Assembly (NCBI GenBank): GCA_022795155.1 | Contig: JAAWGF010000014.1 | Span: forward strand, 1 to 39,776 | DNA: 39,776 nucleotides | Reading direction: 5' to 3' | Source of the DNA: Bacilli bacterium | Lineage (GTDB): Bacteria > Bacillota_I > Bacilli_A > RF39 > UBA660 | In this document: one piece after another, positions 1 to 39,776 of the stretch | Layout: each line of letters starts with the position of its first letter | Position numbering within the stretch: position 1 is the first letter of the stretch | Made by a program: the position numbers and the translations under genes | The notes under the pieces: model-generated | The model's database searches: none | What the model was told of the DNA's origin: nothing | The model's input: only the letters and a program-made list of their open reading frames with translations

Positions 1-2704
1 CGTTTTCTTTTTTCCAGTCCTCCAGCTTGATGACCAGATCGATATTCTGTTTTTGCTTAACGCATTCCACACCAAACAGCGTCTTAACATCGATGTAAAA
101 GCCAAATACTTCAAATTCATACTTCATTAGTTCTTTATTTGAATATTCCATAGCGATATTTAAAACAGGCTTTAGAGATTCATCATTATCTAATAACTCA
201 CCTATTTCACCATAGTTTATAATTAAATCTAAATTTTCATCAATAGTTCGCTTATTTAATCCAAAACTAACTAGGCACCCAGCATGATTTAGAGTTTGTA
301 AACTTTTTCTATTAATACTTTTTCCATACATTCTCTTTACAAAATCAAAGATGTCAATAAATTGCCCATGCTTTCTTTCATTAAGAATCGCCGTCGTAAT
401 TACACCACCAATATTTCTAATCCCAGATAAGGGATATCTTAAAGATTTTTTATCAATTACATACTCATCAGTACTTAAATTTATATCTGGGCTTAACAAA
501 TTAATCCCAAGTAATTTACACTCATAAATATAATCCTTGGTTTTTATCTCACTTCCCATAACACTAGAAAGTAAACTCTTCATAAAATATTCTTTATAAT
601 GTGCTTTTAAATAAGCCATTTTATAAGCAATTACCCCATATGCAACAGAATGGGCTTTATTAAAACCATATTCAGCAAATCTTAAAATAAAGTCAAAAAC
701 TTTACTAGCAATGTTATAATCATATCCTCTGTTAACACTTCTATCAATAAATTTGTCCTTTTCGGCTAATAAAACATCTCCTTTTTTCTTACTCATAGCC
801 TTTCTCAAGACATCAGCTTCACCTAAGCTATATCCAGCAAGTTTCACAGCAATCTGCATAATTTGTTCTTGATAGACAATTATTCCATTTGTTGGTTTTA
901 ATATTTCAACTAGGTTAGGATGCAAATAATCAATTGGCTCTAAGCCACGTTTTCTTTTGATATAAGTATCAATATTTTTCATAGGACCTGGACGGAATAA
1001 AGCAAGAGACGCAATAATATCATCAAGACAATCAGGCTTAAATTTCCTAATAAAATTCATCATACCTGTTGATTCAAATTGAAAAATCCCTAATGTATAA
1101 CAATTAGTAAAAATATTAATTGCTTCTTTGTCATTTAATGGAATATTATCGAATGTTAAATTTATTTTTTCATTTTCATTAATTTGTTTTAAAATATCCG
1201 TAATAGTCGATAAATTTCTTAAAGCCAAAAAATCCATTTTAAGTAGTCCAATTTCTTCTAAATATTCCATTGAATATCCCGTTAAATAAAAACCATCGGT
1301 ATGCATATCTAATGGAATAATTTCATCTAAATCATACTTAGACATTACAACGCCTGCTGCATGGATTGTTTTATGCCGTTTAAAGCCCTCAAATTTAGTG
1401 GCAATTTTATATAAATTAAATAATTCCTTATTAATGTTAAGTAAGTTTTTTATCTTAATATTCTTATTATAATTTTCTTTAAGTGATAATCTAGAATCTA
1501 ATAATTTAGCCAAATTATCAACTATATTCAAATCTATATCCATCACACGACCAACATCTCTTACAACTTGTTTAGCGCCTAATGTACCAAAAGTAATTAT
1601 AGGAGCGGCTTTTTTATTCCCATATTTCTTCCTACAATAATCAATAACCTCTTCCCTACGATCATACTCAAAATCAATATCTATATCAGGCATACTAATT
1701 CTTTCTGGATTCAAAAATCGCTCAAATAATAAATCATATTTAATTGGATCAATTGTTGTTATATTTAGGCAATATGAAACTAACGATCCAGCCGCACTAC
1801 CTCTACCTGGCCCTACTAAAATACCACTTTCTTTAGCAAATCTAACATAATCATATACAACTAAAAAATAATTGCAAAACCCCATTTTATTAATTATATC
1901 AAGTTCATATTTTAATCTATCAATATACTTTTTAGATACTTCATCGCCAAACAATCTTTTTAATCCATCAATACTAAGTTGTTTTAAATAATGAAAACTA
2001 TCTATATTATTAGGGCAATCATAAATAGGCAATAAATCTAAATTAAACTCCAATTTCAAATTACAAAGTTCTGTAATTTTATAATTATTTTGTAAATCAA
2101 TCGGATATAAAGCTTTTATTTCATCTAAAGTTAATAAATAATTATTATCTTCATAATGAACTTGTTCTAAAATAAGACCATCTCTTATCCCTAATAAATA
2201 TTTATAATAAACACTATCCCTTTTATTTAAATATAAAATTTCATTTAAATAAATTAAATTATCGCCTGATAATTTTTCTCGCTCACTTAAATTTTTGTAT
2301 CCTTTATATATAATTCTAAAAATACTTTCTAACTTTGAATACAAATTATTAATGCTTTCGAATGATACAATACATAATAAATCATCATGACATTTTTCTA
2401 GCAAATCATAACTTATCGTGGTATCGCTTAAAGAAGTAGCTATTTTTATCAAATTTTTGTAACCATTATAATTTATACAGTATAATAAAAATTTATTACC
2501 ATCTAATGTAACCTCTAACCCAACTATAGGCTTGATATTATTATCAAGGCACTTATGATAAAATTCCATTACTCCATACATATTGTTATCAGTTATAGTA
2601 AGGGATTCAATACCGTTCTTTTTAGCAAACTCAATTAAAGAATCAATATTAATCATACTACTTAATAAAGAATTTTCACTTTTAATATAAAGCGGTGTAT
2701 ACAT
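1..2704 (-). CDS. dnaE: DNA polymerase III subunit alpha, DnaE type (3' end cut by window)
   Basis: Error-prone/lagging-strand C-family replicative polymerase that works beside PolC in low-GC Gram-positives. About 901 N-terminal residues are visible and the C-terminus lies outside the window. The ATG at 2704 follows AAAGGAGGG at good spacing. The catalytic palm is clear: GPGRGSAAGSLVSY, then MPDIDIDF (about residues 337-344) with the two metal-binding Asp, and LLKMDFLALRNL with the third Asp. The N-terminal PHP domain is recognisable but its metal site looks lost: the usual HLH-x-H stretch reads PLYIKSENSLL, and the usual TDHG reads TDNN. The helix-hairpin region (NRKSLQTLNHAGCL) is present near the visible end. 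It is the last gene of a minus-strand unit behind the small Cys-rich gene. The final ~110 bases at the window edge use noticeably more GC-ending codons than the rest. Confidence 0.96.
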   Translation of the reverse strand, partial: MYTPLYIKSENSLLSSMINIDSLIEFAKKNGIESLTITDNNMYGVMEFYHKCLDNNIKPIVGLEVTLDGNKFLLYCINYNGYKNLIKIATSLSDTTISYDLLEKCHDDLLCIVSFESINNLYSKLESIFRIIYKGYKNLSEREKLSGDNLIYLNEILYLNKRDSVYYKYLLGIRDGLILEQVHYEDNNYLLTLDEIKALYPIDLQNNYKITELCNLKLEFNLDLLPIYDCPNNIDSFHYLKQLSIDGLKRLFGDEVSKKYIDRLKYELDIINKMGFCNYFLVVYDYVRFAKESGILVGPGRGSAAGSLVSYCLNITTIDPIKYDLLFERFLNPERISMPDIDIDFEYDRREEVIDYCRKKYGNKKAAPIITFGTLGAKQVVRDVGRVMDIDLNIVDNLAKLLDSRLSLKENYNKNIKIKNLLNINKELFNLYKIATKFEGFKRHKTIHAAGVVMSKYDLDEIIPLDMHTDGFYLTGYSMEYLEEIGLLKMDFLALRNLSTITDILKQINENEKINLTFDNIPLNDKEAINIFTNCYTLGIFQFESTGMMNFIRKFKPDCLDDIIASLALFRPGPMKNIDTYIKRKRGLEPIDYLHPNLVEILKPTNGIIVYQEQIMQIAVKLAGYSLGEADVLRKAMSKKKGDVLLAEKDKFIDRSVNRGYDYNIASKVFDFILRFAEYGFNKAHSVAYGVIAYKMAYLKAHYKEYFMKSLLSSVMGSEIKTKDYIYECKLLGINLLSPDINLSTDEYVIDKKSLRYPLSGIRNIGGVITTAILNERKHGQFIDIFDFVKRMYGKSINRKSLQTLNHAGCLVSFGLNKRTIDENLDLIINYGEIGELLDNDESLKPVLNIAMEYSNKELMKYEFEVFGFYIDVKTLFGVECVKQKQNIDLVIKLEDWKKEN

Positions 2705-2742
2705 AGAATCCCTCCTTTTACATTAATTTTAATTAGAAAATA

Positions 2743-2979
2743 TTACTTTTTTAGTACTTTGCTTCGACCTATTAGAACAGGATTAAACCATCCAACACAA
2801 TTTGTAAATTCAAAAGAATTATCCATACTACTTTGACAATTATCATTTCGACAATTACTACAACTCTTTCCTTCCAAATCACGTATTATTTCAGCTATTT
2901 GTTGTGGTCTAAGTTTTTGACAAACCATTTCAAAATCAATATCTAAATTACCATCCATTTCTACATTTTTTTCATTCAT
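2743..2979 (-). CDS. Small Cys-rich protein of unknown function
   Basis: A 78-residue acidic protein that I do not recognise. The ATG at 2979 is preferred over a TTG twelve bases upstream because the GAGGG ribosome site overlaps the TTG and is correctly spaced for the ATG. The middle has CSNCRNDNC and later NCVGW, a Cys pattern (CxxC, C, C) that could bind zinc or an Fe-S cluster. The basic C-terminus reads IGRSKVLKK. No signal peptide or membrane segment is visible. It lies directly upstream of dnaE on the same strand, behind an extended -10 promoter, so it probably shares the dnaE transcript. A replication role would be inference from position only. Confidence 0.7.
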   Translation of the reverse strand: MNEKNVEMDGNLDIDFEMVCQKLRPQQIAEIIRDLEGKSCSNCRNDNCQSSMDNSFEFTNCVGWFNPVLIGRSKVLKK

Positions 2980-3004
2980 ATTTACTACCAACCCTCATAT
3001 AAAT

Positions 3005-3033
3005 ATTATAGCATAAACAAAAATCAATATAAA
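3005..3033 (-). promoter_or_regulatory. Promoter of the Cys-rich gene and dnaE
   Basis: On the minus strand TATAAT (3005-3010) is preceded by TGC, giving an extended -10 (TGnTATAAT). A weak -35, TTTATA, lies 17 bases upstream. Confidence 0.6.
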
Positions 3034-3081
3034 CATTTGTTTGATTATTCATAAATTTTTAACAAAATTATTAGGAAATAT

Positions 3082-3110
3082 TTGACTTATTTTAAATAAT
3101 ATAGTAAAAT
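3082..3110 (+). promoter_or_regulatory. rpmB promoter
   Basis: TTGACT and TAAAAT are separated by 17 bases, about 40 bases ahead of the rpmB start codon. It matches a housekeeping sigma-A promoter. Confidence 0.7.
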
Positions 3111-3150
3111 TATATGGCATAGGGAAAAAAACTTGAAGGAGGAGATAATA

Positions 3151-3354
3151 ATGGCTATTAAAATAACTAATAAAAAACCTTTATTTGGTAATAGAAGAAG
3201 TCACGCTTGTAACGCTACAAGACATGCCCAAAAACCAAATTTACAAACAATTACACTAGCTGATGGAACTAAAATAAAAATTAGTGCTAGAGAATTAAGA
3301 ACATTAAGAAAAATCAGTAACAATGTTGAAACTATTGAAGAAGTTGCTGCTTAA
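3151..3354 (+). CDS. rpmB: 50S ribosomal protein L28
   Basis: Large-subunit ribosomal protein bL28. The 67-residue product begins MAIKITNKKPLFGNRRSHA and carries the basic core KIKISARELRTLRK typical of L28, slightly longer than the usual ~62 residues through an acidic tail (ETIEEVAA). The ATG at 3151 is chosen over an in-frame TTG at 3133 because the strong AAGGAGGAG ribosome site lies between them. It has its own sigma-A promoter and is followed at once by an intrinsic terminator, so it is probably monocistronic. The pair of Cys found in some zinc-type L28 proteins is absent. Confidence 0.96.
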   Translation: MAIKITNKKPLFGNRRSHACNATRHAQKPNLQTITLADGTKIKISARELRTLRKISNNVETIEEVAA

Positions 3355-3356
3355 AC

Positions 3357-3382
3357 AACAGGTTAATATACCTGTTTTTTTT
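3357..3382 (+). terminator. rpmB terminator
   Basis: AACAGGT (3357-3363) pairs with ACCTGTT (3370-3376) around a 6-base loop, followed by a run of T. It begins two bases after the rpmB stop codon. Confidence 0.85.
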
Positions 3383-3428
3383 ATAAAAAAATATATAATA
3401 TCTAGCAAGAAACGGGGAGAAATTTTTA

Positions 3429-3668
3429 ATGGAATATTCAAAATTAAATTCAAATAATTGTAAAGGATTGAAAATAACTATTGGTACTAGTATTTGTAAA
3501 GTTAATACTTATAATTTTGTAGATACATTTGCAAGTTTAGATGATAAAACTATAGAAAAAAGATTGTTACAGCTACAAAGAGAATTGCTACAAATAACAA
3601 AACATGCAGTTAATATAAGTGCGCGTGGTTGTTCATATATAAAAGCTAGTAAGCCTAAAAGAAAATAA
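3429..3668 (+). CDS. Small basic protein of unknown function
   Basis: A 79-residue protein, not recognised. The ATG follows GGGGAG at nine-base spacing. The first ~30 residues look beta-rich (KGLKITIGTSICKVNTY). A central amphipathic helix (KTIEKRLLQLQRELLQITK) follows, and the tail is basic (YIKASKPKRK). No membrane segment or signal peptide is visible. It sits between rpmB and the structured segment at 3716-3856 on the same strand, so that structure may be its 3' untranslated region. The good ribosome site and gene-like composition support a real gene. Confidence 0.6.
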   Translation: MEYSKLNSNNCKGLKITIGTSICKVNTYNFVDTFASLDDKTIEKRLLQLQRELLQITKHAVNISARGCSYIKASKPKRK

Positions 3669-3715
3669 TTTATTTTGTAGTTTTATAAATCGTATCTTTG
3701 AATTATTAAATTTTT

Positions 3716-3856
3716 ATACATTAATATGCTACATACTTCACGCTACATAATAAGGGTAATATTATACCTTATTATGGCGAAGACTTTAGTGGCATAGCCA
3801 CAAGTCCCGCTTATGAATGTATTTTCCAATACTGTGCAATGCCACAGTATTTTTTA
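3716..3856 (+). ncRNA. Candidate structured RNA: three-way junction plus terminator
   Basis: This 241-base gap between converging genes holds a nested set of helices on the plus strand. P1: 3716-3729 pairs with 3809-3822 (12 of 14 positions). P2: CTT 3736-3738 with AAG 3780-3782, CGC 3741-3743 with GCG 3777-3779, and ten pairs 3746-3755 with 3767-3776, with two 2-base bulges on the 5' side. P3: ACTT-UA-GTGGC-AUA-GCCAC-AAGT (3783-3805). A single-stranded linker leads to a 9-bp hairpin (3828-3836 with 3843-3851) and a T run. No plus-strand gene follows for about 10 kb, so it is more likely a stand-alone small RNA or a 3' UTR than a cis riboswitch. A possible promoter (TTGAAT, 18 bases, TAATAT, near 3698-3727) would start inside P1, so the true 5' end is uncertain. 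I could not match it to a known RNA family. Confidence 0.5.
3828..3856 (+). terminator. Terminator of the structured RNA
   Basis: AATACTGTG and CACAGTATT form a perfect 9-bp stem with loop CAATGC, followed by TTTTT. The T run exists only on the plus strand. Confidence 0.8.
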
Positions 3857-3881
3857 TACAAACATTTAAAATAAATGACTA

Positions 3882-3911
3882 AAAAATTACTGGTTATTAT
3901 CAGTAATTTTT
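3882..3911. terminator. Bidirectional terminator between the RNA and the YibE/F gene
   Basis: A perfect 11-bp stem AAAAATTACTG / CAGTAATTTTT with an 8-base loop supplies a T run in both directions. It overlaps the stop codon of the minus-strand YibE/F gene. Confidence 0.8.
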
Positions 3912-5058
3912 AATTATCTTTTTGCAATTTACAATATATAATTGAGCAAATTAATGATGTGAAAGGAATAGTTAATAAAAGTCCAAAGCTTCCGACTATT
4001 ATTTGTAATAATTCAACAATAATCATTTCTCTATTTAAAAGTTCAATTAAAGAACCACTATATATGATTAATAAAAGAGTTGTTGATAATGAGCTTCCAA
4101 TATAAGCCATGACTAAAGTATTAGACATCGTTCCCATCATATCTCTACCGATTGTAATTCCCGATTTCATTAATGATTTAATATTCTTATCTTTCTCTTT
4201 AGCTTTTTCATAAACTTCTAATAAAGATGCTGATAAAGAAACGGCAACGTCCATAATTGCCCCTACTGCACCAATGATAATCCCACCAAAAATCATCGCT
4301 ATCAAATCGAAAGTTTGGTTAGTATCCGCAAGTTGTAAATAATAAGATTGTTCATCAACAAAACCTGTTAAATGCATAATCTTTGTCATAATAATTGTTA
4401 ATAAAGATGTTAGGAAAATTCCCGTAATACACCCAATCATTGAACATAATGTTTTTTTACTAGTACCGTTAATTAATAAAAGTGTCATAACAATAATAAA
4501 TAGACAAGTTATAATCGACCATACATAAATATTATGCCCTGATAAAACAGCAGGGATAAAAACTATGAAAATAGATAAACAAGTAAATACTAATGCAAGA
4601 ATTGTATTTACACCTTTTTTTTGACCAAAGACAATTAAAAATATTAAAAATATAATTCCTAACACCAATAAATTATCAGTTCTTACATATTCTGTCATTA
4701 TATAATCGGCTTCGTTTGTACCATTCATTTCCATTAATAGTATTTTTTTACCATCAGTAATTTCTTCTTGCTGACCAGCATATAAGTCATTAATTTGTTG
4801 GGCAGCTTCAACAATTTCCCCTTTATCATCACCAGATAAAAGTTTAGCTTTAAAATAAATTGTTGTCTGTTTATGTATTTCATTCCCTATTTTATATTCG
4901 TTCAAATCAGTATCTATTATTTCTATTACTTTGGCTTTTACAATATCATCACTATTTTGAAACAAATCTAAGTCTTTACAAAATAAATTACCTAATAAAC
5001 CGATATACAAAATCGATAAAACAATTGTAGTTATATAAATAATTAAATTTTTCTTCAT
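3910..5058 (-). CDS. YibE/F family membrane protein
   Basis: Polytopic membrane protein of the YibE/F-like family, whose function is not well established. The start is ATG 5058 (MKKNLIIYITTIVL), preceded by AGGTG; the product is 382 residues. An N-terminal membrane helix (about 5-25) is followed by a ~100-residue extracytoplasmic segment (YibE-like) and then about seven or eight hydrophobic helices from residue ~130 onward (YibF-like). Within these the signature GAVGAIMDVAVSLSASLLEV stands out. It starts eight bases after the mutM stop codon, so the two genes are co-transcribed. Its C-terminus ends in the bidirectional terminator. Confidence 0.88.
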   Translation of the reverse strand: MKKNLIIYITTIVLSILYIGLLGNLFCKDLDLFQNSDDIVKAKVIEIIDTDLNEYKIGNEIHKQTTIYFKAKLLSGDDKGEIVEAAQQINDLYAGQQEEITDGKKILLMEMNGTNEADYIMTEYVRTDNLLVLGIIFLIFLIVFGQKKGVNTILALVFTCLSIFIVFIPAVLSGHNIYVWSIITCLFIIVMTLLLINGTSKKTLCSMIGCITGIFLTSLLTIIMTKIMHLTGFVDEQSYYLQLADTNQTFDLIAMIFGGIIIGAVGAIMDVAVSLSASLLEVYEKAKEKDKNIKSLMKSGITIGRDMMGTMSNTLVMAYIGSSLSTTLLLIIYSGSLIELLNREMIIVELLQIIVGSFGLLLTIPFTSLICSIIYCKLQKDN

Positions 5059-5065
5059 TTTACAC

Positions 5066-5890
5066 CTATAATTTTTGACAATTTTCACAGTAGCAAGTCC
5101 CCCTACCACCAACTCTAATTTTAATAATATTAGTATTACAAATAGGACAAGGAGTATTCTCTTTATTATGAACCTTTAAATTTTGTTGAAATCTACCATG
5201 AACGCCTTCACTAGATGTATAACTTCTAATAGTTGTTCCACCATCTTTAATAGCTAAATCCAAGACCTTTTTGGTATTATCTATAATACTTTGTAATTCT
5301 AAATCAGTTAAATCAACACATTTTTTTAAAGGGTTTATATGACTTAAAAATAGGATTTCGTCAGCATAAATATTGCCTATTCCAACAATAATACTTTGAT
5401 CTAAAATAACGGTTTTAATTGGTAACTTTTTAGATTTATATTTTTCTTTTAAATACTCTATAGTCAAATTAGAATCCCATGGTTCAAGACCTAATTCATT
5501 TAACGGCTTTCTATCATTAATTTCTGATTTTTTAATTAAATGCATTCTTCCAAATTTGCGGGTATCCTGGTATCTAAGTTCTGTATCATCAGAAAAAAGA
5601 AACGATATATGTTCATGTTTAGTAACCTCGTCACCTTTTTTTCTAATTAAATATTTGCCTTCCATTCTCAAATGACTTAATAGAAAATAATCATCAAGTT
5701 CAAACATTAACCACTTACCACGCCTTTTCATATCATTTATTGTTTGATTAATTATTTGCTTTTTAAATTCATCAACAGTTGGAAATTCTATTAAATTAGG
5801 ATAAAAAATATTAATATCTACAATTTTTTTACCCAATATTTGTTTTTTTAATGTATTTTTTACTGTTTCTACCTCTGGTAACTCTGGCAT
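5066..5890 (-). CDS. mutM: Formamidopyrimidine-DNA glycosylase
   Basis: Base-excision repair enzyme that removes 8-oxoguanine and formamidopyrimidines and nicks the strand. The start is ATG 5890 (PELPEVETV after Met) with ribosome site AGAGGTGA; it is needed because Pro2 is the catalytic nucleophile and Glu3 is also catalytic. The 275-residue length is normal. The H2TH region is visible (DQSIIVGIGNIYADEILF). The C-terminal zinc finger is complete, with CPIC and GGRGTCYCENCQ supplying four Cys. Presence of this oxidative-damage enzyme beside an anaerobic metabolism agrees with the desulfoferrodoxin-like gene further on. Confidence 0.97.
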   Translation of the reverse strand: MPELPEVETVKNTLKKQILGKKIVDINIFYPNLIEFPTVDEFKKQIINQTINDMKRRGKWLMFELDDYFLLSHLRMEGKYLIRKKGDEVTKHEHISFLFSDDTELRYQDTRKFGRMHLIKKSEINDRKPLNELGLEPWDSNLTIEYLKEKYKSKKLPIKTVILDQSIIVGIGNIYADEILFLSHINPLKKCVDLTDLELQSIIDNTKKVLDLAIKDGGTTIRSYTSSEGVHGRFQQNLKVHNKENTPCPICNTNIIKIRVGGRGTCYCENCQKL

Positions 5891-5908
5891 ATAATTCACC
5901 TCTATATA

Positions 5909-5937
5909 ATTATAACGCAAAATTATAATTTGATAAA
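5909..5937 (-). promoter_or_regulatory. Probable mutM promoter
   Basis: TATAAT on the minus strand (5909-5914), with a weak TTTATC 17 bases upstream, lies just before the mutM ribosome site and just after the terminator of the upstream unit. Confidence 0.45.
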
Positions 5938-5952
5938 TAATTTTATAACAAG

Positions 5953-5977
5953 AAAAAAATAACAATTAAATGTTATT
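5953..5977 (-). terminator. Terminator of the 74-aa gene
   Basis: On the minus strand AATAACA pairs with TGTTATT around a 6-base loop and runs into seven T. The stop codon of the 74-aa gene lies in the loop. Confidence 0.7.
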
Positions 5978-6190
5978 TATTTCATCATTCATAAGCAAAA
6001 TTAAATTTTTTAATAAATTAGTATCATTAATAGGAATAAGCTCATTTTCTAATTTTTCAACAAACATCATATTTGAATTATCATTTAAATCGACTAAATA
6101 TAAATATTCCTTATTATTATATTTAACACTTGAAATAACCATATATGAATTATTGTCATCTAAATCCAAAACTGTCCCAATATCAAACAT
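5966..6190 (-). CDS. Small acidic protein of unknown function
   Basis: A 74-residue protein. ATG 6190 follows a strong AGGAAGGAG ribosome site. The sequence looks like a short all-beta fold (IGTVLDLDDNNSYMVISSV, then YLYLVDLNDNSNMMFVEKL) followed by a C-terminal helix, the layout seen in small DUF-type housekeeping proteins. I cannot assign a family with certainty. It begins two bases after the stop of the 272-aa membrane protein, so the two are co-transcribed and probably translationally coupled. It ends in its own terminator, which separates it from mutM. Confidence 0.7.
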   Translation of the reverse strand: MFDIGTVLDLDDNNSYMVISSVKYNNKEYLYLVDLNDNSNMMFVEKLENELIPINDTNLLKNLILLMNDEINNI

Positions 6191-6191
6191 G

Positions 6192-7010
6192 TTATTTGCT
6201 CCTTCCTATATGTGTATCATTACTTAAGTCAGTACTATCATATTCTAATTCATTAGGTAATCCATTAATTGATTCTCTATTAAATCCCGCTATGGCTTTT
6301 GGTTCTGATATTTCCCCATTAATCTCTATATTGTTTCTCTTAAAAATATTTGATATATTATTAAATATTTGACCACTTTGATTACGCAAAGCTTCAATAG
6401 TTAATTTCAAATTAAATTCAGCCATAGCACTTTTAGTATTAGCTACATCTGCTGGCATAGTTTCTCTCATAATATTTAATTCACTATTTTTAGTATTCCA
6501 TTCTTTTAAATTTTTTAAAACATTTTTTCCGCTAAAAATAGCTAATAAACCAGCTAAATTTCCAATAGGACCAACTTCCGAAATGAAATTTTTTAAATTG
6601 TCTAATGTTAGCCATTCATTTAAAGGTCCAAAGACTACCCGAATATAACTTTGTAAATTTTCAATTGAAGCTTTAACAAAACCTTCACCATTAATAAAAT
6701 AATCCTGAATATCTCTCATACTTTGAAAAACAGTTGGCATACCTAATTTTTGAGCCGCAACTTGCGCAAATGACATAAATGCTAAAGTACCAATTCCACA
6801 GATAAAGGCATTTTTCATTGCACTTTTCATTGAACTATCTATATCAGCTCTAACTTTTACTATTTCATACTTTCTATCTGCCTTACAAAATGATTGTAAC
6901 ATAGATTCATTATCTGAATCTATTTTTCTAGGAATATCAATTAATTCTTGATTACTAATAGCTTCATCTTGAGGCATACTAACATTTTCTATATTTTGAT
7001 TTTCTTCCAT
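6192..7010 (-). CDS. Membrane protein of unknown function
   Basis: A 272-residue protein that I do not recognise. The ATG follows AAAGGAGAG. The first ~60 residues are charged and hydrophilic. A membrane-like segment is visible around residues 67-85 (FICGIGTLAFMSFAQVAAQ) and another around 145-162 (IGNLAGLLAIFSG). The C-terminal ~100 residues are polar, with helical stretches rich in Asn and Glu. No signal-peptide cleavage site is apparent. A good promoter lies upstream and the next gene starts two bases downstream, so it is the first gene of a two-gene unit. Function unknown. Confidence 0.75.
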   Translation of the reverse strand: MEENQNIENVSMPQDEAISNQELIDIPRKIDSDNESMLQSFCKADRKYEIVKVRADIDSSMKSAMKNAFICGIGTLAFMSFAQVAAQKLGMPTVFQSMRDIQDYFINGEGFVKASIENLQSYIRVVFGPLNEWLTLDNLKNFISEVGPIGNLAGLLAIFSGKNVLKNLKEWNTKNSELNIMRETMPADVANTKSAMAEFNLKLTIEALRNQSGQIFNNISNIFKRNNIEINGEISEPKAIAGFNRESINGLPNELEYDSTDLSNDTHIGRSK

Positions 7011-7033
7011 ATATAAATCTCTCCTTTAATATT

Positions 7034-7063
7034 AAAATAGCATTCATAACGTTGGTAAGTCAA
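7034..7063 (-). promoter_or_regulatory. Promoter of the 272-aa/74-aa unit
   Basis: TTGACT, 18 bases, TGC-TATTTT (extended -10) on the minus strand, ending shortly before the ribosome site of the 272-aa gene. Confidence 0.6.
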
Positions 7064-7176
7064 TGTTTTTAATATCGCTTTACATTATTATGTAACGTTA
7101 AACAAATGCATATAATAAATATTTGTTAAAATACAACAAAATACGATTTCTAGTAATTTTTGAACTAATTAATATT

Positions 7177-10100
7177 TTAAAACAACGATAATTGACTAGA
7201 TTCATCCATACCTTCAAAAATATCCATCATTCGCATTTTTTCAATTAATGTTCCAGATATTTTGGCACGTTTTTGTAAATCTTCAATGCTTAAAAATTCT
7301 TGCTTTTCTCTTTCTTCAACGATGTTATTAGCAACTGTATCACCAAGTCCATCAATCGCATTAAATGGTGGATAGATTTCTGTATCATTTTTAGCTACCC
7401 AAACAATTGATTCACTATTATATAAATCAACATTTAAAAATTTAATACCACGAGCTGTTGCTTCTAAAGCAACTTTTAAACTTTCTAGTTGTCCTAATTC
7501 CTTATTAGTAGCTTCATAGCCTTTATTTTGAATTTCAATAATTTTTTTTCTAATGGCATCATAACCACCAATCATCGCATCTAAATCAACATCAGTTGCC
7601 TTTGATGAAAGCCATGATGCATAGAAATAAACAGGCATATGAACTTTATACCACGCAATTCTGAAGGCACTAATAACATAAGCAGCAGCATGGGCTTTAG
7701 GGAACATATATTTAATTTTACGACAGGATTCAATAAACCATTCGGGAATATTTGCCTCTTGCATAATTTCAACGAAGCCCTTCCATGTTTCTGGATCTTT
7801 ACTAGCCTTACCCTTACGGACAAATTCCATAATTTTAAAAGCTTTGATTGGTTTAACACCTTTATACATCAAATAAACCATAATATCATCACGACAGCCA
7901 ATTGTATCTTTAAATGGTACTAAAATATTGCCATTTTCATCAGGCGTACACAAATCTTTAGCATTTCCAAGCCAGACATCAGTTCCATGAGAAAGACCTG
8001 AAATTTTTACAAGTTCAGCAAATGTTGTTGGTTTTGTATCCTCAACTAGTTGGATTGTAAATGGTGTTCCGAATTCAGGAATACCTAAAGTACCTGTATT
8101 ACACATAATTTGTTCTTTAGTAACGCCTAGAGCTTTCGTTGATGTAAAAATACTCATTGTTTCTTTGTCATCTAGTGGCACCTTCATAATATCCGTTCCC
8201 GATTGTAATTGAATTAAACGAAGCTGCGTTGGATCTGAGTGACCTAAAATATCAAGTTTTAAGACACATTCTTCAATTGAGTGATAATCAAAGTGTGTTG
8301 TTCGCCATGCGGAATTAGGATCCTCAGCAGGAAACTGGAATGGTGTAAAATCAAAACATTCCATATAGTCAGGTATGACGACAATTCCTCCTGGATGTTG
8401 ACCTGTTGTTCTTTTGACCCCAGTACATCCAATTGCAAGGCGCTCAACTTCAGCTGTACGCATAACAATATTTTTATCTTCGCAATAACCCTTAACAAAT
8501 CCGAAAGCTGTTTTGTCAGCAACTGTACCAATTGTACCTGCCCTATAAACATTATCAGCTCCAAACAAAACTTTCGTATAAGCATGGGTACTAGCTTGAT
8601 TTAAATCCGAAAAGTTAAGATCAATATCAGGAACCTTATCAGCATTAAATCCTAAGAATGTCGCGAATGGCATATCCTGTCCATCTTTAATTAAAGATAT
8701 ATTACATTTAGGACACATTTTATCTGGCAAATCAAACCCTGAAGAATAATCAGCTCCAAGAGGGTTACCATTATCATCTTCAAAAATACTACATTTACAT
8801 TTACCACATCGATAATGTGCTGCTAGTGGATTAACTTCGGTTATTCCCATTAAAGTAGCAACAAATGAAGAACCTACAGATCCACGCGAACCAACTAAAA
8901 ATCCTTCATCATTTGAGTGTTTAACAAGGCGTTGCGCAATTAAATAAATTGGGTCGAATCCAGCACCGATAACCCCACCTAATGATTTTTTTAAATTCTT
9001 TTCAACCGCATCATCACTAAGCTCTTCATCAGATGTCTTTCTAATAAAAGCACGAACTAAATCTTTAACATCATCAGAACCTTTTAAAATAACTTCATGT
9101 AATCTCTTAAAAGATTCCTTTTTTAAATCCTCATCACTTAAATTGCTATCCTTTAAATCATCCTTAATGGCCGTTAAGACAACATCACCATATAATTCAG
9201 TCGCAATACGCTCTTCAATTGAATATGGGAGTGGTTCCCCATACCAAGCTCTTGCCTTATCATAAACTAAATCGGTAACAACGCGTGGACAATCAAGATA
9301 AGATTTCTCATCATCACTTTTAACTCGTGGCGAAAAAGGTGTACCACCAGTATCAGGAATGACTTCTAATTCATCAACCATATCTAATACTTTATTAGTA
9401 TTGGTAACAACTATTTCATAAGCTAAATCATTAGGTAAAAATGAAAAATCTTCTAACATTTCGCGAGTTGTTCTAAAATGTTGTGATGGGATACTTTTAA
9501 TATCATTTTTAGCAAGTGGATGCCTACCACCCCCAGGTACCTTCTGATTAACAATGATTTCGCGGTAAATTTTATCTTCTCTATAGAAATGATGAACATC
9601 ACCAGTTGCCACAATAATTTTACCAGCTGATATCGTTGCATCAATAACTTTACGAATATGATTTTGTAATTCGACCTTATCTTTAAAATCTCCAAGTTGA
9701 ATTAGATGATCATAAACTTCAGGTGGTTGAACCTCAACATAATTATAAAAATTAATAATATTTGTTAATTCTTCCCCTTCTTTACTTCTAGCTAAAGAGA
9801 AAACCTCTGATTCATAACAACCACTACCAATTAATAAGCCACTTCTAAGTTCATCTAATTTACTTCTTAAAATACGAGGCGTTTTATATAAATAAACCGT
9901 ATTAGCTAAAGATATAATCATAAATAAATTTTTAAGCCCCTCTTTATTTAGCGCAATCGCATTAAAATGATAAGTACGACCAAATTTATATATTTCATCT
10001 TTAGAAATCAATTTATCTAAATCACTGATTTTTTCGAATTTTTGAGCTTCCAATTTTTTTAACATTTTATGAAATACTAAGGCTGTTCCTTCGGCATCAT

Positions 10101-11958
10101 AGTCAGCTCGGTGGTGAGCATCTTCTTCCCAAGGGATATTATATCTTTTAACTAATGCCGAAAGCCCATGTCTAGCATAGCCTTGGTCTAATGTACGTGA
10201 TAACTCTAATGTATCAATGACAGTATTAGTAAATACACCTAAATTATATTTTCGCATTGACATTTCAATAAATGATATATCAAACTTAGCATTGTGAGCA
10301 ACCATTGGTAAATCACCAGCCCACTCTAAAAACTTTTTAGTAACCGTTTCTTCGTTATCCTTACCCTTAACCATTTCATCGGTAATGCAAGTAAGTTCGC
10401 TTATTCTATCAGGGATATGACGACCTGGATCAATTAATTCATCAAACCTATCAATAATGTTTCCATCTTTAATTTTGACTGCACCAATTTCAATCATTTG
10501 ATCAGCGCCACCTGCATTAAATCCCGTCGTTTCGGTATCGAATACGACATAAGTATTACTAATAAGTGGTTCATCAGTAGGTCTAACCACAATATTTACT
10601 GTATCATCTACTAACGTAAGTTCTGTTCCATATAGCCCTTTAAAAATAGGTGGATTTTTTAATAACTCTTTATTTTTTTCTAATTCGTTATTAAGTTCTT
10701 CTTTCTTAGTATTATCCGTTTCTTCTAATAAAGCATTCTCTAACTCTTCTATTTTTGCCTTAATTCCATTTTTTATTTTTTTATTATGTGATTTAATAAT
10801 TCCAAACGATATAGGAAATGCTTGACAACCACTATGATCAGTAATAGCTACCCCACGATAGCCCATCTTAATTGTTTTTTCAACTAATTCACAAGTATGT
10901 TTGCCTAAGTCTAATTTTGTAATGCCATCCATCTGACTCATCATTGTATGAGCATGAAGTTCAACTCTCTTAACTGGAGCATCATCAACCAATTCTTGTT
11001 TTTCAACTTTGAAATTATTTACATCAGTAGCACTTAAAGTTAATTCTTTTGAATAGTCATCATTTTTAACACTACCTTTTATTCTATACCAATTACCTAC
11101 TTTTAAAGCTTTATCGATTATATTAAATTCTTCTTCATCATTAACAAAAACTTTCGCATAAATACTATCTGTATAATCAGTCAATTTTAAAGTTATAATT
11201 TTAAGCCCTGTTTTAGTTGCTATGACATCTTTGCCAAATATTTCTACTTCAACAATAACCGTTCCTGTTGAAGAAATTGTATCTAGCCTAACAGCTTTAT
11301 CATCTACCTTTTTGCCAAAAACAATGTCGGGATTATCAGGTTCAACAATTAAAGGTAGCCTTTTATAATTTTTATCAGGTACCCACTTTCTTTTTTCCTC
11401 TTTAACAATTTCTGGACTACGCTCTAATAATTCTTTTGGAACATCTATTTTTAAATCATTTTGAATTTCTTTTCTAATTTCGTTATCATCTATAACATTA
11501 GTAGAAATATTTATATCATATCCTATCTTTTTATATAATAAAAGCAATTTCTCTTTTATATCATCAATTCTTAATTGTTGAGCCAAATTTAGAGCATTAA
11601 TTACTAAATTATTATTATTCACTTCTATTTTTAAATCAGCTAGCCCTTCGATAAGTTTTGAAGAAGCCGCTATTTTTTTAATTAGCAATTTATAATAACC
11701 CTTAATATCACTATCTTTCTTATTTAAGACCGTAAATAGTGCCTCAATACTAGATAATTCGTCATAAGACTTTTCTAGCAAGTCCATAAATTCAAAGTAA
11801 TCATAAGCATTTAACATATTATCAATAATAATATAAAAAACATATTTTGTTTTATCATGATTTCCAACTATTTTATCAACTTTTGAATTTTTAAAATTAT
11901 CATACTTTTCTTTTGGATAATTAATTTTTGTTAATAAAGTTTCCATATATTGTTGCAT
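7177..11958 (-). CDS. polC: DNA polymerase III PolC-type
   Basis: Main leading-strand replicative polymerase with built-in proofreading. The ATG follows AGGTGG. At 1593 residues it is longer than the usual ~1440. Order of domains: N-terminal region (1-210), OB fold (about 225-310), PHP domain with intact VELHAHTMMSQMDG (about 335) and AITDHSG, DEDD exonuclease inserted in PHP (DTETTG about 472; VAHNAKFD; HHRADYDAE), then the polymerase. The polymerase has a zinc-binding CGKCKC (about 1048) and MCPKCN (about 1079), SRGSVGSSFVATL, and catalytic PDIDLNF (about 1110). The last residues QLSLF match the sliding-clamp-binding motif. Two extra segments explain the length: a charged coiled coil inside PHP (about 385-440) and a helical stretch of ~65 residues before GVIGAGFDPIYLI. 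It is transcribed apart from rpoE. Confidence 0.98.
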   Translation of the reverse strand: MQQYMETLLTKINYPKEKYDNFKNSKVDKIVGNHDKTKYVFYIIIDNMLNAYDYFEFMDLLEKSYDELSSIEALFTVLNKKDSDIKGYYKLLIKKIAASSKLIEGLADLKIEVNNNNLVINALNLAQQLRIDDIKEKLLLLYKKIGYDINISTNVIDDNEIRKEIQNDLKIDVPKELLERSPEIVKEEKRKWVPDKNYKRLPLIVEPDNPDIVFGKKVDDKAVRLDTISSTGTVIVEVEIFGKDVIATKTGLKIITLKLTDYTDSIYAKVFVNDEEEFNIIDKALKVGNWYRIKGSVKNDDYSKELTLSATDVNNFKVEKQELVDDAPVKRVELHAHTMMSQMDGITKLDLGKHTCELVEKTIKMGYRGVAITDHSGCQAFPISFGIIKSHNKKIKNGIKAKIEELENALLEETDNTKKEELNNELEKNKELLKNPPIFKGLYGTELTLVDDTVNIVVRPTDEPLISNTYVVFDTETTGFNAGGADQMIEIGAVKIKDGNIIDRFDELIDPGRHIPDRISELTCITDEMVKGKDNEETVTKKFLEWAGDLPMVAHNAKFDISFIEMSMRKYNLGVFTNTVIDTLELSRTLDQGYARHGLSALVKRYNIPWEEDAHHRADYDAEGTALVFHKMLKKLEAQKFEKISDLDKLISKDEIYKFGRTYHFNAIALNKEGLKNLFMIISLANTVYLYKTPRILRSKLDELRSGLLIGSGCYESEVFSLARSKEGEELTNIINFYNYVEVQPPEVYDHLIQLGDFKDKVELQNHIRKVIDATISAGKIIVATGDVHHFYREDKIYREIIVNQKVPGGGRHPLAKNDIKSIPSQHFRTTREMLEDFSFLPNDLAYEIVVTNTNKVLDMVDELEVIPDTGGTPFSPRVKSDDEKSYLDCPRVVTDLVYDKARAWYGEPLPYSIEERIATELYGDVVLTAIKDDLKDSNLSDEDLKKESFKRLHEVILKGSDDVKDLVRAFIRKTSDEELSDDAVEKNLKKSLGGVIGAGFDPIYLIAQRLVKHSNDEGFLVGSRGSVGSSFVATLMGITEVNPLAAHYRCGKCKCSIFEDDNGNPLGADYSSGFDLPDKMCPKCNISLIKDGQDMPFATFLGFNADKVPDIDLNFSDLNQASTHAYTKVLFGADNVYRAGTIGTVADKTAFGFVKGYCEDKNIVMRTAEVERLAIGCTGVKRTTGQHPGGIVVIPDYMECFDFTPFQFPAEDPNSAWRTTHFDYHSIEECVLKLDILGHSDPTQLRLIQLQSGTDIMKVPLDDKETMSIFTSTKALGVTKEQIMCNTGTLGIPEFGTPFTIQLVEDTKPTTFAELVKISGLSHGTDVWLGNAKDLCTPDENGNILVPFKDTIGCRDDIMVYLMYKGVKPIKAFKIMEFVRKGKASKDPETWKGFVEIMQEANIPEWFIESCRKIKYMFPKAHAAAYVISAFRIAWYKVHMPVYFYASWLSSKATDVDLDAMIGGYDAIRKKIIEIQNKGYEATNKELGQLESLKVALEATARGIKFLNVDLYNSESIVWVAKNDTEIYPPFNAIDGLGDTVANNIVEEREKQEFLSIEDLQKRAKISGTLIEKMRMMDIFEGMDESSQLSLF

Positions 11959-11974
11959 ACTACCACCTATTAAA

Positions 11975-11983
11975 ATTATAACA
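11975..11983 (-). promoter_or_regulatory. polC extended -10 promoter
   Basis: TGTTATAAT (TGnTATAAT) on the minus strand, a few bases ahead of the polC ribosome site. No convincing -35 is seen, as is common for extended -10 promoters. Confidence 0.5.
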
Positions 11984-12011
11984 GAAATTATCTCTTTTAG
12001 AAATAAATATT

Positions 12012-12041
12012 AAAAAAATATGATATTTAAATTATATATCA
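12012..12041 (-). terminator. Probable rpoE terminator
   Basis: On the minus strand TGATAT pairs with ATATCA around a 9-base loop, one base later running into seven T. The stem is AT-rich, so the assignment is moderate. Confidence 0.45.
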
Positions 12042-12045
12042 CATT

Positions 12046-12489
12046 TTATTCTTCTTCAGCATCTTCATCATCAATTATTGCTAAATCGTCCAAATCATCA
12101 TCAACGTCATCTAAATCATCATCAATTGAACTAATCTCTTCTTCTACATCTAATTCATCATCTTCAGAAACTTCTTCAGCATCTATTTCTTCAGATTCTT
12201 CAATATCCTCTTCGTCATCATCCTCAACAACAACATCTATTTTATGATTATCACGAATATCCCATTCAGCATTATCTAAAAGAACAAATCTTTTATCAAT
12301 TGTCAAAGATGTATAATAATCCCCTATTTTAGATGCATATTCTTCATCAGTATAATCTAATAAATCGCAAATAAGTTTAAATATTGCTGGTGTTGTCATT
12401 GTTTTTTTATTTTCTTTAAGTAACATATAAGTTAAATCAGTATAAGAAAGAACCTCTAATTCCTCTTTTGTCATTTCTTTTAAACTCAT
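12046..12489 (-). CDS. rpoE: DNA-directed RNA polymerase subunit delta
   Basis: Bacillota-specific RNA polymerase accessory subunit that speeds enzyme recycling and lowers non-specific nucleic-acid binding. ATG 12489 (MSLKEMTKEELEVLSYTDL) is chosen over an in-frame ATG at 12507 because the GGAGGG ribosome site lies between them. The 147-residue protein has the folded HARE-HTH domain in the first ~85 residues and then an almost purely Asp/Glu tail (from DVVVEDDDEED), as in known delta subunits. It has its own promoter inside the 3' end of argS. The order YwiB-like, argS, rpoE resembles that of other Bacilli. Confidence 0.95.
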   Translation of the reverse strand: MSLKEMTKEELEVLSYTDLTYMLLKENKKTMTTPAIFKLICDLLDYTDEEYASKIGDYYTSLTIDKRFVLLDNAEWDIRDNHKIDVVVEDDDEEDIEESEEIDAEEVSEDDELDVEEEISSIDDDLDDVDDDLDDLAIIDDEDAEEE

Positions 12490-12533
12490 AATTTTTTCCC
12501 TCCACATTTTAGCCTTCTAACGTTACCGTTAAT

Positions 12534-12562
12534 ATATTATTACATTATCGTTGGAATGTCAA
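12534..12562 (-). promoter_or_regulatory. rpoE promoter inside the end of argS
   Basis: TTGACA, exactly 17 bases, TAATAT on the minus strand. The -35 lies within the last argS codons, so rpoE can be expressed apart from argS. Confidence 0.7.
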
Positions 12563-14216
12563 TCACTAATAGATTTAATAATTGTTTTATAATTTTATTT
12601 GTTAATGTCAGAACATAAATCCAATCATTTTTCTTTATTTCATCACTTAAATTATTTAAATGATTATTTTGATAAAATACATTTGTTAAAACACAAAGTT
12701 CGTATAAATAATCTGCAATATAGTTAGGTTTTCTTTCCCCAAATGCATTATTTAAAGCATATACTAAATTAACTATTTTGAATCGCAAATCCCTATCAAC
12801 ATCATTATATATAATGTCTGTTAAAGTATTTATATTACTGTTTTTAATCATTTTATTAATACGAAGATATGTGTATAAAATATAAGGTCCTGTTTTGCCT
12901 ACTACATCGGAAAACTTCGATAAGTCAAAAATATAATCTCGTTCACGAGCATTTTCTAAATCTGCGAACTTTAAGATGGCGTTAACAATTTTATCAATAT
13001 CCTCTTCACTCATATCCTTGTTAGTTTCTTTTTTAGAAATAAATATCTCTTTAGCTTGCTTAAATAAATTCTCTAATTTTGGTGTATCGCCACTTCTTGT
13101 TTTATAAGGTTTTCCATCACTACCATTAACAGTACCGTAACCCAAAAATTCCAGTTTTGATTTGTCGCAAATAGAAGCTTTATCAGATACTCTAAATACC
13201 TGTTCAAAATGCAAGTCCTGTCTATTATCAACTACATACAATATATGATCAGGATTATATTTTGTTACCCTTTCATAAATAGTAGCTAAATCCGTTGAAG
13301 CATAAAGATAAGCACCATTACTTTTTTTAAATACTAATGGTGGCAAAGGCTTTTTATCATCATCACTAGCTACTTCAACAACTAAAGCACCGTCACTCTT
13401 AATTAATAAATTATCTTTTTCTAAAATATTCTCAACTGGTTTTAAATATTGATAAGCATCACTTTCTCCTTGCCACAAATCAAAATTTACCGACAAATAA
13501 TCATAATTCTTTTTTATATCGGCAATAGATATGTCTCTAATCTTTTTAAAATAAGAATAATATAAGGAATTACCATCTTGTAATTTCTTTGTTATATCGG
13601 CACATTCTTGTTTTATACTTTCGTCGTCTTTACAAAGCCTATTCATTTCAGGATAAATATAATCTAAATAAGATATATCTAAATCTTCTATTTTTTTATT
13701 ATCGCGAATCATACCATATATAACTTCACCAATTTGTAAACCATAATCGCCTAAATGCACATCACTGAGTGTTTTATGACCCATATACTGAATAATACGT
13801 TTAATACTTTCTCCTACAATAGCTGTTCGTAAATGACCAACATGTAATGGCTTAGCAACATTTGGGCCACCATAATCTAAAATAAATAATTCTGTCTTTG
13901 TTGGCATAGCAAGATTAAATTTCTCATGGCAATTCATTTCTCGTATACAATCATTAAGTAATTTATCACTGATTGTTAAATTCAAATACCCATTTACAAT
14001 ATCTATTTTCTGATAATTATTAGAATTTATTCGCTCTTTAATAAAAAGCGCTATATCATTAGGTGATTTGTGTAATACTTTAGCATACCAAAAACAAGGT
14101 ATCGAATAATCACCCATTGTCTTTATTTTAGGTTGCTCTAAAATTATTTGATCAAAACTTATATAATCCTTTAAAACATCATATAGATCATTTTTTATTA
14201 TTTTCTTTATATCCAT
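12540..14216 (-). CDS. argS: Arginyl-tRNA synthetase
   Basis: Charges tRNA-Arg with arginine. The 558-residue length is typical. An N-terminal Add-1-like domain (1-105) is followed by the class I catalytic core with PNVAKPLHVGHLR (HIGH-type motif at 125-128) and HLGDYGLQIGEVIYG. The region YGTVNGSDGKPYKTRSGD fits the ArgRS family, many members of which lack a canonical KMSKS. The C-terminal anticodon-binding helices contain GPYILYTYLRINKM and end at IPTIM, where many relatives end in a short Met-rich tail. The start codon overlaps the stop of the DUF1934 gene (TAATG), with GAGGAG upstream, so the two are translationally coupled. Confidence 0.97.
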   Translation of the reverse strand: MDIKKIIKNDLYDVLKDYISFDQIILEQPKIKTMGDYSIPCFWYAKVLHKSPNDIALFIKERINSNNYQKIDIVNGYLNLTISDKLLNDCIREMNCHEKFNLAMPTKTELFILDYGGPNVAKPLHVGHLRTAIVGESIKRIIQYMGHKTLSDVHLGDYGLQIGEVIYGMIRDNKKIEDLDISYLDYIYPEMNRLCKDDESIKQECADITKKLQDGNSLYYSYFKKIRDISIADIKKNYDYLSVNFDLWQGESDAYQYLKPVENILEKDNLLIKSDGALVVEVASDDDKKPLPPLVFKKSNGAYLYASTDLATIYERVTKYNPDHILYVVDNRQDLHFEQVFRVSDKASICDKSKLEFLGYGTVNGSDGKPYKTRSGDTPKLENLFKQAKEIFISKKETNKDMSEEDIDKIVNAILKFADLENARERDYIFDLSKFSDVVGKTGPYILYTYLRINKMIKNSNINTLTDIIYNDVDRDLRFKIVNLVYALNNAFGERKPNYIADYLYELCVLTNVFYQNNHLNNLSDEIKKNDWIYVLTLTNKIIKQLLNLLVIDIPTIM

Positions 14217-14563
14217 TATATCTCCTCAAATTCTAATTTAAAATTTATAGTTTCTTCATTACTATTTATATTATATATAATTTCTATAGAATTTTCTAAA
14301 ACAACTAATTTTTCCGTTTTAATTTGTAATTCTAAATAATTATTACTCGGTTTAAGTAAATAAACTCCTTTAGTGTTTTCCTTTTTATCAAAGATAAGAT
14401 TTATCTTAAAATCTAAATTCTCTCTTGTCAATATAATAATATTAGAAATATCAATTATAACTGATACATCATTATCTTTATATATAATCTTATTTTCCTT
14501 TTTTATTCCTTTAAATAAAAATTTTTCATCATTAACAGTTGCTTTTATTCTAATTTTTGACAC
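14216..14563 (-). CDS. YwiB-like DUF1934 beta-barrel protein
   Basis: A 115-residue protein with the all-beta pattern of the DUF1934 (YwiB) family, lipocalin-like small barrels of unknown function. The start is GTG 14563 (MSKIRIKATVNDEKFLF), with GGTGAT seven bases upstream. Position supports the family call: in Bacillus-type genomes this family sits immediately upstream of argS, as here, where the two overlap by one base. The sequence is divergent, so the family assignment rests partly on synteny. Confidence 0.7.
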   Translation of the reverse strand: MSKIRIKATVNDEKFLFKGIKKENKIIYKDNDVSVIIDISNIIILTRENLDFKINLIFDKKENTKGVYLLKPSNNYLELQIKTEKLVVLENSIEIIYNINSNEETINFKLEFEEI

Positions 14564-14591
14564 AAATAAATCACCAACTTAACTGGAAGTA

Positions 14592-14600
14592 ATTATAGCA
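14592..14600 (-). promoter_or_regulatory. Promoter of the DUF1934-argS unit
   Basis: TGCTATAAT (extended -10) on the minus strand, about 30 bases before the GTG start. No clear -35. Confidence 0.55.
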
Positions 14601-14734
14601 TATAATCCTAATAAAAGGTACTATTTTTTTCAATTTTTTTATATTTAATATCAATTTCAAAAAAATATAATTATTTTACTTATATTTTTATCAAAAAAAC
14701 TAATAATAAATATAGTCAAAGGTTGGAGATTTAT

Positions 14735-16684
14735 ATGAAAATTTTTAAAAAATGTATCCTATTAACAAGCGCAATAGCTACTCTTGCTAGTATTTTTTAT
14801 ATTGGATTATATATTTATGCTAGAACTTGGCCAAAATTAGATATTGGAGCTGCTAATAGCTTTTATTTATATGATAATGAAAACAAACTTTTCACAGGCA
14901 GTAATTCTAATGATTGGATAAATTTAGAGCAAATTTCACCACATATGATAAATGCCACTATATCAATTGAAGATAAAAATTTTTATGCTCATAAAGGTTT
15001 CGATTTCCCAAGAATTTTTAAAGCGCTCTATATCAATTTAACCAATGGAAAAACCTTGCAAGGCGCTTCAACTATAAGTCAACAATATGCCAAAAATTTA
15101 TTCTTAGACTTTGGAAAAACATGGAATAGAAAAATTGATGAAGCATGGCTTACTATTAGACTGGAAGCATATTACACAAAAGATGAAATACTTGAAGGTT
15201 ACCTTAACACTATTAATTATGGTGGCATTTTTGGGATTGAAAATGCATCACATTATTATTTTAATAAAAGTGCTAGTGACTTAACGTTGGCTGAAGCTTC
15301 AATCTTAGCAGGTATACCTAAATATCCAGCCGAATATTCTCCATTAGTAAATGAGGATGCTGCTAAAGAAAGACAACTTTTAATTTTAAATTCTATGGTT
15401 AAAAATAAATATATAACAGAAGAAGAAAAAAATGAGGCCTATAATACAGAGTTAGTTTACTATGGGGTTGAAGAACGTAACAATTTAGCAACACTTATGT
15501 ACTATCAAGATGCGGTTATTGATGAATTAAAAAGTATAAACACTATTCCATCATCATTTTTAACAACTGGTGGTTTAAAAATATATACTAACCTAGATTT
15601 AAACTTACAAAAAGAGATGGAACAAAATATGAAAGAAAACATTACTAACGAAAAATTAGAAATTGCGAGCATCGCAATGGAACCACAAACTGGTAAAGTT
15701 TTAGCTTTAATTGGAGGAAAAGACTATTCTAAAAGTCAATTTAATCGAGCAACGAAAGCTAAAAGGCAAGTTGGTTCAACAATGAAGCCAATTCTTTATT
15801 ATGCCGCTTTAGAAAATGGGTTCACACCATCTACGACTTTTAATAGTACAAAAACAACTTTTGTTTTTAGTGAAAACCAAACTTATTCGCCTAAAAATTT
15901 CGGTGATCAATACCCCAATCGTGAAATAAGTTTAGCAGCAGCATTGGCTTATTCCGACAATATATACGCTGTTAAAACCAATCTTTTTTTAGGTGAAGAT
16001 ATTTTAGTAGATACCGCCAAACAACTAGGAATAAAAAGTCCATTAGAAGCAATCCCATCTCTAGCTTTAGGAACTGAAGAAATAAATATTATGGAAATGA
16101 TGCAGGCTTATGCCTCATTTGCCAATATGGGCTATGCGGTTACTCCGCACTTAATTGAACGTGTTGAAGATATGAATGGAAATATTTTATATGAATATAA
16201 AAACGAGCCAACCCAAATTTTAAATCAAAATTCTGTTTTTATTCTTAATGAACTATTAACTAATTCCTACTCAAGTGATTTTATTGATTATGGATACCCA
16301 ACTTGCTATAATATTGCCTATAAAATGACTCATAAATACGCTGTTAAAACTGGAACAACAGATACAGATATCTTAATATTTGGCTATAATCCTGATTTAT
16401 TAGTTGGTATATGGTCAGGATATGATGATAATTCGACAGTTTCTTCCGCCGAAAGTACCGGAATTAAAAATATGTGGATTGATACAATGGAAGATTACTT
16501 GATTAATAAAGAGGACCACTGGTATGAAATACCTGATAATATTGTTGGTGTATTAGTTAATCCAATTAGCGGTGAAATTACAAATGAAAATAAAAAAACT
16601 TTACTATACTATTTAAAGGGAACTGAACCATATCTAAAAAAATTAGAATTAGAGGATATTCTACCTGTTGATAAACAAGAATAA
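14735..16684 (+). CDS. Class A penicillin-binding protein (PBP1A family)
   Basis: Bifunctional peptidoglycan synthase, anchored by one N-terminal helix (about 9-28) and acting outside the membrane. ATG 14735 follows GGAG. The product is 649 residues. The GT51 glycosyltransferase has catalytic Glu79 in SIEDKNFYAHKGFD and LQGASTISQQYAKN (about 108-121). The transpeptidase has GSTMKP (SxxK, about 347), YSDN (SxN, about 405) and AVKTGTTDTD (KTG, about 536). All active-site motifs are intact. It is followed 37 bases later by tspO on the same strand, with no visible terminator between. Together with MltG it shows that this organism makes peptidoglycan. Confidence 0.96.
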   Translation: MKIFKKCILLTSAIATLASIFYIGLYIYARTWPKLDIGAANSFYLYDNENKLFTGSNSNDWINLEQISPHMINATISIEDKNFYAHKGFDFPRIFKALYINLTNGKTLQGASTISQQYAKNLFLDFGKTWNRKIDEAWLTIRLEAYYTKDEILEGYLNTINYGGIFGIENASHYYFNKSASDLTLAEASILAGIPKYPAEYSPLVNEDAAKERQLLILNSMVKNKYITEEEKNEAYNTELVYYGVEERNNLATLMYYQDAVIDELKSINTIPSSFLTTGGLKIYTNLDLNLQKEMEQNMKENITNEKLEIASIAMEPQTGKVLALIGGKDYSKSQFNRATKAKRQVGSTMKPILYYAALENGFTPSTTFNSTKTTFVFSENQTYSPKNFGDQYPNREISLAAALAYSDNIYAVKTNLFLGEDILVDTAKQLGIKSPLEAIPSLALGTEEINIMEMMQAYASFANMGYAVTPHLIERVEDMNGNILYEYKNEPTQILNQNSVFILNELLTNSYSSDFIDYGYPTCYNIAYKMTHKYAVKTGTTDTDILIFGYNPDLLVGIWSGYDDNSTVSSAESTGIKNMWIDTMEDYLINKEDHWYEIPDNIVGVLVNPISGEITNENKKTLLYYLKGTEPYLKKLELEDILPVDKQE

Positions 16685-16721
16685 TTTCTTGTTTTTTTAC
16701 ATATATAATAATGGTGAAAAA

Positions 16722-17144
16722 ATGAAAAAAAATATTTTAGAACTCATAAAATATCTTTTAATACCTCTAGTAGGTGGATTTATTATAGGTGTGATTTCAA
16801 ACACTACTAATTACAACCTTATAATACCATCAATAATTTTTCCAATTATCTGGACTATTCTCTATACATTAATGGGTATTTCTAGTTACCTTGTAAAGCG
16901 TGATGGAGGTAATCTTAAATTATATTATTTACAATTAATAATTAATTTTCTATGGCCTTTAATTTATTTCAATTTAGATGCCAAATTTTTAGCCCTGATT
17001 ATTATTATTATTTTAATTATTTTAGTAATTAATATGATTTCATATTTCAAAGAATATAATAAATTAGCTGCTAAATTACAAATACCATATCTTATTTGGT
17101 TAACCATAGCCTTATTGCTTAATATTGTGACTATCACCAATTAA
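16722..17144 (+). CDS. tspO: TspO/MBR family membrane protein
   Basis: Five-helix membrane protein of the TspO/peripheral benzodiazepine receptor family, linked to tetrapyrrole binding and stress signalling in other bacteria. The start is ATG 16722 (MKKNILELIKYLL) with GGTGA upstream; 141 residues, slightly short for the family. Family features are PSIIFPIIWTILYTLMGIS (Trp and Pro in helix 2), LQLIINFLWPLIYF (helix 3) and IPYLIWLTIALLLN (helix 5). It probably shares the PBP transcript. Its stop codon lies only three bases from that of the convergent lipoprotein gene. Confidence 0.85.
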   Translation: MKKNILELIKYLLIPLVGGFIIGVISNTTNYNLIIPSIIFPIIWTILYTLMGISSYLVKRDGGNLKLYYLQLIINFLWPLIYFNLDAKFLALIIIIILIILVINMISYFKEYNKLAAKLQIPYLIWLTIALLLNIVTITN

Positions 17145-17147
17145 ATA

Positions 17148-17519
17148 CTATGCACATTCAACAAATCTATCAATAGATTTACAGGTATAGTCATCAATTA
17201 TAAGAGGTTCAACGATAGTAACATCTCCATTTTTATCCAAATACAATGCGCCACTTTTTATTTTTGAACTATAACTATTTATTTTATAACGTTTATCATT
17301 AATAATACCTTCAAACTTATCGCCATTAAGCGTAAAAGTAATAGAATTATTCCAATCTCTATCATTATCTACCTCATATTGTTTGATAAAGTTTTTGGCA
17401 CTATTAATATTTTTATAAGCTATTTTTTTTGCTATATCCAATTGTTCCGCATTTTTAGATTCTTCACTACCACAACCAGTTATCAAAACAATAATTAAAA
17501 GTATATAAATCTTTTTCAT
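17148..17519 (-). CDS. Putative lipoprotein with a pilin-like C-terminal segment
   Basis: A 123-residue exported lipoprotein: basic start, hydrophobic core and lipobox LITGC give an acylated Cys16. The mature part is a helix (about 28-50) followed by beta-rich sequence. The segment SGALYLDKNGDVTI and the later IIDDYTCKSIDRFVEC resemble, in spacing and in the SGxxxLxxxGxV pattern, the C-terminal part of type IV pilin-like proteins of gut Bacillota, with two Cys that could form a disulfide. That resemblance is by eye. It lies downstream of the 151-aa membrane protein (16-base gap) and is convergent with tspO. Confidence 0.65.
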   Translation of the reverse strand: MKKIYILLIIVLITGCGSEESKNAEQLDIAKKIAYKNINSAKNFIKQYEVDNDRDWNNSITFTLNGDKFEGIINDKRYKINSYSSKIKSGALYLDKNGDVTIVEPLIIDDYTCKSIDRFVECA

Positions 17520-17535
17520 AAAAATATCATAACCC

Positions 17536-17991
17536 TTAATTAACTATAAATTTTTTCATATAATTTTTCAAAACTTTATTTATTAATAATGCACCAACCA
17601 ATAACTGAATAATTACTATTACTAAACCAATAATAGGAAAAGCATTATTAATAAAATACGAAATGATAGTTAATATTAAATTTGCAAATATATAAAATTG
17701 CAAGATACTTATAATTAAATTATTAGCAGCTTTCTCACTTATTGTTTTTACATTATGAAAAGCACTTCGCTGAGCAATTGCATTAAGAATCAATGTTAAA
17801 ATTGAATTAGAGATAACACTTAATAATACTATAATAACTATAATTAAAATATAATTAAAATCTTGCTTTAATACGGTCTCACTAAGCATTTCTATTATTC
17901 CCCTAAATACTGAACCAGGAATAATAGATACTACAATACTCCAAATTAAATAAGAAATAATATAATTTAATAAAATTTTTTTCTTTTCCAT
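17536..17991 (-). CDS. Membrane protein of unknown function, four helices
   Basis: A 151-residue hydrophobic protein with about four membrane helices (roughly 8-28, 45-70, 90-112, 117-138) and Lys-rich ends. I do not recognise the family. The chosen ATG lacks a good ribosome site. A short reading frame with a good site (18017-18052) ends 25 bases upstream, so translation might be coupled. The lipoprotein gene follows closely on the same strand. Confidence 0.65.
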   Translation of the reverse strand: MEKKKILLNYIISYLIWSIVVSIIPGSVFRGIIEMLSETVLKQDFNYILIIVIIVLLSVISNSILTLILNAIAQRSAFHNVKTISEKAANNLIISILQFYIFANLILTIISYFINNAFPIIGLVIVIIQLLVGALLINKVLKNYMKKFIVN

Positions 17992-18016
17992 AATACTTTT
18001 ATCAATATGAAAAATA

Positions 18017-18052
18017 TCAATTATAATAAGAGAATCGATACTTTTTTATCAT
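18017..18052 (-). CDS. Possible 11-codon leader frame
   Basis: On the minus strand AAAGGAACAAT precedes an ATG that opens an 11-codon frame (MIKKYRFSYYN) ending 25 bases before the start of the 151-aa membrane protein. The ribosome site is better than that of the downstream gene. It could be a leader peptide or chance. Confidence 0.25.
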   Translation of the reverse strand: MIKKYRFSYYN

Positions 18053-18170
18053 ATTGTTCCTTTCTATAATAATGAAATACATAATCTTTAATACTTAATA
18101 ATTAGATTATTTTATTGCTATACTTATAATACATACTTTTAAAGCATTTTTGTTGATTTCAATGTTATAA

Positions 18171-18205
18171 AAAATCTTAAAACAGTCACCTAGTTTTAAG
18201 ATTTT
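18171..18205 (-). terminator. Terminator of the YlbL-like gene
   Basis: A perfect 13-bp stem AAAATCTTAAAAC / GTTTTAAGATTTT with a 9-base loop and T run on the minus strand; it overlaps the stop codon. Confidence 0.85.
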
Positions 18206-19218
18206 TTATGATAATTTTCTAAAAATTCTAATGCCTCATCAAAAGTTGAAACACCAACTATTTCAATATCATAATCATTTTTTTCTTTTAAAGTTATTGC
18301 TTCTAAATAGTTTTCACCACTTGGTACAATAAATATTTTTGCTTTTCCCTTTATTGCCCCAAGCAATTTATATTTAACACCACCAATACTACCAACATTT
18401 CCTTTTGAATCTATCATTCCTGTTCCTATAATAATATTTCCCTTGGTAATATCTTCTTCTACAAGAGAGTTATATATTGCTAAAGCTGTCATAAGACCAC
18501 CTGATGGCCCAGATTCTGAACTACTACTTTTAATTTTTATTACTGGATTCGTTTTCAGCTCTAATAATTCATATATAACAATGCCAACAACTTTTGAATT
18601 ATCAATTTCTTTAACCCTAGCTATCCTTTCATAATTTTTATTGTTATTCTTTACTTTAAACTTTATCTCATCGCCAATATCTTTACTAGCAACAATTTGA
18701 CTTATTTCACTTTTATCAGCTATCTTTTTGCCATCTACTTCTATAATTAAGTCCCCTACTTTTAAATCTGTCTCAGAAGTAGCATCTAAGTAAGCTACAT
18801 AAAATTTTTGTTCTACTATTTCATAATCAAAACCAGCCTTACGATAAGCCACCATAATTGCGTTATTATTTGCCTCTTTAAGCGCTAATTTATTACGAAA
18901 TAATAAATCATCAATTGTTTCGTTCTCTAGCAAAATATCCTCATTTTTCGATATATCCCAATTAGGATTTAACCACGCATAAAAAAGAGTTGGTAGCGTG
19001 GCACTTACCTCTGAAACATACGCCATATTAAAACTTCCTTTTGATGTATATGCATTATCCATTTCAATTCGCTTTGTTACATTAATATAGCCACCTGGGG
19101 CTTCAATCGTATATGGTAATCGAATAGTAAAAATAATAAAAATTAATACTAAAAATATTAAGAATCGATAATTTTTTAAAAAGATTTCTTTTATTTTATC
19201 ATATAATTTATTAAACAT
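18196..19218 (-). CDS. YlbL-like PDZ domain / Lon-type serine protease
   Basis: Membrane-anchored protease. ATG 19218 (MFNKLYDKIKEIF) follows AGAAAGGA; 340 residues. One N-terminal helix (about 18-35), an extracytoplasmic region, a PDZ domain (about 140-215; LKVGDLIIEVDGKKI), then a Lon-type proteolytic domain with SESGPSGGL (catalytic Ser about 238) and GGVKYKLLGA (catalytic Lys about 281), forming the Ser-Lys dyad. This matches the YlbL family of Bacilli. It is divergent from a ylbJ-type gene with only 45 bases between the two start codons, echoing the ylbJ-ylbL neighbourhood of Bacillus. Confidence 0.9.
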   Translation of the reverse strand: MFNKLYDKIKEIFLKNYRFLIFLVLIFIIFTIRLPYTIEAPGGYINVTKRIEMDNAYTSKGSFNMAYVSEVSATLPTLFYAWLNPNWDISKNEDILLENETIDDLLFRNKLALKEANNNAIMVAYRKAGFDYEIVEQKFYVAYLDATSETDLKVGDLIIEVDGKKIADKSEISQIVASKDIGDEIKFKVKNNNKNYERIARVKEIDNSKVVGIVIYELLELKTNPVIKIKSSSSESGPSGGLMTALAIYNSLVEEDITKGNIIIGTGMIDSKGNVGSIGGVKYKLLGAIKGKAKIFIVPSGENYLEAITLKEKNDYDIEIVGVSTFDEALEFLENYHKKS

Positions 19219-19263
19219 AGGCTTTTCCTTTCTAATAAAGAATATATGAGTGGAGGACATTTT

Positions 19264-20244
19264 ATGAAAAAAATGATTAATACTATTTTAATTTTAATTA
19301 TTTTAATAGTAGTAACTATAGAGATTTTGACAGATTCAGAATCAATTTTAAATGCGGTTAGCTTCTCTTTCAATATTTGGAAAGAAAATGTTTTTCCCTC
19401 TTTATTTCCTTTTTTTATTTTATCAGAACTACTAATCAATTATGGATTTATTGAACTTATTGGTGAAATATGTAAACCTATTATGAATAAAATTTTTAAA
19501 ACTAAAGGTGTTGGAGCTTTTGCCTTTATAATGAGCCTAATTTCAGGATTCCCAAGTAGCGCAAAATATATTAGAGAATTACACAAAAAAGAATTAATAA
19601 ATGAAAAAGAAGCTACCAAATTATTAACTTTCACACATTTTTCCAATCCTCTCTTTATTTTAGGAACCATTTCCTTATTATTCCTAAATAATAAAGAAGT
19701 AGGATTATTAATCTTAATTTGCCATTATTTAGGTAATATTATAATTGGTATTATTTTTAGAAATTATTATCCCACCAAAGACAAAACAACAAAATCATCA
19801 TTCAAAAAGGTCATTCGTGAAATTAGTGAAAAAAGAATTAAAAATAAAAAAAGTTTTGGTCAAGTTGTAACAGACGCTTTATTAAATAGTATCAACACTT
19901 TGATATTAATCTTAGGTGTAATCAGCATGTTTCTAGTTATTACAACAATCATTGATAATAATATTAATTTAAATAGTTTCAATCAAAGCATTCTAAATGG
20001 TTTTTTCGAAATGACACAAGGATTAAAATATGTTAGTTTGGAAGCAATACCATTAAAATTAAAATGTACTCTTTCAACTATGATTATATCATTTGGAGGC
20101 TTAAGTGTCCATATGCAAATAATAAGTATTTTAAGTGATACTAAAATTAAATACTTTCCCTTTTTAACTGCTAGAATACTTCATGCTGTAATTTCATCAT
20201 TATTAATATTCTTCAGTTTTGATATTTGGATGAATCTCTTTTAG
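19264..20244 (+). CDS. ylbJ: YlbJ-like integral membrane protein
   Basis: Polytopic membrane protein with the nucleoside-recognition/gate fold of the YlbJ family, described in Bacillus as a sporulation membrane protein. ATG 19264 (MKKMINTILILIIL) follows GGAGGA; an in-frame ATG at 19246 precedes that ribosome site and is rejected. 326 residues with about eight hydrophobic segments. Family hallmarks are WKENVFPSLFPFFILSELL and the loop SLISGFPSSAKYIREL. No other sporulation gene is visible in the window, so whether the organism sporulates is open. Confidence 0.85.
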   Translation: MKKMINTILILIILIVVTIEILTDSESILNAVSFSFNIWKENVFPSLFPFFILSELLINYGFIELIGEICKPIMNKIFKTKGVGAFAFIMSLISGFPSSAKYIRELHKKELINEKEATKLLTFTHFSNPLFILGTISLLFLNNKEVGLLILICHYLGNIIIGIIFRNYYPTKDKTTKSSFKKVIREISEKRIKNKKSFGQVVTDALLNSINTLILILGVISMFLVITTIIDNNINLNSFNQSILNGFFEMTQGLKYVSLEAIPLKLKCTLSTMIISFGGLSVHMQIISILSDTKIKYFPFLTARILHAVISSLLIFFSFDIWMNLF

Positions 20245-20245
20245 C

Positions 20246-20273
20246 AAAAAAAAGATAACCAATCAATGTTATC
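20246..20273 (-). terminator. Terminator of the Rpn-type gene
   Basis: On the minus strand GATAAC pairs with GTTATC around an 8-base loop and is followed by eight T. Confidence 0.7.
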
Positions 20274-20293
20274 ATAAACCTATACACTTATAT

Positions 20294-21079
20294 TTAAAGT
20301 AATGAATTTATTTGTTCCTTTATTAAACCAGTGGCATTCATTATAATATTAATATTAACGTTCTCTGTTAACAAATTTTTAGCAATATCAAATTTTCCTT
20401 CTTTTTTTCCAACCTCATAAGCCATATCATAATGCTCCGTTTCATTCATCATTAATCTTTCAATATCTTCCATTTTTTCATATTCCTTTCTATTTTTATT
20501 ATAAATTATTATCCCTCTTAATATTTCTTTATAAATCTTTCTTGTGAGTATTCGTTCTAATCCTTTAATATTTTCACAATTAAATAAATTTACTAATTCA
20601 TAATATTTTTTATTTCTATCGTTTTTATCTACTTTAGTTAAGTCAAATATTTGATATTCTAATTTTTTAGTAAAGACTTTATTTCTTCTTTTTAATTTTA
20701 TGATATCTTTAGTTTTTTCATTAAATGAATTATAGTTTATTATCGCATAAACTTTGATACTTTTTAAATTTTGATAATCTTCTCCCTCCTTTAAACAATG
20801 ATGATGAATAACACCTGATGAATAAAATAATAATCGTTCTTTAAAATTATGACGATTAATATTTTGTAACTCGAAAATTACAATTTCATTATCAACATTA
20901 AGTAGCATATCAACAATACCAACTTTACAATTTTTATTAGTCTTTACTAATTCGGTATTTAAATATATTATTTTATCTGCTTTAACATTAAACATATCCC
21001 TTAACAATTGCTTTAAATATAATTCACTTCTAAATATTTTTTTAAATAGATAATCATTTTCTAATGTATATATTTTCAT
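20294..21079 (-). CDS. Rpn family / PD-(D/E)XK nuclease family putative transposase
   Basis: A 261-residue protein of the Rpn recombination-promoting nuclease / PD-(D/E)XK transposase-like family. The N-terminus has the family opening NDYLFKKIFRS. The nuclease core is VGIVDMLLNVDNEIVIFELQNI, with Asp and ELQ in the D...(D/E)xQ arrangement. A basic middle region leads to the typical C-terminal module GKKEGKFDIAKNLL...IIMNATGLIKEQINSLL, a short helical tail that varies within the family. No terminal inverted repeats are visible, so it is not flanked as a classical insertion sequence. It has its own promoter and terminator. Confidence 0.85.
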   Translation of the reverse strand: MKIYTLENDYLFKKIFRSELYLKQLLRDMFNVKADKIIYLNTELVKTNKNCKVGIVDMLLNVDNEIVIFELQNINRHNFKERLLFYSSGVIHHHCLKEGEDYQNLKSIKVYAIINYNSFNEKTKDIIKLKRRNKVFTKKLEYQIFDLTKVDKNDRNKKYYELVNLFNCENIKGLERILTRKIYKEILRGIIIYNKNRKEYEKMEDIERLMMNETEHYDMAYEVGKKEGKFDIAKNLLTENVNINIIMNATGLIKEQINSLL

Positions 21080-21099
21080 AATAGTTAACTACTAATTAA

Positions 21100-21126
21100 A
21101 TTATACTTCTTTTATTTTTTTGTCAA
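21100..21126 (-). promoter_or_regulatory. Promoter of the Rpn-type gene
   Basis: TTGACA lies 15 bases from TATAAT, or 17 bases from the overlapping TAATTT, on the minus strand. Spacing suggests the second -10 may be the functional one. Confidence 0.55.
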
Positions 21127-21204
21127 TAGTATTTTAGTAGTAATTTCGCTCCTTCCTAATTATAAATATATATATACAATTTAGTTAAAATCCTTTTCCC
21201 CTAC

Positions 21205-21232
21205 AAAAAAAAATTGCGTATTTCGCAATTTT
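21205..21232 (-). terminator. Terminator of the nrd operon
   Basis: On the minus strand AAAATTGCG pairs with CGCAATTTT around a 5-base loop and runs into a long T tract, just after the stop of the desulfoferrodoxin-like gene. Confidence 0.85.
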
Positions 21233-21253
21233 AAAGTAAAAATAAGTTTTAAT

Positions 21254-21622
21254 TTAATCAACATTAGTCTTCCATAAACCATGCTTATTACAATATGCAT
21301 ACAAAGTTGCATCTTTTAAGTATGGAAATTCAACCTCTGCTTTTAATTTATCATTTAAATATTTAGTAATTTCTAAATTATTTTTAACTAAAGTAATAAA
21401 AGAAATATAATGATCCTCTTCCATAACATGGTTTACTTCAACTAAAATTTTGTCATTAATAATTTTATAACTTGGTAAATGCTTTTCAATTGCGCATTCA
21501 GTAATATTACTCTTTATATCAAGCATTATTTCATTACAGCACATTATATTTTGATTATTGTAAGTCATAACATTAACAATTTTTCCACATTTACTACATT
21601 TCTTTAAGTTTAATTCATTCAT
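21254..21622 (-). CDS. Desulfoferrodoxin-like superoxide reductase
   Basis: A 122-residue protein with both iron sites of desulfoferrodoxin. The N-terminal desulforedoxin-type site is KCSKCGK plus the CC pair at about 28-29 (four Cys). The superoxide-reductase site is EKHLPSY (His), VNHVMEEDHYISF (two His) and YCNKHGLWK (Cys and His). It would reduce superoxide to peroxide without releasing oxygen, in the cytoplasm. ATG 21622 follows GGTGG. It begins 12 bases after the nrdG stop codon and before a strong terminator, so it is the last gene of the nrd operon and may protect the oxygen-sensitive radical enzymes; that role is inference. Confidence 0.88.
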   Translation of the reverse strand: MNELNLKKCSKCGKIVNVMTYNNQNIMCCNEIMLDIKSNITECAIEKHLPSYKIINDKILVEVNHVMEEDHYISFITLVKNNLEITKYLNDKLKAEVEFPYLKDATLYAYCNKHGLWKTNVD

Positions 21623-21634
21623 ATAACCACCATA

Positions 21635-22213
21635 TTAAATATATACTTCTTTTTTTCTATTGAAAATACCATTTATACTAAAATCATCATTTTGTAAACT
21701 ACCATCATATTTAGTTATTACACAAGCATAACCTAATTCTAAACTTTTTTTTACATCGATAATTCTTTGATTAGTAGAACCTCTAAATTTAACATTTAGA
21801 CTTTTTTTTGACAAATCAAATCTACCATCAATTAAAACATCAATTTGTTCTAAAAATTCAAGAACTTTAGTATTTTTTTTAGCTATCATCATCAATTGTT
21901 CAAAAGTATAACCAGTATAACACCAAACATTAAGATTTAATGCATGACAATATCTAGCAATTTCTAAACAAGCAGGAATTTGAAAAAAGGGGTCCCCACC
22001 TGAAAGCGTTATACCGTCTTGATATTTAGTATTTTTGATTTTTTCTTTCAAATCTTCAATATCAAGCTCAAATCCACCCTTGAAATCATGTGTTTCAGGA
22101 TTATGGCAGCCTAGACAGTTATGAGAACACCCTTGCGTCCAAATAACTGTTCTAAGCCCCTCCCCATCAACAATACTGTCCTGTTGCAAATTGCTTGCCA
22201 AACGAATTTTCAT
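21635..22213 (-). CDS. nrdG: Anaerobic ribonucleotide reductase activating protein (radical SAM)
   Basis: Radical-SAM activase that installs the glycyl radical on class III ribonucleotide reductase. 192 residues, slightly longer than many NrdG. The cluster motif is CSHNCLGC (CxxxCxxC) near residue 29, preceded by DGEGLRTVIWTQG, and followed by the SAM-binding GGDP in TLSGGDPFFQ. Its ATG overlaps the stop codon of the 59-aa glycyl-radical gene by one base (TAATG), so the activase and its probable direct substrate are translationally coupled. Confidence 0.95.
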   Translation of the reverse strand: MKIRLASNLQQDSIVDGEGLRTVIWTQGCSHNCLGCHNPETHDFKGGFELDIEDLKEKIKNTKYQDGITLSGGDPFFQIPACLEIARYCHALNLNVWCYTGYTFEQLMMIAKKNTKVLEFLEQIDVLIDGRFDLSKKSLNVKFRGSTNQRIIDVKKSLELGYACVITKYDGSLQNDDFSINGIFNRKKEVYI

Positions 22214-22392
22214 TACATATTACCTAAAGAATGTTTTACACGATCATGCTCTTCAGCACGTTTACCATTATTAAAACGTTCAACAGTTCCAACTAAATAA
22301 CCTGTAATACGGCGGATTCTTTCAAATCCTACACCTTCTCCAACTTTTTTTTCTCTTTCACCTGATACAACATTTTTTACTTCTGTTTTCAT
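22213..22392 (-). CDS. Detached glycyl-radical domain of anaerobic ribonucleotide reductase
   Basis: A 59-residue protein encoded between nrdD and nrdG. The ATG at 22392 follows AAGGGAG at good spacing. Its core RRITGYLVG followed by ERFNNGKRAEEHDRVKH matches the extreme C-terminus of class III NrdD, where the Gly of the RxxxGYLG-type loop carries the radical; here that is Gly31. The main nrdD gene stops just after its zinc-ribbon Cys and lacks this loop. The peptide therefore probably supplies the radical in trans, by analogy with the GrcA spare domain of pyruvate formate-lyase. It overlaps nrdG by one base. Independent ribosome site and clean frames argue against a sequencing frameshift. 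Confidence 0.85.
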   Translation of the reverse strand: MKTEVKNVVSGEREKKVGEGVGFERIRRITGYLVGTVERFNNGKRAEEHDRVKHSLGNM

Positions 22393-22426
22393 AAAAATTC
22401 TCCCTTCAATTTTCTATTTATTCTTT

Positions 22427-24742
22427 TTATTTACAACAATTAATATTTTTTAACAAATCAACACTGACAGCCTCGCCAGCTCTTCTACCACATCGTGGGC
22501 AAACATCTTTTATAATTCCTACATACCCACAAACTGGATCACGGTCAACTGGATGATTAATAGCACCATAACCGATTCCCTCTTCTTTCATAATACGAAC
22601 AATTTTTTCAAATACATCAACATTTTCAGATGGATCACCATCTAGCTCAATATAAGAAATATGACCTGCATTAGTTAAAGCATGATATGGGGCCTCTAAA
22701 TGAATTTTATTAGCAACCGATATATTAAAATATACAGGTATATGGAAAGAATTAGTATAGTAATTTCTATCAGTAACACCTTTTATTTTTCCATATATTG
22801 CTTTATCAATATTAACAAATCTACCTGATAATCCTTCAGCTGGTGTTGCTAATAAAGTAAAATTTAAATTATATTTTTCAGAATATTCATCAGTTTTCTT
22901 TCTCATAAAACTAATAATCTTTTGACCTAATTCTTGAGATTCGCTTGATTCACCATGATGCTTGCCAACTAAAGCTTTTAAACATTCTGCTAAACCAATA
23001 AAACCAATACTCAAAGTACCATGTTTTAATATTTTCTTTAATTTATTATCAGTATTCTTTAATTTTTCAGAATCCATCCAAATACCTTGACCTAACAAGA
23101 AAGGGAAATTATAAACATGTTTGCCACATTGAATTTCAAATCTTTCCAATAATTGATCTCTAACTAAATCCATTAAATCGGATAATTCACTAAAGAATCC
23201 ATCTAAATCTATTTCACTATTACTTACAATGCCATGCTTAATACCTAAACGTGGTAAATTAATCGATGTGAATGATAAATTACCTCTTCCCGGTGTAACA
23301 GCTCGATCTGGATCAACAACATTCCCTAAAACTCTTGTACGGCAACCCATATAACCAACTTCAGTCGCATAATCGCCTTCTTTATAGAATTGTAAATTAA
23401 ATGGGGCATCAATAAACGAGAAATTAGGAAATAGACGTTTAGCTGATACACGACATGAAAGTTTAAATAAATCGTAATTTGAATCTTCTGGATTGTAGTT
23501 AATACCCTCTTTTACTTTAAATATTGATATTGGGAAAATTGGTGTTTCACTTTGACCCAATCCTGCTTCAACGGCTAATAAATAATTTTTCATAACCATT
23601 CTACCTTCGCTAGATGTATCAGTTCCAAAATTAATTGATGAGAATGGAACTTGGGCACCAGCTCTAGAATGCATTGTATTTAAATTATGAACAAAAGCTT
23701 CCATTGCTTGATAAGTAATTCGGTCAGTCTTACTATAAGCCTTGTCATAGGCGATTCTAAATAGACGTCCAACTTGATCACTATCTTTAATAAATCTTTC
23801 AAAAATATTTAAATCAAAATCAATACTATCTAATTTATCAATTTCTTTAGCAACACTTACCATATTAATAAATTGTCCGAAGTCAGAATAATCTAATAAG
23901 TCACTAATTGTTTGTTTAAATTGTTTCCTAAATGTCTTTAAAACCCCAGGGGCTAAATAATAATCAAAAGCTGGAATACTTTGTCCACCATGTTGATCAT
24001 TTTGATTGGATTGAATCGCAATAGCCGCTAAAGCTGCATAAGAAATAATATCATTTGGTTCTCTTAAATGACCATGTCCTGTTGAAAAACCATTTTTAAA
24101 TAATTTACTTAAATCTAGCTGCATACAAGTAGTTGTTCCCATTGGTAAGAAATCCATATCATGAATATGAATATCACCATTATCATGAGCTTCAGCAAAT
24201 TTCTTTTTCATTAAATATGATTTTGCGAACTCTTTAGAAACAGTACTACCATATTGCAACATTGTACCCATTGCTGTATCGCCATCAACATTAGCATTTT
24301 CTCTTTTAGTGTCTTCCTCATGAGCTGATTTTAGTCCTAAACCCTCTAATGTTTTTAAAAATTTATGCATCTTTTTTTCATCACTAAATAATTGTCGTGA
24401 TTGATTACGTCTTTCACGGTATGAAGAAAATTCATTATATACATCATCATAACCTTTTTTCTGTAAAGCATCCTCAATCATATCTTGAATTGTCTCTATT
24501 TTAATCTTTTCAGATTCATTATATTCTTTTTCAATTCTAGCGATAACAAATTTATAAATAGTATTTATATCTTTTTCAGTATAACCGGCACTATTATTTG
24601 CCCCACCATCATCACTTTCATCAATTTTGTCAAAAGCCTTTTTTATTGCCATCGCAATTTTTGTTCCATTAAAATCAACTTTTTTACCGTCTCTTTTAAC
24701 AACTTTTAGTGTAATTTTTCTTTCTTCTTCTACTACTGACAT
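22427..24742 (-). CDS. nrdD: Anaerobic ribonucleoside-triphosphate reductase, large part without the radical loop
   Basis: Class III ribonucleotide reductase, which makes deoxynucleotides without oxygen. 771 residues from ATG 24742 with AAGGGAGA. An N-terminal ATP-cone (about 10-105, KVVKRDGKKVDFNGTKI) provides allosteric control. The barrel contains TTTCMQLDLSKLF, DQHGGQSIPAFDYYLA and YMGCRTRVLG, whose Cys fits the thiyl-radical position. The C-terminus has a zinc ribbon (CGYVG...CPRCGR, with a terminal CC) and then stops. The expected RxxxGYLG glycyl-radical loop is missing and is encoded by the next small gene. A consensus promoter precedes it. It heads the operon nrdD, 59-aa peptide, nrdG, desulfoferrodoxin-like gene. 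Confidence 0.94.
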   Translation of the reverse strand: MSVVEEERKITLKVVKRDGKKVDFNGTKIAMAIKKAFDKIDESDDGGANNSAGYTEKDINTIYKFVIARIEKEYNESEKIKIETIQDMIEDALQKKGYDDVYNEFSSYRERRNQSRQLFSDEKKMHKFLKTLEGLGLKSAHEEDTKRENANVDGDTAMGTMLQYGSTVSKEFAKSYLMKKKFAEAHDNGDIHIHDMDFLPMGTTTCMQLDLSKLFKNGFSTGHGHLREPNDIISYAALAAIAIQSNQNDQHGGQSIPAFDYYLAPGVLKTFRKQFKQTISDLLDYSDFGQFINMVSVAKEIDKLDSIDFDLNIFERFIKDSDQVGRLFRIAYDKAYSKTDRITYQAMEAFVHNLNTMHSRAGAQVPFSSINFGTDTSSEGRMVMKNYLLAVEAGLGQSETPIFPISIFKVKEGINYNPEDSNYDLFKLSCRVSAKRLFPNFSFIDAPFNLQFYKEGDYATEVGYMGCRTRVLGNVVDPDRAVTPGRGNLSFTSINLPRLGIKHGIVSNSEIDLDGFFSELSDLMDLVRDQLLERFEIQCGKHVYNFPFLLGQGIWMDSEKLKNTDNKLKKILKHGTLSIGFIGLAECLKALVGKHHGESSESQELGQKIISFMRKKTDEYSEKYNLNFTLLATPAEGLSGRFVNIDKAIYGKIKGVTDRNYYTNSFHIPVYFNISVANKIHLEAPYHALTNAGHISYIELDGDPSENVDVFEKIVRIMKEEGIGYGAINHPVDRDPVCGYVGIIKDVCPRCGRRAGEAVSVDLLKNINCCK

Positions 24743-24772
24743 AACTTAAATCTCCCTTACTATTACAATTTA

Positions 24773-24801
24773 ATTATAATCGCTAATACACAAAAAGTCA
24801 A
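24773..24801 (-). promoter_or_regulatory. nrd operon promoter
   Basis: TTGACT, exactly 17 bases, TATAAT on the minus strand, about 30 bases before the nrdD start codon. I looked for paired NrdR boxes and did not see convincing ones. Confidence 0.75.
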
Positions 24802-25132
24802 ACAAATATTCGAAGTTTTTTGAAATTTTACGTTTTTTATTTTTTTGCCTTATTTTTCAATATTAAATAACTAAATAAAATCAAAAAAATCACTTTTTTG
24901 GATTTTTATTTTTTTACGCAATTCCAACTTTTGCCTTAGTATCCCACAAATTATATTAAATTTGTTATTATTATATTTTTGTTTTTTTCGGCATTTACCA
25001 ATTTTTATAATTTTTGTTTTTGTGATTTTTTTCATTTTTTATTTCCAAATTATGTCACTTATTTTCAAGAACATTAGTTCGTTTAATTCTATTTGTCATT
25101 GGAATTTAATATAATTAATTAAGGTGATTCCT
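24802..25132. other. AT-rich spacer between divergent nrdD and pdaC-like genes
   Basis: About 330 bases with no gene. It contains the far upstream region of the nrd promoter and, near 25110-25115, a TATAAT that may serve the deacetylase gene, though its -35 is poor. T-rich tracts are repeated in similar form (around 24823-24850 and 24900-24920). No strong hairpin, operator or RNA gene is visible. Confidence 0.5.
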
Positions 25133-26416
25133 ATGAAAAAAATAATGCTCATATTTTTCGTCCTACTACTTTGTGCATGCCATAAAAAAAATGAAAATAA
25201 TTATCGTGTAAAAACAATTATTGAAGAAAATACAAATACTATAATTGCTATTAACTATCCCATTACCAATATAAAAAAGTTAAATAAAAAAATACAAAAG
25301 TATATAGATGATACTTATAATAAATTTTTAAAACAATATAATGAAATAACCTTTCTAAACAAAAAACATGAATTAAACATCGATTATACATACTATAGCC
25401 TTGATAATGAATATATATCTATTACCTTATTCAAACATATCAGCTCATCAGATAAAGAATTAATACTAAATGAAATAGTAAACTATAATTACGATATTAA
25501 TAAAAAATCATTAATAACATTTGAAGAAATAGTCACAAGTAACGAAAAATTACAAATCAAAGATTTAATTAAAAACCTACTATTCGAAAAATATGGAAAT
25601 ATTATTGATTTAAATAAAATATCAAATATTAACTATGATAATTTAAAATTTGGTATTAATAGTACTAGTGTATCAATTTATTTTGAAAGTAGTGAAATAA
25701 GTAATAAATATAGCGATATTATGCAAATTGATATCCCCTTATCCCATTTTAGCAAATTGAAAGATTTAATAATAGAAAAAAAAGAGATTCAACTCTCTAT
25801 TAAACCAACTATAAATTATATTGATATTTCAAAGCCAATGATAGCTCTAACCTTTGATGATGGCCCTAGTATATATACAGAAGAAATTCTTGAAACATTA
25901 AACACCTATCATAGTAATGCTACTTTCTTTGTTTTAGGAAATAAAATTGAAGCCCATAGTGGCACAATTATAAAAATGTATCAATATGGAAATGAAATTG
26001 GAAATCACTCTTATAATCATCGTTCACTTACTAAATTATCATTAGAAGAACAAAGAGAACAAATAGAAAAAACACAAGATATAATAAAAAAATACACCGG
26101 TTTTACACCAATATATTTAAGACCGACCTACGGTTCTGTCAATAGTAAACTTAGAAATAATACTAATTTAGACATAGTGTTATGGAATGTTGATACTAAA
26201 GATTGGAAATATAAAGATGTCAACACTATTGTCAATAATACTTTAAGAGATGTAAAGGATGGATCAATCGTGCTTATGCATGATACCCATAAGCGAACTA
26301 GCGAAGCCATTAAAATTTTAATACCCAAGTTAATTGAAAATGGATATCAATTAGTAACAGTTAGTGAATTAAAAGAAGCCCAAAAAATTAAAAATAAAAT
26401 AGATGAAACAAGATAA
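25133..26416 (+). CDS. PdaC-like peptidoglycan/polysaccharide deacetylase lipoprotein
   Basis: Exported NodB-fold deacetylase. ATG 25133 follows AAGGTGA; 427 residues. The signal ends in lipobox LLCAC (acylated Cys about 16). The N-terminal ~200 residues resemble the DUF4163/DUF3298 modules found before NodB domains in PdaC-type enzymes. The NodB domain (about 235-415) has TFDDGP, GNHSYNHRSL (metal His pair), RPTYG in place of the common RPPYG, NVDTKDW, and VLMHDTH. All catalytic residues look present. Probable substrate is cell-wall peptidoglycan, inferred from the family. The next gene starts inside its 3' end. Confidence 0.88.
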   Translation: MKKIMLIFFVLLLCACHKKNENNYRVKTIIEENTNTIIAINYPITNIKKLNKKIQKYIDDTYNKFLKQYNEITFLNKKHELNIDYTYYSLDNEYISITLFKHISSSDKELILNEIVNYNYDINKKSLITFEEIVTSNEKLQIKDLIKNLLFEKYGNIIDLNKISNINYDNLKFGINSTSVSIYFESSEISNKYSDIMQIDIPLSHFSKLKDLIIEKKEIQLSIKPTINYIDISKPMIALTFDDGPSIYTEEILETLNTYHSNATFFVLGNKIEAHSGTIIKMYQYGNEIGNHSYNHRSLTKLSLEEQREQIEKTQDIIKKYTGFTPIYLRPTYGSVNSKLRNNTNLDIVLWNVDTKDWKYKDVNTIVNNTLRDVKDGSIVLMHDTHKRTSEAIKILIPKLIENGYQLVTVSELKEAQKIKNKIDETR

Positions 26417-26807
26417 ATATACAAAAAAAGAAATAGAAGTACTCGATATCCAAATTATCGCCACCATTTTCTTTATTATATCATTAATTATTTCTATTAT
26501 TTTAACTTATGATGAAAAATTAAAACTTATCAATGGTCAAGGAATTTTTAAAAACAAACAGGCTCAACAAATAGCTCTATTTAATAGAATTTTAGTTGTA
26601 ATTTTGGCACTAGCTTTTGTATATGGAAACTATATAACCGAAAAAATAGCTGAAGCAAGAAATAAAAATAATGTTAAATATTTAAAATTGCAATTATTTT
26701 CAGGCGAACTGTCCTTAATTGGTGCTCTCATTGTATTGTATATTGTTTATAAAAATCAAGGTAATGAAAATTTTGGCGTAGCCGATACAGAAAATCCAAT
26801 CTTATAA
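26403..26807 (+). CDS. Small membrane protein of unknown function
   Basis: A 134-residue protein with a basic N-terminus and three membrane helices (about 15-36, 58-78, 98-117). I do not recognise the family. The ATG lies 14 bases inside the 3' end of the deacetylase gene and lacks a clear ribosome site, so translation is probably coupled. It ends in a bidirectional terminator shared with the convergent Big2 gene. Confidence 0.7.
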   Translation: MKQDKYTKKEIEVLDIQIIATIFFIISLIISIILTYDEKLKLINGQGIFKNKQAQQIALFNRILVVILALAFVYGNYITEKIAEARNKNNVKYLKLQLFSGELSLIGALIVLYIVYKNQGNENFGVADTENPIL

Positions 26808-26840
26808 AAAATTGCCAAATTAAACTAATTTAGCAATTTT
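26808..26840. terminator. Bidirectional terminator
   Basis: AAAATTGC pairs with GCAATTTT and, within it, AAATTA pairs with TAATTT around a 3-base loop. The T run is good on the minus strand and shorter on the plus strand. Confidence 0.75.
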
Positions 26841-26844
26841 AATA

Positions 26845-27504
26845 TCAGTTTTCACTAATATTAAAATCAACTTTGATTTTAATATCCGGATTAGACTTAG
26901 CTTGAATTTCGACCATAGTCCTACCTTTACTTAAAGCAGTAACTAAGCCATCTTCAGAAACTGTTAAAAATTTTTCATTTAATGATTTATAAATTAAAGA
27001 TTTATCAACAGTATCACTAGGAACAACTGTTACATTAATTTGATATGTCTCGCCAACTTTAAGATTAACTCTTTCATTTTGAACAAATAAATCTTGGGCA
27101 ATAATTGTATTATTTGATACATCTACCTTGCATTCAGCTTTAAGATCAGTTCCCTGAACGGTAACTACTATAACAGTAGAACCAGAACCCACACCTTTAA
27201 TCTCACCATTTTCGGAAACTATAGCAACACTTTCATCGCTTGATGTATACTTGATAATTTCTTTTCCATTACTAGGAATTAATGTTACTTTTAAAGAAAA
27301 CTTTTCGCCGATATCTAAAGATAATTCCGCCTTATTTAATTTAATATTTTCACTAATTACTTCTGATGGTGTATCAGCATCAACTTTATTATCTTTTTTA
27401 GGTTTATCTGATTTAAAGAAAAACAAATAAACAACTAAGAAAATTAAACAAATAATAATAAAATAAAAACCATACGATAAACCATCCATTATTTTTCGAT
27501 TCAT
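26845..27504 (-). CDS. Membrane-anchored protein with two Big2-type Ig-like domains
   Basis: A 219-residue protein with one N-terminal helix (about 11-30, YFIIICLIFLVVYLFFF) and no cleavage site, so it is anchored with its C-terminus outside. Two Ig-like Big2 repeats follow, about 52-128 and 135-216, each with the phrases L..GE.....V...PS, ....S.DESVA/EKFLTVSE and G.G.T.V. ATG 27504 follows GGAGG. It starts 12 bases after the parE stop codon, the place where parC is usually found. A link to the topoisomerase is not implied. Confidence 0.82.
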   Translation of the reverse strand: MNRKIMDGLSYGFYFIIICLIFLVVYLFFFKSDKPKKDNKVDADTPSEVISENIKLNKAELSLDIGEKFSLKVTLIPSNGKEIIKYTSSDESVAIVSENGEIKGVGSGSTVIVVTVQGTDLKAECKVDVSNNTIIAQDLFVQNERVNLKVGETYQINVTVVPSDTVDKSLIYKSLNEKFLTVSEDGLVTALSKGRTMVEIQAKSNPDIKIKVDFNISEN

Positions 27505-27516
27505 AAATTTCCTCCA

Positions 27517-29421
27517 TTATCCTTGATAACTATCTTCTAAAGTAAATTGAACATTTTCTTCGATCCATTCCTTACGTGGTTCAACCTTATCTCCCATTAA
27601 AATACTAACACGCTTTTCTGCCAAAGCAGCATCAATTATATTAACTTTAATTAAACTTCGGGTTTCAGGATTCATCGTTGTTTCCCATAATTGTTCAGCA
27701 TTCATTTCTCCTAATCCTTTATAGCGTTGTGTTTCAAGTTTTATCTTACTTTTACTTAGAATTTCTTTTCGTTCTTCATCAGTCCAAGCATAATGAATTG
27801 TTTTTCCATTAAACAATTTATATAGTGGTGGCATCGCAATATAAACCTTTCCTGCTTCAATTAAAGGTTTCATATAGCGATAAAAGAACGTTAATAATAA
27901 AATCTGAATATGTGAGCCATCAACATCAGCATCAGACATAATAATAATTTTATCATAATTAGAATCACTTATTTCAAAATCACTACCTACCCCTGCACCA
28001 ACTGTATGAATAATAGTATTAATTTCTTCGTTTTTAAGTATCTCTTCTAATCGTGTTTTTTCGCAATTCAAAACTTTTCCTCTAAGTGGTAAAATAGCCT
28101 GAAACTTACGATCACGCCCTTGTTTTGCCGAGCCACCAGCCGAATCTCCCTCAACTAAAAACAATTCGTTTCTATCAGGGCTTTTCGTTTGAGCTGGTGT
28201 CAACTTGCCGCTTAACAAACGTTCTCTTTTAGATTTATCCTTACCATTCCTAGCTTCATCGCGAGCCTTTCTAGCCGCTTCTCTAACCATTTTACTTTTA
28301 ACCATTTTTTCTAGAATAGAGGTTGCTATAGCTTTATTTTCTTCTAGAAAATATTGTAACCTTTCGACCACCACGCTTTCAACAATTGTACGAGCCTCAG
28401 GAGTACCCAATTTCGCTTTTGTTTGACCCTCAAATTGTAATAGATCTTCCGGAACCTGAAGCGAAATAATAGCGGTTAATCCCTCCCTTGTATCACTACC
28501 TTCTAAATTTTTATCCTTATCTTTTAAATATTTATTAACACGAGCATAATCATTAAAAACTCTTGTTATAGCTGACTTAAACCCAACTTCATGTGTACCC
28601 CCGTCATTAGTTTTAACATTATTAACAAATGAAATAATATTTTCGTTGTAAGAATCGGTATATTGAAAAGCAATTTCCACATTAATTTTATCTTTTGTCG
28701 TATCAAAACTAACAACGCGATGAAGTTCTTTTTTTTCTGCATTCAAATACTCAACAAATGACTTTAAACCATCTTCATATTGATAAACTTCATGTCTTCC
28801 ATCAATTTCATTTGTAATATCAATATTTAAACCTTTAATTAAAAAAGCACATTCTTGCATACGCTCACATATCGTTGTAAAAGAAAAATTGGTCGTTGAA
28901 AAAATCTCATCGTCTGGTTTAAAACGTACTGTTGTCCCTGTTTTACTTGTTTTAGTTAACTGTTTTAAGGGAATAGATAATTTCCCACCATTTTCAAATT
29001 TAATATAATGTTCAAAACCATCACGTTTAATAGTTACTTCCATCCATTTAGATAAAGCATTAACAACACTAGCTCCAACACCATGTAATCCACCAGAAAC
29101 CTTATAACCGCCTGTTTCAAATTTTCCCCCAGCATGTAAAACAGTATAAATGACTTCAGGCGTTGACATCCCACTAGCATGTTTCCCAACAGGTACACCA
29201 CGACCCTCATCACTAACACTCAAACTTCCATCTTGATGCATAACTATTTTTATTTTTTTGCCATAGCCATTAATAACTTCATCAATACAGTTATCCACAA
29301 TTTCCCATACTAAATGATGAAGCCCCCTTTTATCAGTTGACCCTATATACATTCCCGGACGTTTTCTAACTGCTTCAAGTCCCTCTAATATCTTTATCGA
29401 GTTTTCATCATACTTTGCCAC
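27517..29421 (-). CDS. parE: DNA topoisomerase IV subunit B
   Basis: ATPase subunit of the decatenating type II topoisomerase. The start is GTG 29421 (MAKYDENSIKILEGLEAVR) with AAGGTGAT upstream; 635 residues. GHKL ATPase: EIVDNCIDEV, DEGRGVPVG, GGLHGVGASVVNAL; transducer with QTKAKLGTPEAR; Toprim with VEGDSAGGSAKQGRDR and MSDADVDGSHIQ; C-terminal MNAEQLWETTMNPETR. These fit ParE of Bacilli better than GyrB. parC is not adjacent in this window, which is unusual for the group. The probable promoter has a 13-base T tract between -35 and -10. Confidence 0.93.
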   Translation of the reverse strand: MAKYDENSIKILEGLEAVRKRPGMYIGSTDKRGLHHLVWEIVDNCIDEVINGYGKKIKIVMHQDGSLSVSDEGRGVPVGKHASGMSTPEVIYTVLHAGGKFETGGYKVSGGLHGVGASVVNALSKWMEVTIKRDGFEHYIKFENGGKLSIPLKQLTKTSKTGTTVRFKPDDEIFSTTNFSFTTICERMQECAFLIKGLNIDITNEIDGRHEVYQYEDGLKSFVEYLNAEKKELHRVVSFDTTKDKINVEIAFQYTDSYNENIISFVNNVKTNDGGTHEVGFKSAITRVFNDYARVNKYLKDKDKNLEGSDTREGLTAIISLQVPEDLLQFEGQTKAKLGTPEARTIVESVVVERLQYFLEENKAIATSILEKMVKSKMVREAARKARDEARNGKDKSKRERLLSGKLTPAQTKSPDRNELFLVEGDSAGGSAKQGRDRKFQAILPLRGKVLNCEKTRLEEILKNEEINTIIHTVGAGVGSDFEISDSNYDKIIIMSDADVDGSHIQILLLTFFYRYMKPLIEAGKVYIAMPPLYKLFNGKTIHYAWTDEERKEILSKSKIKLETQRYKGLGEMNAEQLWETTMNPETRSLIKVNIIDAALAEKRVSILMGDKVEPRKEWIEENVQFTLEDSYQG

Positions 29422-29437
29422 TTTAATCACCTTAAAA

Positions 29438-29466
29438 ATTATACCAAAAAAAAAAAAATTACGCAA
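29438..29466 (-). promoter_or_regulatory. parE promoter with a homopolymer spacer
   Basis: TTGCGT, 17 bases, TATAAT on the minus strand, with TGG before the -10 (extended -10). Thirteen of the 17 spacer bases are an unbroken T tract (A on plus, 29446-29458). Confidence 0.6.
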
Positions 29467-29483
29467 ATGCTATAATTTTTAAT

Positions 29484-29708
29484 TTAATTTTGTAATTTAC
29501 TTTTAATTTTAAAAATAAGCTCTTCTTCATTTTCAGCTATAACTGGAACATGATTCACAATAGCAAATGCTTTTGTTTGACCTATACCACAAAAATTTTG
29601 ACATCCAACAATAATTTCAGCATTATCATCAATCTCTTTTAATTTTGGAATTAGTGAATCAATATTCATAGCTTTACATTTATTACAAATACGAAATTGA
29701 TTAGACAT
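29484..29708 (-). CDS. DUF1450 (YuzB-like) protein
   Basis: A 74-residue protein of the DUF1450/YuzB kind, a small thioredoxin-like fold with four conserved Cys. ATG 29708 follows AAGGAG; a GTG nine bases upstream overlaps that site and is rejected. Cys are CNKCK near the start and GCQNFCG in the middle, followed by FAIVNHVPVIAENEEEL, which matches the family pattern (short strand, then Glu-rich helix). It overlaps the pduL stop by a few bases, so it is co-translated with pduL. An Fe-S or redox role is possible but unproven. Confidence 0.75.
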   Translation of the reverse strand: MSNQFRICNKCKAMNIDSLIPKLKEIDDNAEIIVGCQNFCGIGQTKAFAIVNHVPVIAENEEELIFKIKSKLQN

Positions 29709-30291
29709 TTTTATCACTCCTTATAATTTTCCCTATATCCCCTTGTTTAACTAAATGGGCATTAGCATCATCCGTATCAATATGCATTTCGAAAAAATAA
29801 TTATCACTAACCTTAAGCGACACATTTTTTAAAATACCACCTTTTAAGCCATCAACTAAAACATCGACATATTTAACACCATCTAAATTGTATTTTTTAA
29901 TATCAGAATTAGTTAAATGAATATGGCGTGTTGCAATAATACAACCCTCATTTAAATCTATACTTCCCTTTGGACCAATTAATTTTATGCCCTCACTATT
30001 TAAAATATCACCGGATTCACGAATAGGTGGATTTATCCCTAACTTAAACGCATCAGTTGTAGAAATTTCGACTTGTGTATAGCTTCTAAAAGGACCTAAT
30101 ACTCTAACATTAGGTATTTCATCTTTTGAAGTTTTAATCGTTAATTTAGAAGTACTAGCAAATTCACCAGGTTGCGTTAAATCGCTACTTTTTTCTAAAT
30201 AAGCATTTTCACCAAAAAGAATTTTAAAGTCACCCTCTTTTAAATGAACATGCCTATTTGATACACCTATTCTTACATCTATATTATTCAT
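29701..30291 (-). CDS. pduL: Phosphate propanoyltransferase (PduL-type phosphotransacylase)
   Basis: Transfers acyl groups between CoA and phosphate (acetyl- or propanoyl-phosphate). 196 residues with all PduL signatures: GVSNRHVHL, QPGEFAS, RVLGPFRSYTQVEIS, PPIRESGDI, IATRHIHL and HIDTDDANA; the His residues bind zinc. No N-terminal encapsulation peptide is present and no microcompartment genes are near, so it is likely the cytoplasmic housekeeping phosphotransacetylase of fermentation. ATG 30291 follows GGTGAT. It overlaps the DUF1450 gene. Confidence 0.93.
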   Translation of the reverse strand: MNNIDVRIGVSNRHVHLKEGDFKILFGENAYLEKSSDLTQPGEFASTSKLTIKTSKDEIPNVRVLGPFRSYTQVEISTTDAFKLGINPPIRESGDILNSEGIKLIGPKGSIDLNEGCIIATRHIHLTNSDIKKYNLDGVKYVDVLVDGLKGGILKNVSLKVSDNYFFEMHIDTDDANAHLVKQGDIGKIIRSDKNV

Positions 30292-30325
30292 ATTTTATCA
30301 CCATAACAATTATATCCAAAAATAG

Positions 30326-30351
30326 CAAAAAAAGCTATAAAAAAATTAGCT
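30326..30351 (-). terminator. Terminator after the MBL hydrolase gene
   Basis: On the minus strand AGCTA pairs with TAGCT around a 9-base T-rich loop and is followed by seven T; it overlaps the MBL stop codon. Confidence 0.6.
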
Positions 30352-30891
30352 ATTTACATTATCAAACCAAAGATTATTTATTTTTTCTATTCCTAATTTT
30401 GTTGCATTACCATGTCCTGGATAAATCAAAATGTCATCATCATATTTCTTTATTATATCAATACTTTTTAGCATTTCACTATAGTTTCCTGTTGGCAAAT
30501 CTGTTCTTCCAATACTATTTTCAAAGACAAAATCTCCAACAAACATCACTTTATCTTTTTCAAAATAATAAGTAATTGAATCATCAGTATGACCCTTCGT
30601 ATATATAATTTTAAATTTAAAAGAGCCTATTTTATATTCTTTCTCTTCAACATTATTATATTCATATGTTTTATATGTTTTAAATTTACCATTATCGTTT
30701 AATAAATCTAAAGCCCCTATATGATCAAAATGGCGATGTGTTAAAAGAACTCCCAAAATCTTTTTGTTAGAAACAAATTCCATAATTTTTTCATATTCAT
30801 CACCAGGATCAATAACTAAGCAATCATTTCCAATTGATAAAATATAACAGTTAGTTTGATAATCACCTACAACAACCCTTTCAACTATCAT
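30346..30891 (-). CDS. MBL-fold metallo-hydrolase (glyoxalase II-like)
   Basis: A 181-residue metallo-beta-lactamase-fold hydrolase of the short YqgX/GloB-like group. Metal motifs: THRHFDH, then TKGHTDDS, VGDFVF and YPGHG, which make a two-metal site. The substrate cannot be read from the sequence; short family members hydrolyse thioesters such as S-lactoylglutathione analogues. Its ATG overlaps the stop of the 96-aa gene (TAATG), with AGAGG upstream, so it is translationally coupled within the rnhB unit. Confidence 0.87.
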   Translation of the reverse strand: MIVERVVVGDYQTNCYILSIGNDCLVIDPGDEYEKIMEFVSNKKILGVLLTHRHFDHIGALDLLNDNGKFKTYKTYEYNNVEEKEYKIGSFKFKIIYTKGHTDDSITYYFEKDKVMFVGDFVFENSIGRTDLPTGNYSEMLKSIDIIKKYDDDILIYPGHGNATKLGIEKINNLWFDNVNS

Positions 30892-31181
30892 TAAATACCT
30901 CTTTTTATATTACGCATTGCTTCAATATGATTAAATTGTCTTTCTGTATTCGTTTGATTATTTTGTTTAACCGGTTGAGCTTGAATTTCTTTTCTATCTT
31001 TCTCTGGACCATACATATTAATATTTAATTGATCTTTTAATTTAATTCGAGCCATACGTACTTCATCAACACTGCGAGCTCCATTTCTTTCATTAAATCG
31101 CCTCATATCAATTGAACGAGTAGTACTCTTAGATTCACCTGTAAATAGTTTTCGATTATTAAAATTTGAACCAAAATTCAT
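30891..31181 (-). CDS. Hydrophilic protein of unknown function
   Basis: A 96-residue, Asn-, Arg- and Gln-rich protein with no membrane segment and little sign of a compact fold. It overlaps rnhB by four bases (ATGA) and the MBL gene by one base, so it is a real member of this operon. A repeated SxDxRRFNERNGARSVDEVRM-like charged stretch lies at about 20-45. I do not recognise it. Confidence 0.65.
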   Translation of the reverse strand: MNFGSNFNNRKLFTGESKSTTRSIDMRRFNERNGARSVDEVRMARIKLKDQLNINMYGPEKDRKEIQAQPVKQNNQTNTERQFNHIEAMRNIKRGI

Positions 31182-31804
31182 TTTATTTCCTCCATAACTT
31201 TTTTTACTGGACCATAAGTCTTCCTATAACCATCAATAATACCATATTTATTTATAGCTTCAATATGTTTTTTTGTAGGATATCCTTTATGGGAAGCAAA
31301 ACCATACTTAGGATATTTTTTATCTAAATCATACATCATCCTATCACGTGTTACTTTAGCAACTACACTAGCAGCCGCAATACTAATACTTTTAGCATCA
31401 CCCTTTATAATCGATGTACTTGGAATATCTAAATCAGGTAAAGGCATCGCATCAACCAACGCATATTCTAAAGGAATTTGTTCTCTTACTTTTTTTATAG
31501 CTATCATCATTGCTTTACGACTAGCTTCATATATGTTAATTTTGTCAATTTCAGCAGGTGTTACTGAACCAATGCCATAAGCAATACAATTGTTAATTAT
31601 ATAATCATAAAATAAATCACGTTTTTTTTCACTTAACTTTTTTGAATCTGTTAAACCTTCTAAAACAAAAGACGAAGGTAAAACAACACAAGCAGCTACA
31701 ACATCACCTATTAAAGGTCCACGACCAACTTCATCAACACCACCAATAAACTTTATACCACTACTATATAATTCATTTTCATATTTATATAAGTCATTAC
31801 TCAT
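31178..31804 (-). CDS. rnhB: Ribonuclease HII
   Basis: Removes RNA from RNA-DNA hybrids and single ribonucleotides from DNA. ATG 31804 is chosen because GGTGA lies just upstream; an in-frame ATG at 31816 overlaps that site. 208 residues. Active-site acids are seen in GVDEVGRGPLIGDVV, LTDSKKLS, LVDAMP and the region AAASVVAKVTRDR. First gene of the unit rnhB, 96-aa protein, MBL hydrolase. Confidence 0.96.
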   Translation of the reverse strand: MSNDLYKYENELYSSGIKFIGGVDEVGRGPLIGDVVAACVVLPSSFVLEGLTDSKKLSEKKRDLFYDYIINNCIAYGIGSVTPAEIDKINIYEASRKAMMIAIKKVREQIPLEYALVDAMPLPDLDIPSTSIIKGDAKSISIAAASVVAKVTRDRMMYDLDKKYPKYGFASHKGYPTKKHIEAINKYGIIDGYRKTYGPVKKVMEEIK

Positions 31805-31820
31805 CGTATTCACCATTTTT

Positions 31821-31850
31821 ATTATACCATGTTGGTAGAAATGAATGCAA
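31821..31850 (-). promoter_or_regulatory. rnhB promoter
   Basis: TTGCAT, 18 bases, TGG-TATAAT (extended -10) on the minus strand, just ahead of the rnhB ribosome site. Confidence 0.7.
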
Positions 31851-31851
31851 A

Positions 31852-31886
31852 TAAAAAGATATAATTAGTATTATCCCTAATATATC
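31852..31886 (-). terminator. Terminator of the capA-LRR unit
   Basis: On the minus strand GATATATTAG pairs with CTAAT-TATATC (one bulged base) around an 8-base loop, followed by TTTTTA. Confidence 0.55.
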
Positions 31887-31933
31887 ATTTATATGTTTTA
31901 AGTTTAATCAATATGATAAAACTCTCTATTGAA

Positions 31934-33313
31934 TTATTTTTGCTTCCTTTTCTTAATTAATGAAATACCCTTTTGTTCTATTTGTTGTTGTTCATTAAAA
32001 GTTAGCATATCTCCATTACGCCACATCCGATTATTATCATCTATATAATCATAATTTTCATTTAATGGCACTCCTATAATCATATCATTAGCATGACTAG
32101 TTTGTAAGTTGCTTTCTTCGTTTAATGATATATCATTCATATTTACTTCCTTTTTAGAACTACTAAACAATTCATCTGTCAAAGCTTTCATCTCATCATT
32201 AGTAGTTTGAATTCCATCTATTGGATTTGTTTCTTGCATATCTGATGTAAAAAATTCGGAAGCTCTTTCACCAAAAGTTGCTAAAAAATCTTCAATATTT
32301 TTAAGGATGTTCTGCAAATATGCTTTTTGCACATTTAATTTTTTAATTTTTAATTCCTTTCTCTTTAAAGGATAAGACCAATCAGCATATTCCAAATTAT
32401 CATACACATTCTTTATTTTTGATTGCCTAGGTTTGTCTTTATTATTAATATATGATGTAATTCTAAAATAGCCATTTCTACCTTCAAAATAATACTCACC
32501 ATATTTACCATTAGATAATTCAGATAATGACTTAATATTTAAAGAAAAGGCAGCATTTACTACATTTTGTTTCTTATCCTTACCCAAATATTTAATAGAC
32601 TGTGATTTAAAAAATAAATCAAGAACTTCAATATTAGCACATGATACTTCCTTAAGTTTTTCCATAGGAACATCATCCCCAATATATTTTAAACTATCAG
32701 GCAAATACAAATTTTCTACATATCCATTACTAAAGGCATTATTGCCAATTTCTATAAGACCCTCATTAAAATTAAGTTCTACCAATGTTCGAGAATTATT
32801 GCTAAACGCATTATCACCAATCTTTTTTAAGCTCGAACAAAAATCAATTTTTCTTAATTTTTTTAAATATTCAAACGCACCGTCACCTATTGACTCAATT
32901 CCCTCTTCAAGTTTTATACATGATATAGATGTTCCTCTAAAACAACATTTAGGTATATTTTTTAAATGATGTCCAAATTTTACTTCTTGTAAAAGGTTAC
33001 AATCTTCAAATGCACTATCACCTAAATATTCTAAAGAATCCGGCAAATAAGACATTCTTATTTTGGTATCGTAAAAAGCACAATCCCCAATTTCTATAAG
33101 ACCCTCATTAAAATTAATCATTTCAAGTGAGCTATTCTGAAAAGCATTATTTCCAATTTTCTTTAAGGTTGATGGGCAATTAACTATTTCTACATATTTA
33201 TTATCTCTTAAACAACCATTAGCAATAATTTCGACACCATTGGGGATTGTTAAAACACCATTCACTACATCTTGCTCGCTAATACTAACTAGCATATTAT
33301 TTAATATCCGCAT
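31934..33313 (-). CDS. Leucine-rich repeat protein (BspA/LRR_5 type), apparently intracellular
   Basis: A 459-residue protein. ATG 33313 follows AAAGGAG. Residues ~15-210 are about eight LRR_5 units of the pattern L..IG..AF....L..I.., the type common in BspA-like surface proteins. Unlike those, it has no signal peptide, lipobox or anchor. The C-terminal ~250 residues are charged and include a basic helical stretch (KRKELKIKKLNVQKAYLQ), ending in KKRKQK. Two repeat units share an identical 31-base DNA stretch. It follows the CapA-like gene by 20 bases. Function unknown. Confidence 0.82.
   Translation of the reverse strand: MRILNNMLVSISEQDVVNGVLTIPNGVEIIANGCLRDNKYVEIVNCPSTLKKIGNNAFQNSSLEMINFNEGLIEIGDCAFYDTKIRMSYLPDSLEYLGDSAFEDCNLLQEVKFGHHLKNIPKCCFRGTSISCIKLEEGIESIGDGAFEYLKKLRKIDFCSSLKKIGDNAFSNNSRTLVELNFNEGLIEIGNNAFSNGYVENLYLPDSLKYIGDDVPMEKLKEVSCANIEVLDLFFKSQSIKYLGKDKKQNVVNAAFSLNIKSLSELSNGKYGEYYFEGRNGYFRITSYINNKDKPRQSKIKNVYDNLEYADWSYPLKRKELKIKKLNVQKAYLQNILKNIEDFLATFGERASEFFTSDMQETNPIDGIQTTNDEMKALTDELFSSSKKEVNMNDISLNEESNLQTSHANDMIIGVPLNENYDYIDDNNRMWRNGDMLTFNEQQQIEQKGISLIKKRKQK
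32745..32775. repeat. 31-base direct repeat, copy 1
   Basis: Identical to 33087-33117; both encode the LRR phrase FNEGLIEIG inside the leucine-rich repeat gene. Confidence 0.85.
33087..33117. repeat. 31-base direct repeat, copy 2
   Basis: Identical to 32745-32775, about 342 bases away within the same gene. Confidence 0.85.
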
Positions 33314-33333
33314 AAGTGCATCTCCTTTTATTG

Positions 33334-34488
33334 CTAATCTATATAATTAAAATTATAACTATGATCATTAATTAATTTTAAAACTTTATCTTTTGCTTCA
33401 CCTTCTAAAACAGTTGGTTGAAAATTATTTGTATAATCAACGGAAGAAATAGACACAGGAATTAATTTTAAATTAGAATCTATATATTTATCATCTTCAA
33501 AATTAAATGTTACTTGCGCAATCATCGAATTTTTATCATTTGGATTACTATGACCTCCATAACAAAAGTTTCCTAATGAATAAAAAATATATTTACCATT
33601 GTATTCTTCTACCCCTTGTAAAATATGTGGGTGATGTCCGACAATTAAATCAGCCCCATTATCAATCGCATAATGCGCTAATTCTTGTTTTATTGTATCA
33701 AAATCATAATCATATTCAATTCCACCATGTAAGGTTATAATTTTAATATCAACATTATTTTCTTCAAAATATTCTAAAGCTTTATCTATTTCATTTTTAG
33801 TATAAAGATTAAAAGCTTTAAAGCCTGCAAAACCAAATTTTATTCCATTAATATCTTCAATATGAAAATTATTATTATTAAAGTAAGCAATATTATTTTC
33901 TTTTAAAATATTAACTGTATCATTATACCCAGTTTCTCCATAATCTCTAATGTGATTATTTGATAAATTAGCGGCTTCTACGCCACCACTAGTTAATATA
34001 TTAATATAGTCTGGTCGACCTTTAAATATAAATGGTTTTTGCTCATTAATATTAGTTGAATCAGTAAGTGGTCCTTCTAAATTAACAACTGTATAATCGT
34101 CATTTTCAAAAATATTTTTTACATTTTGAAAATAATAAGCATAGTCTTGTTGTTTATCAAATAAAACATCAAAAGCTCTATTTTGACTCGTTAAATAAGT
34201 CCCTAGTGTGCAATCCCCCGTAAAACTAATGGTAATAGATTCTTTATTTACTATTGGCTCTTTTTCTTCAAATTTAGAAGTAATATCACTTGTAGATTGT
34301 GTTGTTTCTAATAGTGTTTCTGTATCCAAAACTCTTTCTATTTCCCTCTTCGTTTCTAAACTTTCACTTACAATACTTCCTTTTGTTTCATAATTATGCT
34401 CAATACTTCCATCAACCCTTTTACAAGACGATAATGATACCGTTGTCAATAGGATCAATAATCCACTATATATTCGCAATTTTTTCAT
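33334..34488 (-). CDS. CapA family lipoprotein (metallophosphatase fold)
   Basis: A 384-residue exported protein of the CapA/PgsA poly-gamma-glutamate family. ATG 34488 (MKKLRIYSGLLILL) follows GGGGG; lipobox LSSC. A Thr/Ser/Glu-rich linker (about 22-85) leads to the calcineurin-like domain with SFTGDCTLG, VVNLEGPL, NLSNNHIRDYGETG, TLHGGIEYDY and VGHHPHILQG, whose Asp, Asn and His form a two-metal site. The usual neighbours CapB and CapC are absent, so capsule synthesis is not implied; related proteins may act on cell-wall or other polymers. It has a consensus promoter and is followed by the LRR gene. Confidence 0.9.
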   Translation of the reverse strand: MKKLRIYSGLLILLTTVSLSSCKRVDGSIEHNYETKGSIVSESLETKREIERVLDTETLLETTQSTSDITSKFEEKEPIVNKESITISFTGDCTLGTYLTSQNRAFDVLFDKQQDYAYYFQNVKNIFENDDYTVVNLEGPLTDSTNINEQKPFIFKGRPDYINILTSGGVEAANLSNNHIRDYGETGYNDTVNILKENNIAYFNNNNFHIEDINGIKFGFAGFKAFNLYTKNEIDKALEYFEENNVDIKIITLHGGIEYDYDFDTIKQELAHYAIDNGADLIVGHHPHILQGVEEYNGKYIFYSLGNFCYGGHSNPNDKNSMIAQVTFNFEDDKYIDSNLKLIPVSISSVDYTNNFQPTVLEGEAKDKVLKLINDHSYNFNYID

Positions 34489-34513
34489 ATAATAACCCCC
34501 ATTTGTGCCTGTT

Positions 34514-34542
34514 ATTATAACACTAATAAATAAAGAAGTCAA
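34514..34542 (-). promoter_or_regulatory. Promoter of the capA-LRR unit
   Basis: TTGACT, exactly 17 bases, TATAAT, with TGT before the -10, on the minus strand. Confidence 0.75.
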
Positions 34543-34552
34543 AGTAATCAAT

Positions 34553-34576
34553 AAAAAAAGCAATCATTTAGATTGC
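34553..34576 (-). terminator. Terminator of the ireB-mltG-O-methyltransferase unit
   Basis: On the minus strand GCAATC pairs with GATTGC around a 5-base loop, followed by seven T; it overlaps the O-methyltransferase stop codon. Confidence 0.8.
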
Positions 34577-35148
34577 CATTTAGAAACACCAATTCCATCA
34601 CCAATTGAATAAAACTCTGTTTTAAATTCTTCGTTATTTTCTAAAAATTCAATATAATTTCGTAATTTTCTGACTATTCCACGAACATTTCGACTACTAA
34701 TCTCTTTATTACTTTTAACTAAACCATGAAAATCTAAGTTATCACTTACAATTACGCCATTATTATTTAAATTTACTTTAAATTTTTCAAAAAATTTAAT
34801 GTACTGACTTTTAGCAGCATCAATAAATATTAAATCAAATTTTTTTTTAAATTCTACATTGAAAGCATCATCTAATATAACCATGATGTGCTTTTCTAAA
34901 TTAAAATTTTTAATATTTTCAATTGCCAAATTATATCTTTCAACATCTCTTTCAATCGTTGTAATTTTAATATCTTTATTTACTAAAGCCATTTTAATTG
35001 CTGAATAACCAATAGCTGTTCCAATTTCTAAAATATTTTTAACATTATTTTTTTTTATATAATCGCATAAAAATTCAATCCCATCTTTGAGCATAATTGG
35101 AACATTATGTTCACTAGCATATTCTTCTAACTGGCGTATTGATACCAT
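34564..35148 (-). CDS. O-methyltransferase, YrrM/TrmR type
   Basis: SAM-dependent class I methyltransferase of 194 residues. Motif I is LEIGTAIGYSAIKMA, with ITTIERD after strand 2 and FDLIFIDAAKSQYIKFFE for the metal-proximal Asp, as in the catechol O-methyltransferase-like family. The mltG neighbourhood matches yrrL-yrrM of Bacillus, where the product modifies tRNA wobble uridine (TrmR); that function is inferred. The start lies 22 bases inside mltG, so translation is coupled. Confidence 0.88.
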   Translation of the reverse strand: MVSIRQLEEYASEHNVPIMLKDGIEFLCDYIKKNNVKNILEIGTAIGYSAIKMALVNKDIKITTIERDVERYNLAIENIKNFNLEKHIMVILDDAFNVEFKKKFDLIFIDAAKSQYIKFFEKFKVNLNNNGVIVSDNLDFHGLVKSNKEISSRNVRGIVRKLRNYIEFLENNEEFKTEFYSIGDGIGVSKWQSK

Positions 35149-36209
35149 AAGCCTTGACTCTTAAGTGCTTCGATTGTATTTAAATGTTCAGCATTTGTTG
35201 TTGTAAAATAAGTTTTTTTATTTTTGTCAGCTACAAAGAAATAGTAGTTATGACTATGAGGCTTTATAGCAGCTTCAATTGATTCTATACTAGGATTACA
35301 AATAGGACTAATTGGTAATTTACCAGCCATGCAATTAGAGCGTGTGTTATAGTAATTACAATCATCAATTTCTGTTTTATACAAATCTCTTTCACTCATA
35401 TCAACTTTAATCGCATAATAAGTTGTAACATCACTACCTAAACTCCAACCATCATGAAGGCGATTATAAAATACACCTGCAACATCAAAACGATCTGCTT
35501 TATTAACACCTTCTAATTCAACTATAGAAGCTAAAGTTAAAAGTTGATGAACAGTATATGGACTGCTTTCAATCTCTTTTTTATAAGGCGTCAACTTTTT
35601 ATCTAATTCATCTAATAATGTTTCAAATATCTCTTCGACAGTTACATCCTTATCTCTAAACTGATATGTATCAGGAAATAAATATCCCTCTAGAGAATAA
35701 TATATACTTGGATTTTTAATCTCATCAGTTAAAAACCAATATTTATTAATTAATGTATCTAAATAAGCACTATCTACTAATAATGCATAGATATCTTCTT
35801 CAGTATTATTAGTATTTTGAGCTATTACATTCGCTAAATAGCGCATATTTTTTCCTTCAACAAAAGTAATACTAATATTATCAGTATTGACATCACTACC
35901 ATCTTCTAAAACTTTTAGAATTTTTTCAACACCCATATTTTCACTTAAAGAATATTTACCCTTCTCTAAATTACTAGGCTTCATTAGTTTTACATATAAT
36001 TTATAAAAAAACTCCGATCTTATCAAATTATTTTCTTTTAATTTACCAGCTATTGATAAATATGTTTCACCTTCGCTTATTTCAATTTGTTTTAACTCAC
36101 TATTTTTACTAACTGGTCCGATATTAATTTTATAAATTGTACAACCAACTACAATTATAATAGCAAAAAAGGCCACAAGAAAACCAGCCAAATATGTATA
36201 TTTTTTCAT
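35127..36209 (-). CDS. mltG: Endolytic murein transglycosylase
   Basis: Cuts nascent glycan strands at the membrane to end peptidoglycan polymerisation. 360 residues with one N-terminal helix (about 5-27), a LysM-like/linker region (about 40-100) and the YceG domain. The catalytic Glu is in ASIVELEG, Glu231. Other family features are LEGYLFPDTY, RLHDGWSLGSDVTTYYA and PISPICNPSIESIEAA. The ribosome site is weak, so it is probably coupled to the DUF1292 gene six bases upstream. With the class A PBP it completes a minimal glycan-synthesis set. Confidence 0.96.
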   Translation of the reverse strand: MKKYTYLAGFLVAFFAIIIVVGCTIYKINIGPVSKNSELKQIEISEGETYLSIAGKLKENNLIRSEFFYKLYVKLMKPSNLEKGKYSLSENMGVEKILKVLEDGSDVNTDNISITFVEGKNMRYLANVIAQNTNNTEEDIYALLVDSAYLDTLINKYWFLTDEIKNPSIYYSLEGYLFPDTYQFRDKDVTVEEIFETLLDELDKKLTPYKKEIESSPYTVHQLLTLASIVELEGVNKADRFDVAGVFYNRLHDGWSLGSDVTTYYAIKVDMSERDLYKTEIDDCNYYNTRSNCMAGKLPISPICNPSIESIEAAIKPHSHNYYFFVADKNKKTYFTTTNAEHLNTIEALKSQGLWYQYAS

Positions 36210-36215
36210 ACTTTA

Positions 36216-36527
36216 CTATTCTTGAGTTCCTTCTACGTTATTACCATTCATTTGTTGCTTTACTTGAGCTTGAAGTTCAGATAGAATTGTTTCAATTATC
36301 TTCCATTCTTTATCAGTTTCTATTGGTTGTAATGATGTATTCTCTTCATTTGGATTATAAATTGAAGCATAAACCTTTGTATTTCCAGCCTCATCTTTGG
36401 TATTATCAGTATAAACAATATAGTTTTTCTTTGTTTCATCTGATTCAAAAGTAAATAAAGCTTCACATTCAATTTCTTTTCCCTCATCATTAGTTACTTT
36501 AAAAGTCATTCTCTCTTCATTATTCAT
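36216..36527 (-). CDS. DUF1292 (YrzB-like) protein
   Basis: A 103-residue acidic protein of the DUF1292 family: FKVTNDEGKEIECEALFTFESDETKKNYIVYTD (given here in parts as FKVTNDEGKE and KNYIVYTD) is the family core, a small beta sandwich, followed by VYASIYNP and a C-terminal helix. ATG 36527 follows AGAAGGAG and overlaps ruvX by eight bases. The order IreB, RuvX, DUF1292, MltG matches other Bacilli. Molecular role unknown. Confidence 0.9.
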   Translation of the reverse strand: MNNEERMTFKVTNDEGKEIECEALFTFESDETKKNYIVYTDNTKDEAGNTKVYASIYNPNEENTSLQPIETDKEWKIIETILSELQAQVKQQMNGNNVEGTQE

Positions 36528-36954
36528 TATTAATTCTCCTTCTTTCTTTATCTAAATATGTTTGAAGTATAATATTAGCTGCTAGACTATCAATTTTTTT
36601 CTTCCTCTTTTTTCTTGAAATATCAGCCTCAAGCATGTAGTTTGTAGCTTCAACTGTTGATAATCTTTCATCTTGCATTACAACTTCAATATTTAAATTA
36701 CTTATTAATTTTTTTTGAAAATCAAGACAAATATTTGCCCTATCTCCAATCGTATTACTCATATTTTTGGGGAAACCCAAAACAATTTTAGAAACATCAT
36801 ATTCTTTAATAATTTTTTTTAATTCTCGCAAAACACTATCATAATCTCCTTCATTAAAATGTATAGTTGTATAAGTTGAAGCAATTGTTCGCGTTGCATC
36901 ACTTAAAGATATTCCTAATGTTCTACTACCTAAATCAAGTCCTAAATATCTCAT
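36520..36954 (-). CDS. ruvX: Holliday junction resolvase-like protein RuvX/YqgF
   Basis: RNase H-fold nuclease family (YqgF), linked in other bacteria to 16S rRNA 5'-end maturation and to junction resolution. 144 residues. Signatures: YLGLDLGSRTLGISLSD at the start, VLGFPKNMSNTIGDRA, and MQDERLSTVEATNYM with KKKIDSLAANIILQTYL. The catalytic Asp and Glu are present. The ATG overlaps the stop of ireB (ATGA). Confidence 0.95.
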   Translation of the reverse strand: MRYLGLDLGSRTLGISLSDATRTIASTYTTIHFNEGDYDSVLRELKKIIKEYDVSKIVLGFPKNMSNTIGDRANICLDFQKKLISNLNIEVVMQDERLSTVEATNYMLEADISRKKRKKKIDSLAANIILQTYLDKERRRINNE

Positions 36955-37193
36955 TTGTTTAAGTACTCATTAATTATAAATGCTAATAAATCTGAGCGAT
37001 TGATACTTAATATTTTTTTTCGGGCATCCCTATAACTAGAAATATAACCAGGATCACCACTCATTAAATAACCAACCAATTGGTTAATAGGGTTATAACC
37101 TCTTTCTGATAAAATAGCAACAACCTCTTTAAATATGGCTCCTATCAAAGCCTGTTTAAAAATTTTTGAGTCATAAACTTTTGTTTCTTCCAT
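36951..37193 (-). CDS. ireB: IreB family regulatory phosphoprotein
   Basis: An 80-residue protein of the UPF0297/IreB family. In enterococci it is a substrate of a PASTA Ser/Thr kinase that controls cell-wall stress and cephalosporin resistance. The core is FKQALIGAIFKEVVAILSERGYNPINQLVGYL followed by SGDPGYISSYRDARKKI (family-diagnostic); residues before it, EETKVYDSK, include the Thr that is phosphorylated in relatives. ATG 37193 follows AGGTGA. It heads the operon; alaS, its common neighbour, is not here. Confidence 0.94.
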   Translation of the reverse strand: MEETKVYDSKIFKQALIGAIFKEVVAILSERGYNPINQLVGYLMSGDPGYISSYRDARKKILSINRSDLLAFIINEYLNK

Positions 37194-37223
37194 CGTTTCA
37201 CCTACTTTTATGAATACATTTTA

Positions 37224-37252
37224 ATTTTATCATTAAACAATCTTTTTTTCAA
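37224..37252 (-). promoter_or_regulatory. ireB operon promoter
   Basis: TTGAAA, exactly 17 bases, TAAAAT on the minus strand, about 30 bases before the ireB start. Confidence 0.7.
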
Positions 37253-37280
37253 CTATTATGACAAAAATTTAATTAACAAA

Positions 37281-37313
37281 AAATTAAACCAGCTTATAAA
37301 CAGGTTTAATTTT
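37281..37313 (-). terminator. Terminator of the sigma-like gene
   Basis: On the minus strand AAATTAAACC pairs with GGTTTAATTT around a 13-base loop and runs into T; it lies seven bases after the stop codon. Confidence 0.7.
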
Positions 37314-37319
37314 AACTAA

Positions 37320-39623
37320 TCAATTAAGTGTCAAAAACTTTTGTCTATTATTGCTTTTTTCACATTCTATCAATCGCATTTTTAACTCTTCTATCTGTGC
37401 ATAACTAAATGTCTTTTCTTTTTCCTCATTATTTATAAAACAAATAATCTCTAGATAAATCCTAGCAGTTTCAATATCATTATTATTTAAACTTTGATTA
37501 AAATAACCAATACATTGTATACAATCAAATAACTCGCTAATATTATATCCCTCATTAATACCATTTAAAACAGAGCCAAGATTTTCAAAAGTATTTTTAT
37601 TATTTAGTAATTCTATATTTATTAGTGATTTTATAACAGATTCATATTTTAAGTATTCTTTTTCTTTCAAGTATTTATTAAGCAATTTATTAGCCTCAAC
37701 AAATTTATTGTTACTTAGACTTTCAATTATTTGGCTTATAATACCATTTTCTACAAAAGTTTTATTAAGACAATTATCATCTTCTTTTTTCATAGGCCCA
37801 ACATTATCAACAGGCGCTTTAATATCAATATTAACTATTTTATTTTTTGAGGAAGCTGAGTTTTCGCTTATATTACCATATGTTAATGCTATATTAATAT
37901 TTTTTATAACAATCTCTAATTTATCTCTTTGGGCCTTTGTTAATGGATATACGGCATTGCTATTCAAATCATTACCAAAGCGTAAATGCAACAACAATTT
38001 TTCATCTTCCGATAACTTATCTACCACTTTATCTACTTGTTCTACAGTATGCAACCTAAAATATTTATAAAAATTAGGAAAAATTAAATCTGATACTTTT
38101 ATATTTTTAACAACACTAGTAAATAATTTAAAAAAAGCATTCTTTTCTATCTCATTAAAATTCTCATTTACAAATAAATGTTTAGGATTAGTACTATCAT
38201 CATAATTTAAACAAGCAATTTTAATTTCTTCAAAATTTAAATCCATCAATGAATCATATATAAAAATTTTGTCATATTCTAAAATATACGAACTCAAAAT
38301 ATCTAATATTTTATTATCAATCTTACTAAATTTAATATCTTTATTTTCCTTTTGCCTTTTCTTTTCTAATAAATAATGATTGTTACATAAACTATAATGA
38401 ACTATATTCTTAGCAATACTATTTAAAACCGAAATAGGCATATTTCTAATAACTTTACTCTTATGAACGCAAAAAATCTGATAAGTACTATATTTGTTTT
38501 TAGTAAATAACTTATTATCATTAAATAAATCCTCATCATAATTATAACTATTAAGATTCTCCACAAATTTTTTCAAAGCTCTTGTTTCTAATTGTCTAAC
38601 TTCATCCGGAACAATACCAACTAACTCGCTAATTTTTTGGAGTGTAAGTCTATCAACTCCCTCTAATCCAAAGCGATAAATCAAAATATAAATATAGTTT
38701 ATTGGTAAATTACTACTATAAAGCAATTTGTATGACAATGCATTATTATTATCTACATCACTATCGATAAATTTTGTTGGAGCATCAGCTATTAAATCAA
38801 CAAGCTCAATAGAAGAGCCTTCATCATTTTTAATAATATTATTAAGACTAATAAAATCTTCTTTTAAACCATCAAATAAACAAATATCAAATTCATCCAT
38901 TTTAAGTTCTGTTTTTATTTCAGCAAAGTTAGGATTTCTTCCTAATTTTTCTTCTAACAATTTAACACTTTTACTATAATTTAATAATTTACTAGCCATA
39001 GCTACTCTAATATTGCCTTCTTTGGTATTAATAATTCTTTTTATAAAACCTTCTATACAATTACAAGCATATGTAGAAAATTGAACATTTTCAAAAATAT
39101 TAAAATTATCAACCGCATGAATCAAACCAAGTATTCCTTCAGAAATTAAATCATCAATGTCTACATTACCAAAACTATAATTAAATGCCACTTCATATAC
39201 AAGACCCTTATTATCCAAAATAACTTTATTTCTTGCCTCTTTATCTCCATTAGCAACTCTTAAAAATAATTCTATTTTTTCAATATCATCATGATATAAA
39301 GCTTGATAAAAATCAAGCAATGATAAAATAAATTTATTATCAATAAGTTCAACCATTGTATTGTCTTTTATTCTATAAAAATTAGAAATAATTACCGTTC
39401 TAACCATATTATATAAAAAATTATTATTTTGAAATAATAATTTAAATACATCTGTATTATAATCAATTTCACCAAATATGGACAATTTTTTTAGTTCATC
39501 TAAATATTCAAGCTTATTATTAAACAGCAAATTATTATTAATATAATCATTTAAAATATTATAAACCTCTATTGTTTTTTCCGAATACTCATCATTTTTA
39601 TTTTTAAATAATTCTTGCTTCAA
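37320..39623 (-). CDS. Very large sigma-70-like protein with a long C-terminal extension
   Basis: About 767 residues, roughly twice a normal sigma factor. The start is probably TTG 39623, because GGGAG is nine bases upstream; an ATG at 39632 directly abuts that site. Residues ~1-120 are a helical extension. Region 2 (about 125-212): GDKEARNKVILDNKGLVYEVA, DIDDLISEGILGLIHAVDNF and QFSTYAC, where the Trp pair of primary sigmas is replaced by NC. Region 3 (about 213-290): KLLEEKLGRNPNFAEIKTEL. Region 4 (about 310-360): YRFGLEG...LTLQKISELVGIVPDEVRQLETRALKKF, a good helix-turn-helix. Residues ~361-767 are not recognised; 534-583 (KLSEDEKLLLHLRFG) look like a second degenerate region 4, and the end is helical and TPR-like. 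Regulon unknown. Confidence 0.8.
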   Translation of the reverse strand: MKQELFKNKNDEYSEKTIEVYNILNDYINNNLLFNNKLEYLDELKKLSIFGEIDYNTDVFKLLFQNNNFLYNMVRTVIISNFYRIKDNTMVELIDNKFILSLLDFYQALYHDDIEKIELFLRVANGDKEARNKVILDNKGLVYEVAFNYSFGNVDIDDLISEGILGLIHAVDNFNIFENVQFSTYACNCIEGFIKRIINTKEGNIRVAMASKLLNYSKSVKLLEEKLGRNPNFAEIKTELKMDEFDICLFDGLKEDFISLNNIIKNDEGSSIELVDLIADAPTKFIDSDVDNNNALSYKLLYSSNLPINYIYILIYRFGLEGVDRLTLQKISELVGIVPDEVRQLETRALKKFVENLNSYNYDEDLFNDNKLFTKNKYSTYQIFCVHKSKVIRNMPISVLNSIAKNIVHYSLCNNHYLLEKKRQKENKDIKFSKIDNKILDILSSYILEYDKIFIYDSLMDLNFEEIKIACLNYDDSTNPKHLFVNENFNEIEKNAFFKLFTSVVKNIKVSDLIFPNFYKYFRLHTVEQVDKVVDKLSEDEKLLLHLRFGNDLNSNAVYPLTKAQRDKLEIVIKNINIALTYGNISENSASSKNKIVNIDIKAPVDNVGPMKKEDDNCLNKTFVENGIISQIIESLSNNKFVEANKLLNKYLKEKEYLKYESVIKSLINIELLNNKNTFENLGSVLNGINEGYNISELFDCIQCIGYFNQSLNNNDIETARIYLEIICFINNEEKEKTFSYAQIEELKMRLIECEKSNNRQKFLTLN

Positions 39624-39652
39624 AAAAACCATCTCCCATAAAATTTGTAAAT

Positions 39653-39661
39653 ATTATAACA
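39653..39661 (-). promoter_or_regulatory. Promoter of the sigma-like gene
   Basis: TGTTATAAT (extended -10) on the minus strand, about 30 bases before the probable start; no clear -35. Confidence 0.5.
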
Positions 39662-39684
39662 TATTTCTTAATATTTTAACATTA

Positions 39685-39718
39685 AAAAAGATAAATATAT
39701 TTTCATATTTACCTTTTT
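39685..39718 (-). terminator. Terminator at the right edge
   Basis: AAAAAG and TAAATAT pair with ATATTTA and CTTTTT around a 6-base loop with one mismatch. The T run serves the minus-strand gene entering from the right edge; its stop codon lies inside the stem. Confidence 0.6.
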
Positions 39719-39776
39719 ATTTTCTTTATTACTAAAGAGGAATCATTAATATAAATATTTATTAAAGCTTTGAGTA
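39709..39776 (-). CDS. Possible 3' end of a gene entering from the right edge
   Basis: An open frame of 21 codons (ending LVIKKIKR) reaches the window edge on the minus strand and stops inside a terminator-like hairpin, which is the pattern of other genes here. Too short to identify. Confidence 0.4.
   Translation of the reverse strand, partial: LKALINIYINDSSLVIKKIKR

Follow-up and report, generated by a model that had tools for sequence, protein, structure and literature searches.

A giant sigma-70-family protein with a degenerate second region 4 in an RF39 Bacilli bacterium

The window, by which we mean the whole 39,776-nucleotide stretch of DNA analysed here, encodes on its minus strand a giant sigma-70-family protein (P0001; gene at 37320-39623, 767 aa from a TTG start) that profile searches place as one member of a large, lineage-wide family of giant sigma factors, which is more than the first-pass annotation could see from this stretch. 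The family is recognised by psi-sigma4, a module of about 70 aa in which the first helix of sigma region 4 (sigma4) is retained and helix 2 of the helix-turn-helix (HTH) is replaced by a loop. It is without description in the protein-family libraries searched; among the matches listed from the open-licence PMC literature, searched by title and start of abstract, neither tandem sigma region 4 modules nor the giant sigmas of this lineage are described.

Few parts of bacterial transcription are as conserved as sigma factors, whose region 4 is normally single. A lineage that multiplies region 4, drops its DNA-reading helix and forms arrays of it would be a natural experiment on the faces of region 4, with its flap, anti-sigma and activator contacts at stake beyond promoter reading, and could show how bacteria with genomes of about 1-1.5 Mb diversify promoter control. 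As for P0001 itself, we lean towards an alternative sigma factor whose tail would dock proteins and control the activity of the holoenzyme.

The gene, its ortholog and its neighbourhood

Residues of P0001 are numbered as in the 770-aa product of the program-called ORF (37320-39632, minus strand), which begins at ATG 39632. The start given in the first-pass annotation, TTG 39623, appears to be the better one, since a ribosome-binding site GGGAG, read from the sequence (39633-39637, minus), lies 9 nt upstream of it, this arrangement is kept in L010, the ortholog in another genome of the same genus (G003), and the upstream frame is not kept: the poly-T run just before the TTG differs in length (T7 versus T6 between P0001 and L010), so that the codons upstream of the TTG fall out of frame between the two. 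The extended -10 element TGTTATAAT (39653-39661, minus), also present ahead of L010, is a candidate housekeeping-sigma promoter. In the window we count 14 occurrences of the pattern TGNTATAAT versus 7.76 expected, a number reached by 1 of 100 shuffles; -35/-10 pairs in the region were not above shuffles in the promoter scan (22 versus a mean of 27.0). Past the stop codon, a candidate intrinsic terminator (TTAAACC, a 12-nt loop, GGTTTAA and a T run; 37278-37309, minus) was read by eye, its loop exceeding the limit of the hairpin scan, from whose list it is absent. A promoter-like site ahead of ireB lies at 37252-37224, such sites being no commoner than in shuffles. The giant sigma gene probably forms a transcription unit of its own, read by the housekeeping sigma.

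The next gene downstream (36951-37193, minus) codes for the IreB regulatory phosphoprotein; it adjoins the ortholog in G003 too, and ireB was present in 9 of the 10 genomes searched. Upstream neighbours differ among the four ORFs checked by Pfam: a class I tRNA synthetase with a ValRS C-terminal arm (G150), a DUF285/LRR protein (G001), AlaRS (G046) and a type IV prepilin peptidase (G012). We also asked whether the gene had been inserted between ireB and a constant upstream neighbour, and rejected this because that neighbour varies among these four. Elsewhere in the window, the product of 33334-34563, close to the mltG gene, has a PGA_cap domain (capsule synthesis, CapA-like); no non-coding RNA or tRNA was found in the window. 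The source assembly amounts to 1.43 Mb in 45 contigs and is 90% complete.

The ortholog L010 is 68% identical to P0001 and ends soon after psi-sigma4, without the helical tail that closes P0001 and with no tail remnant before ireB; the tail is therefore dispensable for whatever both proteins do. Between the two species the giant sigma gene is, by its substitution pattern, under purifying selection, with dN 0.204 versus dS 0.474 overall (dN/dS about 0.43) and the lowest dN in region 2 (0.079, dS 0.367, dN/dS 0.2; 72 of 87 residues identical); elsewhere, identity is 45/75 in psi-sigma4 and 107/155 in the insert that precedes it. One could take P0001 for a giant-sigma duplicate that is decaying and no longer has a function, as the gene was found in two of the three genus genomes searched, the ortholog differs in length, and a long branch (1.23, in a core tree built by a quick method with 42 of its 78 inner branches open) leads to the P0001/L010 pair. 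Decay is nonetheless very unlikely in our judgement, given reading frames intact in two species at this identity, the dN/dS values above, and a promoter element and start site that are both conserved. P0001 is a fast-evolving, genus-restricted family member with altered promoter-contact residues, and looks like a working but re-specialised protein.

The sigma core and its promoter-contact residues

Sigma regions 2, 3 and 4 had been recognised on first reading in a protein running on to about residue 767, and this holds: about 400 residues lie beyond the core, and the Pfam models of regions 2 and 4 score over their cut-offs (Sigma70_r2 at 140-199, 34.4 bits versus 24; Sigma70_r4 at 316-355, 27.4 bits versus 24.1). 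Region 2 covers residues 118-204 (39021-39281, minus), region 3 residues 205-283 (38784-39020, minus) and region 4 residues 300-360 (38553-38735, minus), the last with a complete HTH and altered recognition-helix residues. Region 3 is placed by the NCBIfam alignment and the AlphaFold model. The NCBIfam sigma models (RpoS/RpoD) align without break over 118-369, the region 3 stretch included; the Pfam region 3 model is unreported for P0001 and remains below its cut-off in L010 (21.5 bits versus 25.3), and an in-house region 3 profile gives 88 bits on L010, itself among the rows of that profile. The best PDB sequence match of P0001 is RpoS (9.4e-21), and region 2 of the AlphaFold model superposes on the RpoS fragment 5h6x_A (Z 15.9, rmsd 1.2, 92 aligned residues). 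Foldseek/VIA structure searching found the sigma core alone, the VIA rows spanning 115-365. The model of the whole protein has a mean pLDDT of 59.9 and a pTM of 0.31, with good blocks in the N-terminal domain, core and psi-sigma4 and a poorly modelled insert and tail.

For the promoter-contact residues we use E. coli numbering with the contact roles that we take these positions to have, Q406, N409, D403 and E407 being presumably core-contact positions. The reported loss of the Trp pair of region 2.3 is real: the equivalents of W433, W434, Q437 and T440 are N191, C192, G195 and K198. Among 27 relatives, W434 is kept in 26, Q437 in 25, T440 in 17 and W433 in 13. R584 and R586, kept in 23 and 25 of them, are altered in P0001 as well, as are Q406 (kept in 25/27) and N409 (26/27); the latter two read S and I, so that core binding of P0001 may be weak. 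The equivalents of F427, Y430, D403, E407 and R588 are retained.

As a special mark of this protein, on the other hand, the Trp loss does not stand, most of the other sigmas displayed from the same genome being without the pair too. Among the six displayed, both Trp occur in the primary SigA (L001) alone; the 798-aa giant L002 retains one, and the SigE-like L003, the SigF/G-like L005, the SigH-like L006 and L008 have neither. The SigK-like L004, outside this display, reads TTYCARCIENEI, also without Trp. The SigE-, SigK-, SigF/G- and SigH-like families are active sigmas; since these sporulation-type factors of the same genome are without the pair, its loss is not by itself a loss of activity. 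Pfam region 2 was found in nine places of this genome, which include SigA and the four types just named, a set that fits the published statement that the uncultured order RF39 retains many sporulation genes (PMC10868615). The remaining sigma of the display, L008 (1264-2298; G000:C7 21047-21235), is a second RpoD-like protein, of 345 aa, whose gene and that of the primary sigma lie about 10 kb apart; its region 2.3 reads SYAQLCIYRHI.

A decoy or brake would bind core polymerase or its flap through sigma-derived modules, be unable to melt promoters and lower SigA transcription under some condition. Such a role would agree with the changes at the -10 reading/melting and -35 recognition-helix positions (N191, C192, G195, K198, P342 and E344), with the retention of W434, Q437, R584 and R586 in at least 23 of the 27 relatives, and with the first sigma4 helix being all that psi-sigma4 retains; it agrees less well with the retained equivalents of Y430, F427, E407 and D403, and with the sporulation-type factors that are likewise devoid of the Trp pair. 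We regard the decoy as unlikely, and keep the alternative sigma factor as our preferred reading.

Appended modules and the family of giant sigmas

P0001 begins with an all-helical N-terminal domain (NTD; residues 18-112; 39297-39581, minus) common to other giant sigmas, and in the alignment the greater part of region 1.2 is absent from it; an NTD profile built without P0001 scores 21.0 bits on it versus 8.3 for the best of 2000 shuffles. Region 4 is followed by the insert (residues 361-515; 38088-38552, minus), which has a clear relative in the same-genus ortholog only and a low-confidence helical model, and then by psi-sigma4 (residues 516-590; 37863-38087, minus). A second, degenerate region 4 had been suspected at about 534-583; the psi-sigma4 profile, built without P0001 and L010, locates it at 522-572 with a score of 41.1 bits; none of 2000 shuffles exceeded 11.9.

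In the AlphaFold model, the module consists of helices 521-525, 530-538 and 542-552, a loop at 553-565 and a helix at 566-585 (pLDDT 69-90 in ten-residue blocks); the loop takes the place of HTH helix 2, which is also missing from the model of the relative L098 (loop 559-571). The consensus of twelve proteins reads TIYxxFxxYTKEQVDxVLxKLxEEEKxLLxLRYGxDLxxPxxxKLTKxQxxxFYxxLIPKMxxxL. Among PDB sequences the module matches SigA region 4 best (7l7b, 7e-4; 4g8x, 0.0024), with an alignment limited to the first helix, and a profile-profile comparison with sigma4 gives E 7.6e-6 and a probability of 84% over 31 columns, again the first helix. Judged by these matches, psi-sigma4 derives from sigma4. Mean net charge among the named relatives is +0.1 for psi-sigma4 (n=53), +4.7 for sigma4 (n=32) and -1.3 for sigma4c, the terminal module of the giants (n=42). 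As HTH helix 2 is absent from the models and the module is charge-neutral across relatives, psi-sigma4 has, on sequence and model, lost marks of DNA binding.

The TPR-like helical end described earlier is borne out by a helical-repeat module at residues 628-741 (37410-37751, minus), also present in TPR proteins and in the giant sigma L150 (5486-8038); P0001 itself, though, matches none of the Pfam TPR models. A search with residues 600-770 matched proteins in 14 of 117 family genomes at E <= 0.01, its own genome included, with a best E outside it of 2.0e-7 (per genome). The reverse profile gives 68.4 bits on P0001 628-741 versus 15.5 for the best shuffle; as its rows were found using P0001, the independent evidence is the 600-770 search. 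The best E of the tail against PDB sequences was 0.2. Among the tail-bearing proteins, Pfam TPR is over cut-off in L147 (856 aa), L151 (790 aa) and L152 (783 aa), R3H is over cut-off in L151 and under it in L147, and an AbiEi-like N-terminal HTH is over cut-off in L152 and under it in L147 and L151, which also match PADLOC AbiEi models; Pfam gave no match in an 801-aa protein of L148 and a 500-aa one of L149, and a match under cut-off only in a 659-aa one of L148. L150 (851 aa) is a giant sigma with Pfam regions 2 and 4, to which in-house profiles add psi-sigma4, the tail module, two more psi-sigma4 and sigma4c. At three loci (L147 3412-8768, L149 3220-9404, L150 3133-8038), a weak-TPR protein of 321-334 aa and a tail-module protein are encoded close to giant or tailed sigma genes and form a possible partner set.

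Counted from the rows listed, 42 of the 193 genomes sampled from the same bacterial family have strong psi-sigma4 matches (E <= 1e-8); at E <= 1e-3 the count is 83/193, with many weak matches of about 20 bits, and a second, order-level sample gave 41 of 146 genomes at 1e-8. In a phylum sample of 392 genomes, 19 of which belong to the same family, none of the others (about 373) rose above 26.2 bits, versus 91.6 bits for the window, itself a row of that model; the outside matches up to this level are partial, and the open frames that contain them measure 147-584 aa, in most cases about 240 or 390-470 aa.

Psi-sigma4 occurs in NTD-sigma2-sigma3-sigma4 proteins with one to seven psi-sigma4 and a sigma4c (about 700-1350 aa), in SigE/SigK-like cores with the same tail, and in sigma-less arrays. 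In 49 named loci taken from GTDB genomes, mostly of uncultured Bacilli from the gut of rabbit (Lapin), ruminants and chicken (Candidatus Faecisoma, Candidatus Scybalousia), 45 proteins combine sigma2 with psi-sigma4. The class I/II count excludes 3 of these 45, in which sigma4c does not exceed 40 bits. Of the other 42 cores, 30 are SigA-like and 12 SigE/SigK-like; one of the latter, L104, scores 191.4 bits with the SigK model, below its cut-off of 252. The tail tree splits the 12 class II tails (7 changes), but at p-AU 0.138 a swapping of tails between the two core types is no more than a possibility. L087 (1347 aa) carries NTD, sigma2, sigma3 and sigma4, seven psi-sigma4 and two sigma4c. The sigma-less proteins have 14 or more repeats: L084 (1563-6206; 1548 aa) has 14 psi-sigma4 and no sigma2, and two of L085 (1569-7160 and 7250-11953; 1864 and 1568 aa) are psi-sigma4-repeat proteins with weak scores. 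Giants stand in tandem on several contigs, with four consecutive sigma genes in L089 for example. Two further loci (L018 1051-3741, L035 517-2694) fuse a sigma core to five and three helicase-associated (HA, PF03457) domains, respectively. The contig L102, with a giant sigma of the Bacilli family, sits in a record titled uncultured Methanobrevibacter sp., which is probably a binning error.

The giants are additional to a normal primary sigma, 359 aa in the window's own genome; the usual primary-sigma length noted on first reading is confirmed, frames in the family being mostly 358-396 aa among the rows listed. In relatives, sigma4c is modelled with a complete HTH, and its match to SigA region 4 runs along its length. 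No sigma4c was found in L010 and none aligned in P0001, which ends in its helical-repeat tail. By sequence, P0001 counts as a diverged member, or else a near relative, of the giant psi-sigma4 sigma family, since NTD and psi-sigma4 are present and the terminal sigma4c is absent.

The extra sigma4-like modules could also be further DNA-binding arms acting on several -35-like or upstream elements, for multi-site promoter recognition. The complete HTH of sigma4c and the up to seven psi-sigma4 per sigma would suit such arms, as would the L084 array, whose 13 regular repeats are near-identical save for one block at the former HTH turn (pN/pS 0.355/0.309 in this block, picked after seeing the data, versus 0.095/0.307 elsewhere). 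One has to keep in mind that a pN/pS near 1 is also expected under relaxed constraint, and that this block is diversifying is only a hint. With psi-sigma4 devoid of HTH helix 2 and charge-neutral, sigma4c slightly negative, and the window protein without sigma4c, we hold DNA-binding arms to be quite unlikely.

A broader and tentative idea, which we think unlikely, is that region 4 has become a repeat module in this lineage, its tandem psi-sigma4 units occurring alike with SigA-like cores, with SigE/SigK-like cores and in sigma-less proteins: the arrays would be docking arrays whose exposed turn diversifies on a constant scaffold, that is, expandable polymerase- or partner-binding scaffolds forming a new layer of transcription control, and P0001 would be a divergent case with a single unit and an added TPR-like arm.

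Proposed function and comparison with known systems

To return to the preferred alternative sigma factor, its modules (helical N-domain, sigma2-sigma3-sigma4 core, psi-sigma4, helical-repeat tail), as identified by sequence and model, homology, charge and conservation, would work as follows. Regions 2 and 4 would recruit core RNA polymerase, and the altered promoter-reading residues may give a promoter preference different from, or weaker than, that of SigA. Psi-sigma4 and the helical tail would dock proteins rather than read DNA, the docked partner being a regulator, or the polymerase flap in competition with the protein's own sigma4; its binding might switch the holoenzyme on or off, or bias its activity. 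Docking is ascribed to the tail because of its TPR association alone, tail homologues having no known function. The first-pass annotation had proposed an alternative sigma with a built-in regulator or sensor: the intact core and docking-like tail modules fit the regulator, and the sensor lacks a counterpart, as Pfam found no ligand-binding domain in P0001.

P0001 has the sigma2-sigma3-sigma4 core of primary and group 2 sigma-70 factors (SigA/RpoD, RpoS), RpoS being its best PDB sequence match, but differs from them by the absence of a complete region 1.2, by altered -10/-35 contact residues and by the roughly 400 additional residues that carry psi-sigma4 and the helical tail. It scores 79.2 bits with the NCBIfam RpoD equivalog NF006666 (cut-off 572), which L001 of its own genome passes with 577.4 bits.

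MzaA of the MZA anti-phage system is likewise a large protein with a SigA-like core, but its extra residues precede the core (core match 452-701 of 726 in the profile) whereas those of P0001 mostly follow. P0001 could be an MzaA-like sigma factor of a defence or mobile element, MzaA being among its NCBIfam matches and its sole PADLOC match, and some tail-sharing proteins having the AbiEi-like HTH. The MzaA score, however, is 85.8 bits versus a cut-off of 800 and is confined to the common sigma core; the psi-sigma4/sigma4c tail is unmatched in phage and plasmid records (for the relative L011, no match in 50,697 phage records), no relatives were found in viral contigs, and housekeeping-type families account for eight of the nine neighbours tested at related loci, the ninth having no match. 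An MzaA-like origin seems to us highly improbable. A viral or plasmid origin was also considered and set aside, IMG/VR yielding no relatives with tail alignment A3 or P0001 and the tail being absent from phage and plasmid records. P0001 matches 114 phage records, the best 10 of which lie in or near the sigma core. The phage family phrog_351 (a 928-position RNA polymerase sigma factor) is another large sigma, matched by P0001 116-390 at 2.6e-34, a match that covers the sigma core.

ECF cores are without region 3, and P0001 is not an ECF42 member because its core has this region (models continuous over 118-369). A C-terminal extension with a proposed regulatory role is nevertheless common ground with ECF42 and ECF41. 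The P0001 extension contains a sigma4-derived module, unmentioned for the ECF ones in the part of the source consulted, where ECF41 factors have a SnoaL-like extension and that of ECF42 is helical and TPR-type, needed for activity and thought to act via protein interaction (PMC8999054). By analogy, ECF42 may thus serve as the nearest working model of how the P0001 tail would exert control.
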